From: Kappaphycus alvarezii | Lineage: Eukaryota; Rhodophyta; Florideophyceae; Gigartinales; Solieriaceae | Assembly: GCA_002205965.3 (NCBI GenBank) | Contig: NADL03000022.1 | Location: forward strand, 62,001-126,000 | Length of the DNA: 64,000 nt | Reading direction: 5' to 3' | Shown here: piece by piece, positions 1-64,000 of the stretch | How the letters are laid out: each line of letters opens with the position of its first letter | Position numbering within the stretch: position 1 is the stretch's first letter | Notes under the pieces: generated by a model | What the model saw: the letters and a program-made list of their open reading frames with translations, nothing else | Told to the model about the DNA's origin: nothing | Databases searched by the model: none | Made by a program: the position numbers and the translations under genes

Positions 1-2540
1 TGGTCCATCTCTCCATTGCAATTATGCTTGTTTCAATCGTCTAGATAGGTACACTTGTACTTCTCATTGATCTGTGACTCCGTCTACTATCGCTTTCCTT
101 AATCTGAAGATTGTTCTTTCCGTACAAAAGGTCGAACAAGACATGATTCTGTACATCATAAAGTGCCCAAGAGGTGGTAGGAATGACGTGAAAAGCGAAT
201 TTTCTTTCTTTTTCCTGACCCGAATCCGCTTCATTGGTAAAATTACCATGTGTAATCAGTTGTTCATCTTCGTCATTGCTATTTTCGTCACTTTCTGGAA
301 GATTTGAAGACGACGTACGTAATTCCTGGTTGTCTCGCTGGAGTACTCCTGAAAAGTTTAGTTTTGTAGGAATGTGTTCCAATACACTGAACGGGAGACA
401 GTGCTTGACTAGCTTAGCCTTTAACCTCACTATGGCTTTGTAACTAGGAAGCTTACTGTTCGCTCGCCGTACCTCCCTCGCGCATTGGGGTGAGAACGTA
501 AGTAGACACATCATCTACATTAGAGTGAAAAAATTGTTTGTTCGGTATAGAATCTGAACTGAAAAAGTCGAAATCGATGATATCCTTAAAATAATTGCAA
601 TGGTCGACTGTGAATCGTACACTCCCCGATACCATGGAAAACGCGATGAGTGCCTTTTCATTAATCCAAAAGCGTAGTAATGAACCTCCAATTCTTTTTC
701 TGATGGACGAGCTCTGTTATTGACATCAACACTACTTCCGACAAGGAAGATAGAGGCACTAGTCACACTCAATCCATTTCGATTTTAGTATGGATCTAAA
801 TCCATACCTTGACGTACCGGAACTACATCCCCGAGTAAACCTTCTTGCGGTGTTTTATGTTCTACTTATGGCTCGAGAGGTAGCTCCTCATTAAGATGAA
901 CAAGTACTTGTTTATCGTAAGTCAGTTGGTTTTTCTTGATTTTCGTCCCCCTCGTATTGTTCATCACATCCAATTATTAATTGAATTAAATCAATTTCGT
1001 CAGTCTAATTCTGTGAAAATCCTCAACTGTTCTCGTTCGTATATTGTCTAGGAATGACCATAAAGGGATCGGTTCATTGGACGTTGTAGCCCTTCGTTGT
1101 TTCTTGTCATACAAGGCATCTAGAAATACGTATTCGAATGCTCTTCCCCTTGTCTTAGGCATGATTGCATAGTGAAACCGAAGTTTAGTAGATGCAATAA
1201 AGTAATTAGAATTGAACAGATATTGTTCGAAATATACTCAATTTTTCGACGAGCGGCTTTAACAAGGTCAATCTGGAGCGTACATGAACTTAAGATATTG
1301 TCAAGGGAATTACAATCGAAGGATTACATGATTGAAAGCGATCCATATGGATCATTCTTTTGACTGTAGCAACGTTTATCACCGACACCACGATGACGGG
1401 TTCCATAGCGGCCAGGTCCTTGATAGAGTATCCTAGCGACCTTTTCGTCCTCATCTGAAGTAGTAAGTGACCTAATTGCAGCCTCATCTCTCATAGATGC
1501 TTATTTGGCATCCCTAGAGAGATGAAGGGCTGCTTCAAGTTTTCTATAGAGTTTATTAAATGAGACAAAATGAGTGGTAAAGCGGCTTAACGACTCCGTC
1601 GCCCATGCGTAATCGACAGTAGCATTTAGAAGTAACTCAATCTTGTGTGCATCACTCCTGTGGAAAACAGGCAATTGCGGTGAAAGCTTTGTTATCAGCT
1701 TGTAGAGATTTTAAGTGATGCAAACTCATCAAGGCCTTCCGAAGTATACTTAGATAATCTGAGTCCGTCGAGATAGTTCTTCACTCGGTTTTTTCTTTTG
1801 ATAGAATTGTACTCTTTTCCGATTAGGTTTATCGCTTCAGTAAAATATTTTACCTCGTTCTCTACTCGGTCAAGGTAAAAGCGCTTGGTATCACCACGCA
1901 GGAGATTATTAAGATATTACTTCTTCTGTCTACTGTCCGCGCTCAGACAGTAATCCCGTGTGACTTGTTGGCAATCTGCAACATACTCCATCCAATACTC
2001 TCCAAGACTTACCGAGATCTCCGGACAACTTTTGGTCCTTTTCCCGGAATCTAGGGCAGATGTAGTATGCCAATTTCCCTTGTTGCAAAGGGACGGATGT
2101 AGTACGAGATTCTTCATCTTCAACGGCTGATTGTTCCTGACCTATTCTGGTAGTAAGACGAACAGATTTCAACATATCCTTTGTTATCACTTCTGCATCT
2201 AACTTTTCTTCGTATTCAGTATATAGATTAGGGGCTAGCTGGCGAATAAAATGACCGGAACTATGCGGTGTACCTCGAGCTGTAACAAGATTACCGCTCA
2301 ATTCACCAACCGAGGACCTGTGTGGTCTACCCCGGAGGCAAATCTGCTGACCGTGACCGTAATTAACGGAGTGAACCATTGCGTCGCCGCTAACCTCGAC
2401 ACATCTCGCATCCTACATCCTGCCGAGGCTTTTGTCTTTGAATATTCTTTTGACATTCTACGTTCCTGTGCCGGTAAGACACCGAATTTCTTTTGGTTCG
2501 CGAAGTCCGAAAGATAGTGCTGCTCGACGGTCATTACTCC
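1..2540 (-). mobile_element. Copia-like LTR retrotransposon, gag region, cut by window edge
   Basis: Fossil of a Ty1/copia-like element read on the minus strand. Between about 2,500 and 1,400 the reverse strand gives a gag-type protein with hallmarks of copia gag: the segment REKDQKLSGDLGKSW, a YVADCQQVTRDY stretch, then GDTKRFYLDRVENEV, EYNSIKR and KNYLDGLRL, and a later LSRFTTHFVSFNKLY segment. Below about 1,380 the reading is weaker and probably runs toward the protease. The rest of pol would lie left of position 1. It is broken in several places and no LTR is visible inside the window. The family call rests on the gag pattern; the exact right boundary (near 2.5-2.7 kb) is a guess. Confidence 0.6.
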
Positions 2541-2705
2541 AAGCGGCCTCGTAATCTTCGGGGCGATACGCGAACTAAACGAAAGCGCGAAGCGATTGCG
2601 AGGTCTATTGCTTCGTTCGGGCCCTCAAAGATTATAGAGAGTTCGCCATTTCTCGTATTTACGTCCTTCCTTCCTTCTCGTAACTTACCATTACCCTGGT
2701 TCTAG

Positions 2706-2762
2706 TCCAAACCGTCCCTACAGTAGATTCCAAACCGTCCCTACAGTAGATTCCAAACCACC
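2706..2762. repeat. Short tandem repeat, 23 bp unit, about 2.5 copies
   Basis: The unit TCCAAACCGTCCCTACAGTAGAT is repeated exactly at 2,706-2,728 and 2,729-2,751 and starts a third time at 2,752-2,762. It lies between the copia-like and gypsy-like remains and may mark the junction between them. No function is evident. Confidence 0.9.
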
Positions 2763-2935
2763 CTAAATTCTCCTTAATACAATTAAATAATTTACCGCCT
2801 TGTGATAACGCACTAGCCTCCTCGAATGAATATCCTTACGGTTGATCCTGCCGCGCTGGACGAAACGAGCTTGTAGCGCAGATGCTTGGCCTAAATGGCC
2901 TTTCAAGGCCCTCAGTAGAACGACTCAAAAGCAGG

Positions 2936-5900
2936 CTAGCCCCGGTTCTTTTTGAATCCTGCGCCATGAACAACCAAGACGTCTTTCCTAACTGCGACAG
3001 GTTCCGTTCTTCCTGTAGCCCTCCTTTGTCCTCTTAAATTACCTACCTTCACCCCGCGCCTACCCACATCACCGAGCACCTCCATGAGGCGGTGGTGGAT
3101 TTGTGCCTCACTGATCAATGCCATAGCGTCGCTAGCAAGCGTCTTCGAATTCACCCCATATATTAAGCGGAATGGGGGGAAAATTTTGCCACTTTTCTGC
3201 CTGTAGTAATCATACAAGACCTCTGATGATGCCTCCGCCCAGTCAGAACCATTTTGAACGACTGATCTCTTGATTGCTTGTTTTATGGTCCCCACAATCC
3301 TCTCGGCCCTCCCATTTGCCGTCGTCGCGTAGGCTAGGCCATATTTCTAATCTATCCCGTGCCTCCCCATGAACTCTTGGACTGATTTTGCCATGAAGGT
3401 GGGCGCTTTCCGACACTATCCTTCTTGGTGGCCCGAAATTCATAATGATCTCCTGTTCTACGAACATGATGACGGTATCCGCGTAGCATCCCTGGTGGCC
3501 CGCAATTGGCCAACATGTCGTGTGTTCCACCTCTATTAGACCTAACCTTCGTCCTGTCTTTGATGTCTTGAAGGAGCCCATGAAGTCGATAGAGAAAGTA
3601 TCGAACAACCCCGTGAGGGCCTTGAGGTTCTTGTGATACGTTGGTAGTCGTAGAACGTGCTGGCAACCCTCGCACGCTTTGACGTAGTCCCTCACATCTT
3701 GATAAACCTTTGTCCACCCAAACCTCTCCCTTACAAACTTACTCGTTGATCCAACGTCCAAGTGGCCTATATCTTCGTGAAACGTACCCAATTTTTCAGC
3801 ACGTCCACGAAGCGGCAAGACCCGCAATCCATCCTTCTCACGGCGCAAAAAATGTCGTTCCATAGCATGAACTTCTTCACGTTGCTCCGAAGCGCGTCTT
3901 CTTCCTCAGCTAGGTCTCCTGTACCTGCTCAACGGCTGAAAGTCTAGCCGAGTCCGGCAATTGCGGTTCCGAACCGTCTAACTTCGGATCGGAGATCAAA
4001 TCGTGGCCGCTGGTACTTCGTTCATACTTTTTCTCTAAAATGCCCTGGGGTTTCCTCGATAGATGTTCTTTCGCGCTATGACCAGAACCAGGGCTATAAT
4101 TCACCCGGAAGTTTTATTTAGCCATCCTATCCATCCAAAGCGCTGGCCTTCAGTAAATTTCCTTCTCTTTGGAAGTGGTCTGTAGTGTTTGATGGTCTGA
4201 GTAAACGAAAAATGGCTTGTCCGAGAGCAGAAAAACTCGAAACTCCATCAATGCGAGGACCACCGCGAGATTCTCGCGTTTTTTTATGTAGTAACGGCGT
4301 TCCTGTTCCGTCATCGTACGCGAAGCGTACTGAAACGGATGATCCTTACCTTATTCTTTCTGCTGTGCTAGAATGACTCCGAGCGCTACAGAAGAAGAAT
4401 CGATCTCGACTATAAAGGTATTCTGAAAGACTGGGTATGCGAGAACTGGAAAATTTGTCAGCATATTCTTAAGAAGCCTCTTGCCTACCTTCCGTCCACT
4501 CGATATCATTCTTAACTGACGAAAGCCGCATGCAACACCGCAGAGATTTTCGCGAAAATTCTTAATGAAGCCCCGGTAGTTTCTGCCAGTCCAAGGAAGC
4601 TCCTTAACTCCTTCACATTCTCCGAAGAAGGGGCCTAAACTATATCCTTAATCTGCCCTTGTCAACCTTAATTCCTGTTTGGTTTACAACATGACCAAGC
4701 AACTTGAGCCTCCAGTGACGGAAGCTACACTTCGTCACCTCGATCGTAAGGTTTTCCTTCTGAATCCTCTCGAAACCCTTCCCCAATGACGAACGTGGTC
4801 TTCTATATCTTGGAGAATATGACCACATAAACGTACACAATTGCGAAGGGTAATCCCTGCAAAACGAGGTCCACTATTTTCTTGAACTTCGTCCCAAAGG
4901 CATCACTTCGAACTTGTACGTACGGTAATTTCATACGAATTTTCTCATTTACTTGCATTCCTTGGACATCAGTACCTGCCAATAGCCTTTATAAAGTCCA
5001 AGCGTCGTGAAGACTTTGTACTACGAAATATCATCAAACATTTCCTCGATCTTTGGCAACGGCCATCGATCAGGCTTCATAACCCTTTAGAGCTGTCGGT
5101 AGTCAACCCAAAAGCGAGGCCTTCTATCCCATTTGGTCGCATTGACCACAGGGAAAGACCAAGCTGAACTTGCTGGGTAATGTCTCCCGCTTGAAGTAGC
5201 TCGTCAACTTCCTTTTGGAGTACAGTATTATGTCTCTGCGCCATCCGGTGGGACCTCTAATGTATAGTTATCTCTTCAGTCAGCTCAAACATGTGTACGA
5301 CAGGCACATAAGCCCTCTTAAGGTCTTGAATATCCCACGCGATGACGTCAGTGTCCTTGAGTGCTTTCAACAGGGCCTCCTGGCCCTTTTCCTCGAAATG
5401 TCTCATCTTAGAAGCGAGAAGGCAGCACGATCCGCTTCCTTGCTCTCCTCAGAACTGCTTTATTCCTCTCTATTGGCTTGAGATAGGGTTCGTACGTTTC
5501 TCTCTTCAGAATTTCCAATACCAGTTCCTGCTCGGTTTCAGACTCATTCTTACTGCTACCGGACTCAGAGGAGCAAGAAGCGGCGAAATTCTTGCCCTCC
5601 ATCTCTCCTGGTGACGTTAAGTCCTCACTATCAGTGTGACTTTCTTCAATCACTTGGGGATCTCCAAGCAGCGGCAGGAGCACTCCTATTACCCTGACGA
5701 CGAGCGTGACCTGTTTGCGCTAGTAGTCGATATTGAGCTGCAGAGACTCAAAAGTAGGGCTGCCGACAATGGCATCGAATAGGGAGTTGTACACCACTAA
5801 GAAGTGGAAAGGAGTCACTAGATCCCGTAAGAGACCAGAACATCCTCCACACTGACAACAACCTGGGCAAATGTCTGATCAGCAATTCTAAACTAACGGT

Positions 5901-7260
5901 CCGTGGGGTGTTCTTGGCTCCACTCCGAACTCGAACGTTGTCAGCTCCTGACAATTTTCGGCGAAGAACGATTGTAAGTCTTCTGCGTTGTACTCGTCCG
6001 GAGACGAGGGGCGGTCCCTGGAATTATTTTTTTTCGGCACTTGGGGTTATTCAAAAAAGAATCAGAGTAAAAAACAAAATGTTAGTCTCTGCTTGCAATA
6101 GGACAGAACTTCAAATCTAATAGAGATTTTAACTTACTGTCAGATTGGAAAAACTCGCAGTAGTGACAAACGAATATGCGATGCTACCAGATGTGCTCTC
6201 AAAACACCACACGGTCCGAAGCCGTTGGCGAAAGCGCTACCTTCTGGCAAAAATCTCATGCATTCAAATTAGGCACGGCTTCAGTGTCCAATAACGCATA
6301 GGTCTCTGTGCCGTATACATTCACGACAGCTGCCTTCAACCTACACGGCTCCCCGGCCGTGCTCGAATAAGCTTCTTGCGTCACCGAAAACGGGCTTCGT
6401 AATAAACTGCTTAAGTTGCTTCCTCGCTTCTTCTGCATCTACGAGAAGCAACTGCCCGAGCTTCATGCCAGAAGAAGCGGATGAATGCTCCGCGATCATG
6501 TTGTATTTTATGATGTGTTCTTGGAGCCCCGCGGGCACTTTTTTCGTCTTCCTTTTCCTATTCTTCTTCCTTTCGGCCGCCGGTTCCATCGTTGGCGGGG
6601 CTATTCGATTCTTGTCTATCAATGCGTAAATATCTATGACCTTGTCCTTCTTCTGTTCCGAAATTGCCTGTCCCTCTGCATTCATCTTAGTCGCTGCGAC
6701 AACATCCGCGTTCCTGGCCTCCTGTACAACAGCCACCGTCTATTCATCTGCATTTTCTTTCAGCCGATGTTCCCTTCCGGAGTCAGTGCTTGCACCGGCG
6801 ATTCCAACCTGTCGGTCTCCGCCGCGCTGATCCTTAAACCAGCACATTGCCTCAGAGTGGCCTCGCCTTCCACATATGGAGCTGCAAGTGTGCCTTTTTG
6901 GGGTCAAAATGCTTCCTCACGAAGAGCGGAATCCGCAAACTTTCCAGCTAGCTGGTCGAACGTGTCCTTCAGCTGTTCATGTCCTCCCCGCGCTGTTAAG
7001 GCCTCTTCAGTACCTTACTTGGGACTATTATTGTGGCGGAAGCTTGTTACTGATTGGCAAAGAAGGCCTTCTGTCCAATCACGACTTCTTCTGTGGATTT
7101 ATTCAGACCCTTTTAATTGCTTGGGGTTTGGAGCATGAAAAACTGCGCCATTTCGTCATGCTTGGTCGTGGCTCTACGAAGAAGCCCGAAAGATGCGGTT
7201 TCATTGAAACCAAACCTTCCTTAAAGAGAATCCAACAGCGCCAGAGAGCCCAATGTCTCC
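2936..7260 (-). mobile_element. Ty3/gypsy-like LTR retrotransposon remains
   Basis: Fossil element on the minus strand, parts seen from right to left. A zinc-knuckle-like patch lies near 6,840-6,890 and gag-type sequence at about 6,340-6,740. A retropepsin-like segment (ALLDTEAVPNLNA) lies near 6,256-6,330. Reverse transcriptase lies near 4,640-4,840, with the typical KCSF ... LLGHVVNQTGIKVD pattern. The integrase zinc-binding and core regions are at about 3,240-3,860, with the H..H and C..C pattern YVKACEGCQHV and later FSIDFMG. An integrase C-terminal stretch (FPPFRLIYG) lies near 3,170-3,200. The order PR-RT-IN is that of Ty3/gypsy. It carries many breaks and is not intact. LTRs were not recognised, so both limits are approximate. 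Confidence 0.7.
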
Positions 7261-7265
7261 ATTAG

Positions 7266-8040
7266 GTCTAACCTAGCGCTGACGGCCTTCTGTAAGTTTT
7301 CTTGTCCCGGTGTCGGCGTCTTCCCAAGCTCCCCTAGGTGCTAGGCCTTAACGACTGCGTATTCCTTCGCCTCTTCTGTCATCTATCCCTCCAGTGGGAG
7401 CACCTCGTAGTAGCACTCGAACACTGCGCCGTTCAGTTGACAGAGAATGTAAATTTTTTTCTCTTCATCGCTCCTGCCGCGCATAACTACGTTTTCGTAC
7501 AAGATAAAGAAACGAAAGACGTCGGATTAAGCGGATCCATCGAAGGAAACATGGGGTTTAGCCGTGTTTTTCATCGATTTTTCGAAACTTGGATGCGGTA
7601 GGTACCATATTATGCTTGTAAAGGTCTCCTTTATTTTCCTTTCATGGTTCAAGCGTAACCGCTACCTTTTATCCAATAGTGTCGGACAGCACGGCCCTAA
7701 AGTATATGTACTATATTGTGCAACATGGGAGATGCGTCTGGAAACTTTCAGACGCATCTCTCAGAATCTGGGACTCTGCAATACTGCACGGGGCACAGTA
7801 ATGTACCGGGCATACAGTAATCTGTGTATGTCATACTGCTGTCAGTCAGCAAACTGTGCTTGTGTGCAGGCACCATCAAGATCCCCTTCTTCCATAACAC
7901 TTCTAAAACCATTGAGGATTGCTGGAACGTTCATTTAATTTTCTGTACTTAGAGCATTGCCACTCGTGGTGCAATCCAATTTCAATTCAAAATTAAAGTA
8001 TACTGTTAGAATAGACTTTCTCCGCAAATCGTGGGTTTTA
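7266..8040. other. Intergenic stretch with no recognised gene
   Basis: No coding similarity was recognised. It contains a 12-bp-stem hairpin (listed separately) and several copies of TACTG/CAGTA words around 7,770-7,850. The region separates the gypsy-like remains from the Harbinger element. Confidence 0.5.
7729..7760. repeat. Perfect 12-bp inverted repeat (hairpin)
   Basis: GAGATGCGTCTG at 7,729-7,740 is followed after an 8-base loop (GAAACTTT) by its exact reverse complement at 7,749-7,760. It lies in non-coding DNA. It could be a transposon end relic or a transcribed hairpin; nothing in the sequence decides between them. Confidence 0.85.
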
Positions 8041-8047
8041 ATCTAAG

Positions 8048-8170
8048 CACCCTGTTGCACAGCTTAGTGTTCTGAGGGCTCCTACTGCACGGCACGAGTG
8101 TTCTTGAGGGCTCCCTACTGCACGGCTCTAGTGTTCTATGCGGTTTTCCTACTGCACGGCAGCTGTGGTT
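8048..8170. repeat. Imperfect tandem repeat, unit about 32 bp, four copies
   Basis: Four degenerate copies share the core CTACTGCACGGC followed by a GTGTTCT-type segment and a G/T-rich tail: starts near 8,048, 8,077, 8,110 and 8,144. The copies diverge increasingly toward the ends. The array lies upstream of the Harbinger transposase and could be part of that element's subterminal region, which I could not confirm. Confidence 0.7.
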
Positions 8171-8626
8171 CGAGGGGTGGTTCGTCAGTGTCGCAAAGAC
8201 TTCTCGGTAGCACCAGCAACCATAGTAACCCCCGACTCTGGTGCTTTCCTCAGCACTACAGGCAGGTTGGCACACCGATTGGTGTTGTGCCGAATGGGTG
8301 CGCTAAGTGCATGCACCCCCCTTTGGTAGCCGAAGCAGATTCTTCTTCTCTGAAATAGTTGATGAAATACGATGATTGTCGAGCGCAGAGACGGTGGCAA
8401 TGAGAGTAAGAAGTTGCATTAAATAGCAACTGCAACCCACACTATTTCGCCATCACTGAAATTCAATCGGACAGTTCGTTCTTAATTCCAACATATACAG
8501 ACGTATTACAGTGGTCAATTGCTGATAAATAGATCTAAATAAATGGAACTCGGGATCGAATGCGGTTGGATTGAAACCCGATAGTCCCCACCGGCTGAAG
8601 CCAATGCAAATGAGCACGGCAGTCAC

Positions 8627-9823
8627 GTGGACAATACTACACTACAGGTATTTCTAAATGAAGCTGCCAACAATGATGAAGAAGCAACCGCTGTGGCATT
8701 GCGGTGGCAAATGATGACCACCGCTCTCTTGGAAGATTCAAACTCAAGGCCGGAGGATCCGTGGAAATTAAGTCTGCTAATATCGACAGAGGTTACGGAG
8801 GATCTCATCGTCGATACATGTTTAAATACTTCCGCGGCCTTGTACAAGATGTTTTGGACCACAAAAACCTGAAACTGACTTCGAAACTAGGTTTAGAGTG
8901 CCATGACCTGTGTTTAATATATTTCACCGCCGTTAGCACTTTATCCGAGTATTTTAAAAAATGGCTACGTCCAGATGCAACAGGTGGTGTTGGTATTTCT
9001 CCACTCCTAAAGTTTTTATGCGGACTTCGAGAAATGAGCTATGGGATTCCTGCGGATCTGTCCGATGACCTATTTGATATATCCGAGAAGACGCCTTCGT
9101 TATGCCTTGATAACTTTTGTTCTTCCGTCGCTGCATTGTTTAAAGATCAATACCAGCGCAGAATAAACACCCTTGACATAAGAATAATTGCGAAGCAATT
9201 CTCTATCGGCTTTCCTGGCTGCTCAGGCTGTTTGGACTGCGCTGGATGGACGTGGAAGAGCTGCCCTAAGGCTTCACAGGGGGCAATGATTGGAAAAGAT
9301 GGCGTTCCAACTCTCCGCATGGAAGTCATCTGTGAATTAGATGTGTGGATCTGGTCTTTTCAGTTTGGGTTACCTGGTGTGTTTAATGACCTTAACATTC
9401 CGAAGGTCAGCGACTTCTTCGCAGGTGTTCTAAACGTGTCCTTGTCACCCGAAGCGCCAACCTAGACAATCAATGGAACATCGTTTAATTGGTACTATTA
9501 CTTAACAGATGGTATATACCCTTTTTGGAAGGTTTTTTTAAGAGCTTGTCGGCCGCCAATTCAAAAAAGCTCAAAGCGTCTTGTCTTCTGCAAGAGGAAG
9601 TGCGCAAAGCGGTGGAACGGGTGTTTGGTGTTCTTTTCCGGCAGTTCAAAATCCTATTTCTCCCATCAGAACTGTGGTCCTCAAAAAAATGGGAATTTTT
9701 GCACGAGCCGCTGTAATTATTCACAACGTTGTTTCTGGAAAGAGGAAGGATACCTATTTGAGAGATGGTGCCGGGAACATCTACAACAGAGTAGACGTAG
9801 AGGACGATTTATCTATAGAATAG
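8627..9823 (+). CDS. PIF/Harbinger transposase (HARBI1-like, DDE_Tnp_4), frameshifted
   Basis: This is the element's catalytic protein, which in the family cuts and rejoins DNA at the element ends. The most diagnostic part lies around 9,205-9,400: GFPGCSGCLDCAGWTWKSC, then IGKDGVPTLRMEVICELDVWIW and FGLPGVFNDLNIPKVSDFF. These match the Harbinger signatures GS(I/L)DC..W.W..CP and G..ND.NVL. The first catalytic Asp is in CLDCAGW and the second in FNDLNI. The C-terminal part reads TDGIYPFWKVFL, QEEVRKAVERVFGVLFRQFKIL and AAVIIHNVV, the usual QE..RK.VERAFGVLQ and ILHN segments with the third acidic residue. At least three frame changes are needed from start to stop, each fitting a missing base. 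The upstream start is uncertain (8,627 or 8,704). Confidence 0.85.
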
Positions 9824-10005
9824 CTTACAATAGACGCTAAATGCCCAGATCTAGTAGCTAAAATTCTGGCTGGTCGTCGTGCTTGCACAGACGACGTTAA
9901 GGTGAAAAGTTTGCACCGAAATCTTATGCACGCCCTCTTAGAACATTTTTGGATGTTAAAAGATGAGAAAAGCTAGCCAATATGGTCTACGCATTCTTCC
10001 TCTCA

Positions 10006-11050
10006 TTACCAACATTTTCTAGATCCGGAGCGACTCTTTTTGTTGTTGTCCTCTTCCCGAGTGTTCTGTTGATTACTTCTCTTTTCCATTTCAGCTAGCG
10101 ATTCTTCCTGTAGTAGATCTAGGAACCTTTGGCGCTTGGTCAGATCTGCACCTTGCATGTCAAAAAGCGCTAACTCATATTCCTTTTCTCCAGCTTCTTC
10201 TTTTCTTTCTCAAGCTCCAACAACTCCATCGATAGTTTGTTCCGTTCAGCGGACGCAGCAACCAGTTTTATAATCTCGTAAGATCCTCTGCGTTTCATAC
10301 AGATTTTTTTGCGGAATCGCTTGCTCGTTTGTTACCAATGGGACGCTTAATGTCACTTATTCCGCCGTTTGCGGTGCTTTCTGCCGAAGAGGTTTGGAGA
10401 GGGATGTTTCTGTTTATACCTGGCTCGATGTTCTGTGTGGGAGCTGGAATGAAGTCATCCTTTTCCTGGTAATTTGTGGCTGATCTGTCCTTATTTTGTT
10501 TGGATAGAAGCAAGAAAGAGCAGGTATTCGTTCGACGTAAGTAGTTGAATGCATGCTCGAAAGGGAATCCTGGCCCGGTATACAGTGTGAGATCGGAGAA
10601 ATACGAATAAATATTCGAAATAGCATCCTTTCCGTTGCAAACAGCCCAAGCCGCGCGCTCCACTATCAGACGGACATCCAGTGGGATTTTTTTCCTGATA
10701 GAGTTGAGGATACCTTCGAACTTGAACGCTTCTGTACGTGATTTCTTATATTGTTGCATAATGGCGTCTCCTGTTCGTGCTGGAACGATGCTCCTGGATT
10801 TTGCTCAATTTTCGCAGCGCAGAGGCTGTTATACTCTTTGAGTACCTGGGCGATGAAAAGTTTCTTTTCCTCCCGTTGCCCCTTTGAGGATCTTCTGATG
10901 CGGATATGTGAGATTTGCACGCCATCGCCGTTTGTTTCGATGACCAGCCCTTGCTTGTGCCCATGAAAGAAGGGTATGTGTGCGAGAGAGACGTTTGGAA
11001 CGAAGGTTTCCGACGGTCGGTTGATGCAGCTGTATAGATAACACATATCT
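10006..11050 (-). CDS. Harbinger second ORF, putative Myb/trihelix-like DNA-binding partner
   Basis: In PIF/Harbinger elements a second protein with a Myb/SANT-like domain helps the transposase enter the nucleus and bind the ends. Here the minus strand gives a basic protein with the segments KKLFIAQVLKEYNSL, a Ser/Thr/Pro-rich linker, then KRPIGNKRASDSAKKSV, which fits the (K)RP.G.K.AK motif typical of these partners. After that comes a strongly helical, charged tail (KLSMELLELE, DLTKRQRFLDLLQ) ending at the stop at 10,006. I did not see a clean tryptophan-based Myb repeat. Frame changes interrupt it near 10,300 and 10,750. The call depends on the C-terminal motif plus position next to the transposase. 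Confidence 0.6.
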
Positions 11051-11380
11051 CGCGATCCACAAAGAAATGCTGTGGTATCAATCGACGCTTTTTTGGATTA
11101 GAACTCCGGAAAATGGGTCCAAATGCGTTGTTTTTGGACCTGGTTTCGGGAAGTTTCAAGTTAGAAATTGCCGGTGCGGATGACCAAAATATCCAATTGA
11201 TTTTATTCGGATTGAGCTAGACTGCGGCGCTAGTCCAGCGACACTAAACTCGCGCGACACTCCTGAACAGAGTTTTCGGTGATTCAGCAAGGCTGCCGTG
11301 TACGGTAAAACAAACGCCGCGACACGTGTCTTGAGATTCCGGAATTTGGAGAGGAGGTGCATCCCGCGACGTTGATTCGC

Positions 11381-11402
11381 GCACTGTACTGTACTGCACA
11401 GT
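11381..11402. promoter_or_regulatory. TACTGTA/TACAGTA-type motif cluster upstream of GCP4-like gene
   Basis: The stretch CACTGTACTGTACTGCACAG lies about 130 bp before the ATG at 11,526. The same short self-complementary word recurs upstream of other host genes in this window (17.87, 27.40, 28.10 kb). Its position suggests a promoter element or a small repeat; no factor is known to me. Confidence 0.35.
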
Positions 11403-11525
11403 AAAGCCCAAAGTCCGGTTGATCCAGTTAATGCCTCATCTGAGATAAAAGATCTACCCGTACGGTAGTACGCTGCCTTCTTCTAACTGCACTTAACGCT
11501 GTGACAGTTTCACCAAAAAGTTAAA

Positions 11526-13291
11526 ATGCTGCACTCGGCTCATTCACCTCCCCTACGCAGCACTGCGAGTCCCACAAACTCCACATCCCCATCAGAGCCC
11601 CCCAGGCAAATCCACCTCCTCCTAACAATCTGCACCATCAACTCCAGCAGCTTTCATATCGTCTCGTCGATGCATCCATCACCCACAAGCCGTTTTATGC
11701 CCCTCTTCTGTCCACCTCCATCCGCACTCACTTTCTTCTTCCCGTGCGTCGACAACTCTACGCCTCCGCCGTCAACGCGTTTTGGCAACCCCTTCAAGAC
11801 GCTCACTATCCGACCGAGACACTGCCAGTCTCATCAAGTCGCTTGTCGACGATACTCTCGCGCATCCAAATGCACCTATTCGTTTCGCGTATGACCACAT
11901 ATACAAAACCGTTCAACTCATTCCGCCGCCGCACCATTCGTTTTCTGTCCTCTCGGCTATCTGGCGTGACCTCATTCAACCTCTCCGCAATCACCTTTTC
12001 GACTGGTTAGTCTTTGCAGAGGTCAACGACAACAGGAATCATTGCGAGCCTCAGTTTTTCATCGATAACACGCAACAACCTCATATCAACCCAGCTCTGC
12101 TACCGAAATTTGTCTCCCCACCAGTGGCCCATCGCATTTTATCCGCTGGATTGGCCCGCAAAAGTGCAATACAACTCGCGCAAGGTAAACGCTCGTTTGT
12201 GCTTCTTGGTGATGAAGAACGGTGGCAACAAAGACTAACGCATGGCTTTTTGGAAAATCCCTTAAAGGCAGAGCTTGAGCTGGATGCTGCCAGTCTAGAG
12301 TGGATGGTTGTTGCAGCGGAACAACTTTCAAGCCTGCTCCCGTTTGATCAAATTCGCCGCAAAATTTCATTACTACGCGATTACCTGCTGCTAGGCCTCT
12401 CAGTTTTGGCGAACCTTCTTTGATGAACTTAGGCGAAAACCAATGTTGTTGACAAATGATGAAACGAATGAGGAAGAGAGAGGTAGTACCGAGCGTGCGA
12501 TTATGCGAATTCTCAGGGCCACCGCCGCTGAGCATGACCGCACGGAGGATGCACAATGTACAGAGTTGCCTATATCCCTGCACGTTTCATCAACTGGGGG
12601 TATCGTCCCAAGATTCACTCTAACTTTTGCAGAGAGCCAGGTCCTGGCCTCTAAATCGTCCGTCTACTGTGACGTTTTCTCCATGGCATTTAATGTTCGT
12701 CGCGTCGCGTGTGAATTACGGGCCGCATTTGCGAATCTTCAGTTGCTGGATCGTTCATTGCGTCGAGCTTCCGGCATACACACTTGGAGAACATCCACTG
12801 CCTGTCTCGCTGCCATTCAAGAGTTGCGTCGACGTATGGCCATATTCGTGGACGGATTTGAGTGGTACTTGCAAGCAGAGGTGCTGCAACCCAGATTTAA
12901 TACACTGCTCCGTGCATTGGATGATCATTTACAGGGCAAAGCGCGCAGATCTTCTACACGCCAGCCATTTATGATGAGATTCAAGCGTTGCATGAGGCGC
13001 TGCTGGACAAAGTATTTGCGCAATGTTTTGTGGGGCACGAGCAAATCGAGACCCGCCTCACCGCGACATTTGTTGCTTGTTACAGCCTATGCGATTTCAT
13101 CTCCCGAACTAACTATTGATGCCTTGCAGCATACCGATTTTTCAGACACTTTACGGGAACTTCAAACGACATTCACAAGAAATGTGGCCTTGCTCGTTCG
13201 GCTCCTGTTGCACATGCAACATAGCAGCGCTGACTCGAGTATTCCAGCTTTGCTCGTTCGCATTAACTTCAACCATTACGTCAAAAACTAA
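11526..13291 (+). CDS. Gamma-tubulin complex component, GCP4-like
   Basis: Spc97/Spc98 (GCP) family protein, part of the gamma-tubulin ring complex that seeds microtubules at organising centres. About 585 codons. Segments in family order: RFAYDHIYKTV, VLSAIWRDLIQ, the W..G..D..EFFI equivalent FDWLVFAEVNDNRNHCEPQFFID near 12,000, LPKFVSPPVAHRILSAG, RRKISLLRDYLLLG and FWRTFFDELRRKP (GRIP1/GRIP2 boundary). Then come SSVYCDVFSMAFNVRRVACEL, LRRRMAIFVDGFEWYLQAEVL and the C-terminal LLVRINFNHY. The short N-terminus, the compact length and the spacing resemble GCP4 more than GCP2 or GCP3; the subunit call is less sure than the family. At least three frame changes (near 11.6, 11.78 and 12.4 kb) interrupt the reading. 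It converges with the Aquarius gene, 164 bp away. Confidence 0.78.
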
Positions 13292-13455
13292 ACCGAAAGT
13301 AAATATCCAACTCGAGTAAATAAATGGGAGCAGAACTCTATTTACCAGACTTATTTCCAAGAAGTACAAGAGCTCAAAAATGAGGACTGCATCTCGTTAA
13401 GCACCTTGCAGGAAAGAAACTATGGACTCCATATCTGCTGGCGAATACACATTTC

Positions 13456-16400
13456 TTATCTGTCTTCTGCAAACCCGCTGTCATCCGCCTCCATACGATT
13501 GCAGTCGTCAAGAGTTTCTCCAGCCACCAGAGTGAGATCGTGACATTTTGGTAACAGTTTGAGGACACTTTCCATTTCGAGGAGTGAAGAAAAAAGATTC
13601 AAATACCCAAACATATACAATCCATACCTTGCGCGGGATACGGCAACGGTAATTCTTCTGATATCTCTAAAATGACCAAACCCTTGGTCCTTACAAGACT
13701 AAGGAGGACAAAGTCTGCTTGCCTGCTCTGAAACTTGTCGACCGTAGATACACGCGCGGCATGCCAAAATTACCGAACTGCGATGATCTTGCGCGTATAA
13801 CCTCCCTAAGCAATTCAACTTGTCCGTTATAGGTTGTAAGCGCAACTATCTGGCTACATTCATAACCTATCATGCGCATGTAGAGAAATGTGAAGGCAAT
13901 GTACTCAGCCTCAGCCAAGTTTTGATAGTAGTGCGGGAGGGGCTGTGTCTCAGAGTGCAGCTCCCCAGTGTCTATGAACTGAGCAGGATACCGAAACCCT
14001 GGATTCGCCTTCCGGAAAGACTTTTCCTTGCTTATAAATTCCATATCGCCAAGGTCTTTATACCTCCATCGAAAAAGGTCTCCGATTGACGATCGGCAGC
14101 GTCCTTGGTGACTCAGTTCTATAAGTCTTCGCCCAGAGCGGATTAAACGTGTGAACATGCTCTGCCCGAGATTCGACTTCTGTTGCAAAATTGTATCCTG
14201 GACAACGGTGGTAGCTGCTTGTGGTCTCCAACAAATGCAACGCGTTTTAGTCTCCCAGGCGACTGTAGCACCAGAGGTAAAAGGGTTTCAACCTCCAGAC
14301 ATTCAGCTGCTTCCTCAATCACCAAGTTATCGTACGCAAATCGATTGGACAGTAGTTCCTCCCGTTGCGTGGCGGCATGAATGCACGTCATCGCGATAAC
14401 CCTTGAATGCTTTATAACGAGATAGTTTTCCCTTTGTTTGTTCGTCAGCAGAATTTCAAGAAAACGCAACCCTTTAAGTTCAGTGAAGATCAGAGATAAG
14501 AAAGCGAATGACTCTTTCACATCTGGGACGTGGGAAGTATGCTTACTTTGCGTTAGCTCATCTTCTATTATTTCACCTTCAATGAATCCATGAAACGGAA
14601 AGTCTTCCCAATTTGTGGATTTCGATCTCCGAAATTCTTCCCAAACGCTCTTCACGACGTCCTCAAAGAATGCACTGCAGATTCGCAGGTCCAGTCTGCC
14701 GCTGTCGTTCGCCTTTGACCCAATGAATTAGAGAGCTTACTTACTTTGGAGAGCAATAGTAATCTTCTTCCAAGAAGGGCGTTGACGCGACCAGCCTTTG
14801 ATAGTGATGTAACTCCTACCATATCAGACTCTCCTTGGCCAAGGCGCAAGACCCGCAGTGGATCAACGTTCCTCTGCAACAGCCTTTCAACAAGATCATT
14901 AAGAGCATGATTTGTTTTTGTAATCAGAAGAGTACGTTCATGCGGAAAGGAATCATACAGGCTGGAAACAATCTGCACTGTGCACGATGTCTTACCAGTC
15001 CCTGGAGGGCCTGATACCATTGTTAAACCTGGTTGTAAACCTGAGATATTGCCTCAACCTGTACGGGGTTGTTTGATGGTGTTCCGGACATCATTCCTTT
15101 TCAAAGATGTTCCAGCTTCCCCAAGTCTTACCCTTTTCATAAAAGACGACATCAGCGAGACTTTCTTCCCCCTTTTTCCGAAACAGGATTTTGCAATATT
15201 TGCCCTCAGATTGGTTCTGGTTGTCAATTCACTTGTAACGCTGCCCGAGAAGCAAACTTAACGTCAGGAAAACTTGCTAGTACATGTTCTTTCGACACAA
15301 AAGTGTCGAAAAAGTCAATGAACTTGTTTTCTCCTACCGGTTCATCCTCATTTGTAGGTTGAACTGGTCTCCCAGTAGAATCTTCTCAATCCATTCAGGG
15401 AGTATTTGCTTTCGCTTTGGACCAATCTCCTAATGACTGATAGCACGGGGAAGAAATTGTTAACTTCTGGGCGACGGCGCACAAAACATTAAATCCTTTA
15501 AGAATTCTTCGTATGCATCCTTCTTCCCTGGCAGTCTAAGGCGTACTGGATGTTGTCAATAAACCCGCGCAGCTTGAGCTTCGAATTGAATTTAGCTGCT
15601 TACGGGAGTTTTCGCTTACGCCACTGCCGGAAGAGGGAGCAACGTCCACAATGAAACCGCGAACAACGGCATGCGGAAAAAATCGAGCAACTTTGTTGCC
15701 GGTACGATGCTCCTCGGCGTCTGAATCCTCATTTGCCGGCCAGGGATGTAATTTTAACAAGAATAAGACATCTTGACGTTGCACATCAAACCAATCGCGT
15801 CGAATACTATTGGGAAGACGAGAAAGGTCGATACCAATTTCGACCTTCACATGCTCAGGTGCATCCAGTCCAGGAGGATATTCCCCACGTTCGTCAAATT
15901 GATATCCGTGAGCGGCGCCGCCATCTTCGCCCAGCCTTCAAATCTGACTGCATCATTTTCTAACGACGGCCGTAACCTTGCCACGGCGTCCTCGATATCC
16001 TCACGGACGGCCCAGGCACTTTCTTCCTTGAAAGTCTGAAGTTTCGGAGCAGATAGTCATGAATATTAAGAAAAACTACGTTCAATGAGGGAAGAGCAGC
16101 AACAAGACGGTCAGGGTTAGCTCCCCTTGAACCCCATAAGTCCCGCTCAGTAATCATAACGGGAGTCGCGCGAAAGCTTCAAGGGCATCATTCTCTATGT
16201 GACAGTATGATGCGACCGCGTTCATCAAACAGTTGTAGTGCAGTCTTGTTGGCTCACCATCCAACGCTATTTCATTCGCGCATCTTTCCAATGCTTGGGA
16301 CAAACTGGTCATGCTAAGCGCCTCCTGCAACTCGACCTGGACCTCACGGTCGCAATTCAGAAACACGTTTCGCAGGAACTCGGCGTTTCCAACTTGTCTA

Positions 16401-17579
16401 TGGCTGCCGAAAGCAACTTTTCGCAAAATGTGCTCTGGTGGAAGAGAGTCTTTCCGGCATATGGCGTATGAAACCCTTTGCAATGCCAGCAAACGTTTTG
16501 AGCGATTTGCTCGGATCGAATCTCTGGGCAGATTCCCCAGTGAGAGGGTCTAATGGAAACGTGAAGAAGAGAGAAAATTGCTCCAAAATAAGAAGCCAAG
16601 ACGGCCACCATTGCGAAGCCGTCGTTTTCGTATTTCGGACCAATTCGAGTGTAGCCCTTGCAGAAGAGCGAGGGTGCGACGATCACTCAGTAACGGGAGG
16701 AGCGTGCGGCGAAGTCGCAATTGCGATATTAGCTCTGCAAACAGGAGACTAACTCGCAGAGCATTGCAAGCAACTCGTCCCGTGGTCTTCGAAAGCATTG
16801 TACACAGTAGTTTCAAGCTCGGAGACGAGAGAAAAAATGGCAACGTTAGACAAAGGTGGTGTAGTAGGGATCTTGCTTGGAAGCACGCGTCGAAGCTTGA
16901 CAAGTGGTTTGCGTAAGTAAGGAAAGAGCTCGAGTTGAATGGCCTGCTCTTCTTCTGACAGATGTAGCCATACTGGAAGGGAGAGAAGAGGAAGTAGCAC
17001 TTTCTGGATGGTTGGATGGTCCAAGGAGCGGTAGAGTGGGAGAAACGACACTCTCATACATCGCTCGTTAATGGAAAGTGATTTGATATCGAAGCGAAAG
17101 AGAGCCTCGACGATATGGGCGACAGGCGCCTTTGCGTCATGGAACAGCTCTAGAAAGGCGGCGCGCGAGAGGGTGATTGTCTTGACGGAAGTTGAACAAT
17201 GCGATGACAGAAAACACGAGACTTTTGACTGAGGGCCAGTCCGGTTCGCTACCGTCTTGTTCAAGAGCGGCGGAGACTTGAACAAGATGAGGCCACACAC
17301 AATCGAGCAAAAGTTGTGTGCATCCAGAGCAGCGACTGCGGCGAAAGGTTGATCGGAGCATATGTAGTTGGCGTAGATGACAGGTGGAAAGGAATGTTCG
17401 GGTGCTTGATGGGATTCAGGGCTACTGGTATCTTGCTGGATGTGCCAATTGGCCGATGCGAGTTTCGAAATGCTAGTGGCAATGCTGGGAGATGGAACAT
17501 GCGCCTGTGGCAAAGTCGTCCTTGGGCGCTTATGGATTGTGGTGCCAGGTTGCGGAAGTTTTCGCTTGGCTGAATCCAT
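13456..17579 (-). CDS. AQR: Intron-binding spliceosomal helicase Aquarius
   Basis: SF1 RNA helicase of the spliceosome, human AQR/IBP160 family, which binds introns upstream of the branch site and couples splicing to other steps. Reading from 17,579 down, the N-terminal helical region includes RVSFLPLYRSLDHPTIQKVLLPLLSLPVWL. ARLPL and, after a frame change, TERDLW near 16,150 match the human LPLYPTEKIIW site. Next are LPSLNVVFLNIHDYLLRNFRL and IRRDWFDVQRQDVLFLL. The helicase core follows: Walker A GPPGTGKTSC near 15,000, RTLLITKTNHALNDL, ENYLVIKHSRVIAMTC, a DEAA-type Walker B (VIEEAAE), VAFVGDHKQLPP, YYQNLAEAEYIAF, TTYNGQ, STVDKFQSRQADFVLLSLVRT and the VAVSRARYG motif VI near 13,630. About 1,370 codons, close to the family size. 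Intronless; five or more frame changes. Its start faces the SWR1-type gene 1.67 kb away. Confidence 0.93.
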
Positions 17580-19252
17580 GTTCGAAACGAAAACAGCCGT
17601 CCCTAGGATCTACGTTTCGAATCAGGGCCGAGCAAAGTCGTGGTACTGAAGGCGTTGGGATCAGATTGCACAGTACGGCTCCAAATAACTGAGCCTAGAT
17701 CACCATATGGATTGGCAGGGTGGATCAAGCTCAGTAATTACAGCTATAATTGTCTTACAGCACCCTGTGTCAACATTTCCTCGTTTATGTGTAGACCTAG
17801 GCTGGACAGCGCATGGATTCTAGGTGGCAACGCCAAAGATTCGCTTGCGGTAATTTTTCTGAGTTGTACAGTACAGTACAGCGCGTTAGAGTGCAGTATA
17901 CTGTGGGTTCTCTCGCGGTTTCGAACCTCTGAGGCCGATGCACTATTCACACATCAAAAAAGTAAGGTGCGACGCACAAATCGGACTTTGTTACCCTTGA
18001 AGCAGTACGAACATCGCAGCACTTCCCTGATACAAGCTATGTTGTAATGCATAACTGCCATACTGCATTATATCGGTGTCATTCTGTAAGGCAGTGAACA
18101 AAACTTGTAATTACAGTCGAAAAAAATTGACGAAATTAACGGAAAAAACGTAAAAACAAAAAGGCGGTCCGACATGGCAACCTTCTGGTGACAATCTTTT
18201 TTGTGTTTTGGCGGCTACGAAGTGACGAAGGACACGTGCCCCACAATGCACGCATCGTTTCCACCAATCATCTCAATTTTTTGCCCGTGAGCTGTAGATT
18301 ACCACAGTTCTCAGCCCCGTCGGCGATGCTCGCGATTCTCGCCGTTTCGGCCGCCAGACTTTCCTTGCCGCCTTCCAGCCACGCGACCCTCTCCTCCCCG
18401 CACACTTCCCCGTCGGCACGCAAGTGTTATTCGGATATCTTCCCCTACCTGAGCAAAACCCGTCGGAGACAACGGAAATTTTAGCGCCGCCTTCATCAGC
18501 GATATTTCCGTCTTTGTCCCGGCCAATTTCGTCCACCAGAACCTGACTTTCTCCGAATCGCGTCCCTTCCGCCCTCCTGTCAGACTGCCGTTACACCCAC
18601 CCTGCCCGTGGTCACATTTTTCAACTTTCTAAACCCCCCCTTGCTTCACCGTCCTCGTCTCCAACTACATTGTTCCACCTCTTCCTTGTTTCCAGGAAGA
18701 GACATACCCTCGACGCGAAACGCAGGTTACGTTTGCTTTTTCACATTACAATTCTATTTGCGCGATCGGTCTTACAGTAACTCTCGTCCGTCCCCGCATC
18801 TTGGTGCCGACGCATGGGCGATTCTCCATACTCCATGGGTCTCAGTCTTCTTTGTTAACTCCCTCACCTTTAAAACGTGCGAATCCTCTCCGCTGACCTG
18901 TAAGTTCATTTGCCACAATTTTTGTAAGTGACCGTCCTCAACGACGGTCATTTGCTAAATTTTTCTGCTCTCCTTTTTGAATTCGATTTTCCCGCCGACA
19001 GACACATCTCTGGGAAATCTCAACCACTGCAAAATCTGCCATCGCAGTTTGCTTTATCTTCTCGGCGTCCACTTCATAAGTTCTAACTTTCTCGTCGACA
19101 TGATTTTTTCTTTCGTTTTCCCTTTTGGCGTTCCTTTTTTTTGAACCTATCGTCTTTGCAAACATTACTCACTCACGCCTCGAACTCTTTTATTCGTGTT
19201 GCAAAATTTCACCAGAGGTCAGCAAGGAGGTCCGATTCACTAGACGTATTCC
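17580..19252. other. Shared divergent upstream region of AQR and SWR1-type gene
   Basis: This 1.67 kb separates two divergent host genes and holds no recognised protein. At 17,866-17,882 there is a TACAGTACAGTACAG cluster, 287 bp before the AQR start. From about 18,190 to 18,930 the plus strand is C/T-rich and has open reading in parts (for example an ATG at 18,327 and proline/serine-rich text), with a GTAAGT donor-like site near 18,900. That could be a small gene, or a spliced leader of the SWR1-type gene. I cannot choose between these. Confidence 0.4.
17864..17884. promoter_or_regulatory. TACAGTA motif cluster upstream of AQR
   Basis: GTACAGTACAGTACAGCG lies about 290 bp upstream of the AQR start on the opposite strand, followed at about 17,893 by a related CAGTATACTG word. 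Same motif family as at 11.39, 27.40 and 28.10 kb. Confidence 0.35.
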
Positions 19253-22200
19253 ATGACAACCAAGAACCGACCTCGCAAGAGGCAGCGCTCTGCAACACGA
19301 GAGGATCCTAGTGAACCCATCCGCTCCCGAGGATGGGATGAAGCTATCGATAAGTTGCGAGCGTCTTCGAGACGTTAAATGTCAAGCTTTACTTCTTCGA
19401 GATGAGCAAAAAACTCAAGCGGACGAAATTTCCGAGAGAATTGCCAACCGTGAGGCAGCCTCTAGGGCAGTCGCGCAGGTTAGCCCGCCACCCCCGAGCG
19501 AGGATGTCAACGTTTTTTCGAAAGGTGTGAGAGTGGAATCAGAGCGTCCGCTTTCAGAATTATGGTCTCCCCACCGCTTCCCGCCATAAAATTGCTTGCG
19601 GAGCCAGATCCACCGGAGAAGTTGATTCACGAACAATCCGTCATTGTTCGAGCTCAAGCAATCAATCGAAAGAACGCTGACCTTGCACGAGAACGGTTAC
19701 CAAAGCAGCCGGAGGCGAAGCGAAATAAAACCTTTCATGATTGTTTTTTAGAAGAAGCGCTCTGGATGGCCACGGATTTTCGAGAGGAGCGTAAATGGAA
19801 AATCCATATGGCCAAGAAGATCTCCAAACTAATCCAGCAGTACCATACTCAAAGAGAGAATCGAAAGGCACGCGCGAAGGCAGAGGAGCATCAACGTGTA
19901 GTGAGAGTAGCTGGCTCCATGCAAGAGATGTTCGAAGGTTTTGGAGTCAAATTGGCCAGCTGGCTGACTACCGTGTGTCGATTTTAGAGGAAGCAAAAAG
20001 AGCAGAGGAGGGACGAGTGCAGCTGGAAAAGTTACTTCAACGGACTGCGAAATATACTAGCATTGTTGGAAAGGATCTTGCCATGGCATCCGCCCTGACG
20101 GGCCAGGTCCATCGATAGGAAAAAGGGTCTCATTTGATACTAGGGTAAGGATGGTGCAGAGGGTCCCAAAAAGGCAGCGCAGAAAGAGAGAGAAGCCTTG
20201 ATGACGACAGTAGACCAGTCTCGGACACGCCACTGTTATCTGGAGATGGATCAGGTGCCACAAGTGAACTATCCGGACATAACGGCCTGGCCGATGGAGG
20301 TGATGACGGGGGTGAGTTTGCACATCCAAATCAACATCCTGAACTGGACGATGAGAGTACTTTTGGCAGCAGAGGAAGAGAGCCTCATGATGCAGGGGAA
20401 ATATCTCGACTTGAAGGTGAGCAGCAATGAATGTTGACGATCTTCTTCGTTCCCAAGGGATAGACCCGTCTATTTACAGGCCGATAAGAAATCCTACTTG
20501 GAAGTGATGACGAAATGTCTGATGCATCTGGTTCTGCGGAAGGTAGTGAAACTCCGATTCTTGAGGGGAGCGACGATGTTCCTTCCCATCATCTGCAAAA
20601 AGGAGAAGAAGAAAAGACGAGTGACGCTAATCGGGAATGGATGGTGACAAAGATGGGCTGTTAGGGACGAAATCCACCCCAGTGTTGCAGAACCGGATGG
20701 CCTTCTGCGCTGCCGTTGGGAGTGACTGTTTGAGCCAGTGAAACTACCATGTTTACCAAGGGATCATGACCGGCCAGAGAACAGAAGCAAGCAGAGTACT
20801 CTCTAGTAGCGGAGAGAAGTCAAGCCCCACTGAACTCCAGACCACCAACTGCGTACCAGGTGACAAATTAAGACATGCTCAGCTAGCTGGAAACGGAAAA
20901 GTTCACGGATCTGTTTTGAGCTCCAGTACAACTAGAGATAGGGTGTTCTTGGCTTACCAGAAAGCAGTCAGATGTCAGTAATTCTGATGGTAGAGCACCT
21001 CTTGTTTCTCAAGTTCGATCAGTTTTGGAGAAGTGTGATATGCGCGGCGAGAACCTAAAGTCCTCGAATGTTCAGCTAGATGCGACTATTAGACCTGTAC
21101 CGACTGGTGGTCAATCCATTCAGTCCTATAGTGGTGCCCGAATTCCCGTGGAGCTCCTGCGAGGAACTCTCAGACCATACCAAAAGCTGGTATGGATTGG
21201 CTCATTTCTCTTTTTCAGCAGAGCGTGAACGGCGTATTGGCAGATGAAATGGGTCTCGGGAAAACCATACAAGCGATTTCCATGCTTGCCTGGCTCGCGG
21301 TTGAAAGAGGCATTTGGGGTCCTCATTTGGTAGTTGTACCAACCTCGGTGATAGTCAATTGGGAAGTAGAATTCAAGAAGTGGTTGCCGGGTTTCAAAGT
21401 GCTCACGTACTTCGGCACTGTCAAGGAGCGGAAGGTGAAGCGTCAAGGATGGACAAAGGCAAATACCTTTCACGTGTGTATCACCTCGTAATCTTGCAGT
21501 CCAAGACGCTGCAGCTTTGCGTAGAAAGAAGTGGGTATATCTCATCTTAGATGAGGCACACAACATCAAAAACTTTGAATCTCAGAGGTGGCAAACACTG
21601 CTAAGCTTTTCATCGCAGCGTCGACTACTGATTACCGGAACTCCTCTTCAAAACTCAGTCATGGAGCTCTGGTCATTGATGCATTTTCTCATGCCGGATG
21701 TGTTTGAGAGTCACTCTGAGTTCAAGGATTGGTTCATGAAGCCTTTGCAAGAGTTGCAAGCTCACAGGCGACCAGTTCTGGTGAAAAGATCAAGGTTGTC
21801 TCAAGGCTGCATGATATTCTGCGCCCTTTTCTTCTACGAAGGTTGAAGGTTGACGTTGAGAAGGGATTGCCACCGAAGTTTGAGCATGTCGTCAAAGTGT
21901 CCATTAAGTAAGCGCCAACGTCAGCTGTATGAGGACTTCATGGCCCGAAGTGACGTCCGAGAAACACTGCAGTCTGGAGACTTTCTTAGTGTCATGAATA
22001 TATTGATGCAGCTTCGGAAGGTTTGTAATCACCCGGACTTGTTCGAAGGTCGTCGTATCGTTTCCCCGCTAGCCATGCGAGGAGTATTTTATCCTGTTCC
22101 ATCCTTGATCACGGGAATACTGTATGAAGAGCAAGAGGGTCAATCAATCTTGACCTTCTGGGACTAAGTCTGTGTTCCCTCGAACAGGACTGTCCGGAAG

Positions 22201-25200
22201 ATGGCACACAGCTGAGGCAGAAAGAATTTCTGCGAGCCCATCAATTCGCTCCAACCTAATGGAGAGCGGTGAAATGGATATCGTCAGGGAACAGAAAGGA
22301 GAGCGGCAGTCTGCTCCACATATGGCTGCAATCAATAGGGCTGCTGCTTACAAACGCTCTCAGCTCTTGTATTTGGCTCGGAAAGTAGGAATGATTGCTA
22401 GGCGGCAAGCTGTTTATGGAGAAGACTGCGTTCATCCGTTACCATGACACCATCCTCTCTCTCCAGTCTATCCGCTGTAATTCCCGAATCAATCTAACTT
22501 TGTACCGTCAAGTGCTCCGCGGCTGGTTCGTTCATTTCGAAGTGCTATTTGTACTGCAGTTCCACTGTGGGAACGCTTTGTATGTTCAGTGAGGAAAGCA
22601 ACTGCTCCGCTTGTTGAGTTTCGCTATCGCGGCGACGACTCCCGTCATGCCTCACATATGGAAATTGCTCGGTTGTTCCGGGAGTCGTTTTCGCCGTACA
22701 GAAGCATGTTTCGTCCATCGAGGTCCGGACTAAGGTAACAATTCCGGACACCCGCCTTGTACAGTGGGACTGCGGGAAGCTTCAGGTCATGGATGGATTG
22801 CTCCGGGCGCTTCGTCGAAGGGGCTCAAGGGCATTGATTTTTACGCAGATGACAAAAGTTCTGGACGTGCTAGAGTCATTTTTGAATCTGCACTCCTTAC
22901 GGTATTTGCGTCTGGATGGCACAACAAAGACGGATGATCGCCAAAAGTAGTCGAACGCTTTAACACAGACAAAAGAATTTTTTGCATGATCCTCACGACT
23001 AGAGCCGGTGGAGTTGGTTTGAACCTAACGGGAGCTGATTCGGTTATATTTTATGACACTGATTACAATCCAGCAGTGGACAGTCAAGCCAAGACCGCGT
23101 CCATAGGATCGGACAGACAAAGCCGGTTCATATTTACCGACTTGTAAGTGAAGAAACTGTTGAGGAGAATATTCTGCGGCGTGCGAATGAAAAGAGAAAT
23201 TTGGAAAGTATAGTATTTCAGACGCCGGATTCACAACTGAGGCCATTGCTGCGCAGCAGGCGCGATTATCGAGTAACGGTGCTCACCTTCCGAACGGTTC
23301 TCATGATCTGGCCGCCAAGAATTGGGAGGGGTATTGCAATTGCATGCACGAGTGCAAAATGGGAAGTCGTCCGGCACCCCAATGCCTCAAAAACTTTTGA
23401 ATGGAAGCACGTCCAAGTTGGTTATTGAACCCGCTACTGCTCCAGAGTCGGAGGGAGGAAGGTTTGAGATATCAGACGTTGTCGCTGCTGGCGGTCGCTT
23501 CGATGGTTTTGGGGGGTGCGAGGATCTGTAAGGGAGAGTAACGATTCGAGTGGAGTGCTTCAAGAGGTGACTGTACTGAATATCAAGATGTGACCTCGAG
23601 GTTGCTTGCTGAAGAGGATGATAGGGAAAAAATGCCATGTCTGAAGCTGCTCGGGAGGAACGAGAGCTTCAACAGGAGTTTGAAGAAACGCCGCCACCGG
23701 AAGGTGAGAGTCGGGCTTCCGACGGCGACAAGGAACCTGAGTGCAGCTAATGATGAAGTGGATCCTCGCTGACTCCAGTGCAAAGATATGCGTTAAGATT
23801 AGTTGAAAGCCGGCGATCGGCAAGGGAGGAACCCATCATTCTGTTGATTGGGAGGGTGATTTCACTATCACCAGGATGTTGAAAGAAGTGACCTTGAGCA
23901 GATGCAGAATACTGCGGAGGGAGTTGTCGCGTCTGATTACCGAGACCAAGATACTGTACATGATGGATCATCTGATCGTGAGGATGACGATGAAGATCAA
24001 GTATTTTACGAGCTTGATATTTCCGAGATTGGAAGGAAGAGCTATTTAAAAGCGCTGACGGACACCGACGCGAACATTAAATTGTACCTGCCGCTACGTG
24101 ACGGTGGTCCGGAAGAGCTAAAAGCATCGAAAGTGGTGAGTGGAACCGCAGCGGCAGGTCTTGAATGTGCGGAGGACGCGGCTTCTTCCCCATGCTTACA
24201 ATCGCATGAGCCGCACGACGTTTGCCACACAACGGCAAAAGGAGAAAGCAAGAGCCAACATGAGAAAACGGAAGCTAGAAAAAGAAGCAAGAAGAAGAAA
24301 GGAACTGGAACAAGCTGCTGCGGCCGCCGCCGCAGCGACGGCCGCAGCAGCTGCAGCGGAGAGGGAACGTGAATTGCCGCAGCCAGGGCTTCGCTTCCGA
24401 CAAAAGTTCCAGTTTCCACGGAGCGTCTGAAACCTCTCAAGGGCAGATCAGAACAGGTGCGTGGGGTAAGCGGGGGGTCATTGATTAAAAAGGCCCGCTC
24501 CGACAGCATCGCCAAACTGAAGGGCAGTTCAGTAATTGGGAGTAGTTCCGCCACCATTGATGGACCATCCGTAAGCAGTCATGGGTTGTTTAAAAAGAGT
24601 ACGAAGAAAGCAGCACGACGCCTAATTTCCGCCGGCAGGGCTGCTCTTGTCGGAAGTAACGGTAGCATTCTTGGGGAGGGAAGCGGTTTGAACGACGGAT
24701 GGACAAAGGATGAGGATTTGTCCCTAATCTCTGCGTTGTCGACATGCAATAATAAATGCTCTTGTTTCAGACACCATGCGGCTGAATCCCTTTGTCCGAA
24801 TTGGTGTCCGTCGACGGCGAGGTTACAAACATTGCCTTGACAGGTTGTTGAGTACACTTCAAAAGATGGAAAATCTGGACAGTTGACACCCAAAGCATCT
24901 GGAAGAGATGAAGATGTGCTTCGAAAGCACCGAGTGGCAATAGCAGCTGCAAACAAAGCCGCGCAACGTCGGCCACCAAGTTGGCTTGCGCTGCCGGTAA
25001 TCCCAACGGAAAAGCATCCTTCCCAACTGAAAGTAATAACCGAGGCTGCAGTTCCATCAAGAGGAAAGTTTCGGCCGAGTGTGGCACCCACTCTGGATGT
25101 GGTTGCGCCCTTCATTGAGACCGCTGAGCATTTCAAGTCTGGTTATAAGCCTACTGAGAACACTCCGGAAGCATTGAATCGAAAACGTTTTCCATTCCTG

Positions 25201-26024
25201 AGACCTCCACGTGACGAAACGAAAACCAGCAGCCAGAAGTCAGGCCCCAATAATCGCCAGAATAGTTCTCAGAAAGGCGCCGGAACGAATCGAACTCCTG
25301 GGCAAGGGCAGAGTGTCGCTCCAAAGGTCAGCACTAAGACGGGGAGGAGCTCTGGTGCTATGGGTACAAAATCAGACCAAGGAGTGATCCGACAAGGCAA
25401 TGCAGTCGCACGGCCATTAGTGCAACCAAGATTTCGGGGGGTTGATGCGGCTGGTGCAAGTGGGCAAGTGAAACATCAAATAAGATCACTGATGCAGAAA
25501 AGAATGGCATCCGGTTCGGGCAGTAGTCGGATATCCATTGGCCAGGTTGGAGTTATCCAGAAATGCCCAGTGGTATTTCAAATGGTAATGTTGCGAATGT
25601 AATAGGGCGTGGGGCATTGCAGAAAGTAAGTGTGAAAGGCAGTGGACAGTTTCAGAGTGGCAGGGTTGGGACTGGACCAAACCACGTTGCTGGTGTTGTC
25701 AGAGTAGGTGGCGTGGGTTCAAATGGGGTAGTGGCACCGAGTGGAGTAAAGGTTCAAGGACGGAATACAACAAAGCTGATAGGGTCGGTTGGCAGTCATG
25801 TTGTTGAGAATAGGGTTGACATGAATCAAAGTCTTGTGGCAACAGAGGTGCTGTGGGGGCATCGGGGATAAAGGCAGGGTCCACAAATACGGGGACCCCT
25901 GGCAAAGAAAAGGGGGAACAGGAATCAGCATCTAAGGGGAGAGCATGCTGACGAGTTCAAAGGGAAAGAGGTAGCAGGACAAAAGAAGGTGGGGCTGGTG
26001 TATAGAGATAAAGGGGTAGCGTAG
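19253..26024 (+). CDS. SWR1/SRCAP/EP400-family Snf2 chromatin-remodelling ATPase
   Basis: Catalytic subunit of a SWR1-type complex, which exchanges H2A for H2A.Z in nucleosomes. The ATG at 19,253 opens a basic N-terminus. An HSA domain lies at about 19,720-19,870 ([28 protein letters not shown]), binding actin-related proteins. An acidic stretch follows to about 20.5 kb. ATPase lobe 1 has DEMGLGKT at 21,243, [12 protein letters not shown] at 21,544, ITGTPLQNS and [15 protein letters not shown]. An insertion at about 22.1-22.78 kb, the INO80/SWR1 hallmark, separates it from lobe 2 ([37 protein letters not shown], then [18 protein letters not shown]). A poly-Ala run sits near 24,315-24,355, a SANT/Myb-like segment ([14 protein letters not shown]) near 24,700, then a Gly/Ser/Val-rich low-complexity tail. 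Length is about 2,250 codons. Lobe 1 is closest to SRCAP; the SANT position recalls EP400, Domino and PIE1. Many frame changes occur; no intron was identified. Confidence 0.93.
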
Positions 26025-26066
26025 CGGGGAACCGTACCTGGTTTTATGTAACGAAGGCCTTTACTA

Positions 26067-26808
26067 CTATGGGCGTGAGAGATTGTCGATGAGCGATCCT
26101 CGAATTTTTGACACGAGTTGAGTTGGTTGAGAATCTCTCAACTTGAAAATACTTTCGACTACTTGCACTTCTGTGGATGTGGAATCTAAGCCACAGAAGG
26201 CGGCCCAGTCATTTGCTACGAGCCCAGCGCCGACTACCTCGCTACCACGGTTTATGGTGCCAGACACGAGTGGTATTTGTAAGAGACTGGAAAGCTCGTC
26301 TTGATCCTCAATAGAGGTCATCGGGTGAACCAGGCCTCCTTGATTTGTGAAGGAACAAAAGGATCCCACCAGGACCTCTCCTGCTATAGAGTGTCGAAAG
26401 ACTTCTGTTCCGAGGACATCTGCGACGACCTCTTCTGTTTCCCGGTCCAAATCAGAATGCACCAGAGAGACGTAATCGTTGGTGGCAATACAATTGCCCA
26501 GGGCAGACAAGCGTTCTTCACATCTTTGGACAACGATAGAGTCAGGAAGTGAGTTCTTGATGTGCAACATTTCTTGATCGGTAGTTGTATTTGGAGAAGA
26601 AACCCTTGTTATTTCCAATACACATTCGACCTATGATGCGTGTGCCGGCGATGGAGGCATGAACGACAGGAATATGTTCCGCAAGCTCGGCTTCAAAGAC
26701 TGAATAGAAGTTTTCGGAACCGCCGACGGCGACGAGACAATAGGCGTTGGTGAGAGTTGAGAAGACGCCAATATCATTGCTGTTCTCGAATTGGCAGCGA
26801 ATAGCCAT
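26067..26808 (-). CDS. EIF6: Eukaryotic translation initiation factor 6
   Basis: eIF6 keeps 60S subunits from joining 40S prematurely and acts in nucleolar 60S maturation until released by SBDS and the GTPase EFL1. The start at 26,808 gives [19 protein letters not shown], matching the conserved N-terminus. Further hallmarks are [138 protein letters not shown] and the C-terminal SLIDNL. About 247 codons, the normal length. One frame change lies near 26,590 between GNNKG and SPNTTTDQ, where the net change fits two missing bases or one extra. Its stop is 42 bp from the stop of the SWR1-type gene, so the two transcripts almost certainly overlap at their 3' ends. Confidence 0.96.
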
Positions 26809-27389
26809 GTTTGCAGTGCGGAGAAAGCGGAGGAAAGAGGGTTGAGTGAACTTGTAATGAGTTTGTGCAAAGACGAGTGGATGTTGGGTGGTTTCCTTGT
26901 TGGTTGGTGCAGTTGAAGAGGCGTGCTGATTGTGTGTGTGGGTTGGTGGGGGTACTTGTAGGGGTTTGAGGATTGCGGTGTGGGATGGAAGATGGTTGTT
27001 TGATGGGGTGGGATAATGAAAGGGACGGCGAGTGTAGGGAGGGTGTGTGAGAAAGACTGGGATCAAATGAAGGCAGCGGAGTGGGCGGTTTTAGTTGGTC
27101 AATGAGCCAGCGTCTACAGCAAATCCAGCGAAGCTCTGTGTCACTTGTGACTGTCGATAATTTGTTTTTTCGTTTTTTTCGAGTTTAAATATGGAAAAAG
27201 TTGCCAATACATTTTCGTTTTTCCCAATGCATTTGAGAGACGCAATTGATTCGCTAGTTTATATGTCTTTGATTTTCGTCTAGAGTAACATTTTTAAGGT
27301 TTTCCAGACACAGGGTAGTGACAGGCAGATACTGTAAAGTAGACATAATAAATTAAATGGGTGTGCTAATACTAACTTGATCATGATCA

Positions 27390-27420
27390 TACAGTACAGT
27401 AAGTACAGTACAGTACAGTC
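27390..27420. promoter_or_regulatory. TACAGTA motif cluster
   Basis: ACAGTACAGTAAGTACAGTA continues as CAGTACAGT to 27,419. It lies about 580 bp upstream of the eIF6 start and is the densest copy of the motif in the window. Confidence 0.35.
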
Positions 27421-28100
27421 CAGGAGAATAGAAACTCACTTCAAGAAATGACATTACAGTACTCTCCAAATAATAAATTACCCAAAATTTTCCCCCGTAG
27501 AACAGCATAGTTCGGGGCAGTCGTATTGCAAGAGGGTTTACCGAATAGCGCCAGGTTGAGAAGTGACTATCCACATCTAGAGTAGCAATGCGCTTGGGGG
27601 GTTGCAAAAACTGAAGGAACCAGGTCATGCCCTGAACATCTCCCCTACTGGACTTATCTGTATACAGTGTGCGTGGAAGTGCATTAAGGTCGTCGGCTGC
27701 TCATAGCTACGCTCCTCAGCACATAACGTATCTCCAATCAAGCTGTGATGTAATTTAGGTACTCCGACTTGAAATGTATCCCTCTAGCGTTTACCAACGC
27801 GCATGCTACGAGCGCGCAGGCGGGAGCAGAAAAGCGTGCTATGAACTTTGTGAATAGAGAGTCAGCGGGAAGCAATGCATCATTGAAATATGGGCGGTGC
27901 GCGTAAATGTGGGCATAAAATTTCTCTGTGGTACTGGAATGTTGGTTTTTGATTCATGGTTTCGAGGTGTTCCGTGGGCACATGGATAGATAGAAATTTG
28001 AGTGTTGATTACGGCCGCACATTTTCCGTGATCGAAGCTCATGGAGATGGATCTTGGTTTTGCCCATTTCATCGCATTTCGATCGACAATTGATCATCTT

Positions 28101-28153
28101 TACCGTACTGTACTGTGCAGTATGATCTATTGCCCATTTTTATACTGTACTGT
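28101..28153. promoter_or_regulatory. TACTGTA motif cluster just upstream of NUDIX gene
   Basis: Two copies, TACCGTACTGTACTGTGCAG at 28,101 and TATACTGTACTGTAGTG at 28,141, lie 39-91 bp before the first in-frame ATG of the NUDIX gene, a typical core-promoter distance. Confidence 0.35.
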
Positions 28154-28191
28154 AGTGTGGTCGTGAGTTGAAGTAGAATTGATCGGCAGTA

Positions 28192-29472
28192 ATGTGGCCG
28201 GGGCGACGACGCCATCAGTCTCCCACAGCAGCATCACCCTACTTGCAGAGTCGTTGCAGGGTCAATAACGCTTTCCACTTCCCTCTCACCCACGCCAATG
28301 GCCTTTCTACTCCCCTCGCCTCCCCTTGTCCAGGCCCTTGTCCATTTTCAAATTACCGCCGCCTCTACTCCCCGACCCCTCGCCTCGCGTCAACATCATG
28401 CTCGGCCCACACTCCCACATCGCCACCCACCAGTTACCGCCCTCGCACCTCCAACTTTTTCAACGACGCCGCCCTATCCCGTCCCCACAGACCCTCCTTC
28501 CCTACCAACATCGACCAACTCCTCCAACATGTCTCACCCACAGACCGATTCATCCCCATCTGGAACGACCGCGCCATCTTTTCCACCACCCCCACCACCA
28601 GCCCCCGTCAATCCACCCCGTCCTCTGGACCCCATCCCACCTAACCTCCTGGCTCCAGGAGACTCGCCGAATCCTTCACCCGACTTTTCGCCCCTCCTCG
28701 TCTCCCTCGCTCACTCCCCTACCACTCAACCACCACCGCTTACTAACTACTTTGCTATCGATATCTCCTCCTCCAGTCCCCCTTCACTCCCCTCCCGTCA
28801 ATCTACCATCCCCCTACGCAAAGCCCCCCCTGATCCAATGCGAGACTCACGCCACACTTCTCGCACATGCAAACGCCCTCATATCCTGGCATCACTCCGC
28901 CGCATTCTGCTCTCGTTGCGGCAAACCAACCGCCATTTCCCAGGCAGGCATGGCCCGTGTGTGTAATAATCCCACCTGTCGCACTGCAAACATTTATCCA
29001 CGCGTCATGCCTTCCGGGTCCTTGTTTTACGCGATAACGGTCGACAAGTGCTGTTGGGCGGAAAGCGGCTTGGGCACCAGGTAGATACTCCCTTCTTGCG
29101 GGGTATGCGGAGATTTTTGAATGCTTGGAACAAACGGTGGCCCGTGAGGTTATGGAGGAGACTGGTGTACGGGTTGACCCACGTTCAATTGTTTATCATT
29201 CAAGTCAGCCGTGGCCAAGTAAGCCGCATGCTAGTTTGATGAGTGCGTTTCGGGCCTATGTTATCAAGGATGAGCATGCTGAAATAAGGGTTGATAAAAA
29301 TGAACTCGAGGATGCGAAATGGTTTGATAAGGTGTGGTTGAGAAAGGCCCTGCTGGATACATCAGGGAATGGGGCCGCGGTTTCTATACCAGGGCCAACG
29401 ACATTGGCGAATAGGCTTATTTGGGAATGGTTGAACGAAAACGTGGATGATAACGAGGTGCTGCCACCCTGA
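28192..29472 (+). CDS. NADH pyrophosphatase-type NUDIX hydrolase (NUDT12/NudC-like)
   Basis: This type cleaves NADH (and NAD-capped RNA in the NudC branch) to NMNH and AMP using Mg2+/Mn2+. The N-terminal region DRFIPIWNDRAIF near 28,550 matches the RFLPLWRDR segment of NudC-type N-domains. ATLLAHANALISWH leads into a zinc ribbon near 28,910-28,990: FCSRCG ... CNNPTCRTANIYPRV, four cysteines. The NUDIX box lies near 29,100-29,165: GYAEIFE, seven residues, then REVMEETGV, a full G-x5-E-x7-REUxEExGU. After it comes VYHSSQPWP, the SQPWPFP motif that identifies NADH pyrophosphatases, and then PGPTTLANRLIWEWL at the C-terminus. Frame changes near 29,012 and 29,082 each fit one missing base, with at least one more in the N-terminal half near 28.6-28.8 kb, where the exact reading is uncertain. 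Confidence 0.88.
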
Positions 29473-30225
29473 CGGCCATCGGGGTGTGGTAGTGTGTGGG
29501 TGGTGGTTGGGGAGAGGGAGGATGAGCCTGGCGTGCGACGCCACGTAAGGTTCGGAGGTGATGCTTAACAGGACAACGTGGATGCCCTTTTTTTGAAGGG
29601 TGGTCTGGTTTTTTTTTGTCAACAAATACTGGGCCTCTGGACTAGGAGAAGAGGATTGCCTTTTTCTGGTAAAGGTGAATGGTTTTGCGTTGTTTTTGAG
29701 TATTTGTTGAAGAGGTGCGATAGGTGACATGGTTCGAATTTGCCGTCCAGGTCAGAGGAAACGCGTCCGTTCCTCTAAAATGCGGACAAACCAAGGCCCG
29801 CCCATATGCCTATTTGATAGACATACACAGCACTTTTTCTGGTCTGTGTGACGATCAGTGACGACTTTTTTGGTAACAAGTCTCGACATCCTCTCGAAGG
29901 AAAGCAGTTTGATTAGAAAAGCTGGACGCCTGTCATTTTGCTTCTATATTTGTATGTATCTCTTCTCGCTCCGAGGGCATCATAGTCTTCATTTCCCCAC
30001 TACAAGCCTCGTCAGTATCAAACTGCCTCTAGCAACTGTTGTATTCACGACCAAGTGTGGAAATTCTAACCTCCATTCAAAACGTCGTTATTCACATAGA
30101 TCAGACGCCTACCCAGACGCCGGACCAGAAGACGAACGGTCTATTATTCTGTCAACTACATTATAAAAGCGCCGAGCAAGCATACGGACAGCACAGATTG
30201 TCGCAAAACGAGTCGCAATTCAAAC
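29473..30225. other. Intergenic, NUDIX to TBC gene
   Basis: 750 bp with no recognised coding sequence or RNA. It holds the 3' end of the NUDIX transcript and the promoter of the TBC gene. Confidence 0.5.
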
Positions 30226-31666
30226 ATGGCCGCTGTGAGTACACGAGGAACTATTGTCAACGTGGAGGTTGGGAACAAGGAGCAGGTCAACCGCAGGCCA
30301 TTCAGGCAAACAGCAATCAAAGAAATCAACGCGTTTGCATCGTACGTAGGAAACCATCTTCTTGGAACAGGAAGACGTAAACAAGCAAAGTCTCAGAACA
30401 AGGGGATCGGAGTTATCGACTTTACAGACTTTGAAGACGAAAAGGACATTGAGGCCGAGGATGAGAGTTTGTGGAAGAAGATGCATGAGCGACGTCATCC
30501 GAAAACATTGAGGTCGCCACGAGGGGTCTTGCAGAAAATGATCCCGAACAATGCGTCGCAGTTAATGCAGATGGACCTGTTGTTGTTGGATGAATCGCCG
30601 GGTTGGAAGATGTGCGACGGTGCGCATGGAAAGGATGCTCACCAAAGAATAGGGCGCAGGTTTGGCGTCTACTGCTAGGTCATGAACCTTTGGAGTATCG
30701 GGTGCGTCAGTTGGCACTGGAAATGAAGCGAGACGCGTACCGCGAGTATGTCAAGGTTCTGAGTGCGCCTCAAGGGGCGGCGCAGGTGGAATTGTCGCGG
30801 CAGTTGAAGCGGTGTCGTTCGATGCAAAAGCGTATGGGCATTGAGTCGAATAAGGAGAATGGGGAACGTATGTTGGAGTTGGAGGATAAGAATGGTAACT
30901 TTGTGGAGTATTCGGACTATGCGATGAAGACGTTGAGGCAGATTGAGATGGATTTGCCGAGGACGCACCCGGAGATTGCGATTTTTCATGTGGCTGAGGT
31001 GCGAAATGCGATGCGAAGGATTTTGTATATTTATGGATGTTGAATCCGAATAAGAATTATGTGCAGGGGATGAACGAGCTGTTGACACCCGTGTTGGTTG
31101 TGTTCTTTAGCAGTTATTTGACGGAGGCGAGGGATCGGGGTGTGGAAAACTTTCTGGTGCGCGAGGAGTTGTGCGATACGTTGACGGGGGAGGAATTGGA
31201 GGAGGCGGAGGCGGATGCATTTTGGACGTTTTCGTTGGTGGTGAAGAGTATTGAGGACAATTTTATTGCGGAGCAGCCAGGAATTTTGAGGAGGATTGCA
31301 CGATTGGAGGAGATTGTGCGTGAGGTGGACCCGATGCTGTCGCAACATTTGGCGCGGAATGGAAACGAGTTTATTCAGTTTTCATATAGGTGGATGAATT
31401 GCTTGCTGATGAGGGAGCTGCCGTTTCCTCTGGTGGTCAAGTTGTGGGATGCGTTGATTGCGGAGGAGGATGGATTGTCGGACTTGCATGTGTACTTTTG
31501 CGCGGCAATGATTACAATGTTTAGGACGGAATTGCTGGCAAAGGGATTTGAAGAGTGTATTATGTTTTTGCAGAATCTGCCGACGAGTGAGTGGAAGACG
31601 AGTGATATAGATGTGTTGCTGAGTCAGGCATATGTGTGGAAGAAGCAGTTGCGGAAGCTGGGGTAA
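30226..31666 (+). CDS. TBC-domain Rab GTPase-activating protein, TBC1D22/Gyp1-like
   Basis: TBC proteins speed GTP hydrolysis by Rab GTPases using an Arg finger and a Gln finger; Gyp1 and TBC1D22 act at the Golgi. The start MAAVSTRG at 30,226 leads a charged N-terminal region of about 120 residues. The TBC domain follows: RRCAWKGCSPKNRAQVWRLLLG near 30,615 (R..WKG.P..R...W), QIEMDLPRTHPE near 30,945 carrying the IxxDxxR arginine finger, and LNPNKNYVQGMNELLTPV near 31,040 carrying the YxQ glutamine finger. Then come DNFIAEQPGI, EFIQFSYRWMNCLLMREL, LWDALIAEEDG and LQNLPTSEWKTSDIDVLLSQAY. The last segment matches TBC1D22 and Gyp1 closely. Two frame changes, near 30,600 and 31,038, each fit one missing G in a G run. 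About 480 codons, no introns. Confidence 0.92.
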
Positions 31667-32629
31667 TTTTTGGGCATGGATGGAGGCACCAGGGGAGGTG
31701 ATGCTGGCTGGTTGAAGGACGAGGAAGTAGGTTTTTATGCTTGCCCCTGGCGAGGCGAGAGAACTGAACAGTTTTTTATATACCTCTAGCTAGACTTGAA
31801 ACAGTTGAGGAAAATGGTCTTTACTCCATCTGAAAACCGATATACCTCCAATCCTCACTTTGTCCAAACCACCTCGTCAACATTGGTACAAATGCACACT
31901 TGCAAGATAGAGTGACCGTTCGGCGCACGACCGTTCAGCGATTCAAATGTATATCACATGCTGAAGAGCACAGATACGTTCATCACAAGCTGACACCGAG
32001 CGTCCAATCCTCATGCTTGCCAAGTGCTGGCACGGAGCCAAAGTTCATCATCTCGCACCACTTGTTTCAAGACTAGTGAAGGAATCTAATTTTACTCACC
32101 CAACGAGCTGCAAACTCAATAACATCGCAATTTGGATCCACTCCAACGTGCACTCGCTTTGGTGAGGCAATCCAATTGCTACGACAATGAGTTTTGCAAA
32201 ACGAGGTTATTTAATACAAAAACCAGGCCATAATAATAAGCAACAGCCGTCGTCCTGTTTACATTCTTCGGAACGGTTCTTTGCCAAGCTGTGCGATATC
32301 TTCTTCCATCCAACCCCACCTCGCTAGCTACGTACCCCTCACATCACTCCCTCTTCGGCACAACGGGTTTACAAGAAATGTACGGGTCTCGGTATTACAG
32401 AACGGAACGGTACAACTCTTCATGTCTTACAGTAAATCCATAGACTATACTGTAAGCAGAGCCACTTGTGTGGCGATGCAAAATCTACTCACCAACAGCT
32501 ACATCGTCCGGGCACAAACACAAACCCCTATCGCACCCACACACATCTCCCATCCTCAATCCTCCTGACCACCCTCATCCCAACCGCTCTCATCAACCCC
32601 ACGCGTCCCAAACAAATCCACCAACCACC
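31667..32629. other. Intergenic, TBC gene to small spliced gene
   Basis: No recognised gene in about 960 bp. A TACTGTA word occurs near 32,450, about 180 bp before the next ATG. Confidence 0.45.
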
Positions 32630-33370
32630 ATGATCACCTCGCAACTAGTAAGTCCGATGCCCCTCCCACCGTTCCACACCCCAACAATAAACCGCCCACT
32701 CGGATCCACTAACCTCTCACTATATTCCACCACCGCTCGGATACGCGTTTTGACTGCACCTTATCGCCATGTCGCGCGTTTTGGAAACCAATTTGTTGCA
32801 GACTCGCGCCGCGGTGCGTCAGCTGGCAACCCCGGTTCAAAGGGGATTGCATGGTACTGCGGTTGCTCGTGGTGGAGTACGTTGACCGCTTTTTTCGTTT
32901 TTGTTGGGGGGGGGTGTAAGGTGGATTATTTGGGGCTGCGTGCTTGGGCTGATGAGTTACTGACGGCTTGGGAGTGATGGTGTGCTGCGTGTTGTTCGTT
33001 TTGTTGCGCTTCTTGGTATGTCATTGTGTTGTGGATCATGTAGGGGCAGTATGACTATCTTCATGCCAAGTATATGTATAACCTTCGGAACAAGCCGGCG
33101 TCCAAACCGATGGCGGCTTTTCTAATCGTATGTCAGGTGGCACTCGTAATCGCGGTTTGGGAGGGAAGGAAGGAGCGGATGAGGAATACTAACCGTGTTT
33201 ACTTTTGTTGTGCTTGGGTTGTCTGTGGGCGGTTGATATTGATACGTCTAGGCGGGGGTGTCGTTGTCGGGGTGGGAATCCCGATTTATGCGGTTTGGTT
33301 CAGTCAGAGAAAGGCGGGGTCCAGTGGCCGTAAGCGTTGCTTGAGCGTAGGATTTGCAACTGCCTTGTAG
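32630..33370 (+). CDS. Small spliced single-span mitochondrial protein (cytochrome c oxidase small-subunit-like)
   Basis: Four exons can be built with phase-0 junctions: 32,630-32,647 (MITSQL), 32,802-32,876, 33,044-33,127 and from 33,252. Donors are GTAAGT, GTACGT and GTATGT; acceptors are GCAG, GTAG and CTAG. The protein starts with a basic Ser/Thr/Arg-rich presequence (TRAAVRQLATPVQRGLHGTA), then GGQYDYLHAKYMYNLRNK and one hydrophobic segment (MAAFLI, AGVSLSGW), then IPIYAVWFSQRKAG. A single span followed by a short basic tail ending (Q/R)KAG recalls COX7C/COX8-type subunits, but the match is by pattern only. One missing base near 33,274 (GGG run) is needed to reach IPIYAVWF. The 3' end is uncertain: the frame stays open to a stop at 33,370, but a GTAAGC near 33,329 could start another intron. 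An internal ATG at 32,770 is an alternative start. Confidence 0.6.
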
Positions 33371-34540
33371 TCGGACGAGAGTTGGAAGGGCATCTGCGTG
33401 AGGCTGGCGATTAAGGGAATTGTAGGCGGATTGTGGGATCTTGGTATCGCAGCTACTGAATAAACTGGACTTCAGACTGTTGAGTGAACGAGTGGCGCGT
33501 TGAATTGCGCTTTTCTGTTTCTAATTTGTGGTAGACTTGAGCGCTACTGTTCCTGTCCCTCTACGATACATTAGCACGGTATAGAAATACGACCAGATCT
33601 TCGCCTTTCGTGTTGCAATGAGTCAATTTTTTTTCGCTGAGGAGATGTGTGTGGGTTGTGAAGCTCAGGCAGTCTACTGAGTGGAGTCAAGTGCATGTGG
33701 ATGTGAATTATTTTCCTCGAGTCTCGCCCGGACGGAACTTCTTGTTCTGTTTTATAAAATTACCGCGATATTGCCCACAGAATGGTCCAAGCCGATATCG
33801 CTGCTGGAGGCACAGTCACTCTAGTTGGCATTTCAATCTCATTGCAAGTCGCGGGTTGCTTCACGCGATTCGGATGCAACGACCACCAGCTAAATCAAAC
33901 TGACTGAACTACGAGGTGCCTTTTGAGGCGAGCAGGCACAGCTTGCTGTGGATGTTCCGACATAGATAGCTGTTCTACACAAGAAGAAAACTTTACTGCA
34001 TTAATATTACAAGGGAAAAGTGTGGTGGTTTAATTTTGAAACATACCGTGGCTGTTATCCAGAGTCGTGGTGTGTGGGGGGGCTATCTGAAGGAAGACCG
34101 CAACGGACGCTCAGAGTGTCCCTCAAAAGACTTGAGTGAAACCGGCCGTGAAGCATGCAGTGTTTGCCATCACAGCCGCTGCAACGTGCTTTTGCAGTAC
34201 CGAACGAACACTGGTGACGCGTTTTTACTGAGTGGTAAAACTTCTACTATCCATGCAGACCACAAGGCTTGCGCCAGAACTTGCAGATATACCGTAAAGG
34301 TTAGGCTTTACCCGCTATGGTGCGCTCCCCATTTTTCTCCCGTCCTCGACGTTCCCCACTCCCGCAGGTACTCAAAGACGACAGTTTGCATAATTGCAGC
34401 TTCGTTATAAAGCCGGGGCTATTTTCGCCTCAATCAATTCCATTTGACCCTCTTAAAGGAATCTGACCAAAACACCAAATCTGGAACGCAACCTCGCCCG
34501 ACGCCTCCCCGCTCCCTCAACTGGCCCATCTTCTGCGCCT
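33371..34540. other. Intergenic, no recognised gene
   Basis: About 1.2 kb without coding similarity I can name. Open stretches such as 34,036-34,410 (+) have no recognisable domain. Confidence 0.4.
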
Positions 34541-34549
34541 TACACGCCG

Positions 34550-34745
34550 AACGTCACGTTTCTACCCCTGGCGTTTGATTCCCCGGGTGCCCCTTCCCCT
34601 GGTACAAATGCGTTTATCGAGGAGTTGGTTCCGCGGATCGCGTCCAAGTGCACTCGACACTTGGCGTTATCCGCCGCCGTATCTACCAGCGACTGAGTCG
34701 CACCCTCTGGTCATCCATTGCTCAAGCTATCCTGTCCCGAGCCCC
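34550..34745 (+). mobile_element. Non-LTR retrotransposon 3'-end scrap
   Basis: The plus strand reads VTFLPLAFDSPGAPSPGTNAFIEELVPRI, then HLALSAAVSTSD. This resembles the FxPLAvET.G..G..A...i..L segment that follows the endonuclease domain in many non-LTR retrotransposon ORFs. It is followed by unrelated sequence, so it looks like the tail of a separate, older copy than the one starting at 35.2 kb. Confidence 0.4.
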
Positions 34746-35229
34746 GATGCGCATGGACGAAGAGGTACATCCGGTTAGAGCTTAGCCGTATAGTTGGACG
34801 TGCGCAGTCCCCAGTAGATACTGAATGCATTAAACTTCTTTCCAACTTCTTGAGACAACTGTTGCCAAGATACCACCAACCCGAGAAGATCTCATTTCTG
34901 TGAAAACATAGAAAGACCCTTAAGCGAATAAGTTGCCACACTGTGGTCTTCTGTTTGCAATGGCGATTCTATCGCGAACCCCACTACACGTGCTGACGTG
35001 GAACATGCGGTTAGTTCTTACCCGTATAGTCAGACTTGCAGTGTACACGATTGATGCTCAGCGAAGTAAAGTTTCATTCACGCCCGCTTGATTTTTTCCT
35101 GGGGAAATTTCGAACTACTAAAAAATTTTATATGTTCGCCATTGTCCTGAAGTGGTCACTCTCCTGTCTGCAGTCAAGAATTTTCCCATTCATTGCCTTC
35201 TGCTCACGTACCACACCATCGCAAAAGAA

Positions 35230-35931
35230 ACCGACGTAATCCATGCAGCAGTGCACGAAAGCATCCCACCCGGGGATCAAAGAAGGCAGGCATTCCGCGC
35301 CGCCGTGGCTCTCCCTGGAGCCAAGGAATGGGTGTACTGCGCCCTTTGCCCCGGCCTCAGGACCAGTATTGACTCCCGTGAATTCGCGGTGTGGCTTCAA
35401 TACTTCTTCCAAGTCCCGCTTTTCTCTTCAGACGTGCAGTGCCCGAGACGAAACTGCTCCGAAACCCTCGACTGTTTCGGGGATCATCTCCTCCACTGTA
35501 AGGATGGTGGTCACAGAACTCGACGACGTGACCGTCAAGTCGTCCTCTTCGCGCAAGACCTGCATAAAGTGGCCTGCCATCACCCCGTCGAACCGCGGGA
35601 CGGGGTCCATCGCACGAGGCCAGACATTCGGCGATAGGAAGCGATGGAGGTACGGACTTCTTCGGCGTCACGTTCGTCAACCCACTGGCGCCCTCCACGC
35701 GAGGATGCTCACTTGAATCCGCTCACCTCCCTCAACGCGACCGTCCCCGCGAAGCATAGAAGGTATAAATCTTTTATCGCAACCTTCGTGAGAGGTAGGC
35801 TCGTGCCTATCCCTATATCCACTCTCGGAGATTGGCACCCAGACGCCTGTAGAGTGCTACCCGATGTCGCGAGGAACGTGGCCAATAGGGCGATGGAGAC
35901 CTATGGCAAGGTCCGAGCGGTGCTTACCTAA
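35230..35931 (+). mobile_element. Non-LTR retrotransposon C-terminal part (zinc knuckle and REL-type endonuclease)
   Basis: The plus strand gives a continuous 3' portion of a LINE-type ORF without its reverse transcriptase. Visible parts are VWLQYFFQVPLF, a CCHC knuckle (C-x4-C-x9-H-x3-C in CPRRNCSETLDCFGDHLLHC near 35,440), then RRRDRQV (RHD-like). The catalytic-type RPDI near 35,620 is followed in another frame by TDFFGVTFVNPL (the D..V.V..PL motif). After this come KHRRYKSFIATF and a LVPIPISTLGDWHPDACRVL tail ending at a stop at 35,931. This order is that of restriction-like endonuclease (REL) bearing non-LTR elements. Two or more frame changes are present. The 5' part is missing, which is usual for 5'-truncated LINE copies. 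Confidence 0.6.
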
Positions 35932-38780
35932 AGGCATGCCATCGCGGCCGTAATGTCCAACGCAGTATGCCTGCTGGCCGGCCTTGAGCCGCCATTTTGG
36001 GGAAATTCAGGGGTCCAGTAGTACCCCTTAACACCCTCCACGATATTCCAGGCCACAACCGACCATATCTTTCAAATTTTGAAGCACCCCACCTCCCCTC
36101 ATTGTCCTACACGCCACAGAACCACGTGGCGGAATTTTCATGATCCGATGAATGATGGAAGCGTAGCAGCACCGAATCGTAATGCAATTCTAATCCAGTG
36201 GAGAGCAGTTTACCTGGACCCTTGAACGTTCCTATACACCGTTCCTACCTTCACCAAATATTCAAACAGACACTGCAGTGGTTCTGGACGTATAAAATAC
36301 TCTGCTGAAATGAGTAAAAAGACTTCAAACTTCAAAAATTGGTGATACACTGCTATCTTCTGACAGGATATCGCCGCAAAGCGTTACAGGCCCTCATGGC
36401 ACCGCGGGAAAACGATTTGCTTCTTAAGAAGCACGTGATTGAGGAAGCTGTAGCACGGAAAGCTACTCCTGGCTTCCAAGAGGTGAGGCTGCAACATTAT
36501 TCGATGTCGAGAATAGCTGTTGCCTAGCCTGATCGTGCAAGAATACACTCCTGTACAACGAAAGAATAGCTTCTCCCCCTTCCAGCATTTTTCTCTTACC
36601 TTGTAACCCCACGCGCTCGCACTATGGTACAGCATTGCAATCTAGGGATGCCTGTTGTCTATACCTGCAGTTTTGCTGGCTCGTCTCCAGGACTTGAGTC
36701 GACTCGGACTTCGCCGGCAGGGAAGTCTGTTGAGAATCGCTGGCCATGCCGCATTCTCTTTGCCCTTGCACTTCGCCCGAAGATGGCAGGTTTACACGGA
36801 AATACTGCTTACAGTTCTTTACAGCATATCCTCCTATCATGGGGCACTCTTCTGATTGGCTCATGACACAATAGTGGATGGGCGTGTAGTCAGAGTTGAG
36901 GTAGCAGCGAGAACGAGCACCTCGTTTTCAAATAAAGGTAGCAGGCTGGGTTGTGAATCTAGTAGCTTGACGGAAGGGGATAGCAAGAATACACACTTCC
37001 GAAGAGAGTTCAATAGGGAAATCCACACGGTGCCTTACACTCCTTCCCTTCTACTCCTATCCCTTTATTCTCAACGAGCAAAGAACGTAGCCCACTGAAA
37101 AGTCTTGGTACGCTACAGCCTCCTTTATTTATTCTCCGCTATGCGCGCCGCTTTACATAATACACTTGGACGAGGTGGAAGCTTTAGTGCGGCAAGACAT
37201 GTAACAAACGACCACTCGAGGATAAAATTCAAATAACTAACCATAAAAAGCAGTGACGCTTCCACAACCATCAAATAATTACTGGAAGTCTTGATAATGA
37301 CGTATTGAGTACGAAATCTCCAACATTCACCCCCTACGTATTCGATGCCCTCATTGAATGCTCATATTCTCGGACCATGCCCATGCAATTAGTGAGGTCC
37401 GACTTAAAGTGCCAAGAAGTTTCATTTGCACTTTTATCTCTAAGTTTCACAAGATACTTTACTCGATGGTTTTCACTCTTCTTGTCCAGAATCGCTTCAA
37501 CTTCCTGTTTAACATTATGCTTCATTGATTAACGGTAACGGATTAGAATAATGGACTGTAATTTTATTAAGAGCAAAGAAATCACAAACCATTCGAAGGT
37601 CAGTTTTTCTTGATGAAAAACACTGGAGTAACATACGAGGATGAAGAAGATCTGATTAATCCTTTATTTAATATAGTATCTATTGGGTCTTCAGCTCCAT
37701 TTATTCCTCACTTCACACATTATTACTGGCTGCACTGGGGACGACCCACTGGGTTTAAGCTTAATAACAAAGTTTTGCTTCCGTCTTTGTGGAAGTTGCT
37801 TCTAACTGGTATTCAATATGCCGAAAGAGATACGTTTTTGTCATTAGATGGTCTCAAATACATATTAATTCCAAGACTGCCAATAAAGTCGACCATTTTA
37901 TATTAACAACTAAACTAGAGTCGAAGCAGATGGTGATATTTACAAAATTGTAAAAAAGGTTATTAAAACGAAATTGCTGCTCTAATGTAGAGTAACTGTA
38001 ACAAAATGGTTTTTTCGGTTCCCTCAGCAAAACAAAGAAATCGGAATAATATTTACAATGGGATAGTAGGGCCAATCTCTACTCATGAATCAATTGACGG
38101 TTTATAAAAATTGCTTTTTGTATCATGCTACTGTATTTTTTAGATGCACTATAATTGATCATCATAATTAGTTCTGTCAAGATGAACTAAAATTGGAGAA
38201 AAAGTTTAAAGTTGATGAATGGTCGTCAAGAGTCAGAAATAAGTTATTTTCATAGCATTGTTGATGCCTAGTGTCTATCCTCCATATCACTGTCCTCATA
38301 TGAGGAGTTTTAAGTAACAAGTTGCATTGTAAGAAAGTGATTAGAGTAGATCTCTAACCAACAGTTTCTACCCTCTCAAAGAGAGAAGATGCAGTATCAC
38401 CTCAATACTGGTTTGACAGTAGCCGAAAATCAAATGAGTGCACAACTTTGCGGAGTGATAAAGTAAAGAAGATGGAAAATTCTGTAATGTTGCACTTAAT
38501 TATATGAAAGATATCTGCATAGTATACCCCACAAAAATATGGTGTGCCTATTACGCGTAAGAATATCATCGTTTTACCAGCTTTCCACCGTTTGCGCTTC
38601 AAATTTCATGAAAATAATATTTTCCTTGTCTATAAAATTACCACGCGTTACTATTACAGCATGTATAGTAGTGGGCTGAAAATATGGTGGGCGAAAAATT
38701 GATTAGCCCCTTTTTATTGAGCGATCCGCTGCATCATTTAGCAGTGCGGGATATCCAGCACCGCATGAGAAACTAATACT
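35932..38780. other. No recognised gene; becomes AT-rich after about 37.1 kb
   Basis: 2.8 kb without a nameable coding region or RNA. Base composition shifts visibly toward A/T from about 37.1 kb. Short open stretches (for example 37,610-37,906 +) show no domain I know. Confidence 0.4.
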
Positions 38781-38789
38781 ACAGTCACA

Positions 38790-40360
38790 CTATTGCTCGT
38801 ACTGCTTATACATTCGCCAAGCACAGAGGAGAATATAGGTATACCAAAGTGCAAGAGGCTCCGTGTAAAGACATACAGCGAGCGTTTGGTGTGCTGGAGA
38901 CTCTTTTTAACGTGCTGCGAAACGAACGTTACATTTGGTACAAAAAGGACATTATTAAAATAAGCTATGCGTAGGTTATACTGCAAACATGATTTTACAG
39001 ATGAATTAGGCTGTTGAATTCACGGAAGACTTTAGTGAGGAAGAAAATTCGTTCGATATTGTGCAGGAGCTGTAAAAACTTGAAATCATAAACGCGGAGC
39101 AATCTAAGCACGAACAAGCACAGAAAAACTCTCAAGCTCAATCTACGTCTGGTTTGAAGATCTTTACAGAACGAATGGAGATAACTGATCAACTTATGAC
39201 AATACAGACTACATTTAAAAGTCTAAGAGATGATTTTGTCCGTTTTTGCGTCTTACGTCTGGCTGACAAAAGTAAAGTAGATTTGACTGTGACAGCTGAG
39301 CTAGAGAGGAACAGTACGTTCCAGTTTTTCCGTGCGATTTCGCAGTGATTTCTACAGCAGTTTTTCTGCATGCATTTGTGCGAAAGACGATATAATGCGA
39401 ACATTTTCAATGAATAGAAGTTGGGCAGGAATTTTTGGGATCCACATCTGCTAAAAATACTTGGAGGGATCCCTTTATAGTTCTACAAATTGGCAATACG
39501 ATCGCATCCTACTCACTCCTTCCAAAAATCTTCTCCTTCAGAGAGGGATCCTGAACTTATGTTTCGCTTTTTTTTGGCTCTCTACTTTTTCTGTTTGCTT
39601 TTCGATCATGTCTAGTCAGCTGTAAATCGACAAATGATCTTTGACCTCCTGTGATGATTAATTTTCCATAATTTCTGCTACAATCGACTTGTATTTATCC
39701 GAGTTCTTGTCAAACATGTGCAGTAGACGGAAATCACTTTCAGACTCTTGTACGGCCTCAAACCGCTCCTTGCGCGGTTTAATTCAATTCCAATAATGCC
39801 TTATTAACTGCATCCATCTTTTCCAAGAGATATATAACAACAATCTCTTTGTGGCTCTTCTCCGTGTGCGCCCTATCATTTTATTCCTTCGCCTTTTCCC
39901 CTCGCGGCCGTGATCTACTAATGGGTGCTGATCCACTACATTTGAACTGAGCAGCCCCCACAGGATAGCTGAATCTATAGAGATGCCCTGATTCTACTTC
40001 CATATTATCAGTTGTTGACATATCCGCGCACTCCACCACTTTCTCCAATCTCTCCAGAAATTAGTTTTCAAATTTAGGTTGATATGAGAGGAAATCTGTG
40101 CCCTTCAAGTTTTTGAACGGTCTCGAGTACTAAAATAGTCCGCCCTTTCCCTTCCCTTGCCCCAGCTTTCTTCCTGAACATTTCCATGACTAAAGCGTGT
40201 ATGTCTGCTTCATTAGAAGCTGAGGTCCTTTGGAGAGTACTTTTGCTTTTCAAGTCCAAGCAGATCTGGACGTCGCGGGCCAATCTGCTCCAGTTGCTGT
40301 GCAACGACTCACTAGTGCGGCTCATTCTACTCGATTCACTGCATATTCTCATAACGCCTT
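38790..40360 (+). mobile_element. Decayed PIF/Harbinger relic, second copy of the tail-to-tail layout
   Basis: The plus strand at about 38,800-39,000 reads TAYTFAKHRGEYRYTKVQEAPCKDIQRAFGVLETLFNVL in pieces, matching the QEA.RKDVERAFGVLQ segment of Harbinger transposases; FKSLRDDFVRF near 39,215 fits their C-terminal LR.DL...LW. On the minus strand at 40,352-40,074 the partner ORF reads HSNWSRLARDVQICLDL and SASNEADIHALVMEMFRKK, the W..I..DV.....SG..E.D pattern. SRPRGEKAKE near 39,900 matches the RP.G.K.AK motif. The order and orientations match the 8.6-11.1 kb element, but most of the transposase is gone and the sequence is much more AT-rich. Confidence 0.6.
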
Positions 40361-43300
40361 CCTAGAGGGTCTGCTAATCTTGGGTTGGCCCTTTCAATAA
40401 CTACGATACCTAGGCTCTGGCTCGTTGTAGAGATTTGTCCGCAGCAAAAGTTTTCCCTCTGCCTTTAGGCTTCACGTCAGAGCTAGTCATTCCTTCGGCG
40501 TTGCTTGCAGCCCTTGACACAGATTTATTGCGGTTTTTTTGAGCCTTTTAGGCGTCCAAGTCTTTTGCGGTGAACAGATGTTGAGAAATAGGACTGAGAT
40601 TGGTAGGAAGGAGAACCATCATTAGAGTCAGAATAAAATTGGTTATGTTTCGTGGGGGTGTGTTTCAGTCATTAAGAAGAAATCTGTACGTTTCTGTTTG
40701 CTTCTCCATAGGCGAGTATTAGGTAATAAGGGAATTTTTATCGTACTTTTTAGGGGAGCAGGTTGTGCTAGTGACGTTTCAGGAGCAGAAGCTCCTGTAG
40801 GTAGCCCTGAAGACAGTTGAAGGGCAGTTGTTTTGGGTTTCAGGACTTGGTAGGGTTCCCAAGGCCGTAAAGGTTCGACTGGGTGTGCAGAGAGATGAAA
40901 ATCATCCTGAAACTCGCGCGACTGTATTGGTTCAGTCTTTGTTGGTTGTTAAGTTGTGGAGACCGCGGTAGAATTCCGTGGGGGGGGAGTGGAGCATATA
41001 TTGTAGATAGGGTGGTGCCGAAAAGCGCTCTAGGCTTTTGGCGAGACTAGTGGCTCCTAGCCTCCAACATGGCGCAAGAGTTCCAAAGTTTTTCATTGGA
41101 CCCTCGAATGTCGTTCGAAAGTAAAAAATCGGTCACCGGCTATCTGGCGAGCTATCCATAAATTCGGATAGGTTACTCGATAGCCCACGACGAAAGATCT
41201 GGGCTTTTAAAAAATAAGATTGCCGGCTGCTGGTGATGCGCAGGGCTAAAATTTGACCCGAAATTTTGATATAGCACGCCGGTAGACATGATCTTGTATG
41301 ATATAATAACATTAGTCAGCTCAGCCAGTGCCAAGAAAATACGCTAATAAAGAGTTAGATAATAACTTTAGAGACTATAGAACGTAAGCATGCAAGTATT
41401 TCAAAAGAAAAGAACATAATTTCACCTAGTAGTTCATTTTAGCTCCTTTCGATTTTCAATCTTCAGAACCGTCATTGTTATATAATGAGCTAACTGTTCC
41501 AAAGTGGTGGGGTCAATTTTCTCCTATTCTTCATCCTAACAGGTAAGGGACAGCTTAATTTTTCTGTACTAGATCGATTCAGTTTTTCGTGGACGACTGC
41601 ACCAGTTTCTTCCCTGTCGGTAAGTACAATGCCTTGCGCATCTTAATAGCGTGTATTTTTCCTTTTTTACTTCCCTGATCAAGCCCCTATTGTCTACTGA
41701 TGTCATTTTCGGAGGGCTTCCACTGCGCAGCAGTTTCCCGTACTGTTCGAAATTCTTGATAGAAGACGAAAACTCATTTTTAGGTCTCCGCAGCTCAGCA
41801 GTATTGTCATCTGGGCATTTCTCAGCTCATTTTTCGTCAAAAAAACCCCTTCTCTTCTTCGTTCAACGCTTTTCCGCAAGGCATTTCTAAAACAACAGAA
41901 GATGATTCTTCTGTATTTAGAAGAAAGAAAGCGCAAAATTGTTCCTGATAACTTTTTGGAGTTTCTATTCAGCTCTTCGACCAATATTTAGTTCAAACTT
42001 TCTAAAATTATTTTCCATTCCTGAAAGACACTTTTACGGCTTAGGACATCTCCTTATAATTGTTGGTCTACAACTATATGTTTCTCCATAAAAATGCTAG
42101 GGTTTCATTTTATCGCCATCAATAAGATCAATGATTACGACTTCTATCATACCCTCATTTTTTTCTTAATTATATATTATTAGAAGATCTTCTGTATTTC
42201 AAATGACGAAGAAGTCAGAAAAAGACCTTTTCATTGAAAAAATACACCAAACGTGTTTTCTTGAGCCAGCTCTGGTAGCAATTCCTCTACACATTACAAC
42301 AATTTGTGCTTGGCGCCTCTAGCGGCACATACCATACATATCTCTGCTTTCATGTAACTAAGAGGAACTGATATGAAGCAACAGTCTAAGCAATCATTTC
42401 AGAGCGAGTTCCAGCGCATTTGAAAATTTGATGCCTTTAAAACAGGTTAGAAACACCTAATTATTTCTAGAATATCATTTCTCTTTGACAAAACTCCACA
42501 ATAATCAAATAGAGCAATAAAATTCTCGACTATAACTCGGTTGCAAAATACCTCGATTTTGATCAGGTCATCCGCACATTACAGTTTATCGTTATTCGCT
42601 TTTCTCTTCGCTGTTAATACGAAGCACAACTCAGCCGCACATTTGTATCCTTTGTATGCTGAAACATCCCAGCTATCGGGGAAAAAGTACTCAGTTCTCC
42701 ACATTAGTGGCTCAATTTATCTGTAATTTGCCTCACAATATATTTCTTGTACATGTTTTATTTTCCTGAAAATTGAAAGGTCAGATGCAGAGCAGGATAA
42801 TGAGGGTGACAGCCAGTCTCCATCCCATTTGGTAAACAAAACACGTCTATCTCTAACCGCGCAAATCTTCTATAGTACTTAATTTCTTCCTGAACTTTGT
42901 TGCTTGGTCTACTCACCTCTTGAAAAATGATGTAGATGGATTAGCATTCATGAGAAAAATTAAACTGGCGACCGAAAATTTTAGCTTTTGAATCGAAAAT
43001 TACATCCTGATGGCCGTGATACAAGCTTCAGAAACAAAATCAGATACCTATCGCACAAAGCCATTCATAAAAATTTTAAACAACGACAATCCGTTCTTCA
43101 AAACACTGTTGCCAGCCTGTCCAACTGTCCCTCATTCCTGAGAATTTCGGGCATCATTTTAAGTTCTTTCTTTCCAGTAATATCTGATCTTCGGCTGCTC
43201 TAAACAATAATTAAACTTGATAAAGACTCGAAATAAGTTCCAACGTTTCAAAACTAATAGGGCTAAAATTGTTATATTAAGTATTTCCTAGCAATCGACA

Positions 43301-46300
43301 GCATCATGGAAGCTGTCAAAGTATAAAAGGCTCGAACCAACATATTTGCCAAGAAATTCATCCGACAAGGGTCGCACTCTCCAAGACTCGCAATATTCTC
43401 TGGAGCAGCAACTGAAAGCAGCTGAGGGCATGATTGGTTCGTACATGACCGAAAGATGTTTAGTCCCGTTTTGCATCTGACTTTTTCTCATATTCAGGCC
43501 CCTTGATGGCCTAAAAAATTCTTTTACGCATTTTAAATAGTACGTTTTGTTGCTCAGGTTGCCTCGGTGTAGATATAAACCGCAGTTTTTGCACTAGTAA
43601 GTATTTTGCGAAGCTAAGAGTTTCACTGGATGAATTTAGGCTTAAGTGGACATGATGTCCGTGAACAATTAGTGAAGAAAAAATAATCTACAATTTACGT
43701 TTCTCTTAAAGAAAATGTTCCTGTTCCAAATATATATATATCCTCCTGTTGTACTACACATCTGAAAGAACAGTTTTTTATTTCAGAGTCGACTGCCAGT
43801 TTCCTCGTACTTGCATATTTGGAATCAATTTACTTCATGTTTTACAGTATCCAAGTACTTGATTTAAGATAGGTTATATCTCCAAAATTAAATCCCACAA
43901 TTCCATTGAATACCATATTTTAAAGGTTAAGTGGAAAATGGAGCAAGTAAAAATACGATGTTTACTTTCGCAAGTTTTTTTCCGGAAAACTCCATTGTAG
44001 CTGTAATTTTTTAGATCCAATGGTTTATGTGCATCCAGGCCTCTACAAACCCATCTTTTTCTATTTTCACTTGTAGGTTTGAAATAAAAAACTTGGTCCA
44101 AAGAATTAACAGCAGTAACGTTGGGCCCGGATGAATACCCAATTCTGGCCTGTTGTCCTAACAAGGGAGTTTTCATAAGTAAATATGACATAAGTTGTAC
44201 TTCAATGATAAAAAATGGTTTTCTCTCAAAGAATTAGATTCATTCTGCAACTATATTTTGATCATAGAACAGCTTGGCACCAAAAAATCTGAATGGTAAA
44301 CAATTTCAACATTACTATGCAGAGGGACTGATTGTACCTCCTTACAGACCAGATAATTACCAAGCACCAATATAAATGGTCAATACTTCAGACGATGCCT
44401 AATGATATGTTAGATTCTTATATTTACTGCTGGCTGAATGTCCTCTAAAGAGTCTTCGTAACGAGAAAAGGGTAGTTTGAATATTTCCCGCAGATTAGCG
44501 GAGTTTGTTCCTCCTCGTCTAAGATTGTTTTCAAAGGAAGTAGAATATCTGATATCGTGATATCTACTTAAATTTTATTTTTATGACGCTTCTTGATGTG
44601 AATTGTTTCCCTCTAACGCATTATCGGTCTAGAAAAAAGAAGAGATTAAGGATGGCTACCTTTTTGTTGACTGCTTTCGAACTCAGTATCTTTCCAACAT
44701 CCAGTTTTCTGATACGCAAATACAAGTTCTATTCATTTTAAAGACAGAAAACATCAGATTGGTTCCTTTTTGCTGTTAGCAATCTGAAACTTGATCCTAA
44801 GAAATCAAACTTTACATTCGAAAAGCAGTTTAAATTGAGTAACCTATTTTCCTATAAAATATTTGTATATTAAACAGTACCCATAGTTTTATTGATTCTT
44901 TGAAGACATTCGAACCAAAAATGATAAATATAAATCCACCCCTTATGGGCTCCTCTGGAGTACACGACGCGTTTTAAGTACCAATAGTCATGAAAATTAC
45001 AATCAATCTCTTTTTCCTGACCCAATATAGCCGAAAGTACCATAAGTCACCAGATGGTATTCAATTGTGTTTAATTAGCAAGAGAACACCCTAATTCTTA
45101 CCTTGCGCTTGTTTGCGATTCTCATTCTTCTTTTTCTATTATTTATTCATTCTGTCTTCCTTGTTCCTTGAACTACAATATTTCGGTTTCAAAATTGGCG
45201 ATAAGTAAGTTATTTATACCTTTAAGTGCATGCTTTGCACCCTGAAGAAGCATATGCCCGTGGTAAATTAAATTCACTTGTAATTATATATCTTCCGAGC
45301 TATTGATGAATCAATTTTCGCAATTGAGTTTAAAGAGATGATTTGCATCTCCAGATACTATAATTCGGCCCTTTTGATGTTGCTCAAGTATTTTGTACGA
45401 GTCCTTTAATATCTACAAAATGTAGGAATCGATTATGCGCTGCTGAGTTCTTTGGCACATCGTACCACATCGTACCACATTGACCCTGAATCTCATTCAA
45501 TTCCCGTTCAAAGGAGGACAAGCATTGTTCAGTGGACTACAAAATCTCACCTATTAAACTGTCGGTGTCGAACTGTTCTGTGTTGTACGAAAAGGAAGAG
45601 AATAAACGCCTACTGTATCCATTTGTCGTTTTGGAAACTATAGAGGGAAGTTGTTTGTGATCTGTGTGGCTGAGGCGCAAAATCTGTGCAGAGGAGCCAT
45701 CTCAGTGGACAGCAGAGATGTTCTCTGTTAATCTAATAGTATGTAGATGAAGTTTGTCAAATGGTCATTTTATTCAAGTATGCCTAAACCCCTAAATTAA
45801 ACAGAAAGGGCCAGGCAGGCATAATTTCTCTTAATTCGATAAATTTCATGTCCTAAATAATTTTATACTCCTTGTCGATTAATATCGTCTCCGTTAGAAA
45901 AAAATTACGTTCTCCATCCACATTCTCAGATAAAAGCAGTAACAGTACATATATTTTTCTGCTTCAGGCATAATTTCGGCTGAAGTTGTCTCTTTGAAAA
46001 CTTTTTGGCGCGGTAGAGCCATAAAAGTTGACAGGTGGCTCAGACAATGGTATTAAATACCATGCATTGAGTGAGCTCGTAGATGGATTTGCGGCGTATT
46101 TGTTGTGCTTCTGTGATTCACCAGAAAATTTCAGGGTGTCATCTCTTCTTCCGCCGCCTCGGTCAGCCGCTACTCTATCCCTTATACAGTGATTGTCATC
46201 AATACAATTCTTTACGAAAAAGCTGGTTACGCTCACAAACCAACTGCAATGATTATATTATCAGGTTGTTATTTATTGACTTTTATACGAGTAATCCATT

Positions 46301-46790
46301 AAAAAATCAGGTTTATATCTGCAATGCTTCTGAAGATCTCTGTTTCCCACGAGAGCCACAATAGACAAACATATAACAATGATAGAATGAAATGTGTAAA
46401 TAGGAGAAGTAAGGAGATGAGTATGTATTTTACATCACATTGAACTTCGAAAACAAGCTACAAAGCTTCGGCATTAAACTCAAGATTGGCGAGGTGCCTC
46501 GGTCTATTACTCCTATTCTTGAATAGATTCAGCAATAATTATCAGTCATTTAGACTTGTATCCAATTCTCATAAACAGCCCTGGAAAGAATCTTATGTTA
46601 TTTTTGTTGGGTTTAAATTAAGGCTGTGGATGCCACTTCGGGACACCGACGTATTTTTCCATCTTACTAGACTGAAGAAAACTATGTTTCAAAGTCTGAA
46701 GGTTACACGTTTCGTAACAGATACGTCCTTGAAAACAATTGGCCCTTCTCGATCTCAACCCTTAAGGCTGCCATCCCGCTGCTTCTTTAA
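40361..46790. other. AT-rich region with no recognised gene
   Basis: About 6.4 kb of A/T-rich DNA with only short, scattered open stretches on both strands and no family I can name. A GC-richer patch at about 40,780-41,160 stands out but carries nothing recognisable. A 10-bp unit (ACATCGTACC) is doubled at about 45,457-45,477. It probably consists of old, eroded transposon DNA, judging by its neighbours. Confidence 0.4.
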
Positions 46791-46794
46791 ATGA

Positions 46795-46960
46795 ATGTAG
46801 CCTCTGGCTACCTTGACTCCTTCTATTTGAAGGATCGACAATCAGGCCGATGAAGACCGACTTTCTTCTCATCTGACCAAACAATAGAACCCCACTCCTA
46901 GTAGCTCCACGCCTTTCTCCCTTGGCTTCGTTCCTAGTTCCGTCTTGCTGCAAAATTTGG
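46795..46960 (-). mobile_element. Tc1/mariner transposase scrap
   Basis: The minus strand near 46,890-46,815 reads WGSIVWSDEKKVGLHRPDCR followed by SFK. This matches the VWSDE(K/S)KF.L..PDG block around the second catalytic Asp of Tc1/mariner transposases. Stops lie on both sides (just after SFK and in the upstream WSY segment), and neither the first catalytic Asp nor the conserved tail was seen, so this is a small relic. Confidence 0.55.
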
Positions 46961-47836
46961 CTGCTTCATCCCAGGAGCAGTACGGACTTTCTTTTACCGC
47001 ATTAATTACGAGTCGTACCGGCATCTACAGATTGTGTGGTTGTTAAATTTTATAACAAGTTAATTTTTGATGCCTCCCGACCCCTCTCCTAAATGTTTGT
47101 CCCTTTTGTAATTCTCATTTCATCTAAGAATGACATTTTTGCATGGCATGTAGGAACGATATTTTGCATGCCGTCCCACGAAGATTTTTTCCGTGGTCAT
47201 CTTTCAGTCGTGGAAAGTTGTAGACTACTGTTAAAATCATAGTACTCTCCACAGCAATCTCCTGCGGTAGCAATGCATCGTGCTTGAACGCAAGAGTCTT
47301 CCGTTTCCCTCTTCGGTGAGTTTCTTACAGCGCCCCGTAATTATAATTCTGTTGGATATTGTAAATAGTCCTGGGGCTTCGAGAGATTTTAGTAGGGTAA
47401 TTAGTACCAGTCTGTAGCGCCCGTATTTCTTCTCCTTTCACGCCAAGAGGTAGAGCAAAGAAAAAGTTTAATTTTTGTCCACAGGTTTAAAAGTAGCAGA
47501 CCGTAAAGTATTTTGGAAAGTATTAAATATAGTATACACGCGATTACTTAACAGAATTTCCCTCATTAAAAACAAAAACCACCTCAATATTTTCTTTGTA
47601 GGCAATCTCTCCCAATTCTTTATATTTATGGCCATCGCTGTTTTAACGCTACTGATATGTTTTTTTGAAGCGCCTTCTCCTCCTCTGCATTCTACTTCCT
47701 TTTCTTTACCTCATGTGACTTGTACTGCTTACTTCTCATCTCAAGCTCTGCGTGCCTCTGAATGCAGGCAGTCGAATCCCTTTGGTTATTCAGAGTACCG
47801 TTTGCAACATTGGATTGTTTTGTTGCCCACTTCTAG
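46961..47836. other. No recognised gene before the copia-like element
   Basis: About 880 bp of AT-rich sequence directly left of the left LTR. An open stretch at 47,475-47,870 (+) has hydrophobic segments but runs into the LTR and is probably chance. Confidence 0.4.
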
Positions 47837-48102
47837 TGGCTGCTATTGTAATACTGCATCAAACGATTAGGAAAGAAAGTGATTGAATAAAATTAGTTTA
47901 CTGACGAGAAGCGCGGACTATGTGGCGTGTGCAGATCTATGAATTCGACGGAATCGGACGTAGCAAAACTTCTCGGTTGTTTCCCTCTGCTCGTTTGGCG
48001 TACGGCGTTTCCAGTGTATATTTAACACCACAAAGGTGCGTCACACTGCTCTCAAGATGCAGCGTGTAATTATTCATTACAGTTATTACAGTGAAATTAA
48101 CA
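47837..48102 (-). repeat. Left LTR (3' LTR) of the copia-like element; uninterrupted copy
   Basis: About 266 bp, matching 54,681-54,885 in its left three quarters and 60,528-60,612 in its right quarter. Shared landmarks are GTTTACTGACGA, GACGGAATCGGACGTAGCAA, TCGGTTGTTTCCCTCT in this copy, and AAAGGTGCG with CACACTGCT. It preserves the unoccupied version of the site used by the nested DNA transposon. Confidence 0.85.
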
Positions 48103-48288
48103 ATCCTCCTTATTCCATTGAGGCACTCTTTGCGCGGTACCACAATAAAGCACAATTTTTTGCCTTAGTCGCACGCTCCTCACCCGCAGTCGGAAGCTTA
48201 TCTCCAGGGGGATACGGGCTGATCGCACTGACTTTTTCCGCCTCGCTGATTTTTGTTTTATTGTCTTATTTATGATTTTTCGCGCTAC

Positions 48289-49033
48289 GAATGGGCGCGT
48301 TACGCAAACGCTTCTTGTGTCGCGCATTGAGCAGGAAGCAGAGGAGTGATCCCAAACCCGTCACGTTTCTCATCGGCGAAAGATGTTGGATCCAACACAC
48401 AAAACAAAGTGCCAGATACGGCTCCAGTTACTGGCACCCCTGTCACTCCTATTGATTGGCGTGCGGATACCGACATTGAACAACCGGAGAATGAAGTTTT
48501 GGTTGCTGACAGTACTGCGCATGATATTGACAGCATTGTACTGGGCAATGGGATGCGAACTGGGAGTTAGCACTTGAAGAAGGGGAAATAATACGGTGGT
48601 TAAGCCTCAGTTGGTGATGCTATGAGTTAATTACCAATTATGAGGAGATCTCTGTCTGCCCTGACTACAGCTGTCGGCCTGGTTCTTTCAAAACGAAGGT
48701 TATTGACCCTTCCCTCAGTAAAGCACCTTATTTGTGTACCTTAGTGAAACGAAAGAAACTACGGAGCAGCTCCAATTTTGAGTTTAAGATCAATGGCTTT
48801 GTCCCAAAAAAATCCTGCAATTCTGCTGGAAGAATCCAGGCGTCGCTTTTGTGACTAGAGACGGACCGGGGAGCAGGAAGCCCAACATGGAACTGATAAC
48901 GTATATGATTACTGACTGCGACGATCTTATTCAAACCAGGGGTTGTCTAGACTGCGTTCTCTCGTCGACTGTGAATGGCGCTCTATACTTTCGAGGGGAT
49001 TCGATGGTGGCAGTGGCAAAAGAAGATATTTAA
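48289..49033 (+). other. Unidentified plus-strand coding-like stretch inside the copia-like element
   Basis: Between the RNase H end (49.64 kb) and the left LTR there are about 1.5 kb not explained by gag-pol. The plus strand, antisense to the retroelement, has protein-like text: from an ATG near 48,289, then APVTGTPVTPIDWRADTDIE, HDIDSIVLGNGM and NWELALEEGEIIRWL. At 48,851-49,033 it has TRDGPGSRKPNMELITYMIT, CLDCVLSSTVNGALYFRGDS and a stop. I recognise no domain. It may be a captured or inserted segment or an accessory ORF. Confidence 0.35.
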
Positions 49034-52000
49034 ACCTCGAACATGAAACCGGCAAATCTCGGTAGGTAGGCTGGATTAGTCAAACTCTTGGGCTAAAAAT
49101 GGCATTACGAAAATCAGTCATGCGAAAATAATTACACAATCACAAGAAGGATAAAGGCATTTGACATGTTCGGTTGTCTGAAATCAGGTTTGTGGCTAGT
49201 GCGACTTGTGAGTACCACGGATCGGAGAGTTGACCACTGCATATAGGTCAATGCAGACTACGGAGTAATTCTAGATTCATCACATTAATTTACTATTCGC
49301 TTTTGTTCGGATAGTCCCCTGATATGCGGTGGACCTGTTATTTCAAACCTTGAGTTGGCAGAAGTTAGAGAGAGAGTAGAGCAAAATAAATGTGAAAAGT
49401 GATACTGCACAAGTTACATCCTCAGACCTTAGTATTCACTGCTCTTATACGATGTTAAGTTCCCCAGTTGACATAACATTTCTCAGAATCGCTTGACTAA
49501 TTATCTTAGTCAAGCCATGGGCAATGATTTTGTGGCTTCGGACGAATCCAATATCAGCAATCACTCTATGCCGGAAAATTCTCTGATGGTTGAGATATAT
49601 AACATTGTACGCTTTTTGAAGTACGAGATCCCTTTGAGATCACATCGAACAATCTTTTGCTGCTTGTAAACAACTACACAGGTACAGGTTTTCGCAGGAC
49701 TGTCGCGAAATCCTCCGAGAGGGAAACAGCCACGTCGAACATATCGCTAAGGCAATAAACTCACCAGACATCGCCGATCGCGTGACGCGTCTTGACTTGT
49801 AGTATTTGAAGACAACAGGAGTAACTCTTTCATTCTCATCTCGGAGAAAGACAATATAACCCAACTGGGAAGACATCGGCGTTATTCGGGAGCAAAGAGT
49901 CTAAAAATCTGAAATTCTCAATGAGTACTTGCTTAACTTGCAAATTTTGAGCTTAATCCTGTGTTAGACGGTGTACTTGATACCTCGGTCAATCCTTCGT
50001 AAGACGGCATTAATTTGCTCATTACAAATTTCTTCCGTTACCTGCGCCATTTGCGATATCTCGAACAAAAAGTCGGGGGCGAGTTTATTAACCAGGTCAG
50101 TTTCATGCGCAATGACCGAAGGTTGTTGAAAAGAGGCATCTGGTGGAATGCATTCCAGGTTTCTTGAGTAAGCGTTTTGATCAATTACATAATTGCCATC
50201 CTTATCCCGACCGAGTACGAAACTTGTGAATTTTGTCGGGGGTTGAAGACAATCTGCCATCTCAAAGCGCTTTTTGTCCTCTTTGAAACCTTTTTGAAGT
50301 TCTCGCTTTCACATCGTACCAAATCGTCAAGGTAATTCTCGTTAAGCACCTCCAGTAGCCCATCAGCAATAAGATAGTACATATCTGGGTCTGTTTTCAA
50401 TTGATTTACACCTAGGTCGTGGTGATTATGCTTATACAACGTTTCTTGCCATAAATCACCCGCATTGCACAGGCCATAAACGGGAGGAAGCAGCTGAAGG
50501 CATTGCTCGGGCTCCAGTTCAAATTCTGCCACAGGCTTATCAATAAATAACTGTCGAGCAAGTGGCTCATCGGACTGCAAGTAGGCTTTTGTTAAGCCTG
50601 GTGTTCAGAAATCCCAACCAATGGCAGCAGCGAGAGCAAGCAATAGGCGGACAGGCTGTGGTTGAAGTGTTGAGGATGAGCGCACCATGAACTAATTCAA
50701 TTTATCCCTCTATACCCCTTTTACATATCCTCCTTTCCTTTTTACCTTTTGCTAGATGGCGAGCACAAATCGTCCCGGTAATACTTTAGGGCACTATGAA
50801 CTACTTCAATTTATTCCTCTTTCCCCCTGTTACGTATCCTTCCTTTCCTTTTACCTTTTACTTGATGGCGAGCACAAATCGTCCCGGTAATACTTTACCA
50901 TCCAGCGGTATATCCTTCTTAAGGATGATCTTAAATATCACACGTTCTATAAGTCCACGAATCTTCTTGCCCTTGGCCTCCTCATCTTCAGACTTCTAGC
51001 ACGATCATCACACTCATCAATAATCTCAGTCGCAAAATATATATGTGGCTTGTCCGGGGACCGGAACTGCGATAAACCATTTTCAAGCTCGATAATAAAT
51101 GCTAGAGATAGTAGCTCTGGGGTATAATAAGGTTACACCTGCGCAATTTTGAACGGAAGAGCTAGGTTGATAGATTGATCACAAAAAAAACCCAATTTCC
51201 GTTCGCGCTCTACACTTTGAATGGGTTTAACCACTCACCTATGCGATTATTGAGTTTTTTCCCACCATTCAAGCCTCTTGTCACCATGCTGATATCTGCG
51301 ATCACAAGACGGTGGCATTGCGTGACGGAAAGCGAGATGCAACTTGAGATCTGCCATCTGGCGTTCCCGATCTTTGAGAGCCACCTGAGCAACTTCTGCT
51401 CTTTGAGCAAGGGTGTGGCGACTGGGACGAGTTTCAGATGGAAGGGAAATTTGGGGAAAACTTTAGCTGATTGATCGAGACCTTCTGGTCCCAAATTGTC
51501 GTTCATAGCCTTCACAACACAGGCAAGAGCAAGATTTTTATCGACATGTGGTTGCGATACCATTATCTTGCGGGATTTCGTCCGGAGCGGTTCTTGATAT
51601 CTCTCTCCGCGGCCTATAATTGAATGAGGTTCTACCCAGTCTGTCCTATTTTGACATCGGATAGACGCGCTAGGTGCAAGAACTTGTCTCCAAATTGGGA
51701 TCCTGATCAGTGATGATCTTGTTTGGGAATCCAGTGTAAACGGATCCTAGAACTCAATAACAGTGGTCCAAGCATGTTCAGTAGACAGGCTCGGCGGGAA
51801 TCTAACTGCGTTAAATCTTTTTTCCTCATCAACATTGTGGAGGACCGGCTCGTTGTCGATGTAAATGATTTCCATAAAAATGCATTCATTACATCGGACT
51901 TTTTCAGTACCGAGAGTAACTCTAAAACATATCGGGGCGCGCTAGATTATCTGGCACGGATGGCATTTTTTAGAAAATCCTGCATTTTATTTCGGATTTT

Positions 52001-54680
52001 GATTCATCCGGGAGCAGTCTGTTGATCAATTCGTACAACTTCTGAGCAGAGGGGTTGAAGAACTGCCTGTGCAGTTTCGAAAGCTGTGCCTGGGTGAAGT
52101 AAAGCTCAGTGTATTTTCGGGTTTTAACATAGAGATGACCACTATGGGAACGTGTGATTTAAATAGACAACTCATCGATGTACACATTTTTCCAATTCTT
52201 AGTCACATGGGGGATTCTCTTCATGAGTCTGTTGGAAACTGTGCTTGGCGTAATATACTCTCTATCCATCGCATCCATTCCGAGCAAAGCTGTATATTTG
52301 CTTCAACAACTTCCATTGTCACTAGTGTTACCAGGACGCTTATGGCAGCGCTGATGGGGAGGGCAATCTTACCGAGGGAATTATAAGTTGCGTCAGCAAA
52401 ACTAAACCTGCTTCGTGAGAGTATAAACCGCTTTTGCCATATCCCAAGGGTGTTACAATCCTATTCAGCTCTCTGCATCCAACAACATATGATGGCGTTC
52501 CAGTGTTGCAGAGCATACCCAACGGCCGTACGCTTGGTGTTTCAAATCTTAGACCCCCGACATACACAAAAATATCATTAAAAAAACATTCCAGTTTCTC
52601 TTATTACGCTTGTAACATTGATCCTTCTGGCGACGTAAGCGAGCAGAAAGAAATGAATTCTCAATTACTGCACACCCGCCGCCGGGGTGGGTATCTGTCG
52701 TTGTAGGATTCATCTCAGACGAGATCTGCGTCAGATAGATTAAATATTCAGCCGATTCGATTGCGTCTTGGTCAAACGATTGACATTTCCCGTAGCTTTC
52801 TCTACAAAATGTGCATTAAACTCTTCTTGTTCGCTGCTGAGTTAATTAACTGCACTTATTTCCACATCACTCGCATCAACATCACTCCGATCGTGTTCTT
52901 TGATAACTTAGGCGATATTATGTACTTAAGGTTCAACCATTTCGGGGCGACGACGATTATGGGCGGAGATAGCCTCCTTAAAACAGTTTGCCTTTAGATT
53001 CCGTGATTTTTCGCGCTTAACACACTCATTTCGCCTGCGGCCGTCCTCGAATACCTTGGAAGGATGTCGATGCGATTGATTGTCGAATATTTTTTGCTTC
53101 ATCGACTCTCAATGTTCTCAGCGTTTTTATTGGGGTTGCGTCCATTCCACATCATTTGTGTGCCTATTACGTCCCTCTGCTCGATCCCAACTGCCCCAGC
53201 TAGCGAAGATTTTGTATGGACTCATGGAGAGCTCTCACAAATTTGTCAAAGGAGTAATTCTGAGAGGTTATGCTCTGGATGGGGATCTTCGACCACTCCT
53301 GAAACTCTGTCACTGCTCTCTGCATGAATTAGATCTTGTGAGTTTCTGCACGAAAGTACGGTGGAAAGTGCGGCTTGAGTTTATTAATGAGTTCCACAAG
53401 CTTTGTTAGTCCATCGGATACATCTATAATCTACTTATCACGCATGAAAGACTTCAGACGGAGATCTTCCTACCTTAATCTACCTAGCAGCCCTCAATTA
53501 CTCCGTAGTCATTACCTGCACCATGTCGAAGTATGGTAGTTCAATGAAATACTGCAATTTTCCAGGAAGAACCTTCGAGCTGCATCATCGAGGACATGCA
53601 CTAAGAATTTAGCCCTCTGAGACGGGTAAAGATTATACTGACGAGCGCAGAAGCTATAGATATGGATTGTTTCATTGATATCTTGCGATATGCACCCATT
53701 AAGTTTATTATCTTTGAACAGTTTTTGCACACAAAAAGCCTTGCAGGGGTCATCTGGCAAGTGGTCTCGATTACGGCCATTAAATTCAGTTGGAGAATGG
53801 CTGGGATAGGGACCCATCCGGTGAATTTCTTGATCTTTGTTGTGATTTACAGTCCGATCACCAGACGGACCTGCAATAGAAGGAAGAGCACCACCAGGCG
53901 GAGGGACACCAAAAGAGCGCGGAGGAAAAACATCCGTTCCGAAAGTACCATGAACCAGGGCTGAGGGTCATTCGACCGAATGGTGAACAACACGACCACT
54001 ACCATTATTGAAGATCCCCTCAGATCCAGGTTGGATGCGACCTTCTGGGCCACGATGTTCATTGAACTTAGCAATGAGTTCTGTTGTAAATCCAATGGTG
54101 CAATTAACTAGATTGCAAAGCCCTATGTTTGTGCGTATCGATTTCTCTTTCTTGTCTGTGTCTTAAATCCTCACCGGTTTCAGAAAGTTATTTGGAATAT
54201 CCTCAAAACTATAGAATGCGGCAACCTTGATTAATAGCTTAGTCGGAAACACAAGCATAGTGACGTATTTTTCGCTGAATATACGCTGGGTGCAGGAAGA
54301 AGGCCGGCCACGTATTCTTTATTATCACTAAGATATGGGAGCTCAAAAGTAGAGTCGGAAGACGGACTAGACGGCGGCTCCGGTAGAGCAAAATACTTCA
54401 ATGTGGACCTGGCAGCGCTTACCATTGTCACAGGAATTTCATCACTCAAGGATAGGTTTGATATCATCCTCAATATCTGATCACTTTCGTGCTTGAATTG
54501 GTTTCAAGTGAGCAACAGTATGCCTAGTAAGGCGATTTAACAATTTGAAATCGTCAAGACGGGAATATTCGAGAATGGCAAAGAGCGACGGAGAAAATGG
54601 GGACAATGCGGCAGCGAAAAGGAAGAGATCGGCTCAGTAGAAGCGGGAAAAACACGTATTTTAAGGTTACCGGCTTTTAA

Positions 54681-54885
54681 TGACCACTATTGTAAGACTG
54701 CACAATCACACCTAGGTATCAACCCCGTAAGAGAGAAATTGTGTGAATATAATTCGTTTACTGACGACAAGTGCAGAAGATGTGGTGATTGCAGAGCTAC
54801 GGATTTGACGGAATCGGACGTAGCAAAAATTCCCGGTTGTTTCCCTCTCTTTTGTTGGCGTCCGGCGTCGCCAGTAGATATATAC
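54681..54885 (-). repeat. Right LTR (5' LTR), left portion before the nested transposon
   Basis: This begins TGACCACTATTGTAAGACTG, aligned with the left LTR start at 47,837. It continues through GTTTACTGACGA and GACGGAATCGGACGTAGCAA to AGATATATAC at 54,876-54,885, where the nested transposon begins. Confidence 0.85.
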
Positions 54886-54957
54886 CTAATGCCTGGACCG
54901 TTCAAATGATAGATCTTAGCCCATTGTCGGCCACGCCGGGGTGAAGGCATGCAATGC

Positions 54958-54985
54958 CCGTACGTTCGATTAATCGAACGTACGG
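54958..54985. repeat. Perfect 28-bp palindrome in the left subterminal region
   Basis: CCGTACGTTCGATT is followed immediately by its exact reverse complement. The core GTTCGATT/AATCGAAC recurs imperfectly near the right end (60,233-60,248 and 60,494-60,509; a variant at 60,207-60,222). It is a likely transposase-binding or hairpin-forming site. Confidence 0.9.
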
Positions 54986-55719
54986 AAGGTTTTTTTTCGC
55001 CTCCATTGGAGTCCCCATAACTCCGGTTCTATACCGCTTCGAATAAAAAAATTACCGCCCTCATGTTGCCAACACCACTCTCTACCCCACCTACTTTTCT
55101 GTCGTCCCCCCTGCAGTACTTTTCACATGAGCGGTCACAAAGTCCCCCTTCTTCGAGACTTTCCCGATCTCCCCACTCCTGATACGCTCCGATCCCGACG
55201 TCATTCCCGGCACCACCACCCTTCTACCTTAGTCTCCTACTCTCTGCTCCTACTCCAGTGGGTGGCTGTGGTTTGCTGCTAACGCTGCAATTGTCGTTTT
55301 GATTGCTCACACACCCTTTCAATACCCCTTCTCTCCCCCTCTTACTCACGTCGCGTTTTCGTCATTTCTTTGTGTGTTGCAATGCTCTGCTACCGTGGTA
55401 CAAATCTCACACACTGCGCTTCAAATCTCCACCTCACTGGAAACGCATCCCACTGTCACCAAAAGACATTTGGTTGAAAATTGCTGGATCCATCGGCTAT
55501 CATCGTCACCGTCTCCACTCCCCCACTTCGCCGGAAAGCTCTCTCCCCCCTTTGTGGTCTCATACAAGTCAGCTTTGGAACGTTCCCTGCCTCGTTCGAG
55601 TGACTGGAACATGTACTCCCAGGAAACATGTCGAATCCGTTTCGGACATTGCCCGACGTCTAACATGAAGGGAATGCCGGGGCGCCTTTATTCTCTGTTA
55701 TTACGGCGAGTCCAGGATG

Positions 55720-58695
55720 CTTTGAATACTAACCCGTTCCTTTTTCGCACTCGACAGCACTGCCACCTGCATTTCCAAATGGCCAACCAAGGAATCAGTC
55801 TCCTGCTCCTGGGCGACGTGGCGGACGACAGGGAACTCGTGGCAGTGGAAGGGGACGTGGTCGGGGTGGGGGTGGAAGCGGGAGGACCAAACAAAAAGAT
55901 CCATCATCAGGATGGAAGATCCGGAAGCCTCCACCTACTGTATTCATGTCGGAGAATGATTTTAAGAAGAAATTCTTCGCCAATCGTGCCCGCAACTTTG
56001 CAATGTCCGTTGCAACCCGGCTGGAAGTTGAGCTTCGCTCACCCGATAAGTAGCTGAGTCGATCTTCGGTGTTTTTTCTTTTTGTACGGGACACACTAAA
56101 CAATCTAGCGGGTTGGCTTGACGCATCTTTGAAATTTTCTGTCAAAAACAATTACAGTTCTGTTGATGAAGTATCTATGTTTATGTACTTACGCGTGCAC
56201 ATGGTAGCATGCAGTACTCGCCTTAGCACAGATCACGTTATCGTAATGCTCTCCGCATATAGTATACAATGTCGTATAATCCGACAGGTTGTGGGTTTGA
56301 CGAGGGCCGTGTATGGATGTCCCTGAGGGACAGTACAGTCCTCATGGCGGAATTCGAGCAGATCTGTTCTAAAGTCTCCAAACAGATTTTTTTCGACCCT
56401 GCAAAAGGGCTTTACACTTCGAATGATGACTTATTTGGTTCCCGCTCGAAGGAAATTCAAGTTAAAAAACTCAGTAACCGCAAGGCTGAAGGCGAGAGGT
56501 CCAGTGCTGACGCTTTTTCCGATGAATTCTTTCGTGGTGTAATACAAATAAGGTTTCGTTGTCGTGGTGAAAGTGTGGAGCAGGTGTTGCGTCGTGTTAC
56601 TGAATTGGTAGCGGAAGGAAGAGGGGATAGAGTTATGACTGGAATGGGGACAATGGACTGAGGGTTTGCCAGCCCTAAAGAGGTGGAAGAGCTCATGAGT
56701 GTTGGTGTCAGCGTCCTAGGGGTGGTTGAGAATTAATACAACAGTTACCACCCGTTCGCGGCGTTATCAAATTTGAAACCGAAGAAAACACCAGACAGTA
56801 CCGGGGGCAATACCGATGAGGACATCAGCAGTACTAATGAAGAAAGTGACACTGAGAAGGATAATGAATAATTCGTCGGGTTGCAACGTGACAGGCCGGA
56901 GGCATTCATCGTTGACAACCACCCTGATATGAGCCCAGGTATGTGTTCTATGCTAGACGAAGAGTGGTAGGGCGAAGTATGAGGAAGACGGATCTGCATT
57001 CTGTGGCCGTACAGGGGTGTGGAAAAAAAACAAATGTATTACGTTTCTTACATTCAGTACTGCCTCCATTCGGTGACAGCTTCTCCTGTTGGCTGGGGGT
57101 GCCCGCAACTATCACCACAGGAAACTGAATTCTTAAGCATGCATTTGATTTATCAACACAATGCAGTAGCAGGCAAGAGCTGAAGCATTATCTTTTTAGA
57201 ACTTCTTCATCGTCACCTTTAAACAGAGGACTGCGGATTGGTTTCTCCTGTGCCAATTTAAAATTGCAGCTACGCTTGCAGTCAGGGTTTTCCGTAAAAG
57301 TTCTACGGTCTGTTCTTTTTTTGGAGTGGCATCGTCCGAAAATACATTCTGTGATTTCAAGGACATTGCTACAGATTTAATTGATAACTGGTTTGGTCGA
57401 AATCGAGCTACGGAGGACATGAAGCGAGGTACCGTGAACGAGTTCACACTGATTAACGCACTAATTCAAGACGAAGAAGTGGTAGAATTTCTCAATGTGG
57501 TTTAATTGGTGGGGTTGGAATGTGAGTGGATAGCTGCGTCACCTGACGTTTTTTGCACCATCAATACATAATCTGTAAAAGGGACGCCAGAGTAAGCACC
57601 CAGTGCTGTTCATGCTGTGGTTGAAATTAAAACCAGAGTAGGAAGCTCGACAGTAAGCCAGGCACTCCCTCATGCAAGTTTGGATTATGACTTTGTGAAC
57701 ATGGGCAATGCTAGGTCTAAGATGTTGGTTCCGTTGGATCATCAGTGGCAGATACTCCACCAGTGTATTTGCACAAGGTTCAGGTATGCAGTGTACGTTT
57801 GTGCTGCGTAGAGTCAAATTTTGTATAAGGTATTGCTTTATGTCAGCGAAGACATTCACGAAGGAGGGATGATGGTCATGACTGTGTATTTTGCTCCTCA
57901 CTTTGAGTGTATGTACGGGAACCCTTTGAGGTTCCAGAAGAGGTGGACAAGCAGCAATTGAAGATTTTAAAATCGCACTACTCCCTATTTAAGGAGATGT
58001 ACAGCATCTCGAAGAGTAATGGGCCTGTTAGTCTAATCCAGCTATTTAAACACAGCTCGCAAACGCTATACAGTACTTTGAAGGGCGGCGTGGACTCCTC
58101 AGTTCAAATGCGTTCGTTTTTAAAGAGCCCTAGTACGCGTTTAAAGTGGGTAACTAGGATTCTATCAGATGTTCTGTAAAAAATACTGCAGAATGCGTTT
58201 ACGGCCTGGCGCATTGGAAGTCGTCGTGAGCTTTTGCAATCAAGCGGAATTTAAGGATTTGAACAGCTTCGGCGATAGTTTAAATAACACGCAATGCTTG
58301 CGGACTTTGTAATGGACGTTGCAATAGATCTCCTTCGGGATGTCAAGCGGCACAAGGAACAGGCTGATGGTGACGAACATTCTTTGTTAGTTCCGTCGGC
58401 GAAAGAGAAGCTTCTCGGTGAATCTGCAGCTAAGCGTAAGCGGAAAAGATTAACATTCTCTAATTCAGAGGACAGGGCTACTCTACGACTACATGTGAAG
58501 GCCCATCATGTTGTACACATGAGAATTCAACAGTATTGCGCGATATGCGGCGTCAGTCACGGGAACAGGGTGAGGATGCATCGTGTGAACATCAGGTGTG
58601 ACGCCTGTAACGTACATCTTTGCCACAAAATAAGGGAGGGTTTCCGGCAGTCATGCTTGGATATGCACTCTGTAAGGAGGTTCAAGAGAAGATAA
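55720..58695 (+). CDS. DDE transposase with internal YqaJ-type PD-(D/E)XK nuclease and Cys-rich C-terminus
   Basis: The order below is seen across several frames. (1) RG-rich disordered segment (SGRGRGRGGGGSGRTKQK, about 55,830-55,900), then SENDFKKKFFANRARNFA. (2) Transposase-like core from about 56,160: SVDEVSMFMYLRVHM, NDDLFGSRSKEIQVKKLSNR near 56,420 with a likely first catalytic Asp, ADAFSDEFFRGVIQIRFRCR, VEELMSVGVSVLGVVEN, FIVDNHPDMSPG, NVLRFLHSVLPPFGDSF. (3) Nuclease: TVNEFTLINALIQDEEVVEF near 57,435, WIAASPDVFCTIN (Asp at 57,545), VVEIKTRVGS (Glu 57,623, Lys 57,629), HQWQILHQCICT near 57,740. (4) RLKWVTRILSDVL near 58,150. (5) C-x2-C ... C-x2-C-x4-C ... C-x3-H near 58,537-58,670, like the piggyBac cysteine-rich domain. 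Frame changes are frequent. A shorter ATG at 55,127 and upstream exons are possible. Confidence 0.65.
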
Positions 58696-58699
58696 ATAC

Positions 58700-60110
58700 A
58701 GATCGTTAAGCGGGCAAAGTCCGTAAATCAACATCAAGGCAGGAAAAGTGATGTTGAGAGTGCTGAGAAAGTGCACAACAAATATTCTGATGGCGACCAT
58801 CCAGGTGAGGCGTTGGGATGGCCGGATGATGATCTCAGTGCTGAGGATGACGGAGATATCGAATTAGATGGAATACTTGCGGAGAGGGTGAGGAGGACAT
58901 TGCGGCGCGCCCTGAGTTTAGGGGGAGCAGGAATGATGACGCGGTGAGGTGGGAAGATGCTGAATCTAGCGGGGAGGATGACGGCGAAAATATGTTGGGC
59001 GGTAATGTTACAATAGAGGAGGGGGAGCACATAGTTCTTCGCCGGCTGCTTGGGGTGATAGAAGAAGCCTGAGTGAAAAATACTGAGGTAATTGCGGAAG
59101 ATGGGGTCCGTAAATTCAAGTCAAAAGGAAAGCCAAAGAGGAAGATCACAAAGCCTTTTGGTTGGGAGTCGTGTAGGGACTCGGAGCTCGAGATTGAAAT
59201 GGGAATCGCTCCCGCAGAGTGAGGGGTTGCAGTAGGGTCTGGACAAGAAGAGGGAATAGCCGGGATTAGGAAGGAAGCGGAGACTCCAGTGGAGCTAAAG
59301 AGAACAATTATGGATGCTTCTGCACAAATAAATGAGCCACGATCGGGGACGCACGATAATGGGTTGGTAGGCTCTGTTGATAAACGAGCTGGAGTCGTCG
59401 GGAGAGATGAGAGAAGGGAGAGTAGAGCAGCAACACAAGGCGGTGGGGGAGGTAGAGGTGGGCAGGAGAGCAAAGCGGCCGCATCAAACGTTGGGAGGGG
59501 TGCAAATGGAGAGGGGACAGCGGCAAAATCGAGAGTTGGGAGGAGTGGTAACGGGGAGAAGATAGCGGCAAAATCAGGCTTTTGGGGAGATGAAAGTGGG
59601 CAGGAGAGGAGAGCGAAGGCGGCAGGCGTTGGGGGAAGTGGTAGTGGGGAGTTAAGCGCGACAAAATCGGGCTCTGGGGGATGCGGTAGTGGGGATACAA
59701 GAGAGCCATCCGGATGCTTGTGTGAAGATGGAAGTGGGGAGAGGACAGGGGCAACATCGGGCGTGGGGGTAGATGGGAATGGGGAAGTGAGAGCTGCAGC
59801 AGTTTGGCGAAGTTGGAGAATGGAGCAAAGGGCGTCAATATCGTGCTTTGGGGGAAGGGAGAATGGGGAAAGCAGAGTCGCAGCAGCAGGTGCCGGAGGA
59901 GGTGGGAGAGGGGAGAGGAAAACGCCACATGCGCGTGTCGTGGGAGGCGGCGAAGGGGAGAGGCCCGCAGCAACATCGGGGGTTGAGGGGTGGGAGTACA
60001 TCTGCAGCGTGTAGTGTTGTGAGAGGAGAGAGTCGGGAGGGTCTTCGGTTTCAAGTGGGAGGGAACCTGGTAAAAAGAAGCGGTCAAGGAGGGTCAAAGT
60101 CATGCCAAGC
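58700..60110 (+). CDS. Second coding stretch of the TIR element: acidic region plus 19-residue repeats
   Basis: Downstream of the transposase stop at 58,695 and on the same strand. First comes an acidic segment (SDVESAEKVHNKYSDGD, WPDDDLSAEDDGDIELDGIL near 58,740-58,880), then KFKSKGKPKRKITKPFGW near 59,110. From an ATG at 59,289 an open frame of 241 codons contains about ten degenerate repeats of roughly 19 residues with the pattern (A)KSGVGGSGNGEERAA. The protein would be Gly/Ser/Glu-rich and disordered. No domain or known function. It may be the 3' part of the same transcript as the transposase or a separate accessory gene. Confidence 0.4.
59440..60010. repeat. Minisatellite-like array, unit about 57 bp
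   Basis: About ten diverged units share GGNNATGGNAATGGGGA and GCNGCAACATCGGGC-type words, spaced in multiples of 3. The array stays open on the plus strand (59,289-60,014). It also creates a long mirror-image open frame on the minus strand (58,835-60,103), as expected for G-rich/C-rich repeats. Confidence 0.7.
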
Positions 60111-60527
60111 CCCGTCCAAAAGCGGCTTCGAAGTGGGAAAATAGTGACCGCTCACAAGTAGTGTAATGTGATAGCTTTACAGTAGTTATGTTAGAGTCAA
60201 TTCGTGCGATCGAATAATCGATCAATAACCAAGTTCGATTCAACGAACTTTGTTTATGTATCGTTCGAATAATTGCACTTTTTGAGACGTTAGAAAAATC
60301 GAGCTTGGGTACTTTTCAGGGTCAATGAAAACCCTTCTAACCGTGTCTCTTTGGCTTCGTCTGCAGACTTCCCCTCGCCGTTTCTCTCCGTTTTTTTTCT
60401 GTTTTACAGAAGAAGACGTATAGTTATACCTATCCCTAGAGGGACTACGGGAAAGGTTGCCGTCTTCCACCCGAGCGAGGAAGCCGAAATTGCGTTCAAT
60501 CATTCGAACAGTACGTCCCTACATTAG

Positions 60528-60612
60528 AGATATAACCCGGCAAAGGTGCGCCACACTGCTTCCGAGATGCAGTGTGTAATTGGGCATTACAGTGAGTACA
60601 ATGAAATTGACA
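60528..60612 (-). repeat. Right LTR (5' LTR), right portion after the nested transposon
   Basis: This resumes with AGATATAAC (second copy of the target duplication), then GGCAAAGGTGCGCCACACTG, ATGCAGTGTGTAATT and ATGAAATTGACA. It matches 48,020-48,102 of the left LTR. Confidence 0.85.
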
Positions 60613-63190
60613 GATGGCCGTGTTCGTAGTTTGTGCGTTATCCATTTCGGTGTGGTATTCCGAAAGCGGATCGTCGCTCGATTGGGATGACATGGCTTTT
60701 CCTCTAGCCACGTGACGAGTTGTACAGAGGGAGAAATTCGAATAATGTGTTCACATACCGTAGTTGTATCATGTAGGAAGTGGTCTAGACCAGAACAGTG
60801 CATTGCAGGACATGTACTGTACATGTACAGCACGACACTGTACTACAGCACAGTTTACTGCAGTGCTGACATGCAGGAAGGTACAGATAGGCATATACTG
60901 TACTGTACAGTATTCTAGCGACAAGTCTGTGACGTACTGTACGCATGCAGTGGCAAATTTTTTTCGAAAAAAGGTAATGTAGCTTCACCTTGTAGATCAA
61001 AGGCATGTCTACAGTACTACTACTGGCATGCATTTCACTGGCAGCAATCCTGTAGTAGGGGAGGTTGGCTGTTAGTTCTGATGCTGCAATCTTCCTCGAT
61101 GGCCTGCATGCAATATTAGGTTGTGATGTGTAGGGCAGATGGCCCTAATTTGGTTCGACGGTAAAGTACATACGGTGCACGGCTATTGAATCTGTGATAC
61201 TTTCAATCAAGGTAATTTCTAGTCGGGATGAGGAGGGGGAAATTTTTGGGTTATTTTAATGCATGGAAGATGTGGTCGGTTATATCCATGCCGCTAATGT
61301 GTTCTGCAGATGAAAAGCGCATGCAGATTGCTGACTAGGGCGCTGCCGTTGGTGAACGTCAAGTGTCTGCATTACATGCGACAGTAGACCTGTGCCCGGT
61401 TTCTTAAATAACCTAGCTGAATTCTTGGGATAGTTGTGGCGAGGCGAGCATCGATTGTGGGCTCTTTCCGGGGGTGGCCTATTGACAGAAAACCAAATGT
61501 GCGGGTTTCGAAAACAGAGAGGCTTGAGACTGTTCAAGGTGCACTGTAGTACAGTAGTTCATAAGAATTTAGGAATGTATTGTGTATTTTACTATTTGTA
61601 GTAAATTTCATGCGGATAGCTTTGTGTCTATAGAATCTCAAGAGCGAAGGAAAATTGAAAGGCAATTTCCGGGTCAAGCAAATTACGTTTCGGGAGTACC
61701 AATTCGAGGTAAACCATATCTCTCAGTAATTCTCGCAAATCATCGAATGGAGACGGTACGCTAAGTATAGTGGTGTTCTCAGATTTGTGGGAAATAGTTC
61801 TTGATGTGATACATTACAGTATGTAGTTAATGTAGTGGATAAGATTAATGGCTGAGACAAGGTTTACTTCAGTTGTACACTGTGAGTGGTCAGCAGCTTT
61901 GGGCGGAATGTACTGAAAGGTAGAGTTTTACAGTGTTGGAAGTTCATGGATCTCGACTACGTAAGAATCCAGTTTATCCAGTTCGAGGATGCGAAAATTA
62001 CTTTTAAGCGATGTCGGCAATAAGCTATCTACAATTCGGCCAATGCGGCAGTTGGTTTGGTTGTCAAGAGACAGATTAGCTTCACAGCGCGATGAACATT
62101 TTTTAGCGGTTGTGAACAGCCAAACATCATGTCGTGCGACACATCAATCAAAGAGCTCACCATCTGCCTGGGCACAAAAGTTATAGTTCAAGTCAAGGAG
62201 AAATAAATTATGCCAACTTGTGATGGATGAAAGAAAATGAAAGAAAAAGAAGGAATAAAAACCGTCAATAAAGGCCAAAACAGAAGCGTCGAAATGGTGA
62301 GTCAGTGCTCCTGTACAGTAGCTTTAACTAATACAGACACACTCATTCCGGAACCAATTTCCCTTAAATTTGATAGAATGTCATATTCTTTATATCATGT
62401 ACTGTACAGCTCTGGACGTTTTGCCATTACAAAATTCCCGATAGAGGTCCTCTTATCAATTACATATGCTTGTAGTTGTTGGTCAAGGGATCTGCGCTTC
62501 GGAAATGTCTTGAAACCATGGCTGTTTACACTAAGATCACATTACAGAAGATACTACCCGTCGAAGGGCACCATTTTCAACAGTTTTCGTTAATGGTGGC
62601 GAGAAATGGCACAACATTTTTTAGAGAGAGGAAATAGCAAAACCGTTAGGTTGTAACAACTATGCAGCAGCCACACCAGTATTAGATATTTCCATACGAA
62701 AGACGTGGCGGTTAATCAATGGTGGTCAAGATGTATTTTGAAAACTGATTAAATTTCGCAGCCCAGTATTTATTTATGGGTTGACAAAGACCACACTATT
62801 TCAGGCTTTACATTTGAATTCAAAAAGACAGCAATGAGAAATCCAGCCAAGACCGTTGCTGTGAGGTAACACTCCGGAGAAATTAATTCACAATCCGCAC
62901 TGTCATTTTTCAGTTCACGAAACCCTCTGTAGATGATTCCGAAGCAGACCCTTGCCCTTACGATAAAAATGATACCTATTGGGCGATGTTTGGTGATCTC
63001 CAGTTAATTCCACACTTGTTACGCTTTCCTTGATGGTGCAGGACACGCAATCCGACATATGGCCGCTAACTAACTGTAAGACCACCTATTCTGTAAGTAA
63101 TCCAAATTCAACAAAGACCCTTGTACCAGTAAGGTGGGGAAATCCAGCTCCGACATGTTATTCCGCCGGTTTTCGTCGTTGGACACCCCC
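60613..63190. other. Intergenic, no recognised gene; TACTGTA-rich near 60.8-60.9 kb
   Basis: 2.6 kb without a nameable protein or RNA. Between 60,810 and 60,945 there are several TACTGTA/TACAGTA words, including a self-complementary TATACTGTACTGTACAGTAT at 60,894. Scattered copies occur at 61,013, 61,551, 62,312 and 62,399. Open stretches at 61,582, 61,989 and 62,237 (+) show no domain I know. Confidence 0.4.
60811..60914. repeat. Cluster of TACTGTA/TACAGTA palindromic words
   Basis: CATGTACTGTACATGTACAG at 60,811, then TACTACAGCACAGTTTACTG at 60,841 and TATACTGTACTGTACAGTAT at 60,894. This is the same word family found upstream of host genes between 11 and 29 kb. Confidence 0.5.
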
Positions 63191-63252
63191 TTGTCCAACG
63201 CCGTCTGGTTCCACGAACGCAACAGCTCCACTACAATCCCTTCCTGCTAAGC

Positions 63253-63810
63253 CATGGAATCCACAATCTCCACGTCGTTCATTTCCGACGTGTGCAAGCC
63301 CCCCATATCCTCCGAAGGCCTGAAAAAGCCCGCTTTAACCAAGTTCCAATAGAGAGACCCGCTTGAAACTGGGGCATTCGCAAATCTCACCTTCACTTGC
63401 CCAGTCCACCGCTCACTATACAAGTACAAAAGCCGGTACATCAAGTACGACCTTCGTGCATCTCACCCACACGCCCGTCCCGACTCGAGGACACGCTTGT
63501 TCCCAAAATACCCACACCAAATTCATTTTCAATAGCAGCCGCATCCCGGCTCAACGTGAGGACTGCCGCAAGTAAAGAGCAATCACCACCAACCATCCCC
63601 ATAACCTTGTCCCCCAAAAAACCCTCTCACGACTCACCGACAAACCATCTCCTCTACTCGCCACGCCTTATCTCGCCAGCAAAACCAAACCTTCCCAACT
63701 CTGCACACTTCGCAACTGCCACGATTTCACACCGTCTTTCGTCCGCTGATTTCGACGTAGAAACCAACGCTCCAAGCTGGCCACACGAAAAGCAGAAATG
63801 TCAACATTGA
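63253..63810 (+). CDS. Possible proline/serine-rich protein, unidentified, near right edge
   Basis: An ATG at 63,253 gives MESTISTSFISDVCKPPISS followed by EGLKKPALTKF. After a frame change near 63,350, a proline/serine-rich reading continues to a stop at 63,810: PSRLEDTLVPKIPTPNSF, TIPITLSPKKPSHDSPT, SAHFATATISHRLSSADFD. It contains S/T-P sites but no domain. It may continue beyond 63,810 after another frame change and leave the window. Coding status is uncertain. Confidence 0.3.
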
Positions 63811-64000
63811 CTCAGCAACTAAATCACCTTGACTAGTTGGGAGTGCAAGCGTCGCTGCATACCGCCTGCAACGCAAACGTGCACATCCTTGATCACAACC
63901 GATTGTGTCATGATGCGTTTCCATCGAACTGCAACGGCTCACATATCTAGTCCATCACAAACAATACGCCCTTGCAAAAGGACGCATCCGGGAGTTTGCT

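Follow-up and report, generated by a model that had tools for sequence, protein, structure and literature searches.

A piggyBac-like DNA transposon family in Kappaphycus alvarezii with a YqaJ-type nuclease inside its transposase

The window, a 64,000-nucleotide stretch of the red alga Kappaphycus alvarezii (contig NADL03000022.1, positions 62,001 to 126,000), contains at 54884-60529 of its forward strand a dead copy, 5.6 kb long, of a family of cut-and-paste type DNA transposons. The copy runs from CC/CTAATG to CATTAG/GG, the outer letters being decayed here to AC and AG, and is flanked by the target-site duplication ATAT at 54880-54883 on the left and at 60530-60533 on the right. Its left terminal inverted repeat (54884-54919, plus strand) takes in C744-like relatives the form CCCTAATGCCTGGACCGTTCGAATAATCGAAC, which contains an imperfect palindrome at bp 17-32, and a 28-bp perfect palindrome forms a second palindromic site at 54958-54985 (bp 75-102 of the left end). 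The right terminal inverted repeat (60490-60529, minus strand) takes in C529-like relatives the form CCCTAATGTAGGGCCGTACTGTTCAAATAATCGAAC, palindromic at about bp 20-37. Between these ends (54.9-60.5 kb) the plus strand is coding-like yet broken, with its pieces in different frames and interrupted by in-frame stops.

The pieces follow one another along the plus strand. An RG-rich N-terminal transposase part (55733-56053), which by eye resembles the RG-rich start of an open frame in a relative, L065, is followed by the putative first half of a DDE core (56263-56733), with D1 in NDDLFG (56422-56439) and D2 in TMD*GFAS (56650-56673). Next comes a PD-(D/E)XK nuclease of the YqaJ type (57200-57811), assigned from profile matches and motifs, and then the putative remaining half of the DDE core together with the region after it (57907-58179), in which the candidate third catalytic Asp lies in LKGGVD (58078-58095). 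A basic linker and a C-terminal Cys-rich domain (58288-58695) complete the protein; the domain extends from YCAICG at 58534 to MHS at 58671 and bears a weak likeness to zf-Tnp_2. The subfamily of the window copy has in addition a long 3' part (58700-60150, plus strand), with a 263-aa Gly-rich open frame at 59223-60014 and a degenerate direct repeat at 59416-59785, whereas the element of a distant relative, L066, has just ~320 bp after its frame. The RG-rich leader and the Cys-rich tail described in the initial annotation were found at 55847-55876 and 58534-58671, and the coordinates it gave for the nuclease motifs SPD (57539-57547), EIK (57623-57631) and HQWQ..HQ (57740-57763, here HQWQILHQ) proved exact. 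Together with QRTADWF at 57224 and RGTVNE at 57425, all these motifs lie in the single frame 57200-57811, which has three in-frame TAA codons ahead of its closing TAG. The window copy itself is ordinary; it is the family that is remarkable.

That the element arrived by transposition, as had been proposed, is borne out by an empty paralogue of the insertion site within the window itself (47868 to ~48102, plus strand), which is ~80% identical to the left flank. The ends had earlier been read as CTAATG with a duplication of 9-10 bp. We found that the CTAATG ends are common to copies of the family, and that the true boundary lies 2 bp further out, flanked by ATAT. In the window family, ATAT stood two bases ahead of CTAATG in all 14 left ends, some of these sites being duplicates of each other, and two bases after CATTAG in 10 of 12 right ends, the other two being one ATGT and one end that was not placed. 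The commonest form was ATATCC/CTAATG and CATTAG/GGATAT, and some copies varied in the CTAATG/CATTAG letters. The distant copies L065 and L066 read ATAT CCCTAATG ... CATTAGGG ATAT. Because the end alignments and these two copies show the same arrangement, the element begins with CCCTAATG and ends with CATTAGGG, and ATAT belongs to the flank.

When the empty site in the window was compared with the joined flanks, duplications of 1-4 bp fitted equally well, and 0 or ≥5 bp fitted worse. The joined flanks of nine copies were also searched in the genome, which gave at least 44 matches (40 of 1854 candidates scored). Among the matches listed, five places spanned the junction, and two of them were aligned, namely the best-scoring one and one picked partly because its length equalled that of the query; the other three differ from the query length by 3, 7 and 27 bases. 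In both of the aligned sites the score was maximal only at 4 bp (168 versus ≤162, and 158 versus ≤152). The family inserts at ATAT with a 4-bp duplication, and the duplication of 9-10 bp was rejected, as it is what has become, by decay, of ATATCC on one side and GGATAT on the other. A 4-bp, self-complementary, AT-only tetranucleotide is a feature of the piggyBac superfamily; the TTAA target and duplication, also a feature of that superfamily, was not found in the copies examined, which have ATAT. The ends and duplication had been judged unlike those of piggyBac. This holds for ATAT in place of TTAA, but the ends start with CCCTA and the duplication is 4 bp, as in piggyBac.

We searched the genome (336.0 Mb, 884 contigs) with the nuclease part of the window copy. 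With 150 of 528 candidates scored, there were at least 153 matches at E ≤ 0.001. The 150 matches listed correspond to at least 138 separate places if those lying within 2 kb of each other are counted as one. A search with the DNA of the element gave 64 matches, in which pieces longer than 1 kb were 80-88% identical. Two copies, C754 (85%) and C488 (84%), aligned to the window element at near full length as single alignments, and several others consisted of two or three alignment pieces that jointly hold both ends. Two distant members with longer open frames, L065 and L066, were fetched; they share 96.7% identity over 4.2 kb, and their match ends at ATAT on both sides. L066 carries the DDE core, the YqaJ nuclease and the Cys-rich tail in one 948-aa open frame with no stop. 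In L065 a single frame of 952 aa takes in the RG-rich start, the first half and the nuclease; this copy is frame-shifted at the third-Asp motif and again close to the C-terminus. Because L066 reads all three in a single open frame, the DDE core, the nuclease and the tail are parts of one protein. Its order is an RG-rich N-terminus, a candidate D1/D2 part, a nuclease of the YqaJ/lambda-exonuclease type with a PD-(D/E)XK signature, a TKGGVD segment and a Cys-rich tail. The open frame of L066 is no proof of activity, since this copy differs from the family majority at two catalytic positions.

The arrangement was then followed in 29 distinct loci, which were fetched through their YqaJ match (L001-L034, five overlapping or tandem ones being dropped) and each of which covers only ~1.5 kb on either side. 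The L066 protein covered the nuclease in 25 of these loci, D1 in 23, D2 in 24, D3 in 25 and the tail in 18. The nuclease was accompanied by D1 or D2 and by D3 in 19 of the 29, and all five parts were present in 11; in the other 10, one of the nuclease, first-half Asp and third-Asp segments was lacking within the stretch covered. It could be argued that the nuclease is a separate mobile element, or a captured gene, lying by chance inside some transposon copies, and the window copy, with its broken frames and its parts in different frames, would fit such a reading. However, the L066 frame is continuous from the core through the tail, the nuclease occurs with first-half and third-Asp segments at those 19 loci in sequence-divergent subfamilies, and all four hits of the YqaJ profile PF09588 in the genome fall in this family. 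A separately inserted nuclease was rejected on the one-frame copy and the arrangement shared across loci, and we consider it highly improbable. The proposal of the initial annotation, a single transposase protein with an embedded YqaJ nuclease, is upheld by the L066 frame, by the other loci with the same arrangement and by the profile matches. Homologous copies show a one-frame protein and not a separate inserted element, and L066, from the same genome, holds both domains in a single frame.

Next, we examined the nuclease. A profile of 18 copies (A1) shows the motif set DWF..RxFxVTAT, RGxxNE, SPDG, EIKT and QILHQ. PF09588 was matched by 9 of the 18 family members scanned (E ≤ 1; best 6.5e-9), and a genome-wide search with PF09588 gave four places above the curated cut-off (best E 8.6e-7), every one of them belonging to this transposon family. 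The profile match and the PD-(D/E)XK motif residues place the nuclease of the family in YqaJ (PF09588). The YqaJ assignment made earlier is thus clear for the relatives, whereas the window copy itself had no YqaJ match in a Pfam scan of the window pieces and matched TIGR03033 (E 0.0028) and phrog_434 (RecE-like, E 1.3e-4), both weakly. With this single decayed copy as input, the predicted fold of the window nuclease had a pLDDT of 31.7. In the PDB, the best match of the nuclease profile was mimivirus R354 (5YET/5YEU), which we take to be a lambda-exonuclease-like protein; the match is weak (E 0.11) and covers the SPDG stretch only.

The initial annotation had placed the nuclease between the catalytic core and the C-terminal domain. 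We found instead that the segment aligning with the third catalytic Asp of piggyBac lies behind the nuclease. In readable subfamilies this segment looks like KLFKHSSQTxYSxTKGGVDSSAQxRSFLKS...KW...NAFxAWR. Profiles were made from the family copies, using 18 of 18 rows for A1, 12 of 15 for A2, 12 of 14 for A3, 11 of 11 for A4 and 17 of 20 for A6, the last without L009, L011 and L012, which were judged to be out of frame once their letters were viewed. Profile A6 (17 copies) had piggyBac (6X67) as its best match among 177635 PDB sequences (E 0.0068), and D447 is among the aligned residues, 438-500. With profile A2 (12 copies), piggyBac (E 0.02) and piggyBat (E 0.66) were the two best PDB matches, and Pfam DDE_Tnp_1_7 was the family matched by most A2 members (3 of 12 at E ≤ 1, best 0.011). 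piggyBat was absent from the PDB list of A6, and with a longer, ragged profile, A5, the piggyBac match was lost altogether. Comparisons were also made with L067, a canonical piggyBac domain from the same genome (PF13843, E 1.6e-65). A6 aligned with it on GGVD (P 0.0024) and A3, the segment before the nuclease, on the second Asp (P 0.033), and the nuclease profile A1, used as a control, gave no alignment (P 0.56). With long segments, hhalign found nothing for the longer first half or for the joined halves, although the stretch after the nuclease reached P 0.0083, and PDB searches with single family sequences gave nothing further.

The spacing of the candidate catalytic residues was compared with that of piggyBac. 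D1 and D2 are 78 residues apart in L066, counted from the middle Asp of LDDDL, with D1 placed by spacing alone; the D268-D346 spacing of piggyBac is likewise 78 (PMC7351741). D2 and D3 are 492 residues apart in L066, compared with 101 in piggyBac. The catalytic Asp was kept in 20 of 23 copies at D1 and 20 of 24 at D3, and in only 15 of 26 at D2. In piggyBac the RNase H fold is broken, after its fifth strand, by an insertion domain (residues 372-433), and the insertion domains of other DDE transposases lie at the same topological place (PMC7351741). The segment after the nuclease aligns best with the D447 segment of piggyBac, which puts the nuclease between D2 and D3. It is therefore supported, if less firmly than the joining of the parts in one protein, that the nuclease occupies the place of the piggyBac insertion domain. 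The same grade applies to the suggestion that D1, D2 and TKGGVD together make up a DDE core with a distant kinship to that of piggyBac.

The best family for the Cys-rich tail was zf-Tnp_2, matched by 2 of 11 members (best E 3e-4, below the cut-off); C1_2 was nearly as good (9e-4), and DmmA-like_C matched more members (3 of 11). In L065, L066 and C744, three copies from two subfamilies with unrelated letters, the best palindrome within the outermost 60 bp was found at bp 16-33 of the left end and bp 20-37 of the right end. Taken singly, none of these palindromes stands out from shuffled sequence (P 0.065-0.52), and what counts is their agreement in position. The left end has a further, stronger palindrome near bp 70-100. 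The Cys-rich domains of piggyBac bind a palindrome at bp 17-33 (PMC7351741), and the position of the end palindromes is a suggestive parallel.

Kinship with piggyBac at the sequence level is weak. No match to piggyBac was above a curated cut-off, and PF13843, which the initial annotation had named among the profiles to look for, was not matched at E ≤ 10 when the proteins of L066, L065 and L002 were compared with Pfam. The genome holds at least 119 PF13843 matches (116 of 951 candidates scored), and the nearest of them to a YqaJ place, among the matches listed of both, is 47 kb away. The D1-D2 profile had no match to piggyBac or another transposase in the PDB and no piggyBac match in Pfam, where it met DDE_5 (E 0.056) and DDE_Tnp_1 (E 0.12) in one of 12 members each. 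The core might thus belong to another IS4-clan or an unknown DDE superfamily, with TKGGVD, the Cys-rich tail, the CCCTA ends and the 4-bp duplication all convergent. The faint kinship, the unmatched PF13843 in the proteins tested, the ATAT target and the two families met by the D1-D2 part, its only transposase families, would all suit that origin. Yet the weak signals agree with one another in order and position, from D2, D3 and the tail to the spacing of 78, the ends with their palindromes at bp 16-33 and the 4-bp duplication, and we regard convergence as unlikely. The family is a new, piggyBac-like variant and not piggyBac itself; we use this name because the sequence kinship is weak, the target is ATAT and not TTAA, and PF13843 was unmatched in the proteins tested. 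In the literature searched, judged by title or the opening of the abstract, we found no piggyBac-like transposase with a YqaJ domain. Relatives were likewise absent from IMG/VR when searched with the window nuclease, profile A1 or the canonical piggyBac L067, and from GTDB contigs when searched with L066.

To determine how the domains have been maintained, we compared substitution rates. Within subfamilies dN/dS ranged from 0.49 to 1.34, with 28 of 40 values at 0.7-1.1. These values are as expected of dead copies, and they therefore do not demonstrate recent constraint. Between subfamilies, where alignments are rough at such distance, dN was 0.36-0.46 for the DDE part, 0.47-0.58 for the nuclease and 0.50-0.62 for the tail; dS was saturated except in one comparison, the nuclease of L018 versus L022, in which dN/dS was 0.29. 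Both domains appear to have been retained over long times.

The main rival to an active nuclease is a purely structural role, in which the fold would be kept chiefly as an insertion domain that supports the structure or binds DNA, as in Tn5 and piggyBac, and not as a nuclease. Its position where DDE transposases have insertion domains would suit this, as would the loss of catalytic residues from some copies, and the piggyBac insertion domain contacts hairpin and target DNA (PMC7351741). Against this, 77-96% of the copies that could be read retain the five motif residues of the nuclease (E 22 of 26, D 17 of 22, E 24 of 25, K 22 of 25, Q 21 of 27), compared with a mean share of 0.54 for the commonest residue of a column, and the dN of the nuclease between deep subfamilies stays at the values given above with dS saturated in four of five pairs. 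We consider a merely structural fold possible but doubtful.

We propose that the element moves much as piggyBac does, an idea that we infer from its ends, its 4-bp duplication and its distant kinship. By analogy, the transposase would nick the 3' ends, hairpins would form over the 4-nt ATAT and then reopen, and the opened ends would join a new ATAT, leaving the donor site seamlessly repairable. The Cys-rich tail would bind the palindromes just inside the ends. The role of the nuclease is the step of which we are least sure. It may be an active second nuclease of the transposase, most likely working on flanking DNA, either where the element is excised or where it inserts, because its catalytic residues are kept and its position is the one at which piggyBac touches hairpin and target DNA. 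As a first guess, it might resect the donor break and so lead to repair from a homologous copy, a role to which we give about one chance in three. Taken as a whole, an ATAT-inserting transposon with one protein, in which a YqaJ nuclease is nested in a piggyBac-related DDE core, is in our view the probable explanation. We lean, somewhat less firmly, towards a separate DDE lineage that is sister to piggyBac and carries a phage-type nuclease in the place of the insertion domain. Such a lineage would combine two DNA-cutting centres and ATAT with seamless 4-bp chemistry, and would have left traces at no fewer than 138 places in one genome.

The insertion-domain slot is filled by a helical domain in Hermes and RAG. 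In piggyBac and Tn5 a beta-stranded domain takes this place (PMC7351741). If our reading is correct, a whole second nuclease in this slot would be a new way to build a transposase, and it would allow a test of whether a transposon can influence how the break that it leaves behind is repaired. The piggyBac transposase is used in genome engineering. Seamless 4-bp chemistry that is independent of TTAA, as the family would suggest, matters for piggyBac as a tool.

Several known systems share parts of this design. With the YqaJ/lambda exonuclease family (PF09588, TIGR03033, phrog_434), the nuclease shares the motifs DWF..R...T, RGxxxE, SPDG, EIK and QxxHQ. The known members are, to our knowledge, stand-alone recombination nucleases, whereas here the nuclease lies inside a transposase; mimivirus R354, similarly, is a single viral protein without a transposase, unlike the fused protein described here. 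Eukaryotes are already known to have a DNA transposon group with a YqaJ exonuclease domain, namely ISL2EU (PHIS superfamily). A protein with this domain is encoded by most of the autonomous candidates of the group (PMC4482050), which might suggest that our element is one of them. However, in ISL2EU the YqaJ protein is a second ORF, the duplication is AT and the repeats usually start with GG (PMC4482050), whereas the present family has the nuclease nested in one ORF, ATAT and CCC. Membership in ISL2EU was rejected on these three points, and we give it hardly any weight. There is likeness, too, to piggyBac and piggyBat, with which the family shares the candidate third-Asp segment TKGGVD, the D1-D2 spacing of 78 and a C-terminal Cys-rich domain. 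With piggyBac it further shares ends that start with CCCTA (CCCTAGAAAG), a 4-bp self-complementary AT-only duplication and a palindrome near bp 17-33. It differs from piggyBac in its ATAT target, where piggyBac has TTAA, in falling below the PF13843 cut-off, and in the ~230-aa nuclease that, with its linkers, lies between D2 and D3.

The transposon splits one copy of a dispersed repeat, whose two parts lie at 54728-54884 and from 60534 onward in the window; another copy of this repeat was found at 47868-48102, and the two are about 80% identical. Between them, at 50679-50897, a unit of about 110 bp is duplicated in tandem with 89% identity. The 3' part of the transposon contains a glycine-rich open frame of 263 amino acids (59223-60014), within which we found a degenerate direct repeat of 66% identity. 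The element at L066, a distant copy of the family, lacks room for such a frame.

Among the relatives elsewhere in the genome, the copy on contig C744 has a left flank that is itself repetitive, with many near-identical copies on C826, C781, C474, C449 and other contigs, and most of the matches listed end within or right at the ATAT. On contig C458, two highly similar copies of the element adjoin each other (G000:C458:1217702-1225806; loci L041, L057, L060 and L061), and their nuclease matches score identically.

The same genome also holds many canonical piggyBac-type transposase domains (PF13843), which were detected in at least 119 places, several of them within open frames longer than 600 amino acids. 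Among the matches listed, these canonical places are separate from the YqaJ family, the genome-wide copies related to the window transposon.
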